Shown in pieces: positions 1 through 64,000 of a DNA stretch of 64,000 nt. The DNA is from a bacterium (lineage in GTDB: Bacteria > Cyanobacteriota > Vampirovibrionia > Gastranaerophilales > Gastranaerophilaceae). The DNA is taken from contig JAGAJM010000004.1 in the NCBI GenBank assembly GCA_017626055.1, positions 186,001 through 250,000 of the forward strand, written 5' to 3'. Each line of letters begins with the position of its first letter. Position 1 is the first letter of the stretch. The position numbers and the translations under genes were made by a program. The notes below the pieces were generated by a model. It saw only the letters and a program-made list of their open reading frames with translations, did no database searches and was not told the DNA's origin.

Positions 1-11
1 CTCCTAGAACT

Positions 12-1214
12 ATGTACACAAACTTTATAAATGGCAAACTTTTTAATGTTGAGAAAAAGATGAGAGTTTTCACCGCGAGTGTGAAAAATAGTTTGGATAA
101 AGTTACAGCTGAAGCTACAAACTTTATTGATGGTTATAAAACACGTAGATTTATTGATCCTGCCGATAATTTAGGGCCATTAAAATCTTTAACAGATCCA
201 AGACATTTGATACATGCTCAAGATATTGCGTTTGAAACTATTATTGCTAGAGATCTTGCTCGTACTAGAGTGGGTGCAACTGATTTTGGTAATTTTTCAT
301 CATTGGTTACAAGTTTGATACGTACTGCAAAAGGTGAGATGGCTGATAGTCAACGCCTTGTAAAATTAGATTTTGGGGATATATTAGCGACTCCAATTGC
401 AAGAAATGAAAAATATGTGGATTTAATCGAGGAATGTGAAAATCGACTTATTAGTATGATAAATTTCTCAAGTGAACAAACTGGGAAAATTATTGATGAG
501 CAGACTTTAGCAGTTGTAAAACATTTACATATGCAGATGGCAAATGCAGTTTTAGAATCAAGAAAACGTGTTAGACATTCAAAAATGAATATTATAGATG
601 AAACATATTCTAGAATGAGAAGTATTTTAGGAGTAAATAATTTAAGACCGACTTATAATATGGTTTCTGAGGCAACTGGTTTTGCACATTTAACTGAAAC
701 ACAATTAAAACCAACGAAATTACCTGCAAAACTAAGAAAAGCTGTTCCTTATAATGCTTATTTAAAAGCGCTTCAAACAAAGGATTTTAGTAATTTAACA
801 GATGAAGATATAAGGGAAATTTTTTATTCTGCACATTATGAAAATAATTTGCAAGATTTAGGATTTTTAATTGACAGGTTAAGACTTAGACAAGCCGTAG
901 ATAAAGCAAAATCTCCAGATAGAGCATCATCTTACGATGTAATTGTTCCTAAATTAGAATACTTATCAAAACGACTTCACGAATTTGGTAAACGTGAATT
1001 GTTTGGAGTTCTTGATAAAGATTTTGATCATATGCGTTTGGAAAATAAAAGAGCCTCTGTATATTATGTTTTAAGGGTTGCAAGACGTTTAGGATTTGAC
1101 AGTATTCAAGATATGGATGCAATGATGTTGAAAGAAAATTCAGCATATGCGGACCTCAACATAAGAAAATATATTCAAATTTTTAAAGATAATCCTGATT
1201 TATATTTTAGTTAG
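12..1214 (+). CDS. Unknown protein, possibly 5'-truncated by window edge
   Basis: I do not recognise this 400-residue protein. The reading frame is open upstream of the ATG as far as the first base of the window and no ribosome binding site can be checked, so the true start may lie outside. The protein is charged and mostly helical in character, with no signal peptide, membrane segment or catalytic motif that I can name. An Arg/Lys-rich stretch (ESRKRVRHSK) lies near residue 185. It ends about 125 bp before ppdK with no clear terminator between them. No function is proposed. Confidence 0.7.
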   Translation: MYTNFINGKLFNVEKKMRVFTASVKNSLDKVTAEATNFIDGYKTRRFIDPADNLGPLKSLTDPRHLIHAQDIAFETIIARDLARTRVGATDFGNFSSLVTSLIRTAKGEMADSQRLVKLDFGDILATPIARNEKYVDLIEECENRLISMINFSSEQTGKIIDEQTLAVVKHLHMQMANAVLESRKRVRHSKMNIIDETYSRMRSILGVNNLRPTYNMVSEATGFAHLTETQLKPTKLPAKLRKAVPYNAYLKALQTKDFSNLTDEDIREIFYSAHYENNLQDLGFLIDRLRLRQAVDKAKSPDRASSYDVIVPKLEYLSKRLHEFGKRELFGVLDKDFDHMRLENKRASVYYVLRVARRLGFDSIQDMDAMMLKENSAYADLNIRKYIQIFKDNPDLYFS

Positions 1215-1338
1215 TTTAAAACATGTTAAAAGATATAAACAAACTCCTTGCATAAAATAGTATAAAAGCATGTTCATGATAGAATTTTATTAACAATTAT
1301 CTAGAGAGATATTTTATACTAAAAGGAGAAAAAGAATT

Positions 1339-3984
1339 ATGACAGAAAAACGAGTATGGCTTTTCAGAGAGGGCGACGCTTCTATGCGTAATCTTCTTGG
1401 TGGTAAAGGTGCAAACTTGGCAGAAATGACAAACTTAGGTTTACCAGTTCCTCCAGGTTTAACTATCACAACTGAAACTTGTATGGCTTACATCAATAAT
1501 GGTAATAAAATGCCAGAAGGTTTAATGGATGAAGTTAAAACTGCTTTAAAAGAAGTTGAAGCTCAAAAAGGTCAAAAATTTGGCGATCCAGTAAACCCAC
1601 TTTTAGTATCAGTTAGATCTGGTGCTAGAGTTTCAATGCCTGGCATGATGGAAACTATCCTTAACCTAGGTTTGAACGATCAAACAGTTGAAGCAATGAT
1701 TAAATTAACAAACAACCCAAGATTCTGCTATGACTCTTATAGAAGATTCTTAACTATGTTTGGTTCAGTTGCTTGGGAAATGGACAGACAAAAATACTTC
1801 GAATCTGAACTTGAAAAAGTTAAAGAAAGAGAAGGCGTAAAACAAGATACAGAAATTTCAGCAGAAGGTTTGAAATCTTTGATTCCTGTTTACAAAAACA
1901 TTATTAAAGAAGTTACTGGTAAAGAATTCCCACAAGATCCATATGTACAACTTCAAGAAGCTATTGAAGCAGTATTCAGATCTTGGAATATTCCACGTGC
2001 CGTTGCTTACAGAAACATGAACAAAATCGATCACAATTTCGGTACTGCGGTTAACGTTCAATCAATGGTATTTGGTAACATGGGTGACGATTGCGCAACA
2101 GGTGTTTCATTCACTCGTAACCCAGCTACTGGTGAAAACAAATTCTATGGTGAGTACTTAACAAATGCTCAAGGTGAAGACGTTGTTGCTGGTATCAGAA
2201 CTCCAAAACCTATCGCTGAATTGGAAACAGAAATGCCTGACTTGTACAGACAATATGTTGATATCGCTAAAAAACTTGAACTTGGTTATAAAGATGTTCA
2301 AGATATGGAATTTACAATTGAAAAAGGTAAACTATATATTCTTCAAACTCGTAATGGTAAAAGAACTGCAGCAGCTGCTGTAAGAATTGCCGTTGAAATG
2401 TGTGAAGAAGGTATCATCTCTAAAGAAAGAGCAATCCAATTAGTTGATCCTTATTCAGTTAACCAAATCTTACTTCCATGTTTTGATGCTAAAGCTATGG
2501 AAGAAGCTAAGAAAATTTCTTCAGGTGTAAACGCATCTCCAGGTGCAGCAGTTGGTAAAATCGTATTCGATACAGAAGAAGCTGCTCAAAGAGGTGAAGC
2601 TGGTGAAAAAGTTATCTTAGTTCGTATTGAAACTTGTCCAGATGATATTCATGGTATGGCAGTTGCTCAAGGTGTATTAACTCTACGTGGTGGTGCTACT
2701 TCTCACGCAGCAGTAGTTGCTAAAGGTATGGGTAAACCTTGTGTATCTGGTTGTGAAGATATTAAAATCGACCTAGACAAAGAAACATTAACAGCTGCTG
2801 ATGGTACTGTTTACAGAAAAGATGACATCATTTCATTAGATGGTGGAAAAGGTCTTGTAATGGCTGGTGCAGTTAAATTAGTTGAAGCTCAAATTGATGA
2901 CAACTGGAACAAATTCTTCTCTTGGGTTGACGAAATCAGACAAATCAAAGTAGAAGCTAACGCTGATACTCCAAAAGATATCATCAACGCATTGAAATTC
3001 GGTGCTGAAGGTGTTGGTCTTTGCCGTACAGAACACATGTTCATGGATCCAGAAAGACTTCCTTGGGTACAAAAAATGATTATTGCAGGTACTGCTGAAG
3101 CAAGAAAAGAAGCTTTGGCTAAACTTCTTCCAATGCAATATGCAGACTTCTATGCAATGTTCAAAGAATTAGGCGACAAACCTTTAACAGTTCGTCTATT
3201 AGACCCACCACTTCACGAATTCTTACCTAACAAAGAAGATTTAATCGCTGAAGTTGCAACATTGAAAGCTCTTGGTAAAGATGCTTCTGAAAAAGAAGAA
3301 ATGCTTCACATTGTTGAAGGTCTTTCAGAATCTAACCCAATGATGGGTCTAAGAGGTTGCCGTCTAGGTTTGACTTACCCAGAAATCAACGAAATGCAAG
3401 TAAGAGCAATCTTCGAAGCATGCTGCGATTTGAAAAAAGAAGGTTATGCAGTTAAACCTTGGGTAATGATTCCACTTATCGGTCACGTTAACGAATTAAA
3501 AGTTGCTAAATAAATTTTAGTAAGAGTAGCAAAAGACGTTATGACTGAAAAAGGTGTTGAAGTTGAGTACAAATTTGGTACAATGATTGAAATTCCACGT
3601 GCAGCATTAACTGCTGATGAGATTGCTGAATACGCAGAATTCTTCTCATTCGGTACAAACGACTTAACTCAAATGACATTCGGTTACTCAAGAGATGATG
3701 CTGAAGGTAAATTCTTGAACAGATATGTTGAACAAAAAATCTTAGCATCTAACCCATTTGAAACACTTGATACAAAAGGTGTTGGTCAATTGGTTGAAAT
3801 GTCAATGACAAAAGGTAAAGCTGTAAACGCATCATTAGTTGGTGGTGTTTGTGGTGAACACGGTGGCGATCCAGATTCAGTTAAATTCTGTCACAGAATT
3901 GGCTTGAACTATGTATCATGCTCACCATTCAGAATTCCTCAAGCAAAATTAGCTGCAGCTCAAGCAGTTGTTGAAGGAAAATAA
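1339..3984 (+). pseudogene. ppdK: Pyruvate, phosphate dikinase interrupted by an in-frame TAA
   Basis: PPDK interconverts pyruvate + ATP + Pi and PEP + AMP + PPi, a central step in anaerobic glycolysis. The N-terminal ATP-grasp part begins with VWLFREGDASMRNLLGGKGA, the phosphohistidine domain has GGATSHAAVVAKGMGKPCV, and the C-terminal PEP/pyruvate barrel has [11 protein letters not shown] and the [11 protein letters not shown] loop carrying the catalytic Cys. A TAA codon at 3511-3513 breaks the frame after residue 724. The same frame continues directly with family-like sequence ([14 protein letters not shown]) to the normal end at 3984. Homologues have K-E-I at this point, so one GAA-to-TAA change explains the break. 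The whole frame is about 881 codons, normal for the family. Start: AAGGAG lies upstream of ATG 1339. Reading only 1339-3513 would remove the active-site Cys. It may be a fresh mutation, a sequence error or readthrough. Confidence 0.93.
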
Positions 3985-4004
3985 TTCTGAATAGAATAAT
4001 ATTA

Positions 4005-4033
4005 AAAGCCTCGAGGGAACTCGGGGCTTTTTT
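4005..4033 (+). terminator. Rho-independent terminator after ppdK
   Basis: The hairpin AAAGCCTCGAG / CTCGGGGCTTT (one G-T pair, GGAA loop) is followed by a T run, 20 bp after the end of the ppdK frame. Confidence 0.9.
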
Positions 4034-4110
4034 AATTGAAACGATTTATTACATAAATTTGTAACAATGGTGAAAAATTTGCGTGTTTTTGTTACACTTA
4101 AATTAAAGAC

Positions 4111-4392
4111 ATGATTACAAGACTTGGACAACTTGATTTTGTAAGACCGATAAGGTCTTTTGAGTTTAATCCGTCGAGACATGCTTCAGAGGTAGATAAT
4201 TACTTGGATGCGATACAGACGACGGGGGTAGGGGACTACATATCCAAAACAGGTTCAAGTGATATATTTGAAAGGGAGGAGAAAAGGGACAAATCAAATG
4301 TTTCTTTGACTGCTCGAGATGAAAATTATGAGAAAAAAGCTGATAGAGAGAAGAATTGGATGTCAGCAATAACTGGATTATTTGACTGGTAG
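4111..4392 (+). CDS. Small hypothetical protein
   Basis: This is a 93-residue hydrophilic, charged protein that I do not recognise. It starts with MITRLGQLDFVRPIRSFEFN and has a Lys/Glu-rich centre (about residues 52-80) and an aromatic end (GLFDW). No membrane segment or signal peptide is seen. There is no good Shine-Dalgarno sequence before ATG 4111, which lowers confidence. It lies alone between the ppdK terminator and the tRNA-Ala promoter. Confidence 0.5.
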   Translation: MITRLGQLDFVRPIRSFEFNPSRHASEVDNYLDAIQTTGVGDYISKTGSSDIFEREEKRDKSNVSLTARDENYEKKADREKNWMSAITGLFDW

Positions 4393-4423
4393 GATAAAAA
4401 ATAAAATTTTTTTAACAAACCCC

Positions 4424-4451
4424 TTTACAAAAAAAAATTAGCATGTATTAT
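4424..4451 (+). promoter_or_regulatory. Probable promoter of tRNA-Ala
   Basis: TTTACA at 4424-4429 and TATTAT at 4446-4451 are spaced by 16 bp and end about 47 bp before the tRNA. Confidence 0.45.
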
Positions 4452-4497
4452 ATAACTTGTAGCCGAAATTAAATTTCGACTGCACCATCGAAAAGAT

Positions 4498-4573
4498 GGG
4501 GGCTTAGCTCAGCTGGTAGAGCACCTGCTTTGCACGCAGGGGGTCAGGAGTTCGAATCTCCTAGCCTCCACCA
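4498..4573 (+). tRNA. tRNA-Ala (anticodon TGC)
   Basis: The 76-nt gene has a 7-bp acceptor stem (GGGGGCT with AGCCTCC) containing the G3-U70 wobble pair that is the alanine identity element. It has a normal D arm (GCTCAGCTGGTAGAGC) and an anticodon stem CCTGC/GCAGG with loop TTTGCAC giving anticodon TGC. The T arm is AGGAG-TTCGAAT-CTCCT and the 3' CCA is encoded. It is a likely integration site for the island that follows. Confidence 0.98.
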
Positions 4574-4583
4574 TAAAAGAGAC
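4568..4583 (+). repeat. 16-bp direct repeat, left copy (candidate attL)
   Basis: CCACCATAAAAGAGAC covers the last six bases of the tRNA-Ala (4568-4573) and the start of its terminator. An exact second copy lies at 21591-21606. The bases on each side of the two copies differ, so the identity is exactly 16 bp. The interval between them carries restriction-modification and recombinase genes, which fits an integrated island. tRNA ends and terminators can look alike by convergence, so this remains a candidate. Confidence 0.5.
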
Positions 4584-4603
4584 CGATTAAGGTCTCTTTT
4601 TTT
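4575..4603 (+). terminator. Terminator of tRNA-Ala
   Basis: A perfect hairpin AAAAGAGACC / GGTCTCTTTT with a six-base loop is followed by TTT, directly after the tRNA CCA end. Confidence 0.92.
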
Positions 4604-4937
4604 AAGCAAAAATCACGCACTGTGTGGGCTTTAGCCATTTAGTAAAATTCTCTAAATCTCATTTTCTTGAGAAGTTCTCTGTTATTTGGGGCGAATTCAC
4701 TTTCGCCAATTTCAAAGAGTCCTTTTGTAATTCATACACCATAAGTGTTTTTCATTTTGAACTTTAATTTGTATCTATTATATTTGAACAATAAGAATAG
4801 ACAAATTACACTCTTTTAAAATAGATATTTTTACAAGATTTAACTTCTTTTAATTACTAAATTAACTAGACACAAAAATTAGTAATTTATTTAAAATCAT
4901 TTTTTATCTTGTATAATAAAATTGTAGGAGGTTTCTG
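4604..4937. other. Intergenic region; possible gene remnant on the minus strand
   Basis: There is no intact gene here. On the minus strand 4755-4639 reads as 39 codons beginning MKNTYGV, then an in-frame TGA, then ITKGLFEIGESEFAPNNREL and on to a TAA. The part after the TGA looks protein-like, so this may be a decayed small gene. The right end holds a TATAAT at 4912-4917 that may serve as the -10 box of the large gene starting at 4938. Confidence 0.35.
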
Positions 4938-7900
4938 TTGAATATGGATGCAGGTGCGATTTCAACAATTTTAAATCATTTCCCGAATATAGATTTAGTT
5001 TCAATTTTAGCAAGCATAACTATTGATAAAGGGCTTTGCTGGGGCGTTAAAAATATTTGTGAACGTATTACAAAATCGGAGTATAATAAATATAAAGACA
5101 CTCTCAATGCCCCTTTTTTCATGGCTTTTAAAAACACTTTAAATATCTTTTCAGATGAGCAATCTTCGCTATATCCATTACCTGCAGAATTTACAGAACA
5201 CCTAAGTCTTTTAAATGATATTGAAATTTCGACGATATTTTCTAGTCCACAGAATATTGATATTCCTTATGATGAAAATAATATTTACGCATTAATGACT
5301 GAAAAATTCCGAACTTATAACAAGATACAAGGTGTTGAGTTACCAGAAGATTTTTATATGTTTTGGCAAACTACTTTTAAGGGAGAATATGAATCTGCAT
5401 TTGCTTTGTTCCTAGCAGAAGATAATTCTATTTTAGCTCAAACAATTATAAAAATATTTTCAATTTCAATGGGCGAAATTAACAATATTAAAAGTCAATT
5501 ATCTGCAATAAAAATAGATACAACTAATCTATTATATAAGCAAGAAATTTTAAATCAAAAAATGGATTTATTACCGCAATATGTAGTAGATAAAGTTAAG
5601 GATGAGCTGCCTGGCCTTTTAAATTCTGCACTACAATCTCAAGAAAATCCAAATGAAGATAAAGAATTAAAAAAAATACAAAAATTATTTGATGATTGCG
5701 ACTATGAAAATTGTATTTCATACATAAAACTTAATAAGGATGATAATTGGATACATAAGAATAATGCATTTCATGCTAATTGTTTTAATAAACTTGGGGC
5801 TTGTTATTTAGAATTAAATAAGCCGGAGTTAGCCAAAGAGTATTTTCTTACATCAATAGATACTGATCCTACATATGATAACCCTAAATTTAATCTTGCA
5901 CAACTTTCATTGAGTGATGAAGATTATGATAAATTTGAATATTATCTAAGTACTTTTAACGATAAAAATTCCGAATTGTATCACAAACTAGCTTTACAAA
6001 AACTTGTAGACATCAATCAGGACTTCGCATATGCTAGAACATATTTAGAAGAAAACTTTAAAAACTATAAAGATTATTTATTTTATAAAGCTTATATAGA
6101 TTTAAAAGACCCACAAATAATAGATACGATAAATGCTGAAACTTGTTTGGAGGGCTATATAAAACAAAGTCAGGAAAATACCGTAATAGCCAGATTTAAT
6201 TTACTCAACTCAAAATTTCATAGACTATCAAATAATATTGATTGGCAATTTGCTTTTGATTTAAATGTTTCAGGGGAATTAAAAGTAGTTTCTAGTCCTG
6301 TAGTAGTTCCAAATAAGGAATTTGCCTGCCTTTTAGTAGAATTAAAAAGCCTATATTCAGATATGCTTAAAACAAAAAAGCAACAAATAAAACTATTAAC
6401 AAACATCCAAGTTAAAATTCATCTAACTGAGTATATATTAGGTCAATTTAATATTAAGGATCAAGAAATTGAAAATATAAATATTGTAGCCACAGAAAAT
6501 AAACTTGAAGAAGTTTTATTACTGGAGATTTTAGCTCTAAACATTTTATGTTCAAAATATTTTGAGGCTCATAACATTTATAAATTATTATCAGATGAAA
6601 CAAAAACTAATAGTCGAAATAATTATATTTTAATATTATTCGGTGAAAAAAGATATGAAGAACTTGTTGATTTTGTTACCGATAAAGATTTTCAATATGA
6701 AATAAATGAGCAATTAAAATTAGTTTCTTTAACAAAAATAAAAGAATTTGTAGAACTAAGTTCTTACATAAGATACAAATTACCAATGTATAGTGATAGT
6801 TTAAAGCTTTTTTGTGCTTGGTTATATCACGACGCCCTTCATTATGATAATGAATTAAAAATATTAAAAGAACTTACTAATAAAATCAAAGAAAATCCAG
6901 AAGACTATGAACCTAATTTTGTTTATAAAACTGCTTATGCATTATCTTTTTTCAAGACATATGATGATATTGCGAAACTGAGAGAGCAACTTCTTGAAGC
7001 TTATTGGATAAAATTTCCTATAAAGGAAAATTTTCAAATGGGAATAATTTATGCAACAGACCTTTTTAATAAAAGGAAAATATCCCAATGCTTAAGTGTT
7101 TTAGGCATTTTAAGAGAATTTGAACCAGAAAATACTGATTTAAAAAATTTATATTCTCATATTGATTTATTAAATCACAATCCACAAACGCTTATTGAAA
7201 ATTATGAAAAAGGATTACTTGATGAATCCCAGCACCCCTTAGTTGCACAATCTTATATCCAAATAAAAGAATATGAAAAAGCTGAACAATTAATAAACTC
7301 TTTTAAATATATTAATACTCTCAAATTGCAATATTATTATTTAAAATTCAATTTAGATAAAGCTAGAAATGCTGATGATGAAATAATAATAGAACATTTA
7401 AAAGAAGCCTTAGAAGAATATCCAAAAGATTTACAACTTGCACAAATAATTTTTGGTTTTTTAATGCATAGTCCAGTCGTAAATGAAGAAACAATGATTC
7501 TATTTTCAAAAAGCAAAACAATAATGCAAACTAATAATCTCATATATGAATTTCAATTAGATATGGATAATCCTATTCAGAGCTTAACTGATGCTATAGA
7601 AAAGTTTGAACCCCATCAATTGTATCAAAAAAGGGAAGAAACGTACGCTGAATGTTTAGATTATTATAATCAATTTAAGTTCCCATTAACATTAATAGCT
7701 GAAATTTTTAAAACAACTCCTGGTGAATTATTTGCTAATTTTGCAGAAGATGAAACACAACAAATATGTTTTTCCAAACGTTCAAATGAACAATACGAAA
7801 AAGACTTAGAATTAATAACAAAAAATAAGTCTATAATAGTAAATATCCAAACTTTGATTTTGATAAAAATCCTCGAAATTGATGAGTTAATTTTTAGTAA

Positions 7901-8873
7901 TTTTAAAATTAAAATCACAAATAATTCAAAATTTGAAATAGAAACAATATTTAATGATATAACAAAGACCACTACAGAAAAATTGGTTCGTAATAAAGCC
8001 GGAGTACCACATTTAATATTTGTTGAAAATAATATAATAAAATATAAAAATTATTTAAAAGGTTGTGCAGATAAATTAGAATGCGTGTCATTTAAATCTG
8101 AGAAAGCAAAAGCTATCCCTTTAATAACAGCTGAAGAAAATTTGGGATCCAAAAAGTTATTATTCGACAGTATTGTTGCGATCCAAAATGAATGTTTACT
8201 ATGTTCTTCGGATGCTGTTATGGGTATTTTGAATAAAGAATTTAACGGTAATGATATTTCATTATTAAGTATGTTGCGTTATTTGGTTAAACATAACATT
8301 ATAACCTCAAAGAAAGAATCTTTATTAAAATTTAAATTAATAAATTTAGGTTGTAAATATATACCATTAACTGCAGAAAATCTGACACATATTTTGACTG
8401 ATAAAATTGATAATTTTAAGAAAATTAAAGCATACTTAAGTAAAGAATTTGAGCCTAGTTCTGTTGCAAATGTATTAGCAGTATTAATATTAAATATTGA
8501 TAATAAAAAATCTTTTAATGAAAATAAATTTTTACTTATTAACGAAATATTTGAGTGGTTTAATTCTTTTAATGTACAAGAACCAACAAAACTTTTAATG
8601 TCCTCTTTTATTGAAATATATCCTAAGTTAAGCACGCTAACTCAGAAATGTATTGCACAGAATTTCAATATATATGTATTGGACGAAATATATATTGAAA
8701 AATATTATAAAACTGTTGCTAGAGAAATTGTTCGTATCAAATATAATAATCCATCAAAATGTAAAGAGGAACTTTTAAGACTATTTTTTAATGTATCACC
8801 CGAGATCCAAAATAAGATTAAATTATTTATTGATAAATTCATTAATTTAGGTTTCTTTGATTTTTTTGAATAA
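4938..8873 (+). CDS. Giant TPR-like solenoid protein with C-terminal PIN-like domain
   Basis: This is a 1311-residue cytoplasmic protein of unknown function. Residues about 250-900 are a long run of helical pairs with TPR character (for example CFNKLGACYLELNKPELAKEY near 285). Residues about 960-1155 resemble a PIN nuclease fold. The first strand is SIIVNIQTLILIKIL, where families have Asp and this protein has Asn. A Glu follows (KFEIETIF), then LLCSSDAVMGIL with the expected late Asp, and a closing segment (LINLGCKYIPLTAENL) typical of PIN domains attached to TPR proteins. The PIN assignment is my inference. AGGAGG lies 6 bp before TTG 4938, so a TTG start is chosen; ATG 4944 is the alternative. 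It is the first gene of the island, upstream of the RM operon. A defence role is plausible but not shown. Confidence 0.8.
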   Translation: MNMDAGAISTILNHFPNIDLVSILASITIDKGLCWGVKNICERITKSEYNKYKDTLNAPFFMAFKNTLNIFSDEQSSLYPLPAEFTEHLSLLNDIEISTIFSSPQNIDIPYDENNIYALMTEKFRTYNKIQGVELPEDFYMFWQTTFKGEYESAFALFLAEDNSILAQTIIKIFSISMGEINNIKSQLSAIKIDTTNLLYKQEILNQKMDLLPQYVVDKVKDELPGLLNSALQSQENPNEDKELKKIQKLFDDCDYENCISYIKLNKDDNWIHKNNAFHANCFNKLGACYLELNKPELAKEYFLTSIDTDPTYDNPKFNLAQLSLSDEDYDKFEYYLSTFNDKNSELYHKLALQKLVDINQDFAYARTYLEENFKNYKDYLFYKAYIDLKDPQIIDTINAETCLEGYIKQSQENTVIARFNLLNSKFHRLSNNIDWQFAFDLNVSGELKVVSSPVVVPNKEFACLLVELKSLYSDMLKTKKQQIKLLTNIQVKIHLTEYILGQFNIKDQEIENINIVATENKLEEVLLLEILALNILCSKYFEAHNIYKLLSDETKTNSRNNYILILFGEKRYEELVDFVTDKDFQYEINEQLKLVSLTKIKEFVELSSYIRYKLPMYSDSLKLFCAWLYHDALHYDNELKILKELTNKIKENPEDYEPNFVYKTAYALSFFKTYDDIAKLREQLLEAYWIKFPIKENFQMGIIYATDLFNKRKISQCLSVLGILREFEPENTDLKNLYSHIDLLNHNPQTLIENYEKGLLDESQHPLVAQSYIQIKEYEKAEQLINSFKYINTLKLQYYYLKFNLDKARNADDEIIIEHLKEALEEYPKDLQLAQIIFGFLMHSPVVNEETMILFSKSKTIMQTNNLIYEFQLDMDNPIQSLTDAIEKFEPHQLYQKREETYAECLDYYNQFKFPLTLIAEIFKTTPGELFANFAEDETQQICFSKRSNEQYEKDLELITKNKSIIVNIQTLILIKILEIDELIFSNFKIKITNNSKFEIETIFNDITKTTTEKLVRNKAGVPHLIFVENNIIKYKNYLKGCADKLECVSFKSEKAKAIPLITAEENLGSKKLLFDSIVAIQNECLLCSSDAVMGILNKEFNGNDISLLSMLRYLVKHNIITSKKESLLKFKLINLGCKYIPLTAENLTHILTDKIDNFKKIKAYLSKEFEPSSVANVLAVLILNIDNKKSFNENKFLLINEIFEWFNSFNVQEPTKLLMSSFIEIYPKLSTLTQKCIAQNFNIYVLDEIYIEKYYKTVAREIVRIKYNNPSKCKEELLRLFFNVSPEIQNKIKLFIDKFINLGFFDFFE

Positions 8874-8896
8874 TTTATTATTTAGCATCTTATTCT

Positions 8897-9403
8897 TTAC
8901 TCTACATACTCATTCGCAATCACAATAAGCTTTTTCACGTTTAGTTCTGGGTCTTGGGTGCCGTTCATTATGGCCTCAATCATTTCTGGTGGCAGGAATC
9001 TTAATTTACGCAAACGTTTGTTATTGCCACTACTTGAAGTTGTTGTATTAAAATGTTGGGTTATCGAAACAAATGATGCATTGTGCTGATCAAAGATTTC
9101 AATTATCTTTGAAAAATCCATTAGGGAACGTGTTAATCGGTCAACTTTATAAACTACAACAATGTCTATTTTATTGTTTTTTATGTCTTCAAGAAGCTCT
9201 TTAAATGCAGGTCTTTCCATCGTTCCACCTGAATATCCACCGTCATTATATTGTTTTTTTACCAAAACCCAACCTTCGTGTGCTTGTGATTTTATATAAG
9301 ATTCGCAGGCTTCTCGTTGAGCATCAAGAGAGTTAAAATTCAGTTCTAAACCTTCTTCTGTTGATTTTCTAGTATAAATGGCACATCTAATTTGTTTTTT
9401 CAT
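8897..9403 (-). pseudogene. Internally deleted large serine recombinase
   Basis: The first ~130 residues are a serine-recombinase catalytic domain. The nucleophile motif is [11 protein letters not shown], followed by [35 protein letters not shown] and [11 protein letters not shown]. Large recombinases of this kind run to 450-550 residues. Here NTTTSS passes straight into a C-terminal tail ([15 protein letters not shown]) normally found hundreds of residues later. The DNA-binding recombinase domain and zinc ribbon are missing, so the 168-residue product is probably inactive. The ATG at 9403 is used rather than the upstream one at 9436, because it overlaps the DUF2924 stop by one base (TAATG). 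Confidence 0.85.
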
Positions 9404-9717
9404 TACGCTACTCCAAAAAATTTTCTTCCATTCCAACGAGTGCCGGTTATTTCATTTGCTATTGCAGAGAGGCTTTTGTATTTTTTGCCGTTATATTCAT
9501 ATCTGTCAGAAATAATGGTAACTGTGTATTGTTTACCTTTGAATTCCCGAATCAATCTAGCACCTTCAGCAATAGAAAACACTTTGCTATTTTTATCCAA
9601 TTCCTGCTTTTGATCATATTGTTCGACGAGCTTATCTATTTTTCGTTGAACCTCTGGTGACAGACCACCATATTGTCGTTCCCATTCAGCTATGCGTTTT
9701 TCGAATATATTAGGCAT
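9403..9717 (-). CDS. DUF2924 family protein, recombinase partner
   Basis: This 104-residue protein matches the DUF2924 pattern: [17 protein letters not shown], then [20 protein letters not shown] and WNGRKFFGV. The family is typically encoded directly before a large serine recombinase in phages and integrative elements, as here, with a one-base overlap. A strong AGGAGG precedes ATG 9717. It probably acts with the recombinase, but its molecular role is not established. It appears intact although its partner is not. Confidence 0.85.
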
Positions 9718-9884
9718 ATGACCTCCTTACTAACATCTATCACTCTAGTCAGCAGAAACATCAAGCCCAAATACACAATTCGTATCAATAATTTATTTGC
9801 AAATAAATCGTTACAAATTCAATAAGTGTCTAATTTTCGTGATAAAATTTAAGAAAATAAGTGTTTTTATATAGCGAGGTAAGT

Positions 9885-11396
9885 ATGGCAGGAAAAAATA
9901 ACGCAAATATAGGATTTGAAGAGCAATTATGGAAAGCTGCTTGTGTCCTTTGGGGACATATTCCAGCTGCAGAATATAGAAAAGTAATTGTTGGTTTGAT
10001 TTTCTTGCGTTATATCTCAAGCGTTTTTGATAAAAAATACCAAGAACTTCTTGCTGAAGGTGATGGTTTTGAAAACGATAAAGACGAATATTTATCAGAA
10101 AATATTTTCTTTGTGCCAGAAGAGGCAAGATGGTCAAAAATTTCAGAAGCCGCACATACTCCAGAAATAGGCAAAATTATTGATGAAGCTATGCTTGCTA
10201 TTGAAAGAGAAAACAAATCTCTTAAAGGCGTTCTTCCTAAAAACTATGGTTCACCAGATTTAGATAAAAGAGTTTTGGGCGAAGTTGTTGATTTGTTTAC
10301 TAACAATATCAAAATGGATGATACAGAAGAGAGTAAGGATTTATTGGGTAGAACTTATGAGTACTGTATTGCTCAGTTTGCAGCTTATGAAGGCACAAAA
10401 GGTGGTGAATTTTATACACCATCAAGTATTGTAAAAACCCTTGTTGAAATATTAAAACCTTTTGAAAACTGCCGTGTTTATGACCCTTGCTGTGGATCAG
10501 GCGGTATGTTTGTTCAATCGGTTGAGTTTTTAAAGGCTCATAGTGGAAATAGAGATCGGATCTCTGTTTATGGTCAAGAATCAAACTCTGACACTTGGAA
10601 AATGGCTAAAATGAATATGGCTATTCGTGGAATTGACGCTGATTTTGGTCAATCACAAGCAGATACATTCTTTAATGATGTTCATCCAACATTGAAAGCT
10701 GATTTTATTATGGCAAACCCTCCATTTAATCTTTCAAACTGGGGACAAGATAAATTGCAAGAAGATGTGCGTTGGAAATATGGTATTCCTCCTGCAGGAA
10801 ATGCCAACTTTGCTTGGATTCAGCATATGATACACCATCTTGCACCAAATGGGAAAATTGGTTTGGTCCTTGCTAATGGTGCACTATCGTCTCAAACAAG
10901 TGGCGAAGGTGAAATAAGAAAAAATATTATTGAAGATGATTTGGTTGAAGGTATTGTTGCACTTCCTACTCAATTGTTTTATAGCGTAACAATCCCTGTA
11001 ACTCTTTGGTTTATATCTAAAAATAAAAAGCAAAAAGGTAAGACATTATTTATTGATGCTCGCAAAATGGGCTATATGGTAGATAGAAAACACAGAGATT
11101 TTACTAAAGAAGATATCCAAAAACTTGCTGATACATTTACTGCATTCCAAGAAGGAACGCTAGAAGATGTAAAAGGTTTCTGTGCTGTTATAACAACTTC
11201 TGATATTGCAAAACAAGATTATATCTTAACTCCTGGTCGTTATGTTGGTATTGAAGAACAAGAGGACGATGGCGAACCTTTTGAAGATAAAATGAAACGA
11301 TTAACTTCTGAATTGTCTGAAATGTTCGCAAAATCAAATAATTTGCAAGAAGAAATCAAGAAAAATCTTTCAGCAATAGGTTTTGAGGTGAAGTAG
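9885..11396 (+). CDS. hsdM: Type I restriction-modification DNA methyltransferase subunit HsdM
   Basis: HsdM transfers a methyl group from S-adenosylmethionine to adenine in the target set by HsdS, forming the M2S complex. The N-terminal HsdM helical domain is present (FEEQLWKAACVLWGHIPAAE, FLRYIS). The SAM motif is DPCCGSGGMF near residues 201-210 and the catalytic NPPF is near 278, with the linker GGEFYTPSSIVKTLVEI between the domains. It has about 503 residues, usual for the family. ATG 9885 is preferred over ATG 9861 because GAGGT precedes it and the family's N-terminus aligns there. It begins a co-directional run that ends at 18930 with almost no gaps. Confidence 0.95.
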   Translation: MAGKNNANIGFEEQLWKAACVLWGHIPAAEYRKVIVGLIFLRYISSVFDKKYQELLAEGDGFENDKDEYLSENIFFVPEEARWSKISEAAHTPEIGKIIDEAMLAIERENKSLKGVLPKNYGSPDLDKRVLGEVVDLFTNNIKMDDTEESKDLLGRTYEYCIAQFAAYEGTKGGEFYTPSSIVKTLVEILKPFENCRVYDPCCGSGGMFVQSVEFLKAHSGNRDRISVYGQESNSDTWKMAKMNMAIRGIDADFGQSQADTFFNDVHPTLKADFIMANPPFNLSNWGQDKLQEDVRWKYGIPPAGNANFAWIQHMIHHLAPNGKIGLVLANGALSSQTSGEGEIRKNIIEDDLVEGIVALPTQLFYSVTIPVTLWFISKNKKQKGKTLFIDARKMGYMVDRKHRDFTKEDIQKLADTFTAFQEGTLEDVKGFCAVITTSDIAKQDYILTPGRYVGIEEQEDDGEPFEDKMKRLTSELSEMFAKSNNLQEEIKKNLSAIGFEVK

Positions 11397-11900
11397 ATGC
11401 CAAGAATTTGTGTTAGTGATGAAAGATTAAAAAAAATCTTGATTTCTTCTTTAAATAAATTTTATCAACAAGATAAATTATTGATAGAAAGAACAGGCAT
11501 GGAACAGGCATGTGTTTTTCGGATAGGATTATATATTAATGAACTATTAAAGCAAGATGAACAATTGAGCCATTTAGATTTTGACTGTGAGTATAATAAA
11601 AATAATTATGGTACAAAATCTACTCCAAGATTTCCAAAAGGTACAAGACCTGATTTAATTATCCATGAAAGAAATCTTGAGCCTAATGCAATCAATGATA
11701 ATAACACTTTTATTATTGAATTTAAAGGTTGGTGGAATAAAGCAACTACTAGGGATCTTGAAAAATTGGAGGATTTTACAAGTCCTTATAAAGGATACCA
11801 TTATCAATTAGGAGTTTTAGTTGTATTAACTAAGTGCTTCGAAGATTTAGAATTATACTATTTTAAAAATGGACAGGAGGTGGCAGAAAATGACCTCTAA
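11397..11900 (+). CDS. Unknown protein with PD-(D/E)XK-like motif between hsdM and hsdS
   Basis: This 167-residue soluble protein has RPDLIIHE (about residue 82) followed by FIIEFKG (about residue 105). That gives the D...ExK spacing of PD-(D/E)XK nucleases, followed by a region that ends in a hydrophobic strand (YQLGVLVVLTKC). The fold assignment is an inference from these motifs only. Its ATG follows the hsdM stop with no gap and its end overlaps hsdS by 11 bp, so it should be translated with the modification genes. Confidence 0.75.
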   Translation: MPRICVSDERLKKILISSLNKFYQQDKLLIERTGMEQACVFRIGLYINELLKQDEQLSHLDFDCEYNKNNYGTKSTPRFPKGTRPDLIIHERNLEPNAINDNNTFIIEFKGWWNKATTRDLEKLEDFTSPYKGYHYQLGVLVVLTKCFEDLELYYFKNGQEVAENDL

Positions 11901-13089
11901 TTGGAAAGAATGTAAACTTAGTGATGTTTGTGAATTAGTTGCAGGTTTTGCCTTCAAAAGTAAAGATTTTGGAGGTTATAATAACAAAGTTATCAAAATT
12001 GCTAATATTACACCCCCCTACGTTCAAATGGACAATTTATCTGGTGTTGATATTTCTCAATATGATAAATCTAAATTAAATAAATTCAAAGTAACTGTTG
12101 GAGATTATGTATTAGCAATGACTGGAGCAACAATAGGTAAATTGGGAAGAATATTATGTGATGAAGCATATATAAATCAGCGAGTATTATCCTTTTCTCC
12201 CAAAAATAGCATTGATAAAAAATTTTTGTATTATGTACTGTCTCAGAACAAATTTAATAAATATATATTAAATTACACTGATAGTGATACTGCTCAACCT
12301 AATATAAGTGCTAACACTATTGGTAAATATAAATTTTATTTACCTGAATTAAAAACACAGCGGAAGATTGCGAAGGTGTTGAGTGCGATTGATGACAAAA
12401 TCGAATTAAACAATTCGATAAATAATAATTTAGAACAACAAGCAATGGCTTTGTTTAAACAAAAAATTATTGAAAATTGCGATAATAAAAATGGTACTAT
12501 TGGCGATTATTGTTCTGTAAAATCAGGGTATGCGTTTAAAGGAACATGGTGGCAAGATTGCGGTGTAAAAGTTGTAAAAATTAAAACCATTGATAATGAT
12601 ACTATCAATTTTAATGATTGTTCTTATGTATCAGAAGATAAAGTCCAATATGCTAAAGATTTTATTGTGCAAGGTGGAGATTTACTTATAGCAATGACAG
12701 GTGCCACTATTGGTAAATTTGCAGTAATACCTAAAATTAATGAACCATTATTGGTTAACCAACGTGTCGGGAAATTCTTTTTAGGAACTGAACCATTAAA
12801 TCGTTTAGCGTTTTTATATTGTTCACTAAAACAACAAGATACAATTACAGAAATTATTAATAGAGGACAAGGAAGTGCTCAACCAAATATCAGTAGTACA
12901 GATATCATGACAACTCCATGTTATTTACCAAATAAATATGTTATTGACGAGTTTAATGAACTTTGTAAACCTATATTTGAAACTATAATTACCAATAAAT
13001 ATGAAAATGAACAATTAGCAAACTTACGAGATGCTTTATTACCGAAGTTAATGTCTGGCGAAATTGATGTTGATAACGTGGAGGTGTAA
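11890..13089 (+). CDS. hsdS: Type I restriction-modification specificity subunit HsdS
   Basis: HsdS has two target recognition domains in tandem, each reading half of a bipartite site. Both halves carry the same signature: VLAMTGATIGKLG with INQRV in the first half and LIAMTGATIGKFA with VNQRVG in the second. Each is followed by AQPNIS and a helical spacer (RKIAKVLSAIDDKIELNN; LANLRDALLPKLMSGEI). The start is set at ATG 11890, with AGGAGG at 11875-11880, rather than at the earlier ATG 11869. The gene overlaps its upstream neighbour. The product has 399 residues, typical length. Confidence 0.95.
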   Translation: MTSNWKECKLSDVCELVAGFAFKSKDFGGYNNKVIKIANITPPYVQMDNLSGVDISQYDKSKLNKFKVTVGDYVLAMTGATIGKLGRILCDEAYINQRVLSFSPKNSIDKKFLYYVLSQNKFNKYILNYTDSDTAQPNISANTIGKYKFYLPELKTQRKIAKVLSAIDDKIELNNSINNNLEQQAMALFKQKIIENCDNKNGTIGDYCSVKSGYAFKGTWWQDCGVKVVKIKTIDNDTINFNDCSYVSEDKVQYAKDFIVQGGDLLIAMTGATIGKFAVIPKINEPLLVNQRVGKFFLGTEPLNRLAFLYCSLKQQDTITEIINRGQGSAQPNISSTDIMTTPCYLPNKYVIDEFNELCKPIFETIITNKYENEQLANLRDALLPKLMSGEIDVDNVEV

Positions 13090-13092
13090 AAG

Positions 13093-13566
13093 ATGAATCC
13101 AGATTCATTGGTTAAAATTCTAACTTTTTTTAACAAACCTTTCCACTATTTTATAGCAGGGATTATTATTCTTGTTTTTGCGGAAAAGGATTGGGCAATT
13201 TGGGGCTGGTTATTGATAGGATTATCAATCGCAAGTTTTGTAGAATGGCTTGTTAATATTGGAGTGAGAAAATACAACGAAGAACAAGAAAAGAATAGAG
13301 AACAAGAAAAAGAGAATATTAAAAAAGAAAAAATATATCGAGCATATGATGAACTTAATTACAGTGAAAAATTAGTTATTTCTTGGTGTGTTAATAATAA
13401 AAATATTATTTATAGAGATGATTGGGGTGAACATTATGAAGAAATGTTGGCTCTTAGTGTAAAAGGTTTTGGTCAATTAAAAACCAATGATACATTTATA
13501 TTGGATCCTGAATGTTTAGAATGGCTAAAAAAATGTTCAATTATTAATAATGATGATGAATTGTAA
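13093..13566 (+). CDS. SieB-like superinfection exclusion family membrane protein
   Basis: The 157-residue protein has two membrane segments close to its N-terminus (about 15-31, FHYFIAGIIILVFA; about 36-54, IWGWLLIGLSIASFVEW). A charged helix follows (EEQEKNREQEKENIKKEK), then a soluble C-terminal domain containing YSEKLVISWCV. This layout resembles the superinfection exclusion protein B family, some of which block phage development from the inner membrane. The match is by architecture and is not certain. It starts 3 bp after hsdS with GGAGGT upstream, inside the RM operon. Confidence 0.6.
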   Translation: MNPDSLVKILTFFNKPFHYFIAGIIILVFAEKDWAIWGWLLIGLSIASFVEWLVNIGVRKYNEEQEKNREQEKENIKKEKIYRAYDELNYSEKLVISWCVNNKNIIYRDDWGEHYEEMLALSVKGFGQLKTNDTFILDPECLEWLKKCSIINNDDEL

Positions 13567-13578
13567 ATAAGGATTATT

Positions 13579-14436
13579 ATGACAAGACAAAATATATTTG
13601 AAATATTAGATTCTGCCTACGATATAACTAGGGAATTTGGCAAAATTCAAGATTTGTATAGTAATGTAGTTATTAATTGTACTAATCCGTTGAATTATAG
13701 GCAATCTAGTTATAGTATAGAAAATTATGTAGATACTTTCTTATTACATATCTGGAAGCAACGAAAAAGTTTTTTATCTGTTGAAGAGATGAAGAATTGT
13801 ATTTTTGCAACAATTACTTTTGAAGATATAGATAAAATAGAAACAAAATTAAAAATTCTCGAATATTTCATAAATATTATATATCTTATTGAAAGTAAAG
13901 GATGTACAAATGACCCTATTAATCAGTTTGGTAAAAACTTTTTGTTTTTGAAAGAGAACATTAATATATTACTAGAAAATTTAAACTACGAACAACTTGT
14001 CATAAAAGATGAAGAAAGAGTATTATTAGTACTCAAAGATCCTGCAGCAACAGCAGTTGCAGAAATATCTTCAGAAGATACAGCTTTGGCAATTTTAAAA
14101 TACAATCACGCATCTATGAAAGGTGATTTAGAAGGTAAAAGGAATCTTTTATTTTCAATCTACCGTGAATATGAACCATTATTGAAGCAACCTATTGAGG
14201 GTTATGCAGATTTTTATAATAAAGTTAGAGGTTTATATAACACTCTTGATATTAGGCATAATAATAAAACCAAAGAAGGTAATAAAAACAATGTCATTGA
14301 TATTAGTGACGAAGAACTTGAAAAATGGTATGATGAGTTGTATCAATTACTTCTTTTCTGCGTATTAATAAAAGACAATCTAGAAAGAAAAAAAGAAGTC
14401 GATGAATTTTTGAAAGAAATTAAGAAGGTAGACTAA
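13579..14436 (+). CDS. Unknown helical protein within the RM operon
   Basis: This 285-residue protein is soluble and mainly helical. Its C-terminal half (from about residue 150, with AILKYNHASMKGDLEGKRNL and DIRHNNKTKEGN) has the feel of HEPN/abortive-infection type helical bundles, but I see no clean Rx4-6H motif, so no function is assigned. AAGGA precedes ATG 13579. Its stop overlaps the next start by one base, pointing to coupled translation with the HEPN-like protein. The pair may work together. Confidence 0.7.
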   Translation: MTRQNIFEILDSAYDITREFGKIQDLYSNVVINCTNPLNYRQSSYSIENYVDTFLLHIWKQRKSFLSVEEMKNCIFATITFEDIDKIETKLKILEYFINIIYLIESKGCTNDPINQFGKNFLFLKENINILLENLNYEQLVIKDEERVLLVLKDPAATAVAEISSEDTALAILKYNHASMKGDLEGKRNLLFSIYREYEPLLKQPIEGYADFYNKVRGLYNTLDIRHNNKTKEGNKNNVIDISDEELEKWYDELYQLLLFCVLIKDNLERKKEVDEFLKEIKKVD

Positions 14437-15104
14437 TGATAGACGAAAGATTTGAAACCATTTCTTATTATATGAAAACAAAAAGATATGCCATTTCTAA
14501 AATGACTAAATTTGTCAAACCGCTTGATGATATGCAGTTAGAAGAAATGCAAATAATTTATAGCATATATTTTAATTCTTTTATCTCATTAATTGATTAT
14601 ATTTGTGAAATTTTAGATAATACTATTTATGATCATTGTAATAATATATTAGGAAGTGAAACAAATTTCAAATATGTTAGGGAATTGAGGAATAGTATAA
14701 TACATCGTGGATTAGATGTTTCTATGGCTGGTTGCGAACTTGAAGGATTTAATATTATTGTACCTTTTGCACCAAAAGTTGTTTATAATCGAAAAGGTGA
14801 AATTGAATACCAGAATTTTACAGATAATTTATTTCAACTGGTTGTTCTTTGTGAGCAAGTAAATCCTTATATTCATAAATTATGTTCAGATATGAACTTA
14901 TTAAGATACGATATTATAACAAAAGAAGAAATTCTGGAAAGATCACTAAATGATCCATATATTCCTGAATTCGCAAAAGAATTGTTAAAACAAGCAAAAA
15001 TAGACTATAATGAACTAAATAGAATGGGTAAACAAATTCATGAGGATAAAATAAAAAAATATTTTGATACACAAGATTTATTCCCAAAAATAAACGAGGT
15101 ATAA
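14436..15104 (+). CDS. HEPN-like protein (putative RNase) within the RM operon
   Basis: The 222-residue helical protein contains YVRELRNSIIHRG, with R85 and H90 forming the Rx4H motif of HEPN RNases. HEPN proteins often serve as toxic effectors in defence systems. Here the assignment rests on this motif and the helical context. The gene overlaps the preceding one by a single base and lies 1 bp before hsdR. Regulation by the RM complex or by its upstream partner is possible but is inference. Confidence 0.7.
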   Translation: MIDERFETISYYMKTKRYAISKMTKFVKPLDDMQLEEMQIIYSIYFNSFISLIDYICEILDNTIYDHCNNILGSETNFKYVRELRNSIIHRGLDVSMAGCELEGFNIIVPFAPKVVYNRKGEIEYQNFTDNLFQLVVLCEQVNPYIHKLCSDMNLLRYDIITKEEILERSLNDPYIPEFAKELLKQAKIDYNELNRMGKQIHEDKIKKYFDTQDLFPKINEV

Positions 15105-15105
15105 C

Positions 15106-18100
15106 ATGCAAACAACATACACAGAACAATCTTATGAAAATTCAGTAATAGAATTATTCCAGAATATGGGATATACCCATGTTTATGGTCCTGATATTGA
15201 AACTCGTGATTTTCATTGTCCTTTGTATGAAGATATTCTGCTTGATTATATCCATAGATTAAACAAAACTGCACCAGAAGGGGCAATTCAAGAGGCTATA
15301 TTTAAACTTAAAAATATAGATAATAATGACTTATTGCAACAAAATATGGTTTTTATGGATTATTTGCAAAATGGTATTCAAGCTCGTTATATGGAAAATG
15401 GCGAGCAACGTTCAACTATCATTTATCTTGCAGATTATAAAAATCCTGATAATAACTCGTTTATTATTGCCAACCAATGGACTTTTATTGAAAATTCAGA
15501 AAAACGACCAGATGTTTTATTATTCTTAAACGGCATTCCTGTTGTTTTATTTGAACTAAAATCTCCATCAAGAGAGGAAACTGACGCATCTGCTGCATAT
15601 AGACAAATCAAAAACTATATGAAAGAAATTCCATCTATGTTCACCTATAACGCAATTTGCGTTATGTCGGATTTATTAGAATCAAGAGCTGGAACAATAA
15701 CTTCTGGTGAAGATAGATATATGGAATGGAAAACCAAAGATGGCAATTATGAAAACAATCAATATGCGCAGTTTGATACTTTTATTGAGGGGATTTTTAC
15801 TAAAGAACGCTTACTTGATATCTTGAAAAACTTTATCTGTTTTAATAAAGACGGAGCTGATAGTTTTAAAATTTTAGCAGGATATCATCAATATTTTGCA
15901 GTAAGAAAAGCTATTGAATCAACTAAACACGCAACTCAAACTGATGGCAGAGGTGGTGTTTTTTGGCATACACAAGGCAGTGGTAAATCTTTATCTATGG
16001 TATTTTATGCTCACCTTTTGCAAGAAGCATTAAACAGCCCAACAATTGTTGTTTTAACCGACAGAAATGATTTAGATAATCAGCTTTATGGTCAATTCTC
16101 AAGATGCCAAGATTTTTTAAGACAAGTTCCAGTTCAAGCTGAAAGCAGAGAAAACTTAAAAGAACTTTTGAACGGTAGAGAAGCCAATGGAATTATTTTT
16201 ACTACAATGCAAAAATTTGAAGAGTCAGATGAACCATTATCAGAACGTCTTAATATTATTGTTATGGCTGATGAAGCACATAGAGGTCAATATGGCTTTA
16301 GTGAAAAAGTTGATGATAAAACTGGTAAAATAAAAACGGGTGCTGCAAGAATTATTAGAAACTGCTTGCCAAACGCAACATATATTGGTTTTACAGGTAC
16401 TCCAATTTCTGTGAAAGATAGAAATACAAGAGAAGTTTTTGGTGATTATATTGATATCTACGATATGACACAAGCTGTAGAAGATGGTGCAACTCGTCCT
16501 GTTTATTACGAAAGCAGAGTTGTAAAACTTCAACTAGACCCAGCAACATTAGCTCTAATTGATAAAGAATATGAAATTATGGCTCTTAATGCTGATGCTG
16601 AAGTTGTAGAAAAAAGTAAAAGACAATTAGCTAATTTTGAAGAAGTTTTAGGTAATGAAAATACGATAAATTCGCTTGTTGATGATATTTTAAAGCACTA
16701 CGAAGAAAACAGAGAAAATTTACTAACAGGTAAAGCAATGATAGTTGCTTATTCTCGACCAATTGCGATGAAAATTTATCGTAGAATTCTAGAACTTCGA
16801 CCAGTCTGGGCTGAGAAAAACAAAGAAAAAATTGCAGTTGTTATGACATCTGATAACAACGACCCTGAAGATTGGCGAGATGTTGTTGGTAATAAAACAT
16901 ATAAAAACGAACTTGCAAAAAGATTTAAAGATAACAATGACCCACTAAAAATCGCAATCGTTGTAGATATGTGGCTTACTGGTTTTGATGTACCATCACT
17001 TGCGACAATGTATGTTTACAAGCCGATGTCTGGTTATAATTTAATGCAAGCAATTGCAAGAGTTAATAGAGTATTTAGAGATAAAGAGGGCGGCTTAATT
17101 GTTGATTATGTTGGAATTGCAACTGCATTAAAGCAAGCAATGAATGACTATACCGTAAGAGACAGAAAGAATTATGGCAATATGGATATTTCTCAAATGT
17201 CTTATCCAAAATTCAAAGAAAAATTAGAGGTTTGCCGTGATTTATTAAACGGGTTTGATTATTCTAAATTTGTTACAGGTTCAGATTTAGACAGAGCGAA
17301 AACAATTAGTGGTGCTGTTAACTTCTTGATTGCACCAGAAATGCAAGATCAAAAAGATTTATTCCAAAAAGAAGCTTTATTATTACATCAAGCGTTATCT
17401 TTATGTTCATCAATTGCACAAGATAATGAAAGAATAGAAGCGGCTTTATTTGAATCTGTCAGAGTTTTAATCGGTAGATTAGCAAATACTGGCGTTGGTA
17501 AAAAGATTTCATTACCTGAGATGAATGCGAGAATTAACGAGCTTTTAAAACAAAGTATCAGAAGCGAAGGAGTTATAAATTTATTCTCTGATGTTAAAGA
17601 AGAGTTTTCATTGTTTGATCAAAAATTCTTAGAAGAAATTTCAAAAATGAAAGAGAAAAATCTTGCAGTTGAAATATTGAAAAAACTATTAGCAGAGCAG
17701 ATTTCTGTTTATAGAAGAACAAATGTTGTTAAGAGTGAAAAATTTAGTGAAATGATGCAAGCTGCAATTAATAAATATATTAATGGTTTAATTACTAACG
17801 CAGAAGTAATTGAAGAGCTTCTTAAAATGGCAAAGGAAATAGCAGAAACAACAACAATTCAAGGCTTAACAGATGAAGAAGTTGCTTTTTATGATGCGTT
17901 AACTAAACCACAAGCAGTTAAAGATTTTTATGAAAATGATCAACTAATAGCCATGACAAAAGAATTAACCGATACGCTTCGTCGAAATAAAACCATTGAC
18001 TGGCAGAAAAAAGAATCAGCTAGAGCTTTAATGAGAAAAAGTATAAAAAGATTATTGAAAAAATATAATTATCCACCAGAAAAACAAGAAGATGCATTGC

Positions 18101-18153
18101 AAACAGTAATGACTCAATGTGAGCTTTGGACAGATAATTTGATGGAAATCTAA
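15106..18153 (+). CDS. hsdR: Type I restriction enzyme subunit HsdR
   Basis: HsdR is the translocase-endonuclease of type I RM; it pulls DNA in an ATP-dependent way and cuts unmodified DNA. The N-terminal nuclease region has RPDVLLFLNGIPVVLFELKS (about residues 136-155), the PD-ExK core. The helicase part has Walker A TQGSGKS near 291, DEAH near 389, TGTP, and the late motifs WLTGFDVP and QAIARVNR. A helical C-terminal domain would bind the modification core. The 1015-residue length is normal and the frame is intact. GAGGT lies before ATG 15106. Confidence 0.96.
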   Translation: MQTTYTEQSYENSVIELFQNMGYTHVYGPDIETRDFHCPLYEDILLDYIHRLNKTAPEGAIQEAIFKLKNIDNNDLLQQNMVFMDYLQNGIQARYMENGEQRSTIIYLADYKNPDNNSFIIANQWTFIENSEKRPDVLLFLNGIPVVLFELKSPSREETDASAAYRQIKNYMKEIPSMFTYNAICVMSDLLESRAGTITSGEDRYMEWKTKDGNYENNQYAQFDTFIEGIFTKERLLDILKNFICFNKDGADSFKILAGYHQYFAVRKAIESTKHATQTDGRGGVFWHTQGSGKSLSMVFYAHLLQEALNSPTIVVLTDRNDLDNQLYGQFSRCQDFLRQVPVQAESRENLKELLNGREANGIIFTTMQKFEESDEPLSERLNIIVMADEAHRGQYGFSEKVDDKTGKIKTGAARIIRNCLPNATYIGFTGTPISVKDRNTREVFGDYIDIYDMTQAVEDGATRPVYYESRVVKLQLDPATLALIDKEYEIMALNADAEVVEKSKRQLANFEEVLGNENTINSLVDDILKHYEENRENLLTGKAMIVAYSRPIAMKIYRRILELRPVWAEKNKEKIAVVMTSDNNDPEDWRDVVGNKTYKNELAKRFKDNNDPLKIAIVVDMWLTGFDVPSLATMYVYKPMSGYNLMQAIARVNRVFRDKEGGLIVDYVGIATALKQAMNDYTVRDRKNYGNMDISQMSYPKFKEKLEVCRDLLNGFDYSKFVTGSDLDRAKTISGAVNFLIAPEMQDQKDLFQKEALLLHQALSLCSSIAQDNERIEAALFESVRVLIGRLANTGVGKKISLPEMNARINELLKQSIRSEGVINLFSDVKEEFSLFDQKFLEEISKMKEKNLAVEILKKLLAEQISVYRRTNVVKSEKFSEMMQAAINKYINGLITNAEVIEELLKMAKEIAETTTIQGLTDEEVAFYDALTKPQAVKDFYENDQLIAMTKELTDTLRRNKTIDWQKKESARALMRKSIKRLLKKYNYPPEKQEDALQTVMTQCELWTDNLMEI

Positions 18154-18930
18154 ATGAAACAAGCAAAAAGTAGTATATGCAAATTTTGTGGTAAAGAAAA
18201 GAAGTTAATAAAAGCTCATATTATACCTAAAAAATTTTATTTAGGATTAAAAGATGACAGATACCTATGTATAAATTCCCAAAATTGTAAATATGTAATT
18301 CAACAACAGGGCGGATATGATTCAAATATCTTATGTGGAGATTGCGATAATCATATTTTAGGAGAATTCGATAAAGAAGGTTATCGGATATTATTAGGCG
18401 ATTTTAGTAAATATAAATATGAGTATTTGCATCCTCAAAAAATATATCAGCTAGATAATAGTTGCTACGATTATCACAAATTAAGAAAATTTTTTATTTC
18501 TATTTTATGGCGTGCATCTATTTCTACATTAGAAGAATGGTCAAATATAAATTTGGGTGGATATGAGAAAAAAGCTCTTGAAATATTAAAGGATGTAAAA
18601 GAACACGAGAAATTATTTAAAATCTTAATTTATAAAAATTGCTACACAGAAGATATTAACCAAGAAGTTTTTATTGCAAAAGGAAAAACTTCAAAATATA
18701 AAAAATATGTTATTCAAATGGCTGGATATCGTATTGAAGTTATGGTGGATTCTAGTAGAATTACAAACCAATATAAAAAACGTTATGAAAAATATTTTTT
18801 AAATCAAGAGTATCTGCATATTATAGAAACACCCGAGGTCTCTTGGCGAATTAACAAAGAATATAATTCAAGAATGTCTAAAATGTATGAACAAGGTTTT
18901 GTACCGCCAAAACCACCAGGTGTAGAATAA
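18154..18930 (+). CDS. HNH-like zinc-ribbon protein, last gene of the RM operon
   Basis: The 258-residue protein begins with CKFCGKEKKLIKAHIIPKKF and has a second cysteine pair in LCGDCDNHILGEFD. This CxxC...H...CxxC arrangement is like HNH-type nucleases, the His of KAHIIP being the likely first His. The remaining 190 residues are unassigned. The ATG follows the hsdR stop with no gap, so it belongs to the operon. It may be a DNA-cutting or accessory factor; a non-catalytic zinc-binding role is also possible. Confidence 0.65.
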   Translation: MKQAKSSICKFCGKEKKLIKAHIIPKKFYLGLKDDRYLCINSQNCKYVIQQQGGYDSNILCGDCDNHILGEFDKEGYRILLGDFSKYKYEYLHPQKIYQLDNSCYDYHKLRKFFISILWRASISTLEEWSNINLGGYEKKALEILKDVKEHEKLFKILIYKNCYTEDINQEVFIAKGKTSKYKKYVIQMAGYRIEVMVDSSRITNQYKKRYEKYFLNQEYLHIIETPEVSWRINKEYNSRMSKMYEQGFVPPKPPGVE

Positions 18931-18946
18931 AAACTTGACTTCTTAG

Positions 18947-18958
18947 CACTTCTAAGTG
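18947..18958. promoter_or_regulatory. Palindromic operator-like site
   Basis: CACTT-CT-AAGTG is a 12-bp inverted repeat inside a possible promoter (TTGACT at 18935-18940), about 30 bp before the degraded gene at 18990. A DNA-binding repressor site is possible, but this is weak evidence alone. Confidence 0.3.
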
Positions 18959-18989
18959 ATGTATGTCACAACCTAAAAGGAGGTTGTGT

Positions 18990-19204
18990 ATGGAAGAAAG
19001 ATTTGTTATTAAAAGAAAAATTTTAAGAAATTGGAACGATATGCCGAAATTATCTACAACACAGCTGTTGTGATTGATTATTTTTGTTCATCTCAAAAGG
19101 AATACTAGGAACTTTATAACTTAGCACCGATTGTGAAAAATCTTCGTCGTGATGCAGACCAAGTTAATGCATTTTTTATAAATTATCCTGAAAGCATCGA
19201 TTAG
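18990..19204 (+). pseudogene. Degraded small gene (frameshift plus in-frame TAG)
   Basis: AAAAGGAGG and ATG 18990 begin a frame MEERFVIKRK that ends after 27 codons. The neighbouring frame carries protein-like sequence (LERYAEIIYNTAVVIDYF, then an in-frame TAG, then ELYNLAPIVKNLRRDADQVN) to TAG 19204. One frameshift and one nonsense codon would convert these pieces into one helical protein of about 70 residues. I do not recognise the family. The 3' end runs into the convergent alkyltransferase gene by 29 bp. Confidence 0.5.
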
Positions 19205-19661
19205 CTTCCAATTTCAAAAGTTGTTCTTTTCTATCAATACCACAGACAAATCCAGTCAGTTTACCAGATTTAGAAACAACTCTATGGCAAGGAATTATAA
19301 GCAAAATTGGATTTTTATTGCACGCTGAGCCAACAGCTCTTTGTGCGTTAGTGTTCCCAATCGCTTCAGCGATTTCTTGATAAGATTTCGTTTTCCCATA
19401 AGAGATTTTTAATAATTCTGCCCAAACTTTTTTCTGAAATTCAGTTCCTTTTGGTGAAATGTTTACCTCAAATTTAACTCTTTTCCCTGCAAAATATTCA
19501 TCAAGTTGTTTTACTACCTCTGAAAAATACCCCACTCTTTCAGATAATATTTCACAAGTTTCAATAACCTTAAGCCCAAAAACAATACCGTTTTCAAGCT
19601 CAATTTCTAGTATCCCAATTGGTGATTTATAGTAAAATTTTTCTGTCATAATTTTAAACAT
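19176..19661 (-). CDS. ogt: Methylated-DNA--protein-cysteine methyltransferase
   Basis: This repair protein transfers the alkyl group from O6-alkylguanine to its own cysteine. The acceptor motif IPCHRVV is present, preceded by AQRAVGSACNKNP and by SYGKTKSYQEIAEAIG, which form the DNA-binding helix and active site. The N-terminal ribonuclease-like domain is short (about 75 residues), so this is an Ogt-type single protein of 161 residues. ATG 19649 (MTEKF) is an alternative start; neither start has a clear ribosome site. It is adjacent to, and in the same direction as, the flavoprotein and Fic genes. Confidence 0.93.
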   Translation of the reverse strand: MFKIMTEKFYYKSPIGILEIELENGIVFGLKVIETCEILSERVGYFSEVVKQLDEYFAGKRVKFEVNISPKGTEFQKKVWAELLKISYGKTKSYQEIAEAIGNTNAQRAVGSACNKNPILLIIPCHRVVSKSGKLTGFVCGIDRKEQLLKLEANRCFQDNL

Positions 19662-19697
19662 CTTTTAAACGCTTTTTAAATTGCTTTTAAAAGCCTT

Positions 19698-20231
19698 TTA
19701 AATACTCTTACCCATCTCATAAGCTTGCTCAATATATGGCGTACCATTGATTTCGTCACGTTCGTAAACACCTTTTGCGTAGATTATGCCCATCTCTTTT
19801 GAGCCTTCAAGGCACGCAGCCAAGCCTCTAAAACATTCTAAAGTGCAATCCATTGTATGTTTTTCGTCCTCTGCCGCAGTCATAATATAATAAAATTCTT
19901 TATCCCTAAACTCCAACCAACGAGCAACAGTTCTATCGATTACGGCCTTTAATTGCGCTGAAATTGAATAAAAATAAACAGGGCTTGAAAGCACAATTAC
20001 GTCAGCGTCAAGCATTTTTTGCAAAACTTCAGCCATATCGTCTTTAATTACGCAAACTCCTGTATCTTTGCAAGCGTAGCAAGCCTTGCAATATCCGATA
20101 TTCTTCCCTGCAACGAATATTTTTTCAACTTCGTTTCCGGCTTCAATAGCGCCTTTCATAAATTCGTCGCAAAGTGTATCTGAATTTCCGCCTTTTCTAG
20201 GGCTACCTGATAATATCAAAACTTTTTTCAC
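19698..20231 (-). CDS. Flavodoxin-like NAD(P)H-dependent FMN reductase
   Basis: The 177-residue protein has the FMN phosphate loop LSGSPRKGGNSDTL at its N-terminus, then the cysteine-rich stretch YCKACYACKDTGVCVIKDDM, and VIVLSSPVYFYSISAQLKAVIDR, all typical of the NADPH-dependent FMN reductase / iron-sulfur flavoprotein group. It would carry out flavin-dependent electron transfer in the cytoplasm; the substrate is unknown. The start MKKVLILSGSP fits the family directly. Confidence 0.88.
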   Translation of the reverse strand: MKKVLILSGSPRKGGNSDTLCDEFMKGAIEAGNEVEKIFVAGKNIGYCKACYACKDTGVCVIKDDMAEVLQKMLDADVIVLSSPVYFYSISAQLKAVIDRTVARWLEFRDKEFYYIMTAAEDEKHTMDCTLECFRGLAACLEGSKEMGIIYAKGVYERDEINGTPYIEQAYEMGKSI

Positions 20232-20297
20232 AATTTACCTCTTGTATTTTGTCAAAATCATTTTTATTCTAACATAAAACATTTTTTCGTTTTAAAA

Positions 20298-21401
20298 CTA
20301 CTTCAACAAATAATGAGTGTTTCGACCTGCACCAGTTTTTTTGAGTATTTTTTTATCAATTAAATCTAGGATATCTCTGTTTGCAGTATCGTGAGAACAA
20401 TTACAAATTTTTGCCCATTTTTGAGTGGTTAATTTGCCTTCAAAGTTTTCAAGTAGTTTTTTCAATACTTTGATTTGGCGTTCGTTAAATACGACAGTTT
20501 TATTTGTATTCCAAAACTCTGTTCTGCGAATAACATCTCGCAATAATTCTTCTGAATGTTCAATTGCCGCAGACATATTTTCTAAGAACCAAACAATCCA
20601 AGATGTGATATCAACAGATTCTTTTTGAGTAATTTGTAGAATTTCGTAGTATGATTTTCTGTTTTTCTGAATCTGAGATGACATTGAATAAAATCTGTTT
20701 GGTGAATTTTCACTTTTTGCTAACAACATATCTGTTATAGCTCTTGCAATACGTCCATTTCCATCTTCAAATGGGTGAATTATTACAAACCATAAGTGAG
20801 CGATTGCAGTTTTTATAACTAAATCTGTTTCTTTTTCGTCATTTATATAATTTAGAAAAGCGTTCATTTCTTTATTTAAACTATTTGCAGGTGGTGCTTC
20901 ATAATGTACTTTTTCATGTCCAACAGCTCCAGAAACAACTTGCATTGCTCCATTAGCATCATCTCTGTATTCACCGACTTTAATTTTGTACAAACCACTT
21001 CTGCCACTAGGAAACATTGCAGCTTGCCAGCCAAACAAACGATCTTCGTCTAAAGGTTTGTCAAAATTTTGTGTTGCATCAAGCATCATATCAACAGTAC
21101 CTTGAACATCTCGTTCGATATAAATATCATCACCGATATTTAACCCTAATCTTTTAGCAATAGAAGAACGTACTTGTTCTGTATTTAATTTCAAACCTTC
21201 AATCTCGCTTGATTTTATGACATCTTCGGTCAAAACGTTCAAAACAGCAAATTGGCTATTTTCAAAGCCCAATTGATTCATTTTGCCTAATAATATACCT
21301 TGTTTTAATCTTACATTAGATAATAAAGGCATTATTAACTCTTTATCGTATGTAAAATTAGGATATTCTGAATTTTGCCAGATGTATTTTTTCATAATCA
21401 A
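20298..21401 (-). CDS. Fic family protein (protein AMPylase type, class II)
   Basis: Fic proteins transfer AMP from ATP to hydroxyl groups of target proteins. The active loop IHPFEDGNGRIAR near residue 207 is the full HxFx(D/E)GNGRxxR motif. An N-terminal inhibitory helix motif SSEIEG (residues ~63-68; S/TxxxE/G) marks a class II, self-inhibited enzyme. The C-terminal ~70 residues form a winged-helix-like domain (LTTQKWAKICNCSHDTANRDILDLIDK) that may bind DNA. The length of 367 residues is usual. ATG 21395 is a possible alternative start. Repeated TATCTACGCA sites upstream suggest a dedicated control region. Confidence 0.92.
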   Translation of the reverse strand: MIMKKYIWQNSEYPNFTYDKELIMPLLSNVRLKQGILLGKMNQLGFENSQFAVLNVLTEDVIKSSEIEGLKLNTEQVRSSIAKRLGLNIGDDIYIERDVQGTVDMMLDATQNFDKPLDEDRLFGWQAAMFPSGRSGLYKIKVGEYRDDANGAMQVVSGAVGHEKVHYEAPPANSLNKEMNAFLNYINDEKETDLVIKTAIAHLWFVIIHPFEDGNGRIARAITDMLLAKSENSPNRFYSMSSQIQKNRKSYYEILQITQKESVDITSWIVWFLENMSAAIEHSEELLRDVIRRTEFWNTNKTVVFNERQIKVLKKLLENFEGKLTTQKWAKICNCSHDTANRDILDLIDKKILKKTGAGRNTHYLLK

Positions 21402-21410
21402 CGCACCTCT

Positions 21411-21493
21411 TGCGTATATTATACAATATTATCTACGCAAAATCAAGAGGTATCTACGCAATAAATACGTAGATAAATTTTATTATCTACGCA
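21411..21493. promoter_or_regulatory. Cluster of TATCTACGCA operator-like repeats upstream of fic
   Basis: TATCTACGCA occurs at 21430-21439, 21451-21460 and 21484-21493. TACGTAGATA, its near reverse complement, is at 21466-21475, and a half-site TGCGTA is at 21411-21416. ACCTCTTG and CAAGAGGT form an inverted repeat around the first copy. The cluster lies 10-90 bp before the fic start and looks like binding sites for a regulator, possibly the fic winged-helix domain itself. Confidence 0.55.
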
Positions 21494-21590
21494 TATCCCT
21501 GTTTTTTCCCTGTAAATTTTCTGTTTTGAAATGCAAAAAATAGTTCAAAACCCTTACTACGAGAGTCATCAGCCCTATAGACTGACCACG

Positions 21591-21606
21591 CCACCATAAA
21601 AGAGAC
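21591..21606 (+). repeat. 16-bp direct repeat, right copy (candidate attR)
   Basis: CCACCATAAAAGAGAC is identical to the copy at the tRNA-Ala 3' end (4568-4583). It is preceded by ACCACG, giving a tRNA-like CCACCA end, and followed by a terminator hairpin. No full tRNA can be folded from the upstream bases. Confidence 0.5.
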
Positions 21607-21623
21607 ATCAAACGATGTCTCTT
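21598..21623 (+). terminator. Terminator hairpin at the right island edge
   Basis: AAAAGAGACATC / GATGTCTCTTTT with an AAAC loop is a perfect 12-bp stem followed by an AT-rich, T-containing tail. It resembles the terminator after tRNA-Ala and may be the displaced original one. Confidence 0.8.
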
Positions 21624-21827
21624 TTATTTTGCAATTTTAAATGTAAGGTTAATAGAAGAATGAGAATAGGGGAAATGGGGAGAAGATTGGCTTCGTTGGG
21701 CAATCCTTATTTTTTTTGAGTATCATATTAAATTTTGTAACGATACACAATATTTTGTTTTTATTTATTAAAGTTTGATCATAAACCAGCCGAAGACATT
21801 TGTGTAGAAGCTTAATTGTGAGAAATC
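21624..21827. other. Intergenic region with a short repeat relic
   Basis: There is no gene. GATTGGCTTCGTTGGGCAATC near 21687 resembles half of the 'GGATTGCTTCG..' type dispersed repeat also seen at 59469. The rest is AT-rich leader for the gene at 21828. Confidence 0.4.
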
Positions 21828-23126
21828 ATGGAATTCAAAGATTTTTGGCTAAAATTTGATAACAATTCATCTAAAGAATTGGATTTGAAAAGTGGGGTAC
21901 GTCGTAAAGATGTGTCCAAAGATTATCATGGCATTTTTGATTTGTATGATTCAAATAAGGATGGGGTTTTAGAAAATAAAGAATTAGCTAATATTTTTAA
22001 TACCATTAAAGAAAAAGCTGGAGAAGACAAAGTTCTAGATGCCGAAGAAAATGCAAGTTTGTCTAAATTTTATAGCTCAATGGGTTTAGAAGTTTCAATG
22101 CATGATTTTGTTAATGCACTAGATGAAGCTGATAATAATATTGTTGGTCATGAAGAAAATGAAATGGCTGATGGTAGCAGACAGGTTATGACAAGTTATG
22201 CTGATGGGACAGTAGAATCAAGAACTTTTTATGCAGATGGTAGTAGTTTGACTTGTGTAAATGATAAACCTGTACAGCTGATAAGACAAAATAATGGTAA
22301 AGTCGTTGAGGAATTATATTATACTTATAACGATAAAACGGCTATTGATAATGCAAGTGTAACAATTCACAAAAAGAGCAGTTCAGCTCTTGGACAAGTT
22401 GAGATTATAACTGTTCCTAATGTTAATAGTGATGGTCAATACGACCCAGAAGAAATTACAAAAGTTACAAAGTTGGATCTGGTTACAAATTCGTATTTTA
22501 TATTGTCAAAAGTTGAGGGTAAAATATATAAAGAAATTCCTGCGGTGGTGGATGGTAGTGTTGTTACTATATATAATGAATATGATTTGACAAATTTTGA
22601 TGATTATAAAGAAGGTGAATCAAAAGCTTCTCTACAATTTATGCTAGATGGTGAAGGGAACAAATATTTTGTTAATTATAAAGATGATTGTACTATTTTT
22701 CATGCAAAAAATGGTGAAACAATTGATTCAATTTGCAAAGATTTTAACATCCCAAAAGAGGACTTATTAAAATTGAATCCATCGCTTGCTACTAATGGAA
22801 ATATTAAAGTAGGTGATGAAATTAGAGTTAAAGGAACATTTGAGGTTAATTCTCCATTGCTTAAGGGTAGAAATAATCCTGAAGGTGAATTTAATGTTTA
22901 TATGAGGGCTTTTTATAAAAATAAAGTAGTTGAAAATATTTCAATTCATAATAAAGAAAGAATTAAGCTTGATAAGGATTACGCAAATCTTAATGATTTG
23001 GCCACAGCTATATTATACAAGCAGGGTAAAAATCCAAAGCCAGAGGATGTTGAAATATTTGCAATAAGTTTATCAGTGTTGAATCCTGAGCTTAGAGTTG
23101 AGGATTTGAAAAAAATAAAGAATTAG
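21828..23126 (+). CDS. EF-hand and LysM domain protein
   Basis: The 432-residue protein has an EF-hand near residues 39-52 (DLYDSNKDGVLENKEL, with D-x-N-x-D-G and the closing E) and a second, weaker acidic loop (DEADNNIVGHEENE). A LysM-like domain follows at about 288-340 (HAKNGETIDSICKDFNIP, LLKLNP, IKVGDEIRV). LysM usually binds peptidoglycan or chitin-type sugars and EF-hands bind Ca2+. No signal peptide is seen, so export would need another route. It is followed 5 bp later by the giant HD protein in the same direction, so the two likely form an operon. Confidence 0.8.
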   Translation: MEFKDFWLKFDNNSSKELDLKSGVRRKDVSKDYHGIFDLYDSNKDGVLENKELANIFNTIKEKAGEDKVLDAEENASLSKFYSSMGLEVSMHDFVNALDEADNNIVGHEENEMADGSRQVMTSYADGTVESRTFYADGSSLTCVNDKPVQLIRQNNGKVVEELYYTYNDKTAIDNASVTIHKKSSSALGQVEIITVPNVNSDGQYDPEEITKVTKLDLVTNSYFILSKVEGKIYKEIPAVVDGSVVTIYNEYDLTNFDDYKEGESKASLQFMLDGEGNKYFVNYKDDCTIFHAKNGETIDSICKDFNIPKEDLLKLNPSLATNGNIKVGDEIRVKGTFEVNSPLLKGRNNPEGEFNVYMRAFYKNKVVENISIHNKERIKLDKDYANLNDLATAILYKQGKNPKPEDVEIFAISLSVLNPELRVEDLKKIKN

Positions 23127-23131
23127 TATCT

Positions 23132-26100
23132 TTGCAATCTACATCTATTACTCCAGAATGTTTGGATGGCTTAAGAAAAGCTGGTTATCCTATTTCTGAA
23201 GATAATTTAGATCTATACAAACGAATTGGTTTCTTGGATCAAAATTTACAAACTCAAATTGCAAATATGTGTGCAGATGGTAATCTGACTGAATACGAAA
23301 AGGATCTTTTTTATAAAAGTATAAATGGTTCAAGTTATGAGACAAAACCACAAAGTTTTAAGACTGATGTATATGCCAATATTTTTGATTCAGGCGTGTC
23401 TATGTTTGCAGGAGATAATGTTCCAGATAGCTTAAATGTTGGATTTTCTTCTTCATCACTTGTGGTTAATGACCCTCAAAATGCCAGACTAAGACATCGT
23501 TATAATGATAGATTAGAGGTAGTTCTTCCTGAAGTTTTCAATATAGATATTAATTCTCCAGATGGCAAAAAAATTGTAGAAAGATTAAAAATACTTACAA
23601 AAGATAATCCGAATGGGCTTGTTTTAGATGACCCAATACCTACATCGTTTGTATCTTATGCGGATGAACATTGGGCTCAATTTTATATGTATCAAATGTA
23701 TTATCCTTCAGATTTAACCCCACATCATTTTGAGAATCACAATTTCAAAGCTGCTCTTGAGAAACGAGGTTTAAGCTATTCATCTCTTGAAGAAGTTTTG
23801 AGTGAATACGACAAATGTTCTGATTTTGATAGGTTTGCTAATTATCTTCTTTCATACGGCTATAATATAAGAACTCCAGAAGAGTATAAAGCATGGGCTG
23901 AATCAGCACAATGTAATAAAATTTCTAAAATTGCATCTGCTATTTGTGAATATGAACAAGGAATAGTAAATGAATATAATATGCAAACTGCTGAATTCAA
24001 GAAACAAAAAAATCAAGCGGTTTATTCAGTGGAATTATTGTACAATTATCTTATTCAGATGTACAAAGGGTATCAAGATCAACAAGGGTTGCTGGATGTT
24101 GCTACCTGGAGAGAGTTTATTGGTGAAAATATTTCAGATTTGAGAGATCTAGAAGCTAAGGCTAAAGAATTGGCATGGGATATCGCTCCAGATGGATTGA
24201 AAAATTTGGTGCCAGATTCTATCAAAGAAGCTGCAAAAAAATCTCATGATGGGTCTAAAAATATTCGCTTCTCAGTTGATGATAAATGTGAAATGTTAGA
24301 AAAAGAACGCGATTTAGTCGTTCAACGTTTGAATTCTTGTTATACTGATGGTCAACTCGCAGAATGTTGGAAAGACTTCATGGGTACTGATTTTGACCCT
24401 AAGCTACTTGAAGAAACTTTAGCCTGTGTACAAGATCCTCAAAATATCAATATTGCAAAATTTGAAAAATGTTTAAACAGATTGACTGGTGATATTGTGC
24501 ATAATTCTCTTGATGCATTTGTTAATGATATTGCTGGCAAAAAAGTTTATGCTGAAGATAGAACTTTGCTTAATGCAGTTAAATTAGATATAGATAGTAT
24601 TGGAAAAATTGATGGTGTTGGTGATATGGGGGTAATGATGGCAACATTAGGTTCCCTTAAACTACCAGTAACTGGTTTAAGTTTTTCAGCATCTACAAAA
24701 ACTGGAGCTTTTGTAAATACATTGTTGCAAAGTTCTACATCATCAGCAGCTATGATGTACACATATTCAACAGTTGTTAATACGGTAAATTTATATACTA
24801 ATAAAACTAAAAATACTCAACAAGATTATAAGTTGTTATACAAAACTGTTTTAAATGATACTATGTGGGGTGCGATTGGTGGTTTAGGCAATGGTTTAAA
24901 TGCTTGTGTTAAGACTTCATATATATCACGTTCAGCTAATCAATTAGCAAAAAAATTCTATACTCCACCTAGTAATTTCTTGTTAAAAGCTCAACGCGTT
25001 GGAGCAGGTTTAGGTTTGGCTACTGAATTAGGAACTGATGTTTTAGCAACATATGCAATAAATGGTGATATGTCTTCTTTAGAATTTGCACAATCTTTGA
25101 TGACAACATTAGCAGGTGGTGCTGCAGTTGATGATTGCTTTGCAAAAAATATTGATATGACTACAAAACGAACTTTCCAAGTGGCCACATTTGAGCAAGT
25201 CTCTAATAAATCTTATGATGAGAAAATTAAGTATTTTACAGGCTATTTTGAATCTCAAGGGATACCAAAAGATTTGGCTACTTTGATGGGTACAATAACC
25301 ACAGAGAAAAACTTCGCTAAAGGAGTGGATATTGTTGGCCATCCTGAAGTGAAAAGTTCATTAACAGATGTTACAATTAAAGATACTCAAGACAATTCTG
25401 TTATGAAAACTCCGCAAGAATCAGAAGTAAAAGTTCCAGTTGAAGGCGAGGGTTTAAAAACTCCTAATAGGGGTGAAGCTTTAATTGAAATGAACAATAA
25501 TTTGCCAAGAATTGATCGCTTTTCAGAAGAGGGCTTAGATATTTTAATTCAGAAAAATGTTGATCCTGAGTTAGTCATGTACTTATTAAATCTAGGATAT
25601 ACTAGAGGTGCTATTATGACTATCGCAAATAAAAATTACGATTTAAATTCTTTGGTTGGAAAAATGAAAACTGCGGGACTTAACTTTGAGGAGCAGAATA
25701 ACATTATCAAAGTCGTTACACAAGAAAATATAGATCTAGCTCAAATGTTTTATTCTGATACTAAGTCCCATTATACTCCAGATGAGCAGACTCGAATTCT
25801 TAAAGTCGTTACACAAGAAAATATAGATCTAGCTCAAATGTTTTATTCTGATACTAGGTTCCATTATACCCCAGATGAGCAGACTCAAATTCTCAGAGTC
25901 GTTACACAAAAAAACATAGGTCTAGCCCAAATCTTATGTTTAGATCCTGACTTCACTTTTTCCGAAGTCCAATCCCTTTTGAGGTGTAGAGATGATTCAG
26001 TTGTGCCTCTTGTTGAAAAACTATATTCGGAGAGTGTTAAGATACCTAGCCAAATTAAAAATATTTTATATTCAGTGACTAGTACTAATCTTCCTTTCGC

Positions 26101-28180
26101 AGAAATGTTATATGATCTTCCTGGTTTTCCAACATATCGAATTCCAAAACTTTTAGAGGTTGTTAATGGCGATAATTTAAAATTTGCAATGGATTTGTAT
26201 AATAAATGTGGTTTAATTGATAATGGACTAGATTTAATTAAGCTTGCAACACAACTAAATGATGGTGTGGATGACCTTTCTATTTCTGATAAAATAAAAC
26301 TTAATGAGAAATTATCGGCTTTGTCACCAGAGGTGGTTGAAATTTTTAAATCTAATGGTATTGATGTTGATGAAATAGCTTTACGCATTAACGGAAGTTT
26401 AAATATTAAGTACGATGTAGTTTCTGTTCCGAAAACTCAACAGCACAAATTTGTACAAAATATTCTTGCTAATAACAACCCTAAAGCAGATGAAGTATTA
26501 AAAACTTTTGATTTTGAACAATATGGTAAGGATGGTTTACCTTTAAAATATTCAAGGGAACAATTTACAGCAAATGTAAATGATTTAATAAAAAATTTGG
26601 CGCCCGAGGAACAAAATCAAATTTTAAGACATTTTGGATTGATAAAGGGAGAAGCAGGTTTTGATGGGTTACCAAATAACAAAGAATTTAATGCCACTGA
26701 TGCTTCACCTGAAGTTAAAAGTGTTGCAGATAAAGTGAAACAAGAGATAGAAAACTTTACTATGAATAATAAAGTTAATACTGGTGATGCAGAAGTTGAT
26801 GAAGTACTAAACGGACTAATACAAGGTTTCCCAGAATTTACTTTTATAATTGGTAAAAAACAACATGAAACACACAATTATAGTGTTGATATACATACAC
26901 TTAAAGTTTTACAAGATGCAATGAATAATCCATTATACAAAGATTTGCCTGATAATGATAAAACTATATTGAAATTTTCAATTCTATGTCATGATATTGC
27001 CAAGAAAGGTGGAGTACGAGATGAGGGACACCAAAATTCAAGTGCTCAATATTGTCGTGGAATATTAGAAAAATTCCCATTCCCTAGAAATATGCAATCT
27101 CGTATCATTGATATTGTCGATAATCATCATTGGTTTGAATCATACAATAAAGGTATTGCGACAGCAGAATCGGTTGCTATTCGTTGTCGAAGACCAGAAG
27201 ACTTTAAAATATATGAGATTATGGCAAAAGCTGATTTAGAAAATATTAATGAAACGTTCCAATATAGGGTAACAGTTGATAAAAATATGTACGATTCTTA
27301 TATGAGTGAGAAGTTTAATGCTATTGATAATGTTTTAAATAAAATGTATGCAAATGCAAATCTTGTTTTTGATACTCAATTTATGCATGGTGGAGATTTG
27401 TTCCCAACTGAAAAAGTTATGATTGATGGTGTTGAAACAGAACTAAAAGTTCTTAATTTCAATGATTTAGATAGTGGTGCAGATTTGCAGCAATTTGGTT
27501 TTTCAAAAGGTGTAACAAAAGAAGATGCAAGATTTACTGTGCATATGACTGAATCTAGCGAAGCAAAATTCGAAGCTGTTATGCATTTAACTGGTAATCC
27601 TTCTAATAATTCTGTTTGGTCAACAAGTTTAATTAAAGATTCTGATAATATTACTTACGTTAACCGCAAATTTGGTTTTATTTTTGAGGTTGATCAAGCA
27701 AATATATCTACTGCGGAGAATCATAATATTACCTCTGGTACTGCAAAGGGTTTGAAAGCTTTTGAAATTCAAATGTTTAAAGGACCTTTAGATGGTGATG
27801 GCCCTTCAACATATGTATCAGATAAATTGTACCAAGAATTATCTATAAAAGGTGTTGACTTAACTGAAGCTGAATATTCTCAATTGGTACGTCAAATAAA
27901 CAGGAAAAAGTACACAACTCAAATTACAAAAGATATTGTTGTTGGAGATAAAACAATAAAAGCTGCGGATTTAGTTGATGCATTGGAAAAATCTCGTGAT
28001 GCTTTATTTTTAGATGGTGAGCGTGGTCCAATTCATAGTGAAATTGTTTCAATCAATCCTATTGTGAAAGGAATGATTGCAAAAGTTTCAGGTATTGAGC
28101 AATGTCCTCCAGAGTTTTTACGTTTTGCGGCTAAGCATAATCTTCCGATTATTTTGATGACTGCAACAGATTCTTTTTAA
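23132..28180 (+). CDS. Giant HD-domain protein (1682 residues)
   Basis: The function is not known. Residues about 1247-1350 form an HD metal-dependent phosphohydrolase domain: a first His in HETHNYSVDIHT, HD in LCHDIAKKGG, then EGHQNSSAQY and the DNHHWF region. The middle (about 490-680) is Gly/Ala-rich with hydrophobic helices. Residues about 860-935 contain three 31-residue repeats (VVTQENIDLAQMFYSDT). The C-terminal 300 residues are unassigned. No ATG is near the beginning; TTG 23132, 5 bp after the upstream stop, is taken as the start with only a weak ribosome site, so the N-terminus is uncertain. HD enzymes often hydrolyse nucleotides or cyclic dinucleotides; which one is unknown here. 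Confidence 0.78.
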   Translation: MQSTSITPECLDGLRKAGYPISEDNLDLYKRIGFLDQNLQTQIANMCADGNLTEYEKDLFYKSINGSSYETKPQSFKTDVYANIFDSGVSMFAGDNVPDSLNVGFSSSSLVVNDPQNARLRHRYNDRLEVVLPEVFNIDINSPDGKKIVERLKILTKDNPNGLVLDDPIPTSFVSYADEHWAQFYMYQMYYPSDLTPHHFENHNFKAALEKRGLSYSSLEEVLSEYDKCSDFDRFANYLLSYGYNIRTPEEYKAWAESAQCNKISKIASAICEYEQGIVNEYNMQTAEFKKQKNQAVYSVELLYNYLIQMYKGYQDQQGLLDVATWREFIGENISDLRDLEAKAKELAWDIAPDGLKNLVPDSIKEAAKKSHDGSKNIRFSVDDKCEMLEKERDLVVQRLNSCYTDGQLAECWKDFMGTDFDPKLLEETLACVQDPQNINIAKFEKCLNRLTGDIVHNSLDAFVNDIAGKKVYAEDRTLLNAVKLDIDSIGKIDGVGDMGVMMATLGSLKLPVTGLSFSASTKTGAFVNTLLQSSTSSAAMMYTYSTVVNTVNLYTNKTKNTQQDYKLLYKTVLNDTMWGAIGGLGNGLNACVKTSYISRSANQLAKKFYTPPSNFLLKAQRVGAGLGLATELGTDVLATYAINGDMSSLEFAQSLMTTLAGGAAVDDCFAKNIDMTTKRTFQVATFEQVSNKSYDEKIKYFTGYFESQGIPKDLATLMGTITTEKNFAKGVDIVGHPEVKSSLTDVTIKDTQDNSVMKTPQESEVKVPVEGEGLKTPNRGEALIEMNNNLPRIDRFSEEGLDILIQKNVDPELVMYLLNLGYTRGAIMTIANKNYDLNSLVGKMKTAGLNFEEQNNIIKVVTQENIDLAQMFYSDTKSHYTPDEQTRILKVVTQENIDLAQMFYSDTRFHYTPDEQTQILRVVTQKNIGLAQILCLDPDFTFSEVQSLLRCRDDSVVPLVEKLYSESVKIPSQIKNILYSVTSTNLPFAEMLYDLPGFPTYRIPKLLEVVNGDNLKFAMDLYNKCGLIDNGLDLIKLATQLNDGVDDLSISDKIKLNEKLSALSPEVVEIFKSNGIDVDEIALRINGSLNIKYDVVSVPKTQQHKFVQNILANNNPKADEVLKTFDFEQYGKDGLPLKYSREQFTANVNDLIKNLAPEEQNQILRHFGLIKGEAGFDGLPNNKEFNATDASPEVKSVADKVKQEIENFTMNNKVNTGDAEVDEVLNGLIQGFPEFTFIIGKKQHETHNYSVDIHTLKVLQDAMNNPLYKDLPDNDKTILKFSILCHDIAKKGGVRDEGHQNSSAQYCRGILEKFPFPRNMQSRIIDIVDNHHWFESYNKGIATAESVAIRCRRPEDFKIYEIMAKADLENINETFQYRVTVDKNMYDSYMSEKFNAIDNVLNKMYANANLVFDTQFMHGGDLFPTEKVMIDGVETELKVLNFNDLDSGADLQQFGFSKGVTKEDARFTVHMTESSEAKFEAVMHLTGNPSNNSVWSTSLIKDSDNITYVNRKFGFIFEVDQANISTAENHNITSGTAKGLKAFEIQMFKGPLDGDGPSTYVSDKLYQELSIKGVDLTEAEYSQLVRQINRKKYTTQITKDIVVGDKTIKAADLVDALEKSRDALFLDGERGPIHSEIVSINPIVKGMIAKVSGIEQCPPEFLRFAAKHNLPIILMTATDSF
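25709..25940 (+). repeat. Tandem 93-bp coding repeat inside the HD protein gene
   Basis: Units begin at 25709, 25802 and 25895, a period of 93 bp (31 codons). The first two are almost identical at the DNA level and the third has diverged after about 45 bp. This points to a recent in-frame duplication of a helical repeat. Confidence 0.9.
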
Positions 28181-28203
28181 TCTTTAATCGGTAAATATAA
28201 TTA

Positions 28204-29934
28204 TTATAGAATTGCTTGTAAAATAATATTTTGTTGCTCTACGATTTGTGCTAATTCTATTTGTTTTGGGTATTTGTTTGTAGAATTTATAAGTTCTATT
28301 GTTTCATTCATAAAGTTTTCGTACATATCTTCGACTTCACACTGTTTTTCTATCGCGAGTCGTTTAACTGACTTAGTTAATTCTTGCCCTTTTTCGAGTG
28401 TATATTTTGGTGTTACCTTTTCTAAAAATTCAAGCAATTCTGGTCTGAAAGTTTCATAATATTTAGTATTTAAGTTACCAGATAAATATATTCTACGAAT
28501 TTCTTTAGCAAAATCTTTTAAAATTTCATTATCAAAAACAAGTTGTGAAAATTCATCATCAATAAAGATTTTTTCTTTTCTAAGTGCTAAGATTTCATTG
28601 TTCGTACTTTCAAAAAGATTATAGATAGGAGAATTTTTATCAATAATTCCTGTATTAATTAATGGTTCAACTTCTTTAACCAATCTACTTGGCAAATAAT
28701 CTTTCTTTTGCTCAAATAGTTGAATATTTTTGTAGTATTGATATTCATGAGGAAACCTTTTCATAAATAGTTCTTCACATTGGGTTTTAGTTTTTGTGAA
28801 AAGATCTTCTTTTTGTTGAATAAGTTTTTTGTTGGCATAGCGAATTTCATTTAGCGGACTTTGTATGGCGTGCATAATTTTGTAGATTTCTTGAATATCT
28901 TCTCGAGTATCTATTGAGTATTGTTTTTCAATAGAGTTCCATATTTTTGCTTTTTGTCGAGAAAGTCTTATTTTTGGTAGTTGTAATGTAATTGTATCCT
29001 CAATTAAAGTTTTTTTATCAGCATACATTTCATCAAGTAACATGAATCCGAATAATTTTTTCAATTGGATTTCTTTTTTCTTACCAAATTGTGTGTAATT
29101 TGCCGCAGTTGAAACATTTTCGAGTTTGGTATGAAGATTATCAACGTAAGAATATTTTTTGAATTCACAAGCATTAAGCATTTGGTTTAGAACTGGATGT
29201 ATAGCATTTCCAGTTAGTGCAGTTATGTCTGCCATGCTTGCGGTGGTAATATTGCGTTTGCGGTTTCCTAAAAGTTCATTGGACGTCAAGATGGTGTAAG
29301 CTCCAGCTAATGATCTGCCAGAAGCTGCGAAATCCATAATTATATATTGTTTGCCAGAATTTTCGATAGTTTCTTTATCTAATCCAATTGAGGCTAGGTA
29401 TTGTTTGAAGGTATCAAAGCCGTGAAGTTCAGTTATGCTTCTGATACGTCTTTCATAATCCTCTAAACTTTCTCCAGTTGTATATAATTCATCGGCAGCT
29501 GAAAGTGGAATATTTTTAACTTTGTCTTCTCCGATTTTTACTTCAAGAGCTTTTGAAATTGATGATAGAGAACGTCCGATTGTAATTACGACATAGTTGT
29601 TTTTGCCATATTGTCTGTCAAAAGTGGCTTGTATAGCGTTTGCCGCAAAATTGTGAAGTCTTATATCTCTATCAAGCGGAGCCATTCCTTTTTCTATGCG
29701 TAATCTGTTTTCTGAACGCAGAAAATCTTTTTCTGCTTCAGTCAATGCCATATATTCTTCTTTTGTGAGTTTGTCTAGCTTTGAATAAACTTGTTTTGCT
29801 CTGGCTTGATATGATAATTCAAAGAAATCTGTTTCTGGTGTTTTTTTTGCACAAAAAGATATCCCTGCTGATTGTTGATTATTTACAGGGTAAATGTAAG
29901 GTTTGAAGTATGAATTTATCGATAAAATATTCAT
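28204..29934 (-). CDS. Hypothetical protein with possible phosphoribosyltransferase-like region
   Basis: This protein has about 576 residues from ATG 29934 (MNILSINSYFKPYIYP); an upstream in-frame ATG at 30006 gives an odd basic extension and is not used. Near residue 26 it has the ISFCAKK motif, like the short 'xFxG' N-terminal motif in other proteins of this window. VVITIGRSLSSISKAL (about residue 115) and YIIMDFAASGRSLAGAYTIL (about 190) look like the two nucleotide-binding strands of a phosphoribosyltransferase fold, but this is weak. The C-terminal 250 residues are charged helices. No catalytic claim is made. Confidence 0.65.
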   Translation of the reverse strand: MNILSINSYFKPYIYPVNNQQSAGISFCAKKTPETDFFELSYQARAKQVYSKLDKLTKEEYMALTEAEKDFLRSENRLRIEKGMAPLDRDIRLHNFAANAIQATFDRQYGKNNYVVITIGRSLSSISKALEVKIGEDKVKNIPLSAADELYTTGESLEDYERRIRSITELHGFDTFKQYLASIGLDKETIENSGKQYIIMDFAASGRSLAGAYTILTSNELLGNRKRNITTASMADITALTGNAIHPVLNQMLNACEFKKYSYVDNLHTKLENVSTAANYTQFGKKKEIQLKKLFGFMLLDEMYADKKTLIEDTITLQLPKIRLSRQKAKIWNSIEKQYSIDTREDIQEIYKIMHAIQSPLNEIRYANKKLIQQKEDLFTKTKTQCEELFMKRFPHEYQYYKNIQLFEQKKDYLPSRLVKEVEPLINTGIIDKNSPIYNLFESTNNEILALRKEKIFIDDEFSQLVFDNEILKDFAKEIRRIYLSGNLNTKYYETFRPELLEFLEKVTPKYTLEKGQELTKSVKRLAIEKQCEVEDMYENFMNETIELINSTNKYPKQIELAQIVEQQNIILQAIL

Positions 29935-30081
29935 TTGTTTTCTATAACACTTGTGAAAATATTTTTTGCTAAAGCCGAAATAATAGATGTTCTTGTATAA
30001 GAACAAGAATTGGAAAGATTTGTTCTATGATGACTGCATGTTAAGTTTGGAATTTGATTGCGTTTGAGGCTATTTGAAGTT

Positions 30082-31374
30082 ATGGAAAAATCGAAATCTT
30101 TTAGGGCAAAATTGTTAGGATTTTTAATTTTATTTATTCCTAACAAAAAATTACGTAGAGATTTAAGAAATTGCTATGTTTATGGTTTTGATGATACTCA
30201 GTTTGAAGTCATAAATAATAATTATAAGAAAAACATTGAAAGAATTAGAGTTAAAAAGAAAACTGAAAAAATAAAAGTAGGGTTTTTAGTAAGTGAAAAT
30301 CAAAAGTGGAATTGTCAGTCAGTATATGACAAGATGGCTGAAAGCGATGAGTTCGAACCTCTTGTGTTAATAACAAAAGTTTATTCTGATAAGCATGATG
30401 ATTTTGGGAAATTTTATACTTCTGTAACTGAAAATTACGAGTATTTTAAGTCTAGAGGGATGAATGTAGAATATGCTTATAATCTAGAAAAAAATGAATA
30501 TATAGGTTTAGATAATTTTGGAATAGATATTTTGTTTTACCAACAACCATGGGCGATTGCACCTTCACAAAATATGCCAGTAACGTCAGAATTTGCATTG
30601 TCTTGCTATGTTACTTATGGCGTTCCAATGATTTGTTCTCCAACAGATTATGACTTAAATTTTTATAAAATGTTGTGGCATCAATATGCTATAAATGAGA
30701 TGGTTTCTGATTATTATAAAAAATGTAGTTTAAAACCATTAGATAATTATAAAATTGTTGGGCATCCTAAATTTGATTCTTATCTTATAAATGATGATGT
30801 AAAAAATGAAGGTTATATAATTTATGCACCACATCATTCTTTTGCTCCGTCGCATTTGAATTTTGCAACTTTTAAATGGAATGGCAAATATATTTTGGAA
30901 TATGCAAAATCTCATCCAGAGTTCAAATTTGTATTCAAACCTCATCCTCAATTAAAAACAAGAATGATTAAAAGACATATCATGTCTGAAAAAGAAGTGG
31001 ATAATTATTTTGAAGAATGGAAAAAAATAGCAGTATTTTGTGATGATGCAGATTATTATGATTTATTTAAAAAATCAAGATTGATGATTACTGATTGTAG
31101 TTCTTTCTTGGGTGAGTATTTCCCAACAAAAAATCCAGTGATTAATTTGAAGAATAAAAATTCAGTAAAATTAAATCCTTTTGGTGAAGCTATAACTGAT
31201 ACATATTATAAGGTATATGATTTAAAAACTCTAAAATCAACAATGAAAATGTTATTAGAAGATAATTTAGACCCAATGAGAGAACAAAGAATTCAACGAT
31301 TGCAGGAATTAAATATAATTAATTCATCTACTGCGGATAGAATTTTAAGTGTTATAAAAGAAGAACTTCAATAG
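30082..31374 (+). CDS. CDP-glycerol glycerophosphotransferase-like protein
   Basis: This protein has 430 residues from ATG 30082; TTG 30058 upstream is the only longer choice and lacks a ribosome site. The C-terminal half has the GT-B-like signatures of the TagB/TagF family: YAPHHSF (about 252), FKPHPQLKTR (about 288) and ITDCSSFLGEYFPTKNPVI (about 337). The family adds polyol-phosphate units to cell-surface polymers using CDP-activated donors at the membrane face. The N-terminus is basic, with one hydrophobic stretch (LLGFLILFIP) that could hold it to the membrane. Donor and acceptor are not known. Confidence 0.82.
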   Translation: MEKSKSFRAKLLGFLILFIPNKKLRRDLRNCYVYGFDDTQFEVINNNYKKNIERIRVKKKTEKIKVGFLVSENQKWNCQSVYDKMAESDEFEPLVLITKVYSDKHDDFGKFYTSVTENYEYFKSRGMNVEYAYNLEKNEYIGLDNFGIDILFYQQPWAIAPSQNMPVTSEFALSCYVTYGVPMICSPTDYDLNFYKMLWHQYAINEMVSDYYKKCSLKPLDNYKIVGHPKFDSYLINDDVKNEGYIIYAPHHSFAPSHLNFATFKWNGKYILEYAKSHPEFKFVFKPHPQLKTRMIKRHIMSEKEVDNYFEEWKKIAVFCDDADYYDLFKKSRLMITDCSSFLGEYFPTKNPVINLKNKNSVKLNPFGEAITDTYYKVYDLKTLKSTMKMLLEDNLDPMREQRIQRLQELNIINSSTADRILSVIKEELQ

Positions 31375-31375
31375 T

Positions 31376-32557
31376 TTATAACAATTCTTTAGGAATATGT
31401 GGTAAGGATTTACGGAGTTTTTCACCTTGGCGGTCGTATTTTTCTCTTACTAATCTACCTTCTCGATTTGCTTCTTCTTCAATATAATTTTTTAAATATG
31501 CTTGGTAGTCTTCGGTAAATTCTACATAGTTTTCTATGGCATCAGAGCATCTATTAGCTTCTATTTGAAGAGTTTTGTTTTTTACAATAGGGCCAAATCT
31601 TTCAAACATTGTGTTTTGCCAAGTGCCAATTTCATTATCTCCATTTCTTGCATCAAGTAGATAATGCCAAATGTGTTCAACTTCATGTCTAGCTGTTCCG
31701 ATTACCATTGTTTTAGATTTTGGCTTGTATAGCATATTAAAATTAACAGAACCATTGCTTGGAATAAAACATGCGACAAGTCGAGTTTTTTCTTTGTCGT
31801 CTTTAGGGATGTATGTTGTATTTACATTTACCCCTAATTTATCAACCTTTCTGTCACGCATAAATTTACGAGTTGCGGGTTCTTTTACACCATCAATATC
31901 GTATGCTCTAAACTGTAAAAATTGATCCCCTCTATGGAATTTAATCCCGTCAGAAAAAATGGAATCTTGTATAACTTTCCCGCTTGTATCATCAACTTCA
32001 AAATACAAAAATTTAGTAACATATTTTTTGATTTTGCCCCCAATAACATGTGGGAATTCAATAAATCTGTGAATTTGTTTACCCAAGTTTTCTAAATTAA
32101 CTATACTTGTTCTAGATAGGATTTTTTCACCAGTGTGGATATTTTCAGATAAGTGATTGCTCTCTGTTTTTTGATGGACACAGAGGAATATTTTGTTTCT
32201 ATCATCACTTAGCACTTGTTTAATTTCTTTAAATCTTTTCAGTACAGTTCGGTATATTGTGTATTCTTTTTTTGTAGTTGTTTTTACATATTCATCTTCA
32301 CCTATAACATAGTCTGAATGTGTGTAAACGACATTTCGTAAGGGCCTTTTTGGATAATCATATGAACGCTCAATAATTTCACCTTTAGAATCTCTAAAAG
32401 TTGTAATAATTCTTTGTCCTTTTACTCCACGTCTTCCAACGATAATTTCCTCAACTGTATGAGGAAGCTCATTTGATAGGCGTTGAGCTTTCCCTTTATA
32501 CTGAGCAAATAATATCCTTGTAGGTTTTGATATCAAATAAAAATCACGTCGTGCCAT
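31376..32557 (-). CDS. Putative zinc metallopeptidase (HExxH) of unknown family
   Basis: The 393-residue protein has TARHEVEHIWHYLLD with H291-E-x-x-H295, the zincin metal-binding motif, and a downstream EANRCSDAIENY that could supply the third ligand. Upstream regions are rich in beta-type strands and basic residues, and I do not recognise them. There is no signal peptide, so it would act in the cytoplasm unless exported by another route. Its 3' end nearly touches the convergent glycerophosphotransferase-like gene. Confidence 0.65.
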   Translation of the reverse strand: MARRDFYLISKPTRILFAQYKGKAQRLSNELPHTVEEIIVGRRGVKGQRIITTFRDSKGEIIERSYDYPKRPLRNVVYTHSDYVIGEDEYVKTTTKKEYTIYRTVLKRFKEIKQVLSDDRNKIFLCVHQKTESNHLSENIHTGEKILSRTSIVNLENLGKQIHRFIEFPHVIGGKIKKYVTKFLYFEVDDTSGKVIQDSIFSDGIKFHRGDQFLQFRAYDIDGVKEPATRKFMRDRKVDKLGVNVNTTYIPKDDKEKTRLVACFIPSNGSVNFNMLYKPKSKTMVIGTARHEVEHIWHYLLDARNGDNEIGTWQNTMFERFGPIVKNKTLQIEANRCSDAIENYVEFTEDYQAYLKNYIEEEANREGRLVREKYDRQGEKLRKSLPHIPKELL

Positions 32558-32629
32558 GTGTTTTTTAAAACATGTAAAAATATTTTTTGCTATTTATGTA
32601 TGTGGAAAAAGATAAAAAACGATTATTAT

Positions 32630-32658
32630 TTGACATTGCTTTTTGTTAGATTTATAAC
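32630..32658 (+). promoter_or_regulatory. Strong sigma-70 type promoter of the hyf-like operon
   Basis: TTGACA (32630-32635) and TATAAC (32653-32658) are spaced by exactly 17 bp, about 100 bp before the first gene of the operon. Confidence 0.8.
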
Positions 32659-32669
32659 GGATTTATGAG

Positions 32670-32724
32670 AGAATTTACCCAAGATTTTTGACGTAGATTT
32701 AGAGTAAATTTTACCCAAATATTT
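32670..32724. promoter_or_regulatory. Direct repeats AATTTACCCAA in the hyf-like leader
   Basis: GAATTTACCCAAGATTT and AAATTTTACCCAAATATTT start about 36 bp apart between the promoter and the first gene. Their position in the 5' leader would suit a repressor site, but the evidence is only the repetition. Confidence 0.3.
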
Positions 32725-32761
32725 ATAAAAATCTAAAATAAAATTAAGGTGGAAAATATAT

Positions 32762-34750
32762 ATGAATAGCTATTTTATCGGAATAATAATCCTATTGTTG
32801 AGTGGATTTATTGCCGCAAGTTTTAGCAAAAATTTTAAAACAATTGTTTTGACAATTTTGAGTGCAATTGGTTCTGTTTTTTGTTTGATCCCTGCGTGTA
32901 ATGTTTTATTAGGAAAAGATATTTTAGTTAAAACTTTTGATTTTAATGAATTATTCGGGGCGGTGAATTTTGTTATTGATCCATTGGCTGCGTTTTTCAT
33001 TATTGTAATTTGTGTTATGAGTTTCGTTTCAGTGGTTTATTCAAATGGTTATTTAAAGCCTTATTTGGACTCAAAAAATATTAATTCTCACTTGGTATTT
33101 TTACCAATGCTAATTGCATCAATGCTTGCAGTTGTTACTTGTCAAAACGCTTTGATGTTTTTAATTTGTTGGGAAATAATGTCGTTGAGTTCATTTTTCC
33201 TTGTAATTTTTGAAAGTAATAAAAAAGAAGTTGTAAAGGCTGGTATTAAGTATTTAGTATTTATGCATGTATCAGTTTTATTTATAATTATGGCGTTTGC
33301 GCTTTTATCTATCAAGGCTGGAAGTTTTGATTTTGCGGTGTTTAAAGATGTTTTAGCTCATAATAAATCATTGGCAAATATAGTATTTTTATTGGCATTT
33401 GTTGGTTTTGGTACAAAATCAGGTTTTGTTCCTTTCCATAACTGGTTACCAGATGCACACCCTGCTGCACCATCTCATGTTAGTGCGATTATGTCAGGGG
33501 TTATGATTAAAACTGGTTTTTATGGAATTTTAAGAGGAATTGATTTAATTGGTATGCCATCTAAAACAATTGCCTTTGTTGTTTTGACAATTGCGGGAAT
33601 TTCGGCATTGTATGGTATCTTATACGCAATTACTCAGCATGATTTGAAGAGATTTTTGGCATATTCTTCAATTGAGAATGTTGGGGTAATTGGTATGGGT
33701 ATTGGTGTTGGTATGTTGGGTATGGCATATCATAATCCTGCGGTTGCTCTGATTGGTTTGGCTGGTGGAATTTTCCATATTTTAAACCACTCAATTTTTA
33801 AGGAATTGATGTTTTTAACTGCTGGTAGTGTGTATTTGAAAACTCACACAAGAGATATTGAAATTATGGGTGGTCTTGCCAAAGTTATGCCAATAACTGC
33901 TATTCTATTTCTAATCGGTGCAGTTGCAATTTGTGGGTTGCCTCCATTTAACGGATTTATAAGTGAATTTTTGATATATTTTGGTATGTTTAAAGGTTTA
34001 TCTATTAATAATTTTGAGGCTGTAATTGTTATGTTGTTTGCAATTTCAGCGTTAGCTTTTGTCGGAACAATGGCAATTTTGTGTTTTACAAAAGCATTCA
34101 GTATTGTATTTTTAGGTTTACCAAGAAGTGAAAAAATCGCTCAAGTAAAAGAAGATTGTGAAAGAATTATGCTAGTTCCGATGGGATTTTTGGCAACTTT
34201 GATTTTACTTATTGGTATTTTCCCTCAAAAAATTCTATTAAAAATTAATAAAATTGTATTTTCTATAATTCCATCAACATCAATGAATGTTTGGTCAGGT
34301 TGTTCTGAAATCTTTATGACAATTTTGACTATCGCATTGGTTGTTGGTTGTTTTGCAGCATTTGTTTTAGTTTTAGTTGTTTTGAAATTGAGATTAACAA
34401 AATCAAAAATTCAAATGCACGAAACTTGGGGTTGCGGTTATGATAGAGCAAATAATCATATGCAATATACCGCTTCATCATACGCAAGTCCATTATTATC
34501 AATGTTGAAACCACTATTTAAAAAAGTTTTTGATGTTGAAAAACCAAGAAAACTATTCCCACATAGTGCTCACTTTAGTTTACAGTTTGAAGATATTGAA
34601 GAAGCATATGTAATCAATCCTTTATTAAAAATTGATGAATGGTTTTTATCAAAATTTGAAAGTTTACAAAGTGGAAATATTCAATCTTATATCAAATATG
34701 GTTTGATATTTTTACTAATTGTAATCATTGGAAGTCTATTTATAGGATAA
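32762..34750 (+). CDS. hyfB: HyfB/NuoL-like membrane subunit
   Basis: The 662-residue protein is an antiporter-type subunit of complex I-like membrane complexes. It has about 16 hydrophobic helices and the core motif GTKSGFVPFHNWLPDAHPAA, PSHVSAIMSGVMIK, with the Lys and His residues used in proton transfer. The ending (KYGLIFLLIVIIGSLFIG) is a last membrane helix. It should move H+ or Na+ across the inner membrane when electrons flow through the peripheral subunits. AAGGTGG precedes ATG 32762. It is the first of six genes with gaps of at most about 14 bp. Confidence 0.88.
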   Translation: MNSYFIGIIILLLSGFIAASFSKNFKTIVLTILSAIGSVFCLIPACNVLLGKDILVKTFDFNELFGAVNFVIDPLAAFFIIVICVMSFVSVVYSNGYLKPYLDSKNINSHLVFLPMLIASMLAVVTCQNALMFLICWEIMSLSSFFLVIFESNKKEVVKAGIKYLVFMHVSVLFIIMAFALLSIKAGSFDFAVFKDVLAHNKSLANIVFLLAFVGFGTKSGFVPFHNWLPDAHPAAPSHVSAIMSGVMIKTGFYGILRGIDLIGMPSKTIAFVVLTIAGISALYGILYAITQHDLKRFLAYSSIENVGVIGMGIGVGMLGMAYHNPAVALIGLAGGIFHILNHSIFKELMFLTAGSVYLKTHTRDIEIMGGLAKVMPITAILFLIGAVAICGLPPFNGFISEFLIYFGMFKGLSINNFEAVIVMLFAISALAFVGTMAILCFTKAFSIVFLGLPRSEKIAQVKEDCERIMLVPMGFLATLILLIGIFPQKILLKINKIVFSIIPSTSMNVWSGCSEIFMTILTIALVVGCFAAFVLVLVVLKLRLTKSKIQMHETWGCGYDRANNHMQYTASSYASPLLSMLKPLFKKVFDVEKPRKLFPHSAHFSLQFEDIEEAYVINPLLKIDEWFLSKFESLQSGNIQSYIKYGLIFLLIVIIGSLFIG

Positions 34751-34756
34751 GTTGAA

Positions 34757-35674
34757 ATGATAATGAAATTGATAAATTTAATAATTCTTTTATTTGTTCC
34801 ATTTCTAATGATGGGACTGATTAAGAAAACAAAATCTTTCTGGGGCGGGCGTAAAGGTCCATCAATTATGCAACCTTGGTTTGATTTTGTCAGACTTATG
34901 AAAAAGGATTTTGTAATAAGTAATACAACATCAGCGGTATTTAAAATTACTCCTGTTATTACATTTGCTAGTGTGATTTTTGCAGGATTATTTGTTCCTT
35001 TGGCGAGTGGAAATGCGATTGTAAATATTCCAGTTGGGTTGATTGTATTTGCTTATATTTTAGGTTTGGGTAAGTTCTTTGCGCTTATCTCAGCAATGGA
35101 TACGGGAAGTAGTTTTGAAGGTATGGGAGCTTCTCGTGAGGCTTGTTTTACCTCTATTGTTGAACCTGCATTTTTTATGGTAATCGGTTCAATTATGGCT
35201 TTGACTGGAAATTATACATTTGATGCTTTAGGTAAAATTTTATCAAGTGCAGGTACTTATGGGATTTTGATTATTGTATTCACTGCTTTAGTTTTATTTA
35301 TTATGTTATTAACTGAAGGTTCAAGAGTTCCTGTTGATGATCCAGCAACTCACTTGGAATTAACAATGATTCATGAAGTTATGATTTTAGATAACTCTGG
35401 TAGTGATTTAGCTTTATTAACTTGGGCAAATGGAATTAAGATGCTTTTGATTTCGTCTTTAATTGCTTATATGGTTATCCCAAGTAATGTTTCAGATTTT
35501 GTTGGTGTGTTACTTTATTTAGGAGTAATTGCACTACTTTCAGTGATTATAGGTACTGTTGAATCTAGTATGGCAAGAATAAGAATGTCACACGTTTTTG
35601 AATTCGTATTTATTATGAGTTCATTAGCACTTGTTGTTTTATCTCTTGTTATGGCAAGGATGTTTGGAGGTTAA
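34757..35674 (+). CDS. hyfC: HyfC/NuoH-like membrane subunit
   Basis: The 305-residue protein has about eight membrane helices and family features: KKTKSFWGGRKGPSIMQPWF near the N-terminus, GSSFEGMGASREA (about 117) and EGSRVPVDDPATHLELTMIHE (about 190) with the acidic residues of the proton channel. NuoH-type subunits join the membrane arm to the peripheral redox arm. AGGA lies 9 bp before ATG 34757, just after the hyfB stop. Confidence 0.9.
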   Translation: MIMKLINLIILLFVPFLMMGLIKKTKSFWGGRKGPSIMQPWFDFVRLMKKDFVISNTTSAVFKITPVITFASVIFAGLFVPLASGNAIVNIPVGLIVFAYILGLGKFFALISAMDTGSSFEGMGASREACFTSIVEPAFFMVIGSIMALTGNYTFDALGKILSSAGTYGILIIVFTALVLFIMLLTEGSRVPVDDPATHLELTMIHEVMILDNSGSDLALLTWANGIKMLLISSLIAYMVIPSNVSDFVGVLLYLGVIALLSVIIGTVESSMARIRMSHVFEFVFIMSSLALVVLSLVMARMFGG

Positions 35675-35675
35675 G

Positions 35676-36326
35676 ATGGCAACAGGATTTATTATTCTTT
35701 TCGGATTAACAATGTTATATTTAGCCGCAACAAGCAGAATTATTGCACATATCAGAATTTTAATCGTGCAAGGATTTTTGTTATTTTTAATTTGTTGCTG
35801 TGGAATGGAACATAATAATTGGTTAAACTTTGCGTTTTTAACAGTTGAAACATTGGTAGTAAAATCAATTGTTATTCCTTGGTTTTTGTACAAGGTTACT
35901 AAGAAAACTCATTCAAATCGTGACGTTGCAGCAAATATCCCACATTTTTATTGTTTGGTAATTGCAACATTGATTTTGTTGGGTGGATTTTTAGCATCAA
36001 ACTATTATTTTTCTTCTATGAAAATGATTGCTCCGATTTACTTTGGGGTATCAGTTGCAACAATTATTATTAGCTTATGGTTAATTACAATTAAACATAA
36101 AATTATTTCTAACGTAATTGAATTTATTACAATGGAGAATGGTATTTTCTTATTATCTTTATCGGTGTCAAAAGAAATGCCAATCCTTGTTAATATGGGC
36201 GTTTTGCTTGATGTGTTCATTGCGGTTTATATCTTAGGATTATTCGTAAATGAAATCAATAAAGAGTTTAATGACCTTGAAGTTTCTCACTTATCAGATT
36301 TAAAGGATTATGAATATAATGATTAG
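35676..36326 (+). CDS. hyfE: HyfE-like membrane subunit
   Basis: ATG 35676 (MATGFIILFGLTMLYL) is chosen because GGAGGT lies just upstream; an upstream in-frame ATG at 35631 is inside hyfC. The 216-residue protein has about six membrane helices and the short motif EFITMENGIFLL, typical of HyfE (NuoK-like in its C-terminal part). The gene overlaps the next one by 8 bp. Confidence 0.85.
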   Translation: MATGFIILFGLTMLYLAATSRIIAHIRILIVQGFLLFLICCCGMEHNNWLNFAFLTVETLVVKSIVIPWFLYKVTKKTHSNRDVAANIPHFYCLVIATLILLGGFLASNYYFSSMKMIAPIYFGVSVATIIISLWLITIKHKIISNVIEFITMENGIFLLSLSVSKEMPILVNMGVLLDVFIAVYILGLFVNEINKEFNDLEVSHLSDLKDYEYND

Positions 36327-37746
36327 TACAATTTTAATATTTCCAATAGTTGCGTGTTTGTTGGTGATGCTTGTTAAAAAGAAAGCATTTGCAACATTTA
36401 TGGTAAATGCTTATGCTATTATTCACTTTATTTGTACAATGTTAATGGTAACTGGTATTGGAAATAAGTCTGTTCCATATTTTGCTTTGGATAATACAAA
36501 TTCAATCTTTTTGATTGTGTTATCTTTGGTATTTTTAATGGTTGCGATGTATAACACAGGTTATGTTAGACACCTAGAATGTAGTGATAAAAAATTATGC
36601 CATTATTCATTTATGATTTTGGTATTTGTATTATCAATGACAGGAACTTTATTAAGTACAGATTTAGGTATATCTTGGATTTTAATAGAGGGTACAACTT
36701 TATCAAGTGCGTACTTGATTTATTTTAATAAAACAAAACACTCAATCGAGGCGGCTTGGAAATATGTATTTATCTGTTCAATCGGTATTGCGTTAGCATT
36801 TGTTGGAATTATTTTGTTGAATATTTCATCAGGTGCGGTAAACTCAATGAGTTTTGCTGAATTATATAGACACGCATCAGAGTTTGATTTGATGTGGTTA
36901 AAATTAGCTTTTGTATTCATGTTGTTTGGTTTTGGAGCAAAAATGGGGTTGGCTCCAGCTCATTTCTGGTTGCCAGATGCTCACTCAGAAGCTCCATCTC
37001 CAATTTCAGCATTGTTATCTGCTACATTATTAAACTCTGCGTTCTTAGTTATTGTAAGAGTGTTTAAAATAATGGAATTAGCGAATTGTACAAATTATGC
37101 AAGATTGATGTTACTTGTAATGGGATTTTTATCATTATTTGTAACTGCAGTTTTTGTATATCATATTAAAAATTACAAAAGAATGTTGGCTTATTCTTCT
37201 ATTGAAAATATGGGGATTTTAGCGGTTGGTATGGCATTAGGCGGAGCAGCTTATTATGCAGTTGTATTACATTTGATTGGACACTCACTAGCTAAAGCAT
37301 CATTCTTCTTAACTTCAGGGAATATTTTAGAATTATTTGAAACAAAAAGAATAAAATCTGTAAAAGGTTTAAACAGTGCTGATAGCAAAACTTGTTGGTT
37401 GTGGGTGGCATCATTTCTGGCAATTTGTGCGTTCCCAACTTCATTATTGTTTATTAGTGAATTTATAATGATTAAGACTATGATTTTAGATAAGCATTAT
37501 ATTCTTTGTGGTTTGTTTGTATTTCTTTTAACGATTATTCTTTATGGTATTGGTAGAGTTGTTATTAAGATGGCTTTTGACGAATTGAGTGAAGATAAGG
37601 CAAAAGTTGTTGAGAAAAATATAAACAAAGTTTCAATTTTAATGTATGTTCCGCAAGTTATATTACTTGTATTGGTATTCACATTTGGGGTGTATATTCC
37701 TCAATGGTTAAATGAAGTTATAAAACTTGCAGTGGGAACTTTTTAA
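36319..37746 (+). CDS. hyfF: HyfF/NuoN-like membrane subunit
   Basis: This second antiporter-type subunit has about 475 residues and 13-14 helices. Its core is GFGAKMGLAPAHFWLPDAHS followed by EAPSPISALLSATLLN, and it has YKRMLAYSSIENMGI, the usual conserved Lys-containing segment. ATG 36319 is taken because AAGGA at 36303-36307 is 11 bp away; ATG 36310 is only 2 bp from it. No HyfD homologue is found between hyfC and this gene, so the complex has two antiporter-type subunits. Confidence 0.87.
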   Translation: MISTILIFPIVACLLVMLVKKKAFATFMVNAYAIIHFICTMLMVTGIGNKSVPYFALDNTNSIFLIVLSLVFLMVAMYNTGYVRHLECSDKKLCHYSFMILVFVLSMTGTLLSTDLGISWILIEGTTLSSAYLIYFNKTKHSIEAAWKYVFICSIGIALAFVGIILLNISSGAVNSMSFAELYRHASEFDLMWLKLAFVFMLFGFGAKMGLAPAHFWLPDAHSEAPSPISALLSATLLNSAFLVIVRVFKIMELANCTNYARLMLLVMGFLSLFVTAVFVYHIKNYKRMLAYSSIENMGILAVGMALGGAAYYAVVLHLIGHSLAKASFFLTSGNILELFETKRIKSVKGLNSADSKTCWLWVASFLAICAFPTSLLFISEFIMIKTMILDKHYILCGLFVFLLTIILYGIGRVVIKMAFDELSEDKAKVVEKNINKVSILMYVPQVILLVLVFTFGVYIPQWLNEVIKLAVGTF

Positions 37747-37759
37747 GGCAGGATAAATT

Positions 37760-39229
37760 ATGGCAAAATGGATTAAAATTAAAAATAATAAAAGAGTAGA
37801 TATAAACAAAATTCCTATTATTGAAATTGATGATATGCGTAGTGAAGTTAAGGCTTTAGGTATGCGACCAATTGGATTTTTTGGTAAAGATTGGGGTTTT
37901 GGTTGCGTAAGATTATTTGTGATTTTGGCAGATGATGCTAATGCTGATTTATATTTATCTTCAAGTATTTTTGGTAATGGTGTAACATCATATGAGTCAT
38001 TTACTCAAGAAGTTCCTGCTTTTCATATTTTTGAAAGAGAATTTTATGAGCAATTTGGAATTGAACCATTACACCATCCTTGGCTAAAGCCAGTAAGGGT
38101 AAATCAAGATAAATACCAATTCTTCGAAATGGAAGGGGAAGAAGTTCACCAAGTTGCAGTTGGTCCGATTCACGCTGGTGTAATTGAACCTGGGCACTTT
38201 AGATTTATGTGTAATGGTGAAACTGTTTATCATTTGGAAATTATGCTAGGTTATCAACATCGTGGTGTTGAAGATATGATGTTGAAAAATCCATCAAATC
38301 AGTTAGCTGAATCAATTTGTGGTGATAGTGTAATTGCATATAATACTGCTTATTCTCAAGTTATGGAAACCCTAAAAGGAATTCAAATTTCTGATAAAGC
38401 ACAACTTATCAGAAAAATGGCACTAGAAATGGAAAGAATTGCCGTTCATATTGGTGATTTGGGTGCAATCTCTGGCGATATTGCTTATTTGATGGGAGCA
38501 TCTGTTTTTGGTGCTACAAGAACTCTTGTTATTAATACTACTTTAGAAATGTGTGGTAGCCGTTTAGGTCGTGGTTTTGTAACTGTTGGTGGGGTTAATT
38601 ATGATCCGTCTGAGGAAGTTATTGACCGAGCTGTTGAAACTTTGAATAAAGTTAGAGCAGATGTAGATAGAATGGTAAAAACTATGCTTAAAAACTCTAC
38701 TGTAATGTCTAGATTAGAAAAAACGGGTACTGTAAGTTTAGAAAAAGCAAAAGATATTGGTCTTGTTGGTATGGCAGCAAGAACTTGTGGTGTTGATTTA
38801 GATTCTCGTTTTGATTTCCCAGATAAATGGGTTGAAGAGTTTGGTTTTACTCGTAAAACTATGAACTTAAAAGGGGATGTTAATGCTCGTTTCAAACTTA
38901 GATACAAAGAAATCAAAGAGTCTATTTCAATGGTTAAAAAGATTTTAGCTAAATTGAAAGATTATAAAAATGAACCAATTATAGCAGATGGTGTAAATAA
39001 TAAATTCTTACCAGATTCAATGGTAGTTTCTATTGTTGAAGGTTGGAGAGGGGAAGTTGTTCATATTGCAATGACTGATCTTCATTCAAAATTATCAAAA
39101 TATAAAATTAAAGATCCATCATTTAACAATTGGTATGGGTTAGGTTTAGCGGTTAGAAATAACGGAATTTCAGATTTCCCACTATGTAATAAAAGTTTCA
39201 ATTTATCATATTGCGGAAATGATTTATAA
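37760..39229 (+). CDS. hyfG: HyfG/NuoCD-like large subunit lacking Ni-Fe ligand cysteines
   Basis: The 489-residue protein fuses a NuoC-like domain (about residues 1-125, ending in HIFEREFYEQFGIEPLHHPW) to a NuoD/hydrogenase large-subunit domain. In group 4 hydrogenases the first ligand pair is CGxC; here the site reads ESICGDSVIAYN, so the second Cys is Ser. The C-terminal DPCxxC is replaced by FNLSYCGNDL, and both aligned Cys positions are Ser and Gly. The protein therefore should not bind a Ni-Fe centre. The rest of the fold is intact (EIMLGYQHRGVEDM, EMERIAVHIGDLG), so it is best seen as an Ehr-type (energy-converting hydrogenase-related) subunit. A ferredoxin- or formate-linked role is inference. 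Confidence 0.88.
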   Translation: MAKWIKIKNNKRVDINKIPIIEIDDMRSEVKALGMRPIGFFGKDWGFGCVRLFVILADDANADLYLSSSIFGNGVTSYESFTQEVPAFHIFEREFYEQFGIEPLHHPWLKPVRVNQDKYQFFEMEGEEVHQVAVGPIHAGVIEPGHFRFMCNGETVYHLEIMLGYQHRGVEDMMLKNPSNQLAESICGDSVIAYNTAYSQVMETLKGIQISDKAQLIRKMALEMERIAVHIGDLGAISGDIAYLMGASVFGATRTLVINTTLEMCGSRLGRGFVTVGGVNYDPSEEVIDRAVETLNKVRADVDRMVKTMLKNSTVMSRLEKTGTVSLEKAKDIGLVGMAARTCGVDLDSRFDFPDKWVEEFGFTRKTMNLKGDVNARFKLRYKEIKESISMVKKILAKLKDYKNEPIIADGVNNKFLPDSMVVSIVEGWRGEVVHIAMTDLHSKLSKYKIKDPSFNNWYGLGLAVRNNGISDFPLCNKSFNLSYCGNDL

Positions 39230-39241
39230 GGAAAGAAAATT

Positions 39242-39985
39242 ATGTTTGATACATTAAAATCAAGAATTTATCAAGGTAGTCAATTTATAAAAGATATAGA
39301 AAATGCTCCGATGAGGGAACAATTCAGAGGTTTTCCGAAATTCAATACAAGTGAAGATTTTTCGGCTTGTAAAGGTGTTTGTCCAACAGGAGCCTTGTCT
39401 TTAGAACCATTATCAATTGATATGGGAAAATGTACATTCTGTGGCGCTTGTGAAAGAGCTTGTAAAGGGATTGAGCTTACAAATGGTTATAAATTGGCAT
39501 CTTCTTCTCGTGAAAAACTTGTGATTACACCAGAGATTGATTATGAAAATTATCTAAAATCAGCGGTTGAAGTTAGAGAAGAAATTCATAAAATTTTTGG
39601 CCGTTCAATTAAATTCCGTCAAGTATCAGCAGGGGGTTGTAATGGATGCGAGATGGAATTGAACGCTTGTTCAAACGTAAACTTTGATATGGGAAGATAC
39701 GGAATTGAGTTTGTGGCATCTCCTCGTCATGCAGATGGTATTGTAATCACAGGACCAATTACAGAAAATATGGCGTACGCTTTAGAAGATTGTTATAAAT
39801 CTGTACCTGATCCAAAAGTTGTGGTACTTTGTGGTGCATGTGCAATCTCTGGTGGGGTCTTCCAAGAAAGTGAAAAAATAAATAGAGAATTCTTGGAAAA
39901 ATATCCAATTGATTTGTATATTCCAGGTTGCCCAACTCACCCATTGACATTTATCAATGCGGTTTTGAGTTTTATAAAAAAATAG
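39242..39985 (+). CDS. hyfI: HyfI/NuoB-like small subunit fused to a ferredoxin domain
   Basis: The 247-residue protein has an N-terminal 4Fe-4S ferredoxin-like part (CKGVCPTGALSL and CTFCGACERACKG, about residues 43-80) joined to a NuoB-type domain. The latter has the proximal cluster cysteines in AGGCNGCEMELNAC, VVLCGACAISGG and IPGCPTHPLTFI. In Hyf the ferredoxin part is often a separate HyfH protein; here it is fused. This is the last gene of the operon. With the Fe-S route intact and the Ni site lost, electrons must leave or arrive by another acceptor. Confidence 0.88.
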   Translation: MFDTLKSRIYQGSQFIKDIENAPMREQFRGFPKFNTSEDFSACKGVCPTGALSLEPLSIDMGKCTFCGACERACKGIELTNGYKLASSSREKLVITPEIDYENYLKSAVEVREEIHKIFGRSIKFRQVSAGGCNGCEMELNACSNVNFDMGRYGIEFVASPRHADGIVITGPITENMAYALEDCYKSVPDPKVVVLCGACAISGGVFQESEKINREFLEKYPIDLYIPGCPTHPLTFINAVLSFIKK

Positions 39986-39994
39986 AATAAAAAT

Positions 39995-40474
39995 TTATAA
40001 ATATTTTTGTAAAATAAGTTTTTTCAAAGCCTTTGCCATAATTGCATCAGGTTCGATTTCCAAAACTCTATCTAAATATTCAATAGCTTTGTTATAATTT
40101 CCTAATTTTTTCTGAGCAGCACCCATTGCAAATAATGCACTTACAAACTTGTCATCAAGTTCAATTGCTTTTTCTAAATCAGCAACTGCTCTTTCAATAT
40201 CAGGGTTTTCAATATCTTTTCTTGATAAAAGAATATCCGCACGATTGTAATACGCATCAGTCATTTTTGGATTAATTTGAAGTGCTTTTGTGTAATCTAA
40301 AATTGCATCATCAAAATTTTTCAACGCTTGGTTTACAACTGCACGATAAAAATATGAAATATCCCAATCATTTCTAAGTTCAATTGATTTATTCATATTA
40401 TCTAATGCGATATCTAAATCGCCTGTTCTTAATTCTTCTATTCCTTTATCTAAATATTCTTTATAAGTTGTCAT
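39995..40474 (-). CDS. TPR repeat protein
   Basis: This protein has about 159 residues and four tetratricopeptide repeats (for example AYYNRADILLSRK, FVSALFAMGAAQKKLGNYNK, AIEYLDRVLEIEPD). TPRs mediate protein binding. ATG 40474 (MTTYKEYLDKG) is chosen over ATG 40492 since the family-like sequence starts there. Its 3' end is 10 bp from the end of the hyf-like operon. No partner can be named. Confidence 0.85.
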   Translation of the reverse strand: MTTYKEYLDKGIEELRTGDLDIALDNMNKSIELRNDWDISYFYRAVVNQALKNFDDAILDYTKALQINPKMTDAYYNRADILLSRKDIENPDIERAVADLEKAIELDDKFVSALFAMGAAQKKLGNYNKAIEYLDRVLEIEPDAIMAKALKKLILQKYL

Positions 40475-40529
40475 AAATTTATTATATACCAAACAAATTC
40501 ATGCTATAATTTTGGAAAAGAGAGGAAAT

Positions 40530-41474
40530 ATGAATAAAAAAATCTTAGCCAATTTTGCACTATTTTTAACCGCTCTAATTTGGGGTTTATCATTTGTTGC
40601 ACAAAAAGCTGGGATGGATTTTGTTGGACCTTTCAGTTTTAACTTTGCAAGAAGTATCCTTGGTGGATTCAGTTTGTTACCAGTAATTGGTATTGTAAAA
40701 TTGATGCAAGAAGATAAAAGAACACCTATTAGAAAAGATGTTCAACATATTAGACTTGCTCAAGGTGGTATTGCTTGCGGTGTAGCTTTATGGATTGCAA
40801 TGTCAATTCAACAATACTGTATGCTTTATGCTCCAGCTGGAAAAGCTGGATTTATCACCGCTTTATACATAATTTATGTGCCACTTATTGCAATGTTTTT
40901 TGGTAAAAAAGTTACCAGAAACGTATGGATAAGCGTAGGTCTAGCCGTAATTGGTTTATATTTGTTATGTTTCAAAGATTCAATTGGCGGATTTAGTGTT
41001 TGGGATTTGTGGCTACTTTTGGCGGCATTTTTCTATGGTTTGCATATTATTGTAGTAAATCATTTTGCAAGAAAAGCTAACGCAACAAAAATGTCTTGTG
41101 TTCAGTTTTTTGTTGTAGGTTTGTTATCAATTCCATTGATGTTAATCTTCGAAGAACCAACTTGGGCGGGATTTGTAGCTTGCAAGACACCTATTTTATA
41201 CGCAGGGATTTTAACCTGTGGGGTTGCCTATACTATCCAAATTTTCGGTCAAAAATTCACATCATCTCCTACTGTTGCGTCATTGATTTTAAGTTTAGAA
41301 TCAGTATTTGCCGTTGTTGGCGGATGCTTAATTTTACATGAAATAATGTCAGTTAAAGAAATTTTTGGTTGCTTATTTATGATTACTGCGGTAATTTTAT
41401 CTCAACTTAACGCGAAACCTAAAAAAGTTGAGCCTTCATCAGAAGACGAAGACCCAATACCAGTTTCAAAATAA
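40530..41474 (+). CDS. EamA/DMT-family transporter
   Basis: ATG 40530 with GAGAGGAAAT upstream is used; TTG 40512 is only a longer reading of the leader. The 314-residue protein has ten predicted membrane helices in two EamA halves. The first has FLTALIWGLSFVAQKAGMDF, the second is around LWLLLAAFFYGLHIIVVNHF and VASLILSLESVFAVVGG. The C-terminal tail is acidic (SSEDEDPIPVSK). Such proteins export amino acids, nucleotides or other small metabolites; the substrate is unknown. Confidence 0.9.
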   Translation: MNKKILANFALFLTALIWGLSFVAQKAGMDFVGPFSFNFARSILGGFSLLPVIGIVKLMQEDKRTPIRKDVQHIRLAQGGIACGVALWIAMSIQQYCMLYAPAGKAGFITALYIIYVPLIAMFFGKKVTRNVWISVGLAVIGLYLLCFKDSIGGFSVWDLWLLLAAFFYGLHIIVVNHFARKANATKMSCVQFFVVGLLSIPLMLIFEEPTWAGFVACKTPILYAGILTCGVAYTIQIFGQKFTSSPTVASLILSLESVFAVVGGCLILHEIMSVKEIFGCLFMITAVILSQLNAKPKKVEPSSEDEDPIPVSK

Positions 41475-41482
41475 GTTATATT

Positions 41483-42289
41483 TTATAAGTAACATTTTCT
41501 TTCTTGACCGACAACACCTGCATACAATTCAACAAATTGTTTTGCTGGACTTACGTCGATTTTAGAAAGCAGTACTTCCTCAATTTGGAAGAAACCTACA
41601 TCACCTGACATTTCAATATCAATTTTTATAGGTTTTCTTTCACCTTTGTGGATAGAAATTCTGTTTATCGCATTAGCAGAATACTTGTGAATATCTCCAA
41701 CTCTAGGTGTTGTATTCAATTGCATAGGAATTCTTGCTCTGCCTTTTGTCATATCGCAACCATCAGCAATCAATATTATACCCGCTTCAATTGAGTGGAT
41801 TTTTTTAGTTGACATATGGCCAATAATTGCTTCTGTTGCAACTGCTCTGATAATCACACGACGATGCAAATCATTAGGGAACAAATGCATTAACGCTCTT
41901 TCAATAATTGGTTGAGCAAGCATTGCTGACATTTTTTCGTGTCCCTGGCGACCGATAGACATCCCTAAATCGTGCATCATACCTGCAAGAATTACGGCAC
42001 ACATACTGTCTTCGAATGTACCCATTTCTTCTTGCTCCAAAGATGTTTTAATTTCAAATTCGTGCAAAATATTGAGCATTTTTATTGCATTACCAACAAC
42101 CTGACGCATATGCACAGGCCCGTGGTCATTATACCCAAGACGTCTGATAGAAACGTTGTTTGCGTATTCTTGCATTTCTTGTAATTCTTCGTCATTAAAC
42201 AAATATCTTACAAGCTCCAAACACTCTGGGTGGTTTTTTAATCTATCTTGAATTTTTGATTCTGTTGCTAACTCTTTAACTGATTTCAT
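41483..42289 (-). CDS. HD-domain phosphohydrolase
   Basis: The 268-residue cytoplasmic protein has the HD signature: DHGPVHMRQV (first His), MMHDLGMSIGRQGHEKMSA (HD pair and a following His), and a late Asp in IILIADGCDMTKGRAR. The C-terminal 60 residues form a beta-rich region (IKIDIEMSGDVGFFQIEEVL). HD proteins act on nucleotides or phosphorylated small molecules with divalent metals; the substrate is not shown. It begins about 100 bp downstream of the repeat array and is transcribed away from it. Confidence 0.85.
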   Translation of the reverse strand: MKSVKELATESKIQDRLKNHPECLELVRYLFNDEELQEMQEYANNVSIRRLGYNDHGPVHMRQVVGNAIKMLNILHEFEIKTSLEQEEMGTFEDSMCAVILAGMMHDLGMSIGRQGHEKMSAMLAQPIIERALMHLFPNDLHRRVIIRAVATEAIIGHMSTKKIHSIEAGIILIADGCDMTKGRARIPMQLNTTPRVGDIHKYSANAINRISIHKGERKPIKIDIEMSGDVGFFQIEEVLLSKIDVSPAKQFVELYAGVVGQERKCYL

Positions 42290-42386
42290 AGCTTTTTTCC
42301 AATTTCTTTAAATTCGTACTATTTATATTTTAACGCATTTTTAATAAAAAGTTAAGGGGGTAGGAGTAATTTTTTTAAAAAGCATT

Positions 42387-42652
42387 TGTCATCCTGAACT
42401 TGATTCAGGATCTCATAGTGCAACGCAGGAATTGTTAAATGGTGGGATTCTGACTTTCGTCAGAATGACAAGTTTTTTGTCATCCTGAACTTGATTTAGG
42501 GTCTCATAGTTAAACGCAGGATTTGTTCAATGGTGGGATTCTGACTTTCGTCAGAATGACAAGTTTTTTGTCATCCTGAACTTGGTTCAGGATCTCATAG
42601 TGTAACGCAGAAATTGTTTAATGGTGAGATTCTGACTTTCGTCAGAATGACA
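42387..42652 (+). repeat. Array of three 84-bp two-hairpin repeats
   Basis: Three units lie at 42387-42470, 42478-42561 and 42569-42652, each 84 bp, separated by the same 7-bp AGTTTTT (period 91). Each starts TGTCATCCTGA and ends TCAGAATGACA, an imperfect terminal inverted repeat. Two hairpins are inside: ATCCTGAA-CTTGA-TTCAGGAT (the middle unit has small changes) and ATTCTGAC-TTTC-GTCAGAAT. Between them is a variable stretch with CTCATAG. The structure resembles a small non-autonomous mobile element (MITE or REP-like). Confidence 0.93.
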
Positions 42653-42662
42653 AAATGATATG

Positions 42663-42959
42663 TTATGAATCGATTTCTTCGCTTAAATCTTTAAATTCGG
42701 GGTTTATAGTTTTTATTAAATCAATTTTCCATTGAGATTTCCAAGCTTTTAATTGTTTTTCTCTATTTAGAGCATCCTCAACCGAATTTGTTACTTCATA
42801 ATAAACTAATTTATCTAAATTATATTTTTTTGTAAATCCGTCTATTAGTTTTAATTTATGTTCTTGAAGTCGGCGTAGTAGGTTATTTGTAACTCCAATA
42901 TACAACGTGGTGTTGTATTTGTTTGCAAGAATATAGACAAAATAATTTCGTTCTTTCAT
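42663..42959 (-). CDS. Stand-alone GIY-YIG nuclease-like protein
   Basis: The 98-residue protein is a single GIY-YIG domain: YFVYILANKYNTTLYIGVTN (the 'GIY' and YIG strands), LLRRLQEHK with the catalytic Arg, and YYEVTNSVEDALNREKQLK with the Glu. Single-domain members make single-strand or nicking cuts in DNA in other settings. The gene is enclosed by repeat units of one family: three end 10 bp downstream of its stop and two begin 29 bp upstream of its start. No clear ribosome site is seen. A role in repeat mobility is an inference from this arrangement. Confidence 0.9.
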   Translation of the reverse strand: MKERNYFVYILANKYNTTLYIGVTNNLLRRLQEHKLKLIDGFTKKYNLDKLVYYEVTNSVEDALNREKQLKAWKSQWKIDLIKTINPEFKDLSEEIDS

Positions 42960-42988
42960 AAGGTTATATTATCATTTTTATTATCTTT

Positions 42989-43163
42989 TGTCATCCTGAA
43001 CTTGATTCAGGATCTCATAGCGAAACGCAGGGATTGTTAAATGGTGAGATTCTGACTTTCGTCAGAATGACAAGTTTTTTGTCATCCTGAACTTGATTCA
43101 GGATCACATAGTGTAACGCAGAAATTGTTTAATGGTGGGATTCTGACTTTCGTCAGAATGACA
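42989..43163 (+). repeat. Array of two 84-bp two-hairpin repeats
   Basis: Units at 42989-43072 and 43080-43163 are of the same kind and orientation as the array at 42387, with the same AGTTTTT spacer. With that array they bracket the GIY-YIG gene. Confidence 0.92.
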
Positions 43164-43171
43164 TAATAAAA

Positions 43172-43201
43172 AACGAGGGATTGGTTGTCCAATCCCTCGT
43201 T
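43172..43201 (-). terminator. Terminator of the SBP-TolC fusion gene
   Basis: AACGAGGGATTGG / CCAATCCCTCGTT forms a 13-bp stem with a TTGT loop; on the minus strand it is followed by a T run, 17 bp after the stop of the gene. Confidence 0.88.
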
Positions 43202-43217
43202 CAATTTCTTCAACTCT

Positions 43218-45689
43218 CTATAATGAGAAGTCAGCTTCTGCAGGTAGAACTTTTGGAATATTGTGAATAAATTCCTTAGCTCTGTCGTGAGCTTTTGTCC
43301 AGTTCATTGCGATTAGACCTCTTTGTACCAAAAGTAATTCTTTGAAGAATTCATTTTGAGAGTTCATAGCTTCAACTTTTGAATGGAAATACATATGTTG
43401 AGCATCTGCGATTTGGTTGATTGGAGCAGTACCCATTAAGTATTTAGCTTTAACCATTTGATAGTTTTCAGCTTCAGCAAACATTGCTTTGTATGATTTT
43501 TCGATGATGAAGTACTTAGCAATAGCTCTGTTTACAACGCTTCTAACGTTCATTTCTAACTCAGTATTAACTTGTTCTAAATATGCGTTAAGTTCGTTTA
43601 ACTCAGCTTTTGCTCTTGCGATTTCAGCAATTTTTGTACCACCTTCGATAGGTTTCCATTGAGCTGCAATGAATACTCTACCATAGTTTTTGTCTAGAGT
43701 GTTACCCCAGTAGCTCCTTGGAGCTGCTAAAGGACTACCTATAATAGGATTTCCAGAAGCATCTGTTGCTCCACCTGTCATTTGTAATCCTGCAATAGAA
43801 CCTTTAGCATATGTTTCATAAGGTAAGCTTCTATCGAATTGTGTAGCATACTCAACTGTTAACTTAGCATTTGGCATAATGAATTTTTGAGCATAATTTG
43901 AAATTTCAGCTTTTTTCATTGCAATTGCTGCTTTTAGTTTAGTTGTTTCTGGTGACATGTAGATTACTTCAGCAACTAACATATCAGTAAATTTAGCTAA
44001 TTTTTCAGGTGTTCTCACATGATCAATAATGTGTAATTCTGATGTGAAGAACGCTGGATCTGTAGCTGTCAATGGGTTAAGAACGAAGTGTTCTTTTTGA
44101 TCGTGGTAAAGTAATTTGTTGATGTGAATTTTGATGTTATCGTATTCAGCTTTCATGCTAAGAAGTTTTTTCTCAGCTTCTGAAACTTCACCAGCCCAAC
44201 GTAGAACTTCTTCATTACCACATTTACCAGTTTGTTGACGAACTCTTGCCATTGCAAGAATTTCTCTTGTTTCGTTTACATATTCTTCTTGAACTTTGAT
44301 TACGTTTTCAAGCATTAACATATCAACGTATAGGTTTGCTGTTTCAAATCCCATTGTTACGTCAGTCAAAGCTTTTTCAGCTTTATCAAATTTCAATTTT
44401 TTGTGTTTAACAATAATGTTAGTTACAAGATCTGGTGAATAGATAACTTGATCCATACCAACTACGAATTGACCAGCTCTAATTGGAACATCAGAGTATG
44501 AAAATGCATAATCTTTGTTAAATGTTTGGTGACCTAAGTCAAGTCTTAGTGTTGGAAGATATCTTAAGTAAGCTGAAGTTGTAGCACGTCTAGCTGCTTG
44601 TACTAAGAATTTTTTACGTAGCATATCTAAGTTGCTTTCTTCCAAAGCTGTTAATAAACCATTAAGGTCGTATTTTTTCACTTCTTTGTTAGAAACGATT
44701 TCAGCATTGTTTAACAATCTCAATGGAGCTGCATAACCTAATGCTTCACCAGTATCTTTGTTGTAGAAAATTACCTTGTCATCAAAGAAAGGAATTTTTT
44801 CTGTTTTAACAGTGTTACCATGTAATACACCGTGAATGCTGAATGATGTAGCTTCTGCTAATTTTTTATCAACGTTGAATGCTGATGTACCTAGTAATGC
44901 ACCATAGTTAACATCTTCTTTACCAACTGATGAGAATGAATACAATTTTTTAGCTGTGATAGCGTTGTATAATTCTTTTTTCTGTTCAGCAGTGATGTTG
45001 TATAGTGGTGTAACAAATACAGAGTCAACATCTGCTGGAATTTTGTTGATAACTGCTTTAACATCGTTGCCTACTGGAAGAACAACGTAGTTCATTTCAA
45101 CATTTTTCTCTTTTAATTTTTTGTCAATCAAAGCGTTCCAGTTAGCTCTTGTTTTGTAGAAGTTTTCGTTCATAAGAACTGCAACTTTCTTTTGTTGTGG
45201 AACTAATTTTTTGAACAAAATAAAATCGTTAACTGACTGTTGTACAGGGTTGAAGAATTTGTCACCAAAATCTCTCAAACCATATTGGTCAATTGTTACT
45301 ACGTATTTGTTTTTGTTTGGTTTGTCAACGTAGTAAGAGCTAGACATATAGCCTAGTGAAATTACCATGAAAGCTCTAGATGCTAAAGCTTTATCAGAAG
45401 CTTTTACTGCACCTTGTTCACTCCAGTCACCAGTGAAGATTAAATCTTGTGGGAATGAAGCTTTGTAATCAGGTAATAAAGATCTTGTAATCTGTGTTTG
45501 GAAAGTTTTCAAAACTTCTGCGTTTTTGTCTGATGGCCCGTCAAAAACGAAAGCCAATTCAACTGTTTTTGCATTTGGAGCTGCTTGTAATTGTTTTCTT
45601 GCTGCAGGGTTTTCGCTAATAGCAAATGTTGCTCCCCCGAAAGAAATCATGAAAACAAAAGTCAGCAATGCGCAAATAATTCTTTTCAT
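43218..45689 (-). CDS. Fusion of periplasmic-binding-like domain and TolC-type outer membrane domain
   Basis: The 823-residue protein has a signal peptide (MKRIICALLTFVFMISFGG). Residues about 40-330 resemble a type 1 periplasmic binding fold of the ABC substrate-binding kind (KTVELAFVFDGPSDKNAEVL, AVLMNENFYKTRANW, VDSVFVTPLYNITAEQK). Residues about 340-820 are TolC-like helical hairpins (LTDVTMGFETANLYVDML, EYVNETREILAMARVRQQTG, PIEGGTKIAEIARAKAEL). TolC proteins are the outer membrane exit ducts of efflux and type I secretion. A sensing domain on the periplasmic side of the channel is unusual. AAGGAG lies upstream of the start and a terminator lies downstream. It supports a two-membrane envelope. 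Confidence 0.83.
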   Translation of the reverse strand: MKRIICALLTFVFMISFGGATFAISENPAARKQLQAAPNAKTVELAFVFDGPSDKNAEVLKTFQTQITRSLLPDYKASFPQDLIFTGDWSEQGAVKASDKALASRAFMVISLGYMSSSYYVDKPNKNKYVVTIDQYGLRDFGDKFFNPVQQSVNDFILFKKLVPQQKKVAVLMNENFYKTRANWNALIDKKLKEKNVEMNYVVLPVGNDVKAVINKIPADVDSVFVTPLYNITAEQKKELYNAITAKKLYSFSSVGKEDVNYGALLGTSAFNVDKKLAEATSFSIHGVLHGNTVKTEKIPFFDDKVIFYNKDTGEALGYAAPLRLLNNAEIVSNKEVKKYDLNGLLTALEESNLDMLRKKFLVQAARRATTSAYLRYLPTLRLDLGHQTFNKDYAFSYSDVPIRAGQFVVGMDQVIYSPDLVTNIIVKHKKLKFDKAEKALTDVTMGFETANLYVDMLMLENVIKVQEEYVNETREILAMARVRQQTGKCGNEEVLRWAGEVSEAEKKLLSMKAEYDNIKIHINKLLYHDQKEHFVLNPLTATDPAFFTSELHIIDHVRTPEKLAKFTDMLVAEVIYMSPETTKLKAAIAMKKAEISNYAQKFIMPNAKLTVEYATQFDRSLPYETYAKGSIAGLQMTGGATDASGNPIIGSPLAAPRSYWGNTLDKNYGRVFIAAQWKPIEGGTKIAEIARAKAELNELNAYLEQVNTELEMNVRSVVNRAIAKYFIIEKSYKAMFAEAENYQMVKAKYLMGTAPINQIADAQHMYFHSKVEAMNSQNEFFKELLLVQRGLIAMNWTKAHDRAKEFIHNIPKVLPAEADFSL

Positions 45690-45792
45690 TTTCTTTTCCC
45701 TAACTCCTTACTCTTAATCCTTTTATTTAAACTAATAAATAAAAAATCTTCTTAATCGAGTTTAGTATAGCAAAAACATGCCAAAATAGAAA

Positions 45793-46482
45793 TTATTTTG
45801 TTACAATTAAAAATAAAATCAGGCAAAACGCAATCACAGAGAAGATTATAACTGTAAACCAATATGGCGAAATCCCTGTTGGTTTTTTGCAAGATTTCAT
45901 AGAAGTTTGTTGTTTTGTTGTTTTTGATTTTGTATTTTTTTCTGCTTTTTCTTTGTTAGTTTTTTTAGCAGAACGAATAGCTGAACTCTTTGCTCGAGCT
46001 TTTTCTTTAGCTTTTTTATATTTTTGTTCTAATGTTTTATCTCGTTTTCCTGTTGCTAAAAGTTCAATGTCATAATGAAGATCTAATACTTCTTTGTTTC
46101 CTTTTTTGTTATAAACAATATAATTAATAGCAACTTCAAAAGCACGTTGTAAACATTCCAACGCATCAATTGCATTTTGTTTTACTGATGATGCGTGAAC
46201 TGATTGGTTTCCGCATTTTTTCAAGAAGTATAAATCCTCGATAAATTCTCTTTCCTGTTCAGAACCTTGAGAATTGTCTTTTAGGGTTGCAAGCATTTGG
46301 TCAAATGTGTTTTCGGTTGTTCTTTTGTCCCCTAGGACATTTTTGCAAACGTTTTCGGCAAAGCGTCTGGTTTGTCCCATGCATTGCTCAAAATACTCAT
46401 CTCTATATAGTTTTTCGGCATCAGAGATGATTTCGTATAAGTTCTTATCTGTACTTTTTAAAAAATCGAAATTAGTTACCAT
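45793..46482 (-). CDS. DUF4145-like protein with C-terminal membrane anchor
   Basis: Residues about 1-120 look like DUF4145, a HEPN-type helical bundle (CMGQTRRFAENVCKNVLG, FLKKCGNQSVHASS with the GNxxxH motif). A very basic linker (about 150-198, rich in Lys) follows and the last 25 residues are a membrane helix (WFTVIIFSVIAFCLILFLIV). The 229-residue protein would be anchored with the helical domain in the cytoplasm. HEPN-type proteins are often RNA-directed; the role here is unknown. Confidence 0.75.
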   Translation of the reverse strand: MVTNFDFLKSTDKNLYEIISDAEKLYRDEYFEQCMGQTRRFAENVCKNVLGDKRTTENTFDQMLATLKDNSQGSEQEREFIEDLYFLKKCGNQSVHASSVKQNAIDALECLQRAFEVAINYIVYNKKGNKEVLDLHYDIELLATGKRDKTLEQKYKKAKEKARAKSSAIRSAKKTNKEKAEKNTKSKTTKQQTSMKSCKKPTGISPYWFTVIIFSVIAFCLILFLIVTK

Positions 46483-46575
46483 GTATATTAATATATTAAT
46501 TAATCTCTTCCGTAATTAATCTTACATTGTATGGGGTTAAATGTAAAGGGTACGAAAACTAATGATTATTTTGCG

Positions 46576-46703
46576 TGATGGTGAGATTCTGACTTTCGTC
46601 AGAATGACAAAAAAGTATCTGTCATCCTGAACTTGATTCAGGATCTCATAGTGTAACACAGGATTTGTTCAATGGTGGGATTCTGACTTTCGTCAGAATA
46701 ATA
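46576..46703 (+). repeat. Partial and one near-complete copy of the two-hairpin repeat
   Basis: A right-half remnant (46576-46609, ending TCAGAATGACA) is followed by a whole unit (46620-46703) whose last bases have mutated to GAATAATAA. The unit ends a few bases before the -35 box of the glucose-6-phosphate isomerase promoter. Confidence 0.85.
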
Positions 46704-46706
46704 ATC

Positions 46707-46735
46707 TTTACACATTCTTTTTATTTTTATATTAC
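46707..46735 (+). promoter_or_regulatory. Promoter of pgi
   Basis: TTTACA (46707-46712) and TATTAC (46730-46735) with a 17-bp spacer lie 38 bp before the pgi start. Confidence 0.55.
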
Positions 46736-46772
46736 AATGTAGGAAAATTGCACTAAAAAAAGGAGAGAATAC

Positions 46773-48071
46773 ATGTTAACAAAAAATTCATCAGTAAAAA
46801 CAAGTTTCTCAGGTGTTGATTTCTCAAAATATTCATCAAAAACATCTGAATTTGTTAAAGAATTTGTAGCTCGTGCTAACAAACCAGGTTATTTCCTAAA
46901 TTGGGTTAACCTACCACAAGAACAACTAAAAAGAGTTGATGAACTTTATTCAATGGTTGAATCTTTCAAAGCTCAAACAGGTGCTAAAAAACTTAGCGTT
47001 ATGGGTATTGGTGGTTCAAAACACACTGTTGAACATATGCTTTCTATCAATGGTTTGAATATTTGTGGTGATGTTGTAGATTTCTATTCAGATGTTGATT
47101 CAATTTCATTGGCTAGATTTCTTCACAGAATCGGTGATGTTACAACTTCAAACTTCATGATTGCATCAAAATCAGGATCAACTTTCGAAACTAAAGATGG
47201 TTTCTTAAGAGTTCAACAAATGTTGATTGATTCTTATGTTTCTAAAGGTCAATCAGAAGAAGAAGCTAAAAAATCAGCTGCAAAACACTTTATCGCTGTA
47301 ACTGATGCTAATAATGAAAAAAGTGAACTTCGTAGAACTTCAATCGAAAATGGTTGGTTAGGCGATTTGTTTATTCACGATGATGTTGGTGGAAGATTCT
47401 CAGCATTTGATGATCACGCTCTATTCACTTTAATCTGGGCAGGTTTATCAAAATCTGATATGGTTTCATTACTTTCAGCAGCTCAAGAAGTTTCTTCTCA
47501 ATCTTTATCTGAAGATTTAGAAATTAACGATGCATTAAAAGAAGGTATTTTCTGGGCAGATGCTAAAATGAATGGTATTTCAGCTTCTGTTCACCAATAT
47601 ATGGGTTCAATGTTTGAAAATACTGTTTACTGGCATGCTCAAATGCAAAATGAATCTGTAAAAGATACATTAAAACAAGTTGCTAAAGTTCCAGATGCTA
47701 TGCACCACTCAGCAGAAGCTCACTTCAACCCAGCAAACAAATTAGTTTTTGCTTTGACAGTTCCTGTTGATAATGGCGTATGTTCTGAAAATGCTCAAGC
47801 ATATATTAAAGCATTGGCTTCATCTTATGAAGTTACTGGTGCTTTCTTCCTAGAAGAAGTTGAAACTTCATCTATGGGATTAACTGCTGCAGCTGCTGGT
47901 GCAGTGACTCAATTAAGAGCATTTGCTACTTGCTACCAAGAAATCGTTGAAGCTGTATCATCTGGTAGAGAACTTCCTGAAGTTCTTGACAGTGTCCTTC
48001 AACCACACGTTGAGTTTTACAAAAAAGCTCTTAAAGGTGGCGTTGTAGTTCCAGGTAGAATTTCTAAATAA
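46773..48071 (+). CDS. pgi: Glucose-6-phosphate isomerase
   Basis: This cytoplasmic glycolytic enzyme interconverts glucose-6-phosphate and fructose-6-phosphate. Family motifs: VMGIGGSKHTVEHML (about 70-85), the phosphate-binding SKSGSTFETKDGF (about 130), DDVGGRFSAFDDHALFTL (about 205) and the catalytic Glu/His region (MENTVYWHAQMQNES-type segment near 285, HHSAEAHFN near 310). It has 432 residues, the short bacterial form. A strong AAAGGAGAG precedes ATG 46773. A terminator follows. Confidence 0.92.
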   Translation: MLTKNSSVKTSFSGVDFSKYSSKTSEFVKEFVARANKPGYFLNWVNLPQEQLKRVDELYSMVESFKAQTGAKKLSVMGIGGSKHTVEHMLSINGLNICGDVVDFYSDVDSISLARFLHRIGDVTTSNFMIASKSGSTFETKDGFLRVQQMLIDSYVSKGQSEEEAKKSAAKHFIAVTDANNEKSELRRTSIENGWLGDLFIHDDVGGRFSAFDDHALFTLIWAGLSKSDMVSLLSAAQEVSSQSLSEDLEINDALKEGIFWADAKMNGISASVHQYMGSMFENTVYWHAQMQNESVKDTLKQVAKVPDAMHHSAEAHFNPANKLVFALTVPVDNGVCSENAQAYIKALASSYEVTGAFFLEEVETSSMGLTAAAAGAVTQLRAFATCYQEIVEAVSSGRELPEVLDSVLQPHVEFYKKALKGGVVVPGRISK

Positions 48072-48094
48072 TAATTTTATTATTTAACAAAAGG

Positions 48095-48122
48095 AAAAGA
48101 GCCAAGAAATTGGCTCTTTTTT
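48095..48122 (+). terminator. Terminator of pgi
   Basis: AAAAGAGCCAA / TTGGCTCTTTT with a GAAA loop and a T tail lies 24 bp after the pgi stop. Confidence 0.93.
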
Positions 48123-48158
48123 GTTCTCTCTATTCTGTTGGTTCGTAATTTTCTATAT

Positions 48159-49694
48159 TTACCCCTGTTTTTGAGCACGCATTTTTGTCATTTTGTCGTT
48201 AATCATAGGTAGTAAATATCCTAAAGTTATCGCTGAATAAGCTAGACCAGAAATGTGAGCTACATTTAGTTTCCACAAGTTCTTCTTAGCAAATGCTTTT
48301 CCTTTTGCAGCAACTTCAGCGTGAGTTTTTAAGCTAATATCATTTAACCAGTGTTTGATACCTTTTCCTTCTTTTCTGATATTGAATAAGTTTTCACGTT
48401 TTGGATCTAAGATATTTGCAACACCTTTAGAAGCAAAACCTCCTAAAACAAGCCAATTCAAGAATCCAAAATAATCACGAACAACTGATTCTCTAAGTTC
48501 TGTATCATTATCAGCTGCCATAAATCTTCCAACGATGTTTGATGCGTAAACTGTTTTAATTGCGTTTCCGCTTGTAACAGGTCCTGTGAATTGTAATTTT
48601 TTAACAAAATCAGCTGGGTTTTTAACTTTCATAACACCTAATACCATTGCAAGCATACCAGCACTTGCTGCAACTTTTTTAGCCCAAAGAGTTTTTGTTT
48701 TTTCTGGAGCGGTTTGAGGTTTTGTATCTTTTTCTCTTGTTACGTAATCAACATCACCAACAAAACCTTTTTTACCAGTACGTTTTTCAGTCATTTTTCT
48801 GTTGATGTATTGGTTTGTTAAGCCTAAAACTGAAGCTCCAGCCAAAGCTCCAAATATTTTAATTCTGTTGATTTTTGCAACTTTTTTCAATGCTGTTTCG
48901 ATATTTACGTTTTTGTTTGTGAAGATGTCTTTACCCATATCACAAGCATCACGTAAAATGATTTCTAATCTGTCAGCCCATTTAGCATCCCCTAGGTTAA
49001 CTGCAACTTCTCTGTTTGCTTTAAGTGCGTTTGTAATACGAGCTTCCATAATTTTTAAGATATTGTTTTTATCTTTTTTAGCTATGGTTTTGTTTTCTAA
49101 AACTTCTGTGAATGTATCTAAGATACCTTTTCTGGTTTTTAGAACTTCTGGGATATTTGCATATTTTTTGTCTTGCCAATTGATTCGTTTCCATGCGTTT
49201 TCATCAATCCAATCAATGTTTTCCCAATCGATTTGGTTGAATTTATTTAGTTTGATTCCATCTTGCCCGCTTAAGTTATCAAATACATTTTCAACATATT
49301 TTGCGGTGTTATTATCTGCAGTTTTCCATGCTTTTGTTAATACATTTACTGAATCATCACTGTACCAAGTGTCAGGTCTTAGTTTTGTGTCAGGCATGAT
49401 TTTATTTGAAATTAAATGAGAAATACCATAAGCAAATAATCCAGCTGATAAGCAGTTGATAAATGTTCCGCTGATTTCTCTGAAAAATGTTTCAAATCCT
49501 GCATCTTTGTTTCTGTTTTTTGCATCGTAATAAGTTCTTGGAGCAACCATTGCACCTAAGTCGATAAGTACTGCATTTGCCATTTCGTTAGTGTCTAGTG
49601 TTCTTAGAGCTGTTGTTAAAACTCCGTCTAGTGCTCCTCTAAATTGAGGTTGGTAGTGTCTATTTATATCATAATTATTTACAGTTAAATTCAT
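48159..49694 (-). CDS. Hypothetical protein with N-terminal xFxG motif and membrane segments
   Basis: This protein has about 511 residues from ATG 49694 (MNLTVNNYDINRHYQPQFRG); GGAGA lies upstream, and the ATG at 49742 is inside a terminator and not used. QFRGAL near residue 17 resembles motifs at the same place in other proteins here. Four or so hydrophobic stretches occur (ALIDLG..., TFINCLSAGLFAYGISHL, IFGALAGASVLGLTN, AASAGMLAMVLGVMKV and HISGLAYSAITLGYLLPMI). The middle (about 100-200) has repeated Trp-rich 'DWxDEN' segments. I do not recognise a family. It is likely membrane associated. Confidence 0.7.
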   Translation of the reverse strand: MNLTVNNYDINRHYQPQFRGALDGVLTTALRTLDTNEMANAVLIDLGAMVAPRTYYDAKNRNKDAGFETFFREISGTFINCLSAGLFAYGISHLISNKIMPDTKLRPDTWYSDDSVNVLTKAWKTADNNTAKYVENVFDNLSGQDGIKLNKFNQIDWENIDWIDENAWKRINWQDKKYANIPEVLKTRKGILDTFTEVLENKTIAKKDKNNILKIMEARITNALKANREVAVNLGDAKWADRLEIILRDACDMGKDIFTNKNVNIETALKKVAKINRIKIFGALAGASVLGLTNQYINRKMTEKRTGKKGFVGDVDYVTREKDTKPQTAPEKTKTLWAKKVAASAGMLAMVLGVMKVKNPADFVKKLQFTGPVTSGNAIKTVYASNIVGRFMAADNDTELRESVVRDYFGFLNWLVLGGFASKGVANILDPKRENLFNIRKEGKGIKHWLNDISLKTHAEVAAKGKAFAKKNLWKLNVAHISGLAYSAITLGYLLPMINDKMTKMRAQKQG

Positions 49695-49727
49695 CTTTTC
49701 TCCACAATGTTCAAAAAAAGTCCACGC

Positions 49728-49753
49728 AAAAAAGCCCCGCAAAATCGGGACTT
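49728..49753 (-). terminator. Terminator after the small peptide ORF
   Basis: On the minus strand AGTCCCG / CGGGGCT (one wobble) with a six-base loop is followed by TTTTTT. It lies between the 25-codon ORF and the gene ending at 48159. Confidence 0.75.
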
Positions 49754-49799
49754 ACTATATAAAATCTTAAAGTATAATTATCAAAAACAATTTAAAAAA

Positions 49800-49877
49800 T
49801 TACACGCTAAAACCACCAAGTCCCGATAATGTTGACTTGGAGGATGAGGATGAAGTTGTTGCGTATAATTTAATCAT
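49800..49877 (-). CDS. Small peptide ORF (25 residues)
   Basis: The frame reads MIKLYATTSSSSSKSTLSGL then GGFSV and a TAA. AAGGAAAAGGAAATT lies directly before the ATG and a terminator follows, so it has the layout of a real short gene. The Ser-rich middle and Gly-Gly near the end are notable. I know no family. It may be a leader peptide, a small secreted peptide or a chance ORF. Confidence 0.45.
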   Translation of the reverse strand: MIKLYATTSSSSSKSTLSGLGGFSV

Positions 49878-50164
49878 AATTTCCTTTTCCTTGAGCTTAG
49901 TATAAATCTAAACTTTTATTTTTGTCAATAGGTAAAAACTCGGGCATGGGAAAATTTTTTACAAATAAGTGTAAATTTTACAAATGTTAATCTTACTTAT
50001 CATGATTTAATATTTTAGTTAAAACCTTGCATTGAGCATGCCCCCCACTAAATCTATATTTGAGGTAAATTGTTTAGTTTTTTTACAAAATTCATCAACC
50101 CAAAGATTCATTTTTTTATAATTTAACTTAATTTTTGTATTAATCCATGATAGAATAATTGAAT

Positions 50165-50262
50165 AGAGATTAAGGGAAGTAAAGGTGAAAGTCCTTCACT
50201 GGTCCGCAACTGTGATAGTCAGAATACTTGATCTAGCATGCGACTTACGAGACTGAGGAGAT
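50165..50262 (+). ncRNA. Cobalamin riboswitch
   Basis: GGGAAGTAAAGGTGAAAGTCC is followed by CTGGTCCGCAACTGTGATAGTC (CCGC and ACTGT core) and, near the end, GACTTACGAGACTGAGGAG. This matches the order of conserved boxes of cobalamin (B12) riboswitches. The last box runs into the GAGGAG ribosome site of nrdD, so ligand binding could hide translation initiation. Bound B12 is expected to lower nrdDG expression. Confidence 0.9.
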
Positions 50263-50271
50263 TTATTTATT

Positions 50272-52536
50272 ATGCAAAATGCGGTTAACAAGAACGAGAG
50301 TGAAAATGTAGTAGGAATTTCATCTGCTCATGTATCTGATGCAATCAGAAGAGTACATGAGTCAAATGCTATGTTTGCCCAAGAAGTTATCGATAATGCT
50401 TCTAGAGTAACTGATAGTGTTTGCATTGTAAAAAAAGATGGTACAAAAGAACAGTTTAACGTTGAAAAAGTAGTTAATGCTGTTAAAAAATCTGCAACAC
50501 GTATGATGATTTCTTTTAGTGAGGAAGATACTAAAAGAATTTGTGATTTCGTTAATAAAAATGTTAGCGATATGCAGAAAAATGAAATTTCAATTTGGGA
50601 AATTCATAACATTGTTGAAAGCGCTCTAGAAAGTATCAATCCTAGAGTTGCTCAAAGTTATAGAAATTACAGAAACTATAAAACAGATTTCGTAGCTATG
50701 CTTGATAAAGTATATCAAGAAAGCCAAAAAATCATGTATATTGGTGATAAAGAAAATTCAAACTCAGATTCAGCTTTAGTTTCAACTAAACGTTCATTGA
50801 TTTTCAACCAATTAAACAAAGAATTATACAAAAAATTCTTCCTAACTGTTGATGATTTACAAGCAATTAGAGAAGGTTATATTTATATCCACGATATGTC
50901 AGCTCGTCGTGATACTATGAACTGCTGTTTATTTAATGTTGCAGAAGTTCTTAAAGGTGGCTTTGAGATGGGTAACCTTTGGTATAACGAACCAAAAACT
51001 TTAGATGTAGCATTTGATGTTATCGGTGATATTGTTATGGCAGCTGCAAGCCAACAATATGGTGGTTTTACAGTTCCAGAAGTTGATAAGATTTTAGCTC
51101 CTTATGCTGAAAAATCTTATCAAAAAATGTATAACAGATATATTTGTATGGGCTTATCTTTTGAAAAAGCTAGAGAAGAAGCTATGTTAGATGTTCAAAA
51201 TGATTTTGAACAAGGTTTCCAAGGTTGGGAATATAAATTCAATACAGTTGCTTCATCTCGTGGTGATTATCCATTTATCACAATGACTATGGGTCTTGGA
51301 TGTGGTGAATTCGAAAGAATGGCATCTATGACAATGTTAAAAATTAGAGAAAAAGGACAAGGTAAAAAAGATAATAAAAAACCAGTTCTATTCCCTAAAA
51401 TTGTATTCTTATATGATGAAGAACTTCATGGTGAAGGTGGTCAACTTCATGACCTATTTGAAGCTGGTGTTGAATGTTCAAAACGTGCAATGTATCCAGA
51501 TTGGTTGTCATTAACTGGTGATGGTTATGTTGCAAGTATGTACAAAAAGTATAAACGTGTAATTTCTCCAATGGGATGTAGAGCTTTCTTATCACCTTGG
51601 TTTGAAAAAGGCGGAATGTATCCAGCTGATGAAAATGATAAACCTATCTTTGTTGGTAGATTTAACATTGGTGCAGTTTCTCTTCACTTGCCAATGATTC
51701 TTGCAAAAGCTAGACACGAAAGCAAAGATTTTTATGAAGTTCTTGATTATTATATGGAACTTATCAGAAATATTCATATCAGAACTTACGAATATCTTGG
51801 TGAAATGAAAGCTTCAGTTAACCCTCTAGCTTATTGTGAAGGTGGTTTCTATGGTGGACATTTGAAACCTTCTGATAAAATTAAACCATTATTGAAAGCT
51901 GCAACTGCTTCATTCGGTATTACAGCTTTGAATGAATTGCAAGAACTTTATAACGGCAAATCATTAGTTGAAGATGGTGAATTTGCAGTTGAAGTTATGG
52001 AATATATCAACAAAAAAGTTAACCAATACAAAGAAGAAGATGGAAACTTATATGCGATTTATGGTACTCCAGCAGAAAATCTTTGTGGTTTGCAAGTTCA
52101 ACAATTCCGTAAAAAATATGGTATTAAAGATAAAGTTTCTGATAGAGGATATGTTTCAAACAGTTTCCACTGTCATGTTGCTGAAAAAATTTCACCTATC
52201 GAAAAACAAAATTTAGAAAATAGATTCTGGAATTTGTTCAATGGTGGAAAAATCCAATATGTAAAATATCCAATTTCTTATAATTCAGACGCTATCAAAA
52301 CCTTATTAAAAAGAGCTATGGATAAAGGTTTCTATGAGGGGGTAAACTTATCATTAGCATATTGTGATGATTGTGGTCACCAAGAATTATCAATGGATTC
52401 TTGCCCAAAATGTGGTAGCAGAAACCTTACAAAAATTGACAGAATGAACGGATATCTTTCATATTCTCGAGTAAATGGTGATACTCGTTTGAACGAAGCA
52501 AAAATGGAAGAAATTAAAGATAGGGTGAGCATGTAA
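50272..52536 (+). CDS. nrdD: Anaerobic (class III) ribonucleoside-triphosphate reductase
   Basis: The enzyme reduces ribonucleotides to deoxyribonucleotides by a glycyl radical under anaerobic conditions. The N-terminal ATP-cone (about 50-145, CIVKKDGTKEQFNVEKVVNA) handles allostery. The catalytic barrel has HDMSARRDTMNCCLFNVAEV, a zinc site has CDDCGHQELSMDSCPKCG, and RMNGYLSYS near residue 727 is the glycyl-radical loop. The 754-residue length is normal. It is under a cobalamin riboswitch and overlaps nrdG by one base. Confidence 0.96.
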   Translation: MQNAVNKNESENVVGISSAHVSDAIRRVHESNAMFAQEVIDNASRVTDSVCIVKKDGTKEQFNVEKVVNAVKKSATRMMISFSEEDTKRICDFVNKNVSDMQKNEISIWEIHNIVESALESINPRVAQSYRNYRNYKTDFVAMLDKVYQESQKIMYIGDKENSNSDSALVSTKRSLIFNQLNKELYKKFFLTVDDLQAIREGYIYIHDMSARRDTMNCCLFNVAEVLKGGFEMGNLWYNEPKTLDVAFDVIGDIVMAAASQQYGGFTVPEVDKILAPYAEKSYQKMYNRYICMGLSFEKAREEAMLDVQNDFEQGFQGWEYKFNTVASSRGDYPFITMTMGLGCGEFERMASMTMLKIREKGQGKKDNKKPVLFPKIVFLYDEELHGEGGQLHDLFEAGVECSKRAMYPDWLSLTGDGYVASMYKKYKRVISPMGCRAFLSPWFEKGGMYPADENDKPIFVGRFNIGAVSLHLPMILAKARHESKDFYEVLDYYMELIRNIHIRTYEYLGEMKASVNPLAYCEGGFYGGHLKPSDKIKPLLKAATASFGITALNELQELYNGKSLVEDGEFAVEVMEYINKKVNQYKEEDGNLYAIYGTPAENLCGLQVQQFRKKYGIKDKVSDRGYVSNSFHCHVAEKISPIEKQNLENRFWNLFNGGKIQYVKYPISYNSDAIKTLLKRAMDKGFYEGVNLSLAYCDDCGHQELSMDSCPKCGSRNLTKIDRMNGYLSYSRVNGDTRLNEAKMEEIKDRVSM

Positions 52537-53027
52537 TGAATTATCACGATATAACAAAAGATGATATGCTAAACGGAGATGGTCTTAGAGTTGTGTTGTG
52601 GGTTTCAGGTTGCACACATCGTTGCCAAGGTTGTCAAAATCCAATTACATGGGATGTAACAAGTGGTTTGCCATTTGATGAAGAAGCTGAAAAAGAATTG
52701 TTTGAAGCATTGGCAAAACCTCATTGTGCTGGTATAACTTTCAGTGGTGGTGATCCTTTTCACCCATTTAACAGACCTGAAGTATTTCGTTTAGCAAAAA
52801 AATGTAAGGAATTATTTCCTGAAAAAACTGTTTGGTCATATACAGGTTTTGAATGGGCTGATGTTAAAGATGAAGAAGGAATGAAATATATTGATGTTCT
52901 TGCAGAAGGAAGATTTGTTGAAGAATTGTTAGACAATAATCTTCACTGGGTAGGAAGTTCAAATCAAAAAGTTATAAACGTTCCAGAATCATTAAAAACA
53001 GGTGAAATTGTTTTACACGAATCATAA
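52536..53027 (+). CDS. nrdG: Anaerobic ribonucleotide reductase activating enzyme
   Basis: This radical-SAM protein makes the glycyl radical on NrdD. The iron-sulfur motif CTHRCQGCQNP (CxxxCxxC) near residue 27 and the SAM-binding GITFSGGDPF region near residue 65 are present. It has 163 residues, normal for NrdG. The ATG overlaps the nrdD stop (TAATG), so translation is coupled. A terminator follows directly. Confidence 0.96.
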   Translation: MNYHDITKDDMLNGDGLRVVLWVSGCTHRCQGCQNPITWDVTSGLPFDEEAEKELFEALAKPHCAGITFSGGDPFHPFNRPEVFRLAKKCKELFPEKTVWSYTGFEWADVKDEEGMKYIDVLAEGRFVEELLDNNLHWVGSSNQKVINVPESLKTGEIVLHES

Positions 53028-53030
53028 ATA

Positions 53031-53059
53031 AAAAAGTGGGAGTTAAATCCCACTTTTTT
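53031..53059 (+). terminator. Terminator of nrdDG (shared with the facing gene)
   Basis: AAAAAGTGGGA / TCCCACTTTTT with a GTTAAA loop has T runs on both strands and lies between the convergent nrdG and 53058 genes. Confidence 0.92.
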
Positions 53060-53534
53060 AATATTCCATTTTTGATCTTTTGATTTTTGGTGTAGAACTT
53101 GGTTCAGGTTGAATTTCTTCGATTGCGTTTGGTTCTGTTGGTTGAATTTCCTCAATTTGTTCTTCAACTTTGCCAAATTTACGCTCTAATCGTCTTTGCT
53201 CTTTCATTGCTTTTGGTAGAGGTGCTGGATTTTTGCCTTTTTGATTAAAATCTCTTGCATCTAATTTTTGTTTGATAAATAAATCTAGTCCATCAGCACC
53301 GATATCTTCGCCATCAAATCTTTGGTATATTTTATAGCCAATACCTTTTAATTTGCGAACAAAGTTTTCATCTTCGCTATCTGGCATTGAAACTCTAGCG
53401 TAACCTTGTTTGCTTTTACCAATCAAACCATTTGGGTATGATTCAATAAGTTCTCTTAACTTCATTTTTTTAGCATTATTTACTCCAGCTTGAGTAATTG
53501 GGATTCTATATGTAGATGTAAAACTAATTTCCAT
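53058..53534 (-). CDS. Hypothetical protein
   Basis: This is a 158-residue soluble protein starting MEISFTSTYRIPIT, with AAAGGAG before the ATG. Residues 15-90 are mixed alpha/beta with no named motif. The rest is basic then acidic and Pro/Glu-rich (KVEEQIEEIQPTEPNAIEE), probably unstructured. I do not recognise it; it may belong to the lineage-specific set in this window. Confidence 0.7.
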   Translation of the reverse strand: MEISFTSTYRIPITQAGVNNAKKMKLRELIESYPNGLIGKSKQGYARVSMPDSEDENFVRKLKGIGYKIYQRFDGEDIGADGLDLFIKQKLDARDFNQKGKNPAPLPKAMKEQRRLERKFGKVEEQIEEIQPTEPNAIEEIQPEPSSTPKIKRSKMEY

Positions 53535-53685
53535 TTTATACTCCTTTTTTGTATTAAAGCTTGTGAAAATAATTTTTGCCTAATTTTTATTAAAATTTAT
53601 TAAGGTATAGTAAAAATATCGCAAAATTTTTTATTTTTGAATTTTTAAGTGTGCATAAATTTAACCCTAAAAGGATTTTAAATGT

Positions 53686-55188
53686 ATGTTGTTGCAAATA
53701 AATAGTTTATCAAATCCACAATATATTCATAATTATAATAATATAAAACCTGTAAAACAGTATCCTAATTTAATGCCATTAAACACAGATACAGTTACTT
53801 TTACAGGGATGTCTTCGCCATCTGAATACAAAACAGTATTTCAGTATTTGGCGTCAAAAATATTGGCAGGAAATAAGGCTTACAAAATTGATGGCAGTTT
53901 GTTGTCTTCCAAAAAAATTGGACAAGCTATTCAGCAGCTTATTGATCAAGATAGGTTATTTTTACCTTATAAATTTACAAATCATGAGAAAATTAAATGG
54001 AAAAGCTATATTCCCGAAGATATTAGAGTGTTCTCAGTGGATAAAATAAATGAGGCTCGAGTTGAAAGAATGAAGTACTGGGAAGAATTTTTGAGGTACT
54101 TGGAACCAATATCAAGTGACGGGATTACAAGAGATCCCCAGTTATTGGCAAAGATACAAAAAAATCCATCATTAAAACTCGTTATTTGGGATGCGGTTCG
54201 TAGTGAATTGAAAGATTCGAATAGACATATTCCTGTTCCATTTAATGAGAGGGCCTTGTTAGAAACTATTCAAGGGTTTGAAAAAATTGATCCTAAAGAT
54301 AGAGCCGTACGTTGTGCTTCACCATCATTCTTGGAAATGTACACTCACAGGTTGCGTGATAACCTACTTACAGAATTAGGGGTTTCTACAAAACAAGAGT
54401 TTTGGGTAAGGATTCCATCAATAAAGCATGATCCTGCAAATCGAGCTCGTAATATTGAAAGGTTAGAAATTTTAAGTTGTAAGAATTGGTGTACACGTTC
54501 AAGTGTTGATAAAGCTGAAGCTGCATTACAAGATGGTGACTTTTATATTTATTTGGCACGAAATAAACAAAATCTATGGGAACCTTTAGTTGGTATGACA
54601 ACTGCAAGAGGTAAAATTGACCAAATTCAGGGTGTGGAAAATAATAATATTGTTCCTTTGAATTTATTGGATGAGATTAAATCTTATATTGCAGAAAAAG
54701 GATTAAAGTGTCATAGTGCAATTGTAGATGAGGGTCCAAAAGCTTCTCAAGCAATTATGATAAGTGAAAAGTTAAGTGAAACTGATGATTTGAAACGTTC
54801 ATTTGCTAAAGCTATTAAAGATAATGACGATATGCTAATGTTTGAGTTTTTAGGTGTTAAAACTAAGCCTCTAGAAGGTGGAGCGTTAGAAATTGGAACT
54901 TATCGTCCAGTTTATAGTCTAAATCCTAATAGTGGTATCTCTGTTCCATACTCAATGTTTGGTTTGAATGAAGATGACCTATTAGCTCATGTCAGAGTTA
55001 TTAATGGAGATTTGGTTTTAAATCATAAAAACAAAATCTTTGAATCAAGGATTAAAAAATTCCCTCCAGAACTAGAGCAGGTTACAGGAAAAATTCATTG
55101 TACAGCTGAACAATATGAAAGATATGCAGCTGATATTGATAGAGTTATTGGTAACGATAAATCAAAATTAGTAATTCATAGATTATAA
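53686..55188 (+). CDS. Hypothetical protein with N-terminal FTG motif
   Basis: The 500-residue protein carries VTFTGM near residue 37, after a Pro/Asn-rich start, as in the other 'xFxG' proteins. Residues about 250-330 (LSCKNWCTRSSVDKAEAALQ, DGDFYIYLARNKQNLWEPLV, TTARGKIDQIQG) look like a domain seen in PcfJ-type proteins, with WCT and G-D-F-Y-I-Y blocks, but this is a loose comparison. There is no signal peptide or membrane helix. AAAGGA precedes ATG 53686. Confidence 0.7.
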   Translation: MLLQINSLSNPQYIHNYNNIKPVKQYPNLMPLNTDTVTFTGMSSPSEYKTVFQYLASKILAGNKAYKIDGSLLSSKKIGQAIQQLIDQDRLFLPYKFTNHEKIKWKSYIPEDIRVFSVDKINEARVERMKYWEEFLRYLEPISSDGITRDPQLLAKIQKNPSLKLVIWDAVRSELKDSNRHIPVPFNERALLETIQGFEKIDPKDRAVRCASPSFLEMYTHRLRDNLLTELGVSTKQEFWVRIPSIKHDPANRARNIERLEILSCKNWCTRSSVDKAEAALQDGDFYIYLARNKQNLWEPLVGMTTARGKIDQIQGVENNNIVPLNLLDEIKSYIAEKGLKCHSAIVDEGPKASQAIMISEKLSETDDLKRSFAKAIKDNDDMLMFEFLGVKTKPLEGGALEIGTYRPVYSLNPNSGISVPYSMFGLNEDDLLAHVRVINGDLVLNHKNKIFESRIKKFPPELEQVTGKIHCTAEQYERYAADIDRVIGNDKSKLVIHRL

Positions 55189-55202
55189 TTTTCTGTAATA
55201 AA

Positions 55203-55222
55203 AAAGAGGCGCTTGCCTCTTT
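55203..55222 (+). terminator. Terminator hairpin between two convergent genes
   Basis: AAAGAGGC / GCCTCTTT with a GCTT loop lies 15 bp after the stop of the gene ending at 55188; A and T runs flank it, so it can work in both directions. Confidence 0.75.
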
Positions 55223-55270
55223 AAGTGTACAGTTGTGGGACTGTAAAATAAGGTAAAGTGTTAGAGTTGC

Positions 55271-56281
55271 CTAACACTCTTGTCGTAAAAAATGAGCTTG
55301 TTTTTCGTGATTAGAATGGTTATGGTGGTTTCTATAACCTATTCCCGCACGGTATCCAGAGATTGAATACAACAATGGTAATGCTGGTTCAATCCATTTT
55401 AAACCTGATAATAATGATACTGTTGCAATATCATCAACGTGTAAACCAATATCAAGAAGTTCTGGTCGTCTTGTTTCTTGCGGTTTGTCTTTACACATGA
55501 TTGGGTTAATTACTTTTTTACCAATAAAGTTTGCAATAGCACTACCTCCAATAACACCAGTTAAAATAATTCCACCTACCATACCTGCGCATCTTGCAGT
55601 TTTAGATGTGATATTTTTCTTTTCAAGTATTGCTAAAGCGGTACCTGCCCCAATATTACATAAGAAAATGTTTGCTAAATATTGGTATAACCCTTCATTG
55701 ATTTTGTTTGGAATTCTTTGTTTCCAGTTTTTCTCAGTTAAAGAATCTGCAACCACTCCGCCTGCAATTCCTCCTGCAACTGGAACTGCACCATAAATCG
55801 ATAGCCATCCAATTTCTTTGAAAATATCTTTTGCTTGGATATTTTCTGGAGGTGGAATCAATTTATCTATGAATGATTTATGTTCTTTTGTGTTCAGTTT
55901 TGCTACCTCTTTAAGTGATAAAACTTTTGTTTTTGCTTTTTCTAAGATTGAGTGAATACTGTCATCTACATTGGTTTTTGATAAATATTCATCAATAATT
56001 TTTGTATTATTTTTTTGAATTTCTGAAATTGGTTTTGCAAGTTCTCTTTTTGTGATTTTTGCTGCGATTTTTGGTGCGTAAACTGCAGATACCCCTGTTG
56101 CTCCCAATATAATTGCGGTTTTAACACCTGTTTTAAATTTTTTGGTTTCTGGAGCTTTATCAATTTCATGAGCTAAAACTCCTACTCCTCCTACTGCTAA
56201 TGCTGTTGGAATATGTTTTGATATTTTTGCTGTTAATAACGGCTGGTCTAAATATTTCCCGATTGCTGATATTGGGGTCAT
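55271..56281 (-). CDS. Hypothetical multi-pass membrane protein
   Basis: The 336-residue protein has several hydrophobic, Gly/Ala-rich helices (HIPTALAVGGVGVLAHEI, TAIILGATGVSAVYAPKI, LSIYGAVPVAGGIAGGVVAD, MVGGIILTGVIGGSAIANFI) and a His-rich end (RNHHNHSNHEKQAHF) that might bind metal. It starts 4 bp after the DtxR-type regulator gene on the same strand, so the two are probably co-transcribed and metal-related control is likely. The family is unknown to me. Confidence 0.7.
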   Translation of the reverse strand: MTPISAIGKYLDQPLLTAKISKHIPTALAVGGVGVLAHEIDKAPETKKFKTGVKTAIILGATGVSAVYAPKIAAKITKRELAKPISEIQKNNTKIIDEYLSKTNVDDSIHSILEKAKTKVLSLKEVAKLNTKEHKSFIDKLIPPPENIQAKDIFKEIGWLSIYGAVPVAGGIAGGVVADSLTEKNWKQRIPNKINEGLYQYLANIFLCNIGAGTALAILEKKNITSKTARCAGMVGGIILTGVIGGSAIANFIGKKVINPIMCKDKPQETRRPELLDIGLHVDDIATVSLLSGLKWIEPALPLLYSISGYRAGIGYRNHHNHSNHEKQAHFLRQEC

Positions 56282-56284
56282 TGT

Positions 56285-56713
56285 CTATGAATTTTCCTTT
56301 TTTAGTTTCTCTATTGTTTCTCTGTTTTTCTTGTAAAAATCAGTGAAATTAATCATTCTGTCTAATACGTTTTGAGAAATTATATGTTCGATTTTGCAAG
56401 CATTTTCACTGGCTTCGTCAGCTGAAATTTCTAAAACTTCTTCAAAGAAATCTTTTAGAATATGATGTTTTGCATAAACTCTTTGAGCATCTTCTAAGCC
56501 TTTTCGTGTTAAAGAAATAGCTTCGTAACTGTTGTATTTAATCAAATCTTTAGATACAAGTTTTGATAACGCTTCTGAAACTGATGCTCTGGAAATGTTT
56601 AATTTTCGAGCAAGTTCTGCACCTTTTAATGGTGTTTCATTTAGGTGAGCGATATAAATCTCTTCTAAATAATCTTCAAGTCCTGATGATAGCGTTTGAG
56701 TTTTTGCGCACAT
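56285..56713 (-). CDS. DtxR/MntR-family metal-dependent regulator
   Basis: The 142-residue protein from ATG 56713 (MCAKTQTLSSGLEDYLEEIY) has a winged-helix domain (GAELARKLNISRASVSEALSK) and a dimerisation/metal domain with YAKHHILKDFFEEVL and ENACKIEHIIS, the usual His/Glu/Cys ligand positions. GGAGAAAGG lies before the ATG; the longer ATG at 56773 would cover the operator. The family represses metal uptake genes when iron or manganese is abundant. It probably regulates itself and the membrane protein downstream. Confidence 0.88.
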   Translation of the reverse strand: MCAKTQTLSSGLEDYLEEIYIAHLNETPLKGAELARKLNISRASVSEALSKLVSKDLIKYNSYEAISLTRKGLEDAQRVYAKHHILKDFFEEVLEISADEASENACKIEHIISQNVLDRMINFTDFYKKNRETIEKLKKENS

Positions 56714-56741
56714 GTATCTAACCTTTCTCCATGATAAATTG

Positions 56742-56755
56742 TAAGGTAAACCTAA
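56742..56755. promoter_or_regulatory. DtxR/MntR-type operator
   Basis: TAAGGTAAACCTAA is a near-perfect palindrome of the kind bound by DtxR/MntR regulators, 29 bp before the regulator's ATG. Confidence 0.65.
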
Positions 56756-56856
56756 CACTTTGTCAAGCCTCAATATTTACAAAAATCTCAACCATATAGA
56801 GTATGTTAAATTTGTGCGAAAGTTCTATACTAGAAACGTGGAGAGGTAGGATTTTT

Positions 56857-57228
56857 ATGTTAGCACAGACTGTTAGAAGTAATTTGAAAGATATTAATAA
56901 TTTGAGAATGAGAACTAAAACTACTAAATTTAGTAGTCTTTTCCAAACTGCCCCAACTGTTGGTGTTGAAGAAGATGAAGTAAGACAAGTTCTTATGAAA
57001 GATGGTTTGATTGAAATTTCTGATGACGAACAATGGGAAGAAATCGTTGTTGAAGATGAAGAATCTTGTGAAGAAGATTTTGATATCGTTGAAGAAGACG
57101 ATGAACTATATGAAATTGTTGAAGATCCAGATGGTGTAATCGTTCAATTCCCAGTAATTTCAGATATCAAGTTAGAAGAAAAATTACCATTTTTCAAATC
57201 TATCAGTATGAAGTTAGCAAGTTTATAA
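56857..57228 (+). CDS. Acidic hypothetical protein
   Basis: This protein has 123 residues from ATG 56857 (MLAQTVRSNLKDINNLRM); AGGTAGG lies upstream, and the in-frame ATG at 56803 is not used. The middle (about 45-95) is very acidic (EEIVVEDEESCEEDFDIVEE). No known motif. It lies divergent from the DtxR-type regulator, close to its operator, and could be co-regulated. Confidence 0.65.
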   Translation: MLAQTVRSNLKDINNLRMRTKTTKFSSLFQTAPTVGVEEDEVRQVLMKDGLIEISDDEQWEEIVVEDEESCEEDFDIVEEDDELYEIVEDPDGVIVQFPVISDIKLEEKLPFFKSISMKLASL

Positions 57229-57242
57229 TTTTAGAAATTTTT

Positions 57243-57275
57243 GTGTCATTCAGAGGGCTTTAGCCCATGGAATCT
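57243..57275 (+). repeat. Half-copy of a related dispersed repeat
   Basis: TGTCATTCAGAGGGCTTTAG continues to GAATCTC, with a GGGCT/AGCCC hairpin. It shares the TGTCATTC start and GAATCTC end with the two-hairpin repeats but has a different stem. Confidence 0.6.
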
Positions 57276-57307
57276 CAAAAATTTTAAAGAATAAGAAGAG
57301 AGATAAT

Positions 57308-57337
57308 TGAAGGCTTTTTTAAAGGCCTTCATTTTTT
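57308..57337 (+). terminator. Terminator of the acidic protein gene
   Basis: TGAAGGC / GCCTTCA with a loop of about ten bases is followed by TTTTTT. Confidence 0.7.
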
Positions 57338-57382
57338 ATGCTAAAATTAGCAGAAAGATTAGTATAAAGAGAGAGTTGAAAA

Positions 57383-59005
57383 TTGAGTACAATTAGTGAA
57401 AGATTAAATACATTTAAAGGTGATTTATTTGGTGCAATTATTGCAAGTATTATTGCTTTTCCTCAAGCGTTGGCGTTCGGGGTAGCATCTGGTTTAGGGG
57501 CTGGAGCTGGTATTTGGGGGGCAATTATTTTATCTCTGATTGCAGGGATATTAGGATGTAACTTACCGCTAATATCTGGTCCGACAGGTCCAGTCGCAAT
57601 TATCACTGCTGTTATTGTAGCAAGTGTTGGCGGTAACTTAGCAAATATTATTCCGATTCTTGTGATGGCTGCAGTTTTTCAAATGATTATTGCAATAACT
57701 CCAATTCCTAGAATGATTAAATATGTTCCATATCCTGTAATTTCAGGTTTTTTAACAGGAATTGGTTTGATTATTATAATTTTACAGTTATCACCATTAT
57801 TGGGTGGCGTGACTTATTCATCGACAATAAAAACAATTTTGTATTATCCAGAGTTGTTTTCAAATATTAATATTCATGCAATGTTATTGGGTTTAGCAAC
57901 ACTTGTAATGTTGTTTTTTACGCCTAAATTTATTACCAGATTTATTCCAGCTCAGTTGTTAGCATTGGTTATAATGACTTATGTTGCGTATAAATTTGGT
58001 TTGAATGTAGAAAAAATTTCTGGGGTAAGCTTTGTTTTACCTCATGCGTATAACCCACATATTACGTTGGATTCAATAGTGCGAGATACCCCGATAGCCT
58101 TGACTTTAGCATTTATCGCAACAAGTGAAAGCTTGTTAACTGGAATTATTATGGATTCATTGGCAAAGATTAAACATAATTCAAAACGTCTTGTTGCTTC
58201 TCAAGGTATAGGAAATTTATTCTGTGCGTTAACTGGTTCAATGTACGGGACAGCGGCAACTATGCGTAGTGTTGCCGCGGTGAAAGTTGGAGCAACAACT
58301 AAAGTTTCAGCAATTTTGTGTGCATTAATTTTAGCGGTTGTATTTTGGAAATTTACTGGTTTTATTTCTCAAATTCCAATCTGTGTATTAGCTGCAATAT
58401 TGATTAAAATTGGTTATGATATTTTGGATTTGAAAGTTATAAAAGTTTTGCGTTATGCTCCGAAAGATGATTTATACGTTCTTTTAACTGTCTTATTTTT
58501 AACTGTATTTTATAATTTGATCTTTGCATTAGGAGTTGGTGTGATTTTGGCGGCACTTCTTTATGCTAAACGTATTGCGGATGATACAAATATCAAAGTT
58601 AATACGTATAGTCCTGAAAAATATACTGATTTTGAAACAAAAATTGAACGTGAATCTCACTATAAAATAAGAATTTTACACATTGATGGTCAGTTTTTCT
58701 TTGGTTCAATTACCCAAATTGTTTCTCACTTTGATGAACTTTTAGAAACTGAGTATATTATTTTAAATTATTCTTCAAATATTGAATTAGATATGTCTGC
58801 GATATTTGCATTGGAAGATATTATTGTGCGTTTAGAATCTCAAAAGATTAAATTGTATCTTGCGATTTCAAATGAAAAAGTATTTAATCAAATTAAATCT
58901 TTAGATGTTATTTCACAAATTGGAGAAGATTCTTTATTCACGGATGAAAATGACGCAATTAAAAAAGCAGTAGAGGCTGCTCATTTAGAGAACCTATATA
59001 AATAA
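57383..59005 (+). CDS. SulP-family anion transporter with STAS domain
   Basis: The 540-residue protein has about 12-14 membrane helices and SulP signatures: FGAIIASIIAFPQALAFGVA, GPTGPVAIITA and the closing STAS domain at about 430-530 (RILHIDGQFFFGSITQ, LDMSAIFALEDIIVRL). The family carries sulfate, bicarbonate or organic anions; the substrate cannot be told from sequence. The start is TTG 57383 because no ATG is near and the family's N-terminus aligns there. Confidence 0.93.
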   Translation: MSTISERLNTFKGDLFGAIIASIIAFPQALAFGVASGLGAGAGIWGAIILSLIAGILGCNLPLISGPTGPVAIITAVIVASVGGNLANIIPILVMAAVFQMIIAITPIPRMIKYVPYPVISGFLTGIGLIIIILQLSPLLGGVTYSSTIKTILYYPELFSNINIHAMLLGLATLVMLFFTPKFITRFIPAQLLALVIMTYVAYKFGLNVEKISGVSFVLPHAYNPHITLDSIVRDTPIALTLAFIATSESLLTGIIMDSLAKIKHNSKRLVASQGIGNLFCALTGSMYGTAATMRSVAAVKVGATTKVSAILCALILAVVFWKFTGFISQIPICVLAAILIKIGYDILDLKVIKVLRYAPKDDLYVLLTVLFLTVFYNLIFALGVGVILAALLYAKRIADDTNIKVNTYSPEKYTDFETKIERESHYKIRILHIDGQFFFGSITQIVSHFDELLETEYIILNYSSNIELDMSAIFALEDIIVRLESQKIKLYLAISNEKVFNQIKSLDVISQIGEDSLFTDENDAIKKAVEAAHLENLYK

Positions 59006-59041
59006 ATTTATGTGATATAATTTATAAAAAAGGAGATAAAA

Positions 59042-59251
59042 ATGTTTCAAGTTTATACATCAACAGATAAATCACAAGATTCAAAGAAATTTGTAGCTGA
59101 ATTCAAAGAATGGGATGATGCTATGGATTGTGCAGAAGCTGCAATCGAAGGCAAAACAGGTGTTAGATACATTGTTGAAGAAACAAATGGTACTGTTAAT
59201 AGCTATGGTGAATTAATCGCTTCAGTTGTTGCAGAAAGTGACTTTAATTAA
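59042..59251 (+). CDS. Small hypothetical protein
   Basis: This is a 69-residue soluble, acidic protein (MFQVYTSTDKSQDSKKFVAE) of unknown function. AAAAAGGAG precedes ATG 59042 and a TATAAT-like box lies upstream, so the gene looks real. It is in the same direction as the SulP gene, 36 bp after it. Confidence 0.75.
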   Translation: MFQVYTSTDKSQDSKKFVAEFKEWDDAMDCAEAAIEGKTGVRYIVEETNGTVNSYGELIASVVAESDFN

Positions 59252-59847
59252 TAATTAAGTTCAAGATATTTTATACGACCTCTTTCAAAGGTTTTTTTTA
59301 TTGCATAAATTGAAAAAATGTGTATAATTAAAATATGAATTACGAAAAATCAAATTTGCTAAAACTCAATCATAGCTTTGTTTTCGGGGGGGGTAACCCG
59401 TTAGAGCTTGTAACGAGGCTTGTTTTAGGCTATATTGTTGATTTGTTTTGTCATCTAAGTATTAAACTGGATTGCTTCGCATTTGCTCGCAATGACGTGA
59501 ATAGATGTCATTCTGATGAAAATCAGAATCTCATAATGCAACAAATAGAGTTGTCTGATTATGAGATCCTGAATCGAGTTCAGGATGACAGAATGTTTAA
59601 CTGTCATTACGAGGACGAGCGTAGCGAGTCCGTAGTAATCCCCTGCAAAGAAAGTAGGTCAGGCATTGTCTGACTGTTTTTAGGCTGAATTTTTTAGCTC
59701 GATAGAATAATAAAAAACATCATGAGGATTGACCCCCTCCCCTTAGTCCCCTCCCACAAGGGGCGGGGATAAAGTAAGAGAAAGTAGCTTAGGACTGATA
59801 TCCAAACGGAATAACAAAAAAATAAAAAACAAATAAAGGAGAAAGAA
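59252..59847. other. Repeat-rich intergenic region
   Basis: No gene is supported. The region holds GGATTGCTTCGCATTTGCTC (59469 on), a full two-hairpin repeat (59506-59590), TGTCATTACGAGGACGAGCG (59602 on) and a C/G-rich block near 59731-59771 (CCCCTCCC...GGGGCGGGG). All are dispersed-repeat types. An open frame from 59335 to 59673 is made of these repeats and is not accepted as a gene. Confidence 0.8.
59506..59590 (-). repeat. Two-hairpin repeat, inverted orientation, nested in another repeat
   Basis: TGTCATTCTGAT-GAAA-ATCAGAAT and ATCCTGAA-TCGAG-TTCAGGAT with TGTCAT/ATGACA ends match the 42387 family read backwards (85 bp). The flanks (59469-59497 and 59602-59641) look like the two halves of another element (GGATTGCTTCG... 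and ...CGTAGTAATCC), as if this copy had jumped into it. Confidence 0.8.
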
Positions 59848-60651
59848 ATGAGAAATTTATTAGATATTAAAAACATTAACTGTCATTCTGAACTTGATTC
59901 AGAATCTATCAATTTGATAAATAATAAAGAATTAGCATTAATAGATTCCGGATCGGAGTCCGGAATGACAGGGGCAAATAAAAGTAATAATAGAACAGGT
60001 TTTACATTGGCAGAAGTATTAATAACCCTCGGTATAATTGGTGTAGTTGCTGCAATGACTATTCCTAATTTGATTTCTGGATATCAAAAGAAAGCTACAG
60101 TAGCCAAGCTTCAAAAAGCTATTTCAACTTTAAATCAAGCATATAAATTGTCTTATGATGAATTTGGGGATCCAGGTTTGACTGATATGAATTCGCAAGA
60201 ATATTTTAAGCAGTACTGGGCCCCATTTATAAGGGTTTTAACATATTGTACAAGTTACTCGGTTTGTGGTTTTACTGAACACAACCCTTATCTTACTCCA
60301 TCAGGAGCTAAATCTACGTTAACTGTAGTTGCAGAACCGCTTCGTACGACGTTCTACACCTCAGATGGATTCTTATATGTAATCTTAATAGCCGCAGGGG
60401 GTATTACTACAGATTATAGGTTGGAGAATTCGGTTTTTGTAGATATAAATGGGAGTGAAAAACCAAATCGAATATGTCGTGATGTTTTTAAATTGGAAAG
60501 AGTTCAAGATAAAGGAGTTTTACCTTATGGATATAATATGACGGATTCAGATGTGAAGACAGGACTTACTAATGATATATGGGACAACACTTGTGCAGAA
60601 AGAATAAAACGTGCTGGGTGGCAAATCGATAAATCTTATCCGTGGAAGTAA
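59848..60651 (+). CDS. Type IV pilin-like protein with a repeat in its leader
   Basis: The 267-residue protein has the prepilin site TG|FTLAEVLITLGIIGVVAA at residues 51/52, with Glu at +5 of the mature protein, then a helix and a C-terminal head with several cysteines (YCTSYSVCGF). Pilins or pseudopilins build surface filaments or type II secretion pseudopili after cleavage by PilD. The leader is 51 residues, far longer than the usual 5-25. Residues 12-41 are encoded by a 90-bp repeat (59881-59970). AAAGGAGAAAGAA before ATG 59848 supports the start. Only the cleaved leader is changed. Confidence 0.88.
   Translation: MRNLLDIKNINCHSELDSESINLINNKELALIDSGSESGMTGANKSNNRTGFTLAEVLITLGIIGVVAAMTIPNLISGYQKKATVAKLQKAISTLNQAYKLSYDEFGDPGLTDMNSQEYFKQYWAPFIRVLTYCTSYSVCGFTEHNPYLTPSGAKSTLTVVAEPLRTTFYTSDGFLYVILIAAGGITTDYRLENSVFVDINGSEKPNRICRDVFKLERVQDKGVLPYGYNMTDSDVKTGLTNDIWDNTCAERIKRAGWQIDKSYPWK
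59881..59970 (+). repeat. 90-bp two-hairpin repeat inserted in frame in the pilin gene
   Basis: TGTCATTCTGAA-CTTGA-TTCAGAAT opens the unit and ATTCCGGA-TCGGAG-TCCGGAAT closes it, ending ATGACA. The unit has the same design as the 42387 family. Its length of 90 bp is exactly 30 codons with no stop, so the pilin frame continues. Confidence 0.85.
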
Positions 60652-60670
60652 GATTTGTTTTAGAGATATT

Positions 60671-61015
60671 TTACCCTCTCATTTTTTCTAATAATTTTGT
60701 ATAACGCTTATAGTCTTTCCCCCAACCTTTTAGAGAATCTAAAACAGGTCTAAGGCTATATCCGATATCAGTTAGGGTATATTCAACTTTTGGTGGAATT
60801 TGTGGGTAAATAGTTCTTTCTAAAAGACCTAGCTCTTCCATTTCTCTAAGTTTTGATGTTAGAACTTTTTGTGTAATTCCAACGACAGATTTTTTTAATT
60901 CTCCAAAGCGTTTTGTGCCGTCAAGCAGCTCTCTGATTATCAAAACCTTCCATTTGCAACCTAACATCTTGAGTGTGGTTTCAATTGGGCATTTTGGTAA
61001 GTCTTTATAATTCAT
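60671..61015 (-). CDS. HxlR-family transcriptional regulator
   Basis: The 114-residue winged-helix protein has the HxlR layout: CPIETTLKMLGCKWKVLIIR, ELLDGTKRFGELKK, ITQKVLTSKLREMEELGLLE and VEYTLTDIGYSLRPVL. The family often senses redox or small reactive compounds. The cysteine in the first helix region may matter. It stands alone; its target is unknown. Confidence 0.9.
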   Translation of the reverse strand: MNYKDLPKCPIETTLKMLGCKWKVLIIRELLDGTKRFGELKKSVVGITQKVLTSKLREMEELGLLERTIYPQIPPKVEYTLTDIGYSLRPVLDSLKGWGKDYKRYTKLLEKMRG

Positions 61016-61091
61016 ATTTACTCCATTAGTATATTTTAGTAACTATATCTTATACCCATACTATCAGCATTATGATTGAATTGCAAGTATG

Positions 61092-62171
61092 TTAAGAGTA
61101 AATCATCTCTTTTAGTTCATCTGGTGTAAAATCGTATTCTTCAACTGTTGCATAACGAGTCGGAAGTATGAATTTTATGTGGTTTTCGGTAGCTTTTTTG
61201 TCGTTAAGCATGGCTTCGACCACTTTTTCTTTTTCAAATTTCAAAAGAGGAAGATAATCGTATTTTTTAATCAAATCTTCGCATAAAAATTTGTATTCTT
61301 TATCTATTAAATTTAGGTTAAATGCAAGTCTAAGAGCAAACGAAATACCCTCAACTACACATTCTCCATGTGTGTATTTTTGGTAGTTTGTAAGTTTTTC
61401 TAGGGCGTGTCCGTATGTGTGACCATAGTTTAGAATTTTTCTTAAACCGCTTTCTTTTTCATCGTGTTCAACTACGGATTTTTTAAGTTCAACACACATT
61501 TTAATAAGTTTTTTTAAAATTAACACATCACGAGAAATAATTTTTTCTTGATGTTCATTTAGAAAATTTATTAAATGTGCATCATTATCAAAATTACAAC
61601 TTTTTTCGATAAATCCGTATTTTATTATTTCTCCAAGTCCACTTTTAAATTGTTTTTCATCAAGTGTTTTTAAGAAATTGACGTTAATAAAAACAGCTTT
61701 TGGTTGATAGAATGATCCGATTAAGTTTTTACCAAATTTTGTATTGATTGCAACTTTACCTCCAACTGAGCTATCAGTTGTAGCAAGCAGTGTTGTTGGA
61801 ACTTGGATAAAATTAATTCCTCTCATATAGGTTGAAGCGACAAATCCTGCCAAATCTCCAACTACTCCACCACCAATCGCAATAATTGCATCTTCTCTTT
61901 TTAATTTTCTTTTTAGTGCAAAATCTAAAATCTTACCATAATTTTGATAATTTTTTTCTTTTTCACCATCTTTCAAAATAAAGATTTTATCTTTTGGAAA
62001 ATTTAAAATTTTTGAATATAATTTGTGAACTTTTTGGCTAATTACAACAATATAATTTTTGTAATGAATTTCTTCAAGTATTGCATTTCTTAAATTTTCC
62101 AAATCCACATTATTAATATGAATCGGATAATTTTTTTCTTTACCTTTTATATTTACTGAAAGTTCAATCAT
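61092..62171 (-). CDS. aroB: 3-dehydroquinate synthase
   Basis: AroB makes 3-dehydroquinate from DAHP, the second step of the shikimate pathway, with NAD+ and a divalent metal. Motifs: AIGGGVVGDLAGFVASTYMR, PTTLLATTDSSVGGKVAIN and NYGHTYGHALEK with metal-binding His residues. It has 359 residues, typical. The start overlaps the aroK stop by one base. Confidence 0.96.
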   Translation of the reverse strand: MIELSVNIKGKEKNYPIHINNVDLENLRNAILEEIHYKNYIVVISQKVHKLYSKILNFPKDKIFILKDGEKEKNYQNYGKILDFALKRKLKREDAIIAIGGGVVGDLAGFVASTYMRGINFIQVPTTLLATTDSSVGGKVAINTKFGKNLIGSFYQPKAVFINVNFLKTLDEKQFKSGLGEIIKYGFIEKSCNFDNDAHLINFLNEHQEKIISRDVLILKKLIKMCVELKKSVVEHDEKESGLRKILNYGHTYGHALEKLTNYQKYTHGECVVEGISFALRLAFNLNLIDKEYKFLCEDLIKKYDYLPLLKFEKEKVVEAMLNDKKATENHIKFILPTRYATVEEYDFTPDELKEMIYS

Positions 62172-62674
62172 TATAAAACTCCTATAATTTCTTCAGCTAT
62201 TTGGTTTGGTGTTTTATTATCTGTTGTAATTGTTATAGTTGCAGATTGATAATTCGCTTCTCTTTTTTCTAGAATTTCTGTAATTTTTTCTACTGACATA
62301 TTATCACAAAGTAGTGGTCTAGATGTATTATTTTTAATTCTTTCATAAATTATTTTTGGGGAAGTTTTTAAATAAATTACTGTTGAATTATCTAATAAAA
62401 ATTCTCTAGTTTCTGGATTTTCTAACGCACCACCACCTAAAGAGATTACTAAATTTTCAGGTTTGGGGGTAAATATATTTCTTATTGTTTCTTTTTCAAT
62501 TTTTCTAAAATATTCTTCCCCTTTATTTGAAAAAATTTCAGATATTTTTTCTCCCTCATTTTGTTCAATGAGAGTATCAATATCGATTGATTTTATATTT
62601 AATTTTTTCCCTAAAATGTGAGCTATTGTTGTTTTCCCAGCTCCCATCATTCCTGTTAAAATTATTGTTTTCAT
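62171..62674 (-). CDS. aroK: Shikimate kinase
   Basis: The enzyme phosphorylates shikimate with ATP. It has the Walker A loop GMMGAGKTT near residue 8, the shikimate-binding DIDTLIE and SLGGGALENP regions, and the lid Arg in SRPLL. It has 167 residues, typical. It forms a two-gene operon with aroB. Confidence 0.96.
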   Translation of the reverse strand: MKTIILTGMMGAGKTTIAHILGKKLNIKSIDIDTLIEQNEGEKISEIFSNKGEEYFRKIEKETIRNIFTPKPENLVISLGGGALENPETREFLLDNSTVIYLKTSPKIIYERIKNNTSRPLLCDNMSVEKITEILEKREANYQSATITITTDNKTPNQIAEEIIGVL

Positions 62675-62732
62675 GGATTTTATAATAGCTTAATTTTAAA
62701 AATTTTCAAGTTTATTAACAACTTTTACCTCT

Positions 62733-62760
62733 TTGACTTGTTCTAAAATTGGGGTATTAT
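62733..62760 (+). promoter_or_regulatory. Promoter of the binding-protein gene
   Basis: TTGACT (62733-62738) and TATTAT (62755-62760) with a 16-bp spacer lie 20 bp before ATG 62780. Confidence 0.65.
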
Positions 62761-62779
62761 TAGAAAAAGAGGAAAAATT

Positions 62780-63568
62780 ATGGTTAAAAAGATAATTTCG
62801 TTATTGTTATTAATGATGATTGTTTGTACAGGTTGTGGGAAAAAACAAAAAGAAGAGCAACTTGCAAATGATTTAGAAAATATTATAAAAAAAGATCAAA
62901 TTGTTGTTGGGATAAAAACCGATACCTATCCGTTTGGTTATATTGATGAAAAAGGGCATTATGCAGGTTATGATGCTTCACTAGCTCGAATTATTGCTAG
63001 AGGAATTTTAGGTAGTGATAAGAAGGTTAAATTTGTTCCAGTAACATCTTCTGACAGAATGATGAAATTGTATTCAGAAGAAGTTGATATGTTAATTGCA
63101 ACAATGTCTATTACTTCAAAACGTCAAGAAATTATCGATTTTTCAAATCCATATCATATTGCAGGACAAGCTGTTTTGGTTAAAAAAGGTAGTTCTGTAA
63201 AATCAATAAGAGATTTGAGTGGAAAAACTGCGATTATCATTTTTGGTTCGACAAGTGAACAAAGCTTGCGAACTGCTATACCAAATCTAAAAGTTATTGG
63301 TTATAAAACTTATCCAGAAGCTCTTAATGCTTTAAAGACTGATAAGGCGGATGCGATAGTGTCTGACGATACAATTCTTTTGGGTATGCAATTGAAAGAT
63401 GATAGTGTAGTTTTACTTCCTAAGCGTTATACAAAGGAACCTTATGCAGTTGCATTTAGAAAAGGCATTGAATCTAGAGATTTAATTCGTGCAGTTAATA
63501 ATGTTATTGATATTGAAACTCGTAATGGTCAGTTAAAACAAATAAAATCAACGTTTGGAATTAAATAA
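62780..63568 (+). CDS. Amino-acid-type ABC transporter substrate-binding lipoprotein
   Basis: The 262-residue protein has a short signal sequence ending in IVCTGCGKK, lipobox-like, so it is probably lipid-anchored in the periplasm. The body is a family 3 solute-binding fold: IVVGIKTDTYPFGYID, HYAGYDASLARIIARG, MLIATMSITSKRQEIIDFSN and the late GKTAIIIFGSTSEQSL. The ligand is likely a polar amino acid or related compound. No permease or ATPase gene is next to it. GAGGAAAAA lies before the ATG. The 3' end overlaps the facing gene by 8 bp. Confidence 0.9.
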   Translation: MVKKIISLLLLMMIVCTGCGKKQKEEQLANDLENIIKKDQIVVGIKTDTYPFGYIDEKGHYAGYDASLARIIARGILGSDKKVKFVPVTSSDRMMKLYSEEVDMLIATMSITSKRQEIIDFSNPYHIAGQAVLVKKGSSVKSIRDLSGKTAIIIFGSTSEQSLRTAIPNLKVIGYKTYPEALNALKTDKADAIVSDDTILLGMQLKDDSVVLLPKRYTKEPYAVAFRKGIESRDLIRAVNNVIDIETRNGQLKQIKSTFGIK

Positions 63569-64000
63569 TGTTAAAGAAAGTTTTAGCAAGCTGAATTTCC
63601 TGAGCTTTATTAAGTTCAGGATTTTCTAATTTTTGAGCTAATATGTAATCAAAACATTCTTGATATTTTGGTGAGGGGTTCATGCCTAATTCGTGCAAAT
63701 CTTTACCTGTAATTTCAAGTTTTACATATTGTAAATTATCCAGATAATGAGTTACAAGTCCATAATTTTGAGTTGCATACATTAAAATAGATTCAATGTT
63801 TAATTCATTAAATGTTTTGTATATATCAAAATTTGAAGTAAGATTTGTATTACATATTTTTTTATAATTTTCAACGATAGTTTTTTCGACTTTTGTTAGC
63901 GGAAGATTTGAAATATCTGGCAAAAGTCCAACATAAATTAACCAAATATTTTCTGGATTATATTTGTTAATTAAATTTTCTAAATTTGTTTTTGGTAATT
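63561..64000 (-). CDS. cca: tRNA nucleotidyltransferase, C-terminal part (5' end beyond window)
   Basis: The frame is open to the right edge, and the only apparent start inside (TTG 63923) lies within a continuous protein. About 146 residues are seen. The ending GKDLHELGMNPSPKYQECFD and ILAQKLENPELNKAQEIQLA is the C-terminal domain typical of CCA-adding enzymes, which add or repair the tRNA CCA end. The catalytic domain must lie outside. A poly(A) polymerase paralogue is an alternative. Confidence 0.7.
   Translation of the reverse strand, partial: LPKTNLENLINKYNPENIWLIYVGLLPDISNLPLTKVEKTIVENYKKICNTNLTSNFDIYKTFNELNIESILMYATQNYGLVTHYLDNLQYVKLEITGKDLHELGMNPSPKYQECFDYILAQKLENPELNKAQEIQLAKTFFNII

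Follow-up and report, generated by a model that had tools for sequence, protein, structure and literature searches.

The described proteins closest in plan to the one reported here are the TPR-GreA/B-C-PIN conflict proteins, which join TPR, GreA/B-C and PIN domains to a variable N-terminal effector and are mostly encoded by standalone genes (eLife 2021;10:e70394, PMC8195603). Their authors predicted that these proteins act on virus-hijacked RNA polymerase, with cleavage of the transcript (PMC8195603). The PIN domain of the family is represented in Pfam by PF20698 (PIN-TPR-GreABC), which we found in all six canonical proteins scanned. The N-termini of canonical members include a PNPase-like domain (L048, from a different genome in the phylum) and, in some plasmid-borne members, restriction-nuclease-like domains. 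A literature search under the family's short name returned no papers. As a side observation, the canonical PIN of L050 (995–1056) matches PDC-S70, a candidate family in PADLOC (E = 7e-5), which hints at an overlap of the TPR-GreA/B-C-PIN family with an unnamed phage-defence candidate.

We analysed a 64,000-nucleotide stretch of DNA (the window) from the 1.87-Mb genome of a gut bacterium related to the Cyanobacteriota. The open reading frame at 4938–8873 on the forward strand is one intact gene with a TTG start, encoding 1311 amino acids, and a ribosome-binding site (AGGAGG, 4926–4931) can be read directly from the sequence 6 nt 5′ of the start. Homologues in other species share 40–44% identity with the protein and align over approximately its full length. 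The gene is apparently transcribed alone. A tRNA-Ala gene (TGC; 4498–4573, forward strand) marks the left edge of a variable region: to the left, the sequence matches the closest relative at 95.8% identity up to position 4710, just beyond this tRNA, after which the closest relative has different genes. A tRNA-derived attachment repeat was sought at the locus and none was found. Further to the left, a pyruvate phosphate dikinase gene is split by an in-frame stop at 3511–3513 into two pieces in the same frame (1339–3513 and 3541–3984); the frame is open across this point in the closest relative, and the stop could be genuine or an assembly error.

The 1311-residue protein opens with a helical domain (residues 1–160; 4938–5417), modelled by AlphaFold within residues 1–480 at moderate confidence from about residue 46 onward, which is a candidate effector or adaptor domain and was seen only in this five-member family (the window family, below). 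The domain has no Pfam match (E ≤ 10) and no PADLOC match, its model is weak, and the model of residues 1–480 matched only TPR structures, with nothing matching the N-terminal domain. In one homologue (L056, 4900–5110), the first residues, about 1–45, lie in another frame, as in a frameshifted copy or an assembly error. Long helices, probably a coiled coil, follow at residues 161–240 (5418–5657); they are of low confidence (pLDDT <50) and continue in the model to approximately residue 240. The middle of the protein is a TPR-like solenoid (residues 241–860; 5658–7517), identified by weak single TPR matches in the Pfam scan, by TPR chains as the best matches of the family profile, and by TPR superhelices as the best matches of the AlphaFold model (Z ∼12, residues 231–480), with a predicted short β-hairpin near residues 439–451. 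Across Pfam, NCBIfam and PADLOC scans of the whole protein, only the TPRs were convincingly covered. The mid-protein TPR solenoid that defines the TPR-GreA/B-C-PIN system is thus present, and the preliminary description, made from the DNA alone, was right to propose a helical-repeat protein of about 1.3 thousand residues.

The tail begins with a linker (residues 861–955, FQLDMDNPIQSL ... FPLTLIAEIF; 7518–7802), continues into a degenerate PIN-like domain (residues 956–1145; 7803–8372) and ends in an α-helical region (residues 1146–1311; 8373–8870) modelled with a pLDDT of ∼71–90 in most blocks. No Pfam model matches the PIN-like tail, even at E ≤ 10; PF20698 has no match at E ≤ 10 in the four family members scanned, and PADLOC gave nothing on the tail. 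The homology was found by profile–profile comparison, in which residues 860–1311 aligned with the canonical TPR-GreA/B-C-PIN tail at an hhalign probability of 97% (E = 8.5e-11, score 84.7, 359 columns), against a best score of 18.9 in 30 column shuffles; the PIN segment alone gave 67% (p = 5e-5). Homology starts at the stretch directly behind GreA/B-C in the relatives, where FYTITM.GDIQ is aligned with LIYEFQLDMDNPIQ, and the linker, PIN and following helices are co-linear and homologous to the tail of that family. This firm match rests on a set of 16 canonical sequences. An earlier six-sequence set gave 92% for the tail, with reversed and TPR controls at 0.1–0.2%, but the match dropped to 12–14% on omitting one of two sequences from the cyanobacterial phylum, and PIN-only and single-sequence profile comparisons against this small set were weak; because of this fragility to leaving one sequence out, the set was enlarged to 16. 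The canonical relatives comprise L037, L048 and plasmid-borne proteins, with Burkholderia and Agrobacterium tumefaciens plasmid matches left out.

Structure prediction of the tail, which the preliminary description had suggested, was run and gave no confident fold for the PIN core: in an AlphaFold model of residues 780–1311 from five sequences, this core was of low confidence (pLDDT ∼26–48 over residues 950–1120), and Foldseek and VIA-align on this model returned helical-repeat matches only and no PIN structure. As the PIN core was not confidently modelled, the fold assignment rests on sequence homology. The tail is PIN-like by remote homology, as had been proposed. Because it aligns with the TPR-GreA/B-C-PIN tail, the architecture has a named relative, and the earlier remark that no named system was known with exactly this architecture does not hold; the nearest plan was described in 2021 (PMC8195603) and its PIN is modelled by PF20698.

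The alignment places the window family, very probably, as an offshoot of the TPR-GreA/B-C-PIN family. Both are large single proteins with a variable N-terminal domain, a TPR solenoid and a C-terminal PIN with helices, and both are encoded by standalone genes of patchy distribution. The window family differs in having no detectable GreA/B-C, first catalytic Asp or LR/YR arginine, in escaping PF20698, in an N-terminal domain with no match to a known effector, and in being so far limited to one bacterial family. The GreA/B-C segment has no counterpart in the window family by profile–profile comparison (0.1–0.2%, compared with 95% for the positive control). GreA_GreB (PF01272) likewise has no match there at E ≤ 10, whereas L049–L051, three of the six canonical proteins scanned, have one (best E = 2.8e-6). 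We infer that the domain was lost by the window family, taking the polarity from parsimony and not from a rooted tree. The missing GreA/B-C lay beyond the view of the preliminary description and changes the likely mechanism. A canonical member from the same bacterial family and a related gut lineage (L037, 1106 aa, genome G229) shares the TPRs, the same linker motif and a PIN matching PF20698, but still has the first Asp as well as a stretch that aligns with GreA/B-C, and its N-terminus is short and different. Since GreA/B-C, PF20698 and the first Asp were all looked for in the 1311-residue protein and not found, we do not file it as a TPR-GreA/B-C-PIN member.

Examination of the PIN-like domain revealed that the catalytic acid set is incomplete, with the first Asp gone and the others largely kept. 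The position of the first Asp is occupied by Asn969 (7842–7844), with Asn, Ser, Ser, Ala and Ser in the five known members of the family and Asp in 16/16 canonical sequences, so the earlier remark that the first expected Asp is Asn was correct. Glu1000, the motif-2 acid (7935–7937), is Glu in four of the five members and Gln in the other, while the third acid, Asp1077 (8166–8168), and the last, Asp1092 in a CSSD motif (8211–8213), are kept in all five. The arginine that follows the last Asp in canonical proteins (LR/YR) is lost. The PIN core has dN/dS values of 0.08–0.29 between family members, indicating purifying selection, so the PIN is maintained and not simply decaying. A PIN without the first Asp is probably not an efficient metal-dependent RNase, judging from its residues, and the three remaining acids may support some catalysis. 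One could go further and propose an active nuclease, in which Glu1000, Asp1077 and Asp1092 hold one metal ion, Asn969 or Ser replaces the first Asp, and RNA is cut when the solenoid is triggered. The two invariant acids, Glu1000 in four members and the purifying selection on the core would agree with this, but a first position that is invariant in the canonical set and here accepts three different residues including Ala, a Gln in place of Glu1000 in one member, and the loss of the arginine make it unlikely.

VapC-type PIN toxins also belong to the PIN superfamily, but the window protein is much larger and lacks the first Asp, and no antitoxin gene was seen adjoining its gene. In nonsense-mediated decay, the helical-repeat protein SMG5 carries a degenerate PIN and is functional though it does not cut alone. 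This eukaryotic PIN, whose likeness to the window protein is one of analogy only, is reported to complete a composite PIN active site with SMG6 (PMC12923823). By the same analogy, the domain described here might be a pseudo-PIN that completes a composite site with another cellular PIN protein. Acids conserved in a domain without its first Asp would suit such a role, and composite PIN formation has a reported precedent (PMC12923823), but the window genome yielded no canonical PF20698 protein and no partner gene accompanies the homologue in L035, L036 or L055, so that this arrangement appears very improbable.

Full-protein relatives (40–44% identity) were found in four further species, all from this bacterial family, giving five members in total, and within the genus the gene is present in 2 of ∼45 genomes. 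Within the phylum, three partly overlapping sets of 98, 386 and 334 genomes were searched and yielded no relatives outside this gut family. A species-wide scan covering 84,980 species of Bacteria and Archaea found no members outside the one bacterial family, by short peptide patterns that can miss distant relatives, and no relative was found among viral contigs, phages and plasmids. The window family is rare and patchily distributed.

The preliminary description had placed the gene upstream of a type I restriction–modification (RM) operon. This stands insofar as the operon starts ∼1 kb downstream, with hsdM at 9861, but two opposite-strand genes intervene and the link is not conserved. The first of these is a degraded serine recombinase (8897–9436, reverse strand) that is convergent with the 1311-residue gene and in which an N-terminal resolvase domain is fused to what appears to be the extreme C-terminus, as though the part in between had been deleted; the second is a DUF2924 gene (9403–9717), upstream of the remnant on the same strand. 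The operon itself (9861–18930) has additional internal genes, including one with weak resemblance to PD-Lambda-3_A (11397–11900) and three open reading frames without known identity (13093–15104), and ends, after hsdR, in a gene whose CxxC-rich start is like that of an HNH protein (18154–18930). A survey of homologue neighbourhoods, proposed earlier as a check for defence genes, found no RM genes beside the homologues with readable flanks (L035, L036 and L055), and we rejected the reading of the 1311-residue gene as an accessory of the type I RM system, as hsdMSR linkage is not conserved at these loci. The window locus and the other homologue loci also share no convincing flank similarity; with the RM link not conserved either, the gene seems to move separately from the RM operon. 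The few conserved neighbours and the standalone gene are features shared with TPR-GreA/B-C-PIN genes. Similar Fic-type genes lie near both the window locus (20298–21401) and the L035 homologue (8055–9206), which may be coincidence.

The homologue in L035 and L036 has a divergent AAA ATPase gene on one side and, on the other, a serine-recombinase element together with a DUF6551 gene. In L055 its neighbours are housekeeping genes and an incomplete AAA gene, with no recombinase seen in the 13 kb covered. The AAA ATPase gene that diverges from the homologue recurs across the L035/L036/L055 group (L036 13428–14840, L035 9207–10178); that of L036 matches PADLOC IetA (E = 2e-35), and no IetS protease was noticed nearby. 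These neighbourhoods could reflect an accessory protein without a part in defence, such as one that regulates a mobile element or serves as its scaffold: two homologues adjoin a serine recombinase along with a DUF6551 gene and small genes that are conserved, the window copy adjoins the recombinase remnant, and PADLOC gives no match. We consider this improbable in view of L055, where 13 kb around the gene are covered and no recombinase is seen, and of the related proteins with restriction-nuclease-like or PNPase-like N-termini, which fit conflict effectors. Among the loci examined, no conserved genomic tie of the window family to other defence genes was found. The earlier suggestion that a sensor-like solenoid with a PIN-like tail follows the plan of a large conflict-system protein is supported by the domain comparisons; a defence role for the 1311-residue protein is putative.

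Having lost the domain for docking on RNA polymerase as well as a key catalytic residue, the protein probably senses or signals and does not cut. We propose that, without GreA/B-C, it would no longer dock on RNA polymerase, and that, without the first Asp, its PIN would no longer be an efficient metal-dependent RNase. The solenoid and degenerate PIN would then form a sensor that binds invader-derived RNA or protein without cutting, and binding would free the helical N-terminal domain or drive its oligomerisation via the coiled coil, so that this domain performs or recruits a toxic output. Taken as a whole, the offshoot placement and this mechanism, a conflict-type sensor that stands alone and couples a degenerate PIN to an N-terminal output, have in our judgement about an even chance of being right. 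A more specific version, offered tentatively and with some doubt, is that the degenerate PIN on its TPR solenoid is a non-cutting receptor for invader RNA or a product of stalled transcription, triggering a new class of helical effector without RNA-polymerase docking.

The comparison extends the reach of the TPR-GreA/B-C-PIN family beyond what PF20698 detects. If the proposal is true, RNA-polymerase docking and transcript cutting, which were described together, would become separable, and one lineage would have lost both and yet retained, under selection, the scaffold of solenoid and PIN. Whether the PIN cuts or senses would then be addressable by comparison with the canonical protein L037 from the same bacterial family.

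Follow-up and report, generated by a model that had tools for sequence, protein, structure and literature searches.

The described proteins that come closest to the one presented here, which is encoded in the window (by which we mean the whole stretch of 64,000 nucleotides of Gastranaerophilales DNA that was analysed), belong to two groups, the outer membrane factors and a set of periplasmic binding proteins. With the TolC/outer membrane factor superfamily (PF02321; E. coli TolC, 1ek9 and 2xmn) it has in common two OEP repeats, the fold and, in its relatives, pump operons, but it differs from TolC, to which it is about 15% identical, by some 300 extra N-terminal residues that are predicted to form a complete binding-protein fold. 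With TrpX, CD0873 and VC_1101 (PF04392) it shares the two-lobed fold in full, across some 270 residues (Z about 20); in contrast to these proteins, at 15% identity, it is fused to a channel, lies without importer genes beside it and has specificity residues that look replaced.

Such fusion proteins are already contained in public records, under generic names. WP_041667226.1 of Sulfuricurvum kujiense, annotated as an ABC transporter substrate binding protein, has the same domain order, with OEP and ABC_sub_bind both above cut-off, but is 20% identical to the window protein and heads an operon with an adaptor and an ABC-2 exporter, after a TetR gene. TolC family proteins of 726 and 723 aa from Cetobacterium somerae are collinear with the window protein, carry an N-terminal extension and are encoded by the first gene of adaptor and RND operons, but their N-domain is shorter, strongly diverged and unrecognised by Pfam. 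An operon of the same kind as that of Sulfuricurvum, likened by description, encodes the HP1486-HP1489 exporter of Helicobacter pylori, where a TolC-like protein, an adaptor and two ABC transmembrane proteins are found together (PMC9570263); the portion of that paper at hand does not mention a binding domain in HP1489. No description of the fusion was found in the open-licence PubMed Central literature, in which the fusion or the lineage was sought, and term searches of the first 300,000 characters of a review on tripartite exporters (PMC8277102) and of part of a paper on TolC partners (PMC13082787) gave no mention of it.

Domain architecture of the fusion protein

The fusion gene, delineated by its open frame, Pfam and an AlphaFold2 model, occupies positions 43218-45689 of the minus strand, on which all features given below also lie, and encodes 823 aa, a binding domain followed by a TolC-type outer membrane channel, without internal stops; the preliminary description had the coordinates right and left the strand unstated. 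A likely ribosome-binding site, AAGGAG, can be read from the sequence 5′ of the ATG (45704-45709), and approximately residues 1-23 (45621-45689) appear by eye to be a signal peptide, with a positive start, a hydrophobic stretch and ATFA. An intrinsic terminator with a 14-bp stem and a T tract is situated directly 3′ of the stop codon (43171-43202). The upstream gene (229 aa, 45793-46482), 103 bases away and on the same strand, does not encode any known pump part; its product weakly resembles the N-terminal part of a type I restriction endonuclease (43 bits, with the cut-off at 729). No pump genes were found next to the fusion gene, and no importer permease or ATPase genes beside it among the neighbours read in the window. 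The source genome is a draft of 1.87 Mb. A phage origin found no support, there being no PHROGs match at E 0.001.

The channel half (approximately residues 342-814; 43248-44666) matches OEP (PF02321) in two stretches, at E 4e-21 and with 76.1 bits against a cut-off of 22, as well as NCBIfam TolC (8e-7). In the full-length AlphaFold2 model, computed as a monomer from 29 aligned sequences (mean pLDDT 76.7), the part after the binding domain consists of very long helices and two beta hairpins, which is the TolC pattern, and Foldseek gave E 1.3e-15 and a TMt of 0.79 against TolC. As modelled, the channel half is a complete TolC-type channel, and the likeness to TolC noticed earlier for the last 480 residues or so is borne out by the double PF02321 match, Foldseek and the size. 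A low-confidence stretch within the second beta hairpin (residues 624-665, pLDDT below 50; 43695-43820) differs in length by tens of residues among the aligned relatives, is Ala/Gly-rich in many of them and is probably a surface loop, exposed at the cell surface.

The N-domain, approximately residues 41-333 (44691-45569), was assigned as a type 1 periplasmic binding domain from PF04392, the TrpX model, AlphaFold2, Foldseek, VIA-align and the comparison of a profile with PDB sequences. ABC_sub_bind (PF04392) was matched in Pfam at E 2.4e-6 with 27.4 bits (cut-off 25.9), and NCBIfam TrpX at 4.6e-11 with 42.4 bits, which is below the equivalog (NF041285) cut-off of 390. PF04392 is a poor detector of these proteins: at E 0.01 it reaches 7 of 29 family members (OEP reaches 29 of 29 at that threshold), and used alone it finds 5 of the 194 genomes of class Vampirovibrionia. 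In the full-length model residues 41-333 form a two-lobed alpha/beta domain with alternating strands and helices; a separate model of the N-domain, from 27 sequences, has a pLDDT of 85.9. When the full model was submitted to Foldseek, TolC and its kin were followed by VC_1101 (3lkv), CD0873 (6hni) and TrpX (3lft), at E 8e-10 to 8e-9. The N-domain alone aligned over 268-273 residues with Z scores of 20.9 (3lkv), 20.1 (3lft) and 19.9 (6hni), the best of the structures compared, the next complete binding protein scoring 14.8, and every entry in its structure-comparison list was either a type 1 binding protein or a receptor with the same fold. The same three proteins were returned by a profile of 22 N-domains compared with PDB chains (3lkv, 6hni and 3lft at E 1.4e-9, 3.5e-7 and 1.1e-4, respectively). 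Profile searches, the AlphaFold2 models and the structural comparisons all give one picture: the two-domain architecture is confirmed, and the N-domain is, as predicted by these methods, a TrpX-like type 1 periplasmic binding fold that is nearest to TrpX, CD0873 and VC_1101, which bind aromatic amino acids. In bacteria, domains of this type ordinarily serve to capture nutrients for uptake. The preliminary description had seen such a fold in the first 300 residues or so and had proposed structure prediction for two domains as a check; the models indeed give a two-lobed domain and then the TolC pattern, and Pfam, AlphaFold2, Foldseek and the size all fit. It had also named a purely helical, non-binding adaptor as the outcome that would speak against a binding domain, and this candidate was rejected, both models being alpha/beta. 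Likewise, the protein is not an ordinary TrpX importer component, because it is fused to a channel and scores far under the TrpX cut-off.

Distribution and origin of the fusion

Among 40 related genomes, including the source genome, 23 had a match at E 0.001. As read from the resulting table, the fusion was present, whole or partial, in 21 of these 23 (15 of the 25 genomes of the genus and 6 of the 15 from elsewhere), the channel half alone being matched in the other two. Since 10 of the 25 genomes of the genus lack it, the gene is dispensable. A scan of contigs gave 27 loci, 23 of which were matched from residue 4 or earlier to residue 821 or later. Over 386 genomes of the phylum, a profile of the N-domain returned 44 matches, of which 39 were in the order Gastranaerophilales; the frame was at least 805 aa long in 37 of these 39, and 627 and 630 aa long in the other two. 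The five matches outside the order were in frames of 344-346 aa from one other family of the phylum and involved only the last third of the profile. A whole-family profile (A1) gave a tally of 60 of the 194 genomes of the class, inflated by ordinary TolC proteins that it also caught, and a near-whole-length fusion match in 22. Looked for in relatives, as had been proposed at the outset, the fusion is thus found in the order and, as described below, in other phyla, and is not confined to the window gene.

That the long frame arose by an accident of assembly or read-through is, in our judgement, next to impossible. Apart from one locus in which the frame is broken (L043) and two in which it is cut by contig ends (L035 and L045), nothing speaks in favour of it, and the frame is intact across many independent assemblies and has homologues in complete Sulfuricurvum and Cetobacterium plasmids; the intact relatives refute a frame artefact. 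At L043 (8001-10411) the fusion frame is split into 626 aa and a 120-aa remnant. A frame of 378 aa at L095 (203-1339; G050) contains the N-domain and about 20 residues of the channel half and lies 200 bases from the contig end. L025 carries a fusion gene 73% identical to that of the window, yet the record is titled Muribaculaceae bacterium and looks mislabelled or mixed.

When the whole protein was compared by tblastn with 72,556 plasmids, one record was found at E 1e-5, that of Sulfuricurvum kujiense (89% covered, 20% identity). With the Sulfuricurvum protein as query, four Cetobacterium records, annotated as TolC family protein, and two Klebsiella TolC were added. Two of the four Cetobacterium loci were opened; they encode the 726- and 723-aa proteins, with long N-terminal extensions and a channel half that begins near residue 263-282, compared with about 342 in the window protein. 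Both extensions align collinearly with the family profile, though with low scores (18.3 and 8.5 bits; by hhalign, a probability of 73%), and they have no Pfam or PDB-sequence match, from which the Cetobacterium N-domain is likely to be a reduced relative of the binding domain. Compared with all plasmids, the Cetobacterium channel half gives no matches beyond Cetobacterium itself and the fusion of Sulfuricurvum (E 3e-29), and the Sulfuricurvum channel half matches Cetobacterium at 2e-30 and ordinary TolC later, at 8e-8. In a tree of 26 channel halves, with the N-domain columns removed, the 17 fused ones were on one side with support 97/96, the nine non-fused rows being all from Cyanobacteriota and some branches being long. 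Fused channel halves therefore group apart from ordinary TolC, as one ancient fusion would predict, and a single ancient origin is favoured by these sequence comparisons.

Operons and genomic neighbours

In all seven of the distant loci read, the fusion gene has those of an adaptor and a pump immediately behind it; a partial contig (G028) and a locus at a contig end (G050) were left out of this count. The pump is of the RND type in G025, G031, G026, G106 and the two Cetobacterium plasmid loci, while in Sulfuricurvum a TetR regulator gene precedes the fusion gene, which is followed by those of the adaptor and the ABC-2 exporter. The N-domain passes the Pfam cut-off in G025 and Sulfuricurvum, and is below it in G026 and G106, where the family profile detects it. 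What we describe is a genuine protein family that spans several phyla and is associated with exporters.

The neighbours within the order were compared at 41 loci of less than 90% identity, drawn from 49 with the fusion out of 52 scanned. Only one of the 41 (G210) has, close to the fusion, pump genes and an adaptor gene similar to the operon-borne ones, in a run of genes for MarR, an EmrA-like adaptor, an EmrB-like MFS pump, an acyl-ACP thioesterase, the fusion and an acyl ligase. In G223 there is a further MFS-like piece, at a distance of about 6 kb from the fusion, and L032, L092 and L145 have ABC ATPases nearby, which are not necessarily those of exporters. For the source genome, in which adaptors were sought by PF16576, a pump partner was not found; three adaptors pass PF16576, each with a channel gene nearby.

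The commonest neighbours in the 41 loci were the gene of a long-chain acyl ligase, at 10 loci, and that of an acyl-ACP thioesterase, at 5, one or the other being present in 13, in varied positions and orientations; any other neighbour family occurred in at most 3. Since the acyl ligase or a weaker homologue was detected in 40 of 40 relatives searched, whether or not the fusion was present, its presence does not track the fusion, and proximity alone is worth noting. This weakly suggests a link of the fusion to fatty acid release or recycling. An acyl ligase and, in some loci, a thioesterase are seen near the fusion in L094 (6519-11534) and in L028, L030, L033, L039, L046 and L047. In the source genome both ligases are away from the fusion, and one adjoins a thioesterase-like gene; on contig G000:C14 (L146, 1243-12958) a ligase and a thioesterase-like gene are separated by a few kilobases from the genes of an RND pump and its adaptor, an arrangement that looks as though the release of fatty acids and efflux were kept together. 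In Sulfuricurvum (L086, 1793-6565), genes for a patatin-like phospholipase and a phospholipase A are located upstream of the fusion operon, on the opposite strand. Synechocystis is reported to secrete its free fatty acids via an AcrA-AcrB-TolC system (PMC11594277).

Conservation of the cleft

For 40 proteins of the order, mean conservation was 0.660 in the N-domain versus 0.654 in the channel half. In the same set, loops on the cleft side (0.703) were more conserved than loops on the opposite side (0.637; p 4e-4), the cleft loops being assigned from secondary structure and the p-values in these comparisons taking columns as independent. This bias was weaker in wider sets, with p 0.003 for 45 proteins, distant members having been added, and p 0.03 for 11 diverse proteins, and in distant relatives many cleft residues differ. 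Identical in 40 of 40 are D50, W89, G113, Y136, Y178, G256, D259, D274 and N310. Given this higher conservation on the side of the cleft, ligand binding by the N-domain is plausible.

In solved aromatic amino acid binders, specificity is set by Glu-263 or Ala and by Tyr-279 or Gln (PMC6816091, in part). The corresponding positions align to G256 and D274, each conserved in 40 of 40, at an identity of about 15% and with the TrpX alignment shifting the second by two residues, and the known specificity residues thus appear to be replaced. In addition, the Asp of an Asp-Asn pair common to the three solved proteins is Phe (27 of 40) or Tyr (13 of 40) here, a residue that, in solved binding proteins, we take to contact the ligand. 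With this Asp replaced and, apparently, the specificity residues as well, an aromatic amino acid is unlikely as ligand, and the ligand probably differs from aromatic amino acids.

Discussion

Our leading reading, to which we give slightly less than an even chance, is that the N-domain acts as a ligand sensor on an export channel. The protein would be the outer membrane exit duct of a three-part exporter, an export role being supported by the adaptor and pump operons of the relatives; in the window's lineage the partner pumps would be encoded elsewhere, and in E. coli tolC is unlinked to the pump genes that it serves. If the channel is a trimer, three binding domains would hang from it into the periplasm. 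These would take a small ligand present there, probably other than an aromatic amino acid, and by closing upon it they might help to recruit the adaptor and pump or to open the channel towards them; export would then respond to the contents of the periplasm. The fold, the fused frames in 37 of 39 cases, the pump operons and the conserved cleft loops favour such a sensor, and it is weakened by the fading of the cleft bias, the changed cleft residues of distant members, the single adaptor locus among 41 and the dispensability of the gene. The preliminary description had proposed a ligand sensor as a control point for efflux, and this interpretation is supported in part, as regards the two domains and the export role; as regards sensing, the specificity residues of the solved proteins appear to be replaced, and the N-domain of some relatives is shortened or has a diverged pocket. 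The broader proposition, that one ancient fusion gave rise to a family of ligand-responsive ducts in at least three phyla, the channel being gated or loaded by a periplasmic ligand, is in our view less likely than not.

Two other functions of the binding domain have to be considered. It could be a degenerate structural collar, without ligand, that stabilises the trimer, docks the adaptor or positions the duct; the apparent replacement of the pocket specificity positions of the solved relatives, the shorter Cetobacterium N-domain with its weak profile match and the limited reach of PF04392 in the family would all agree with this. We nevertheless regard a collar as rather unlikely, as within the order cleft-side loops are more conserved and many residues are invariant, which a mere scaffold would not need. 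It could also be a cargo receptor that catches a periplasmic molecule and hands it to the pump, an import receptor reversed for export, and here one can point to the gene order of fusion, adaptor and pump, and to the ligase or thioesterase genes in 13 of 41 loci as a hint of lipid-like cargo. The cargo of an RND pump enters close to the inner membrane, at the porter domain of the pump itself, and the N-terminus of TolC is located at the equatorial domain; given these positions, a hand-over is not obvious, and fatty acids do not resemble ligands of the binding-protein fold, so that we consider a cargo receptor improbable.

Outer membrane exit ducts are usually regarded as passive, being opened by adaptors and pumps. 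With a binding domain of its own, such a duct would gain a site of control or capture in the periplasm, at the final stage of efflux, and this in lineages whose efflux is unstudied so far.
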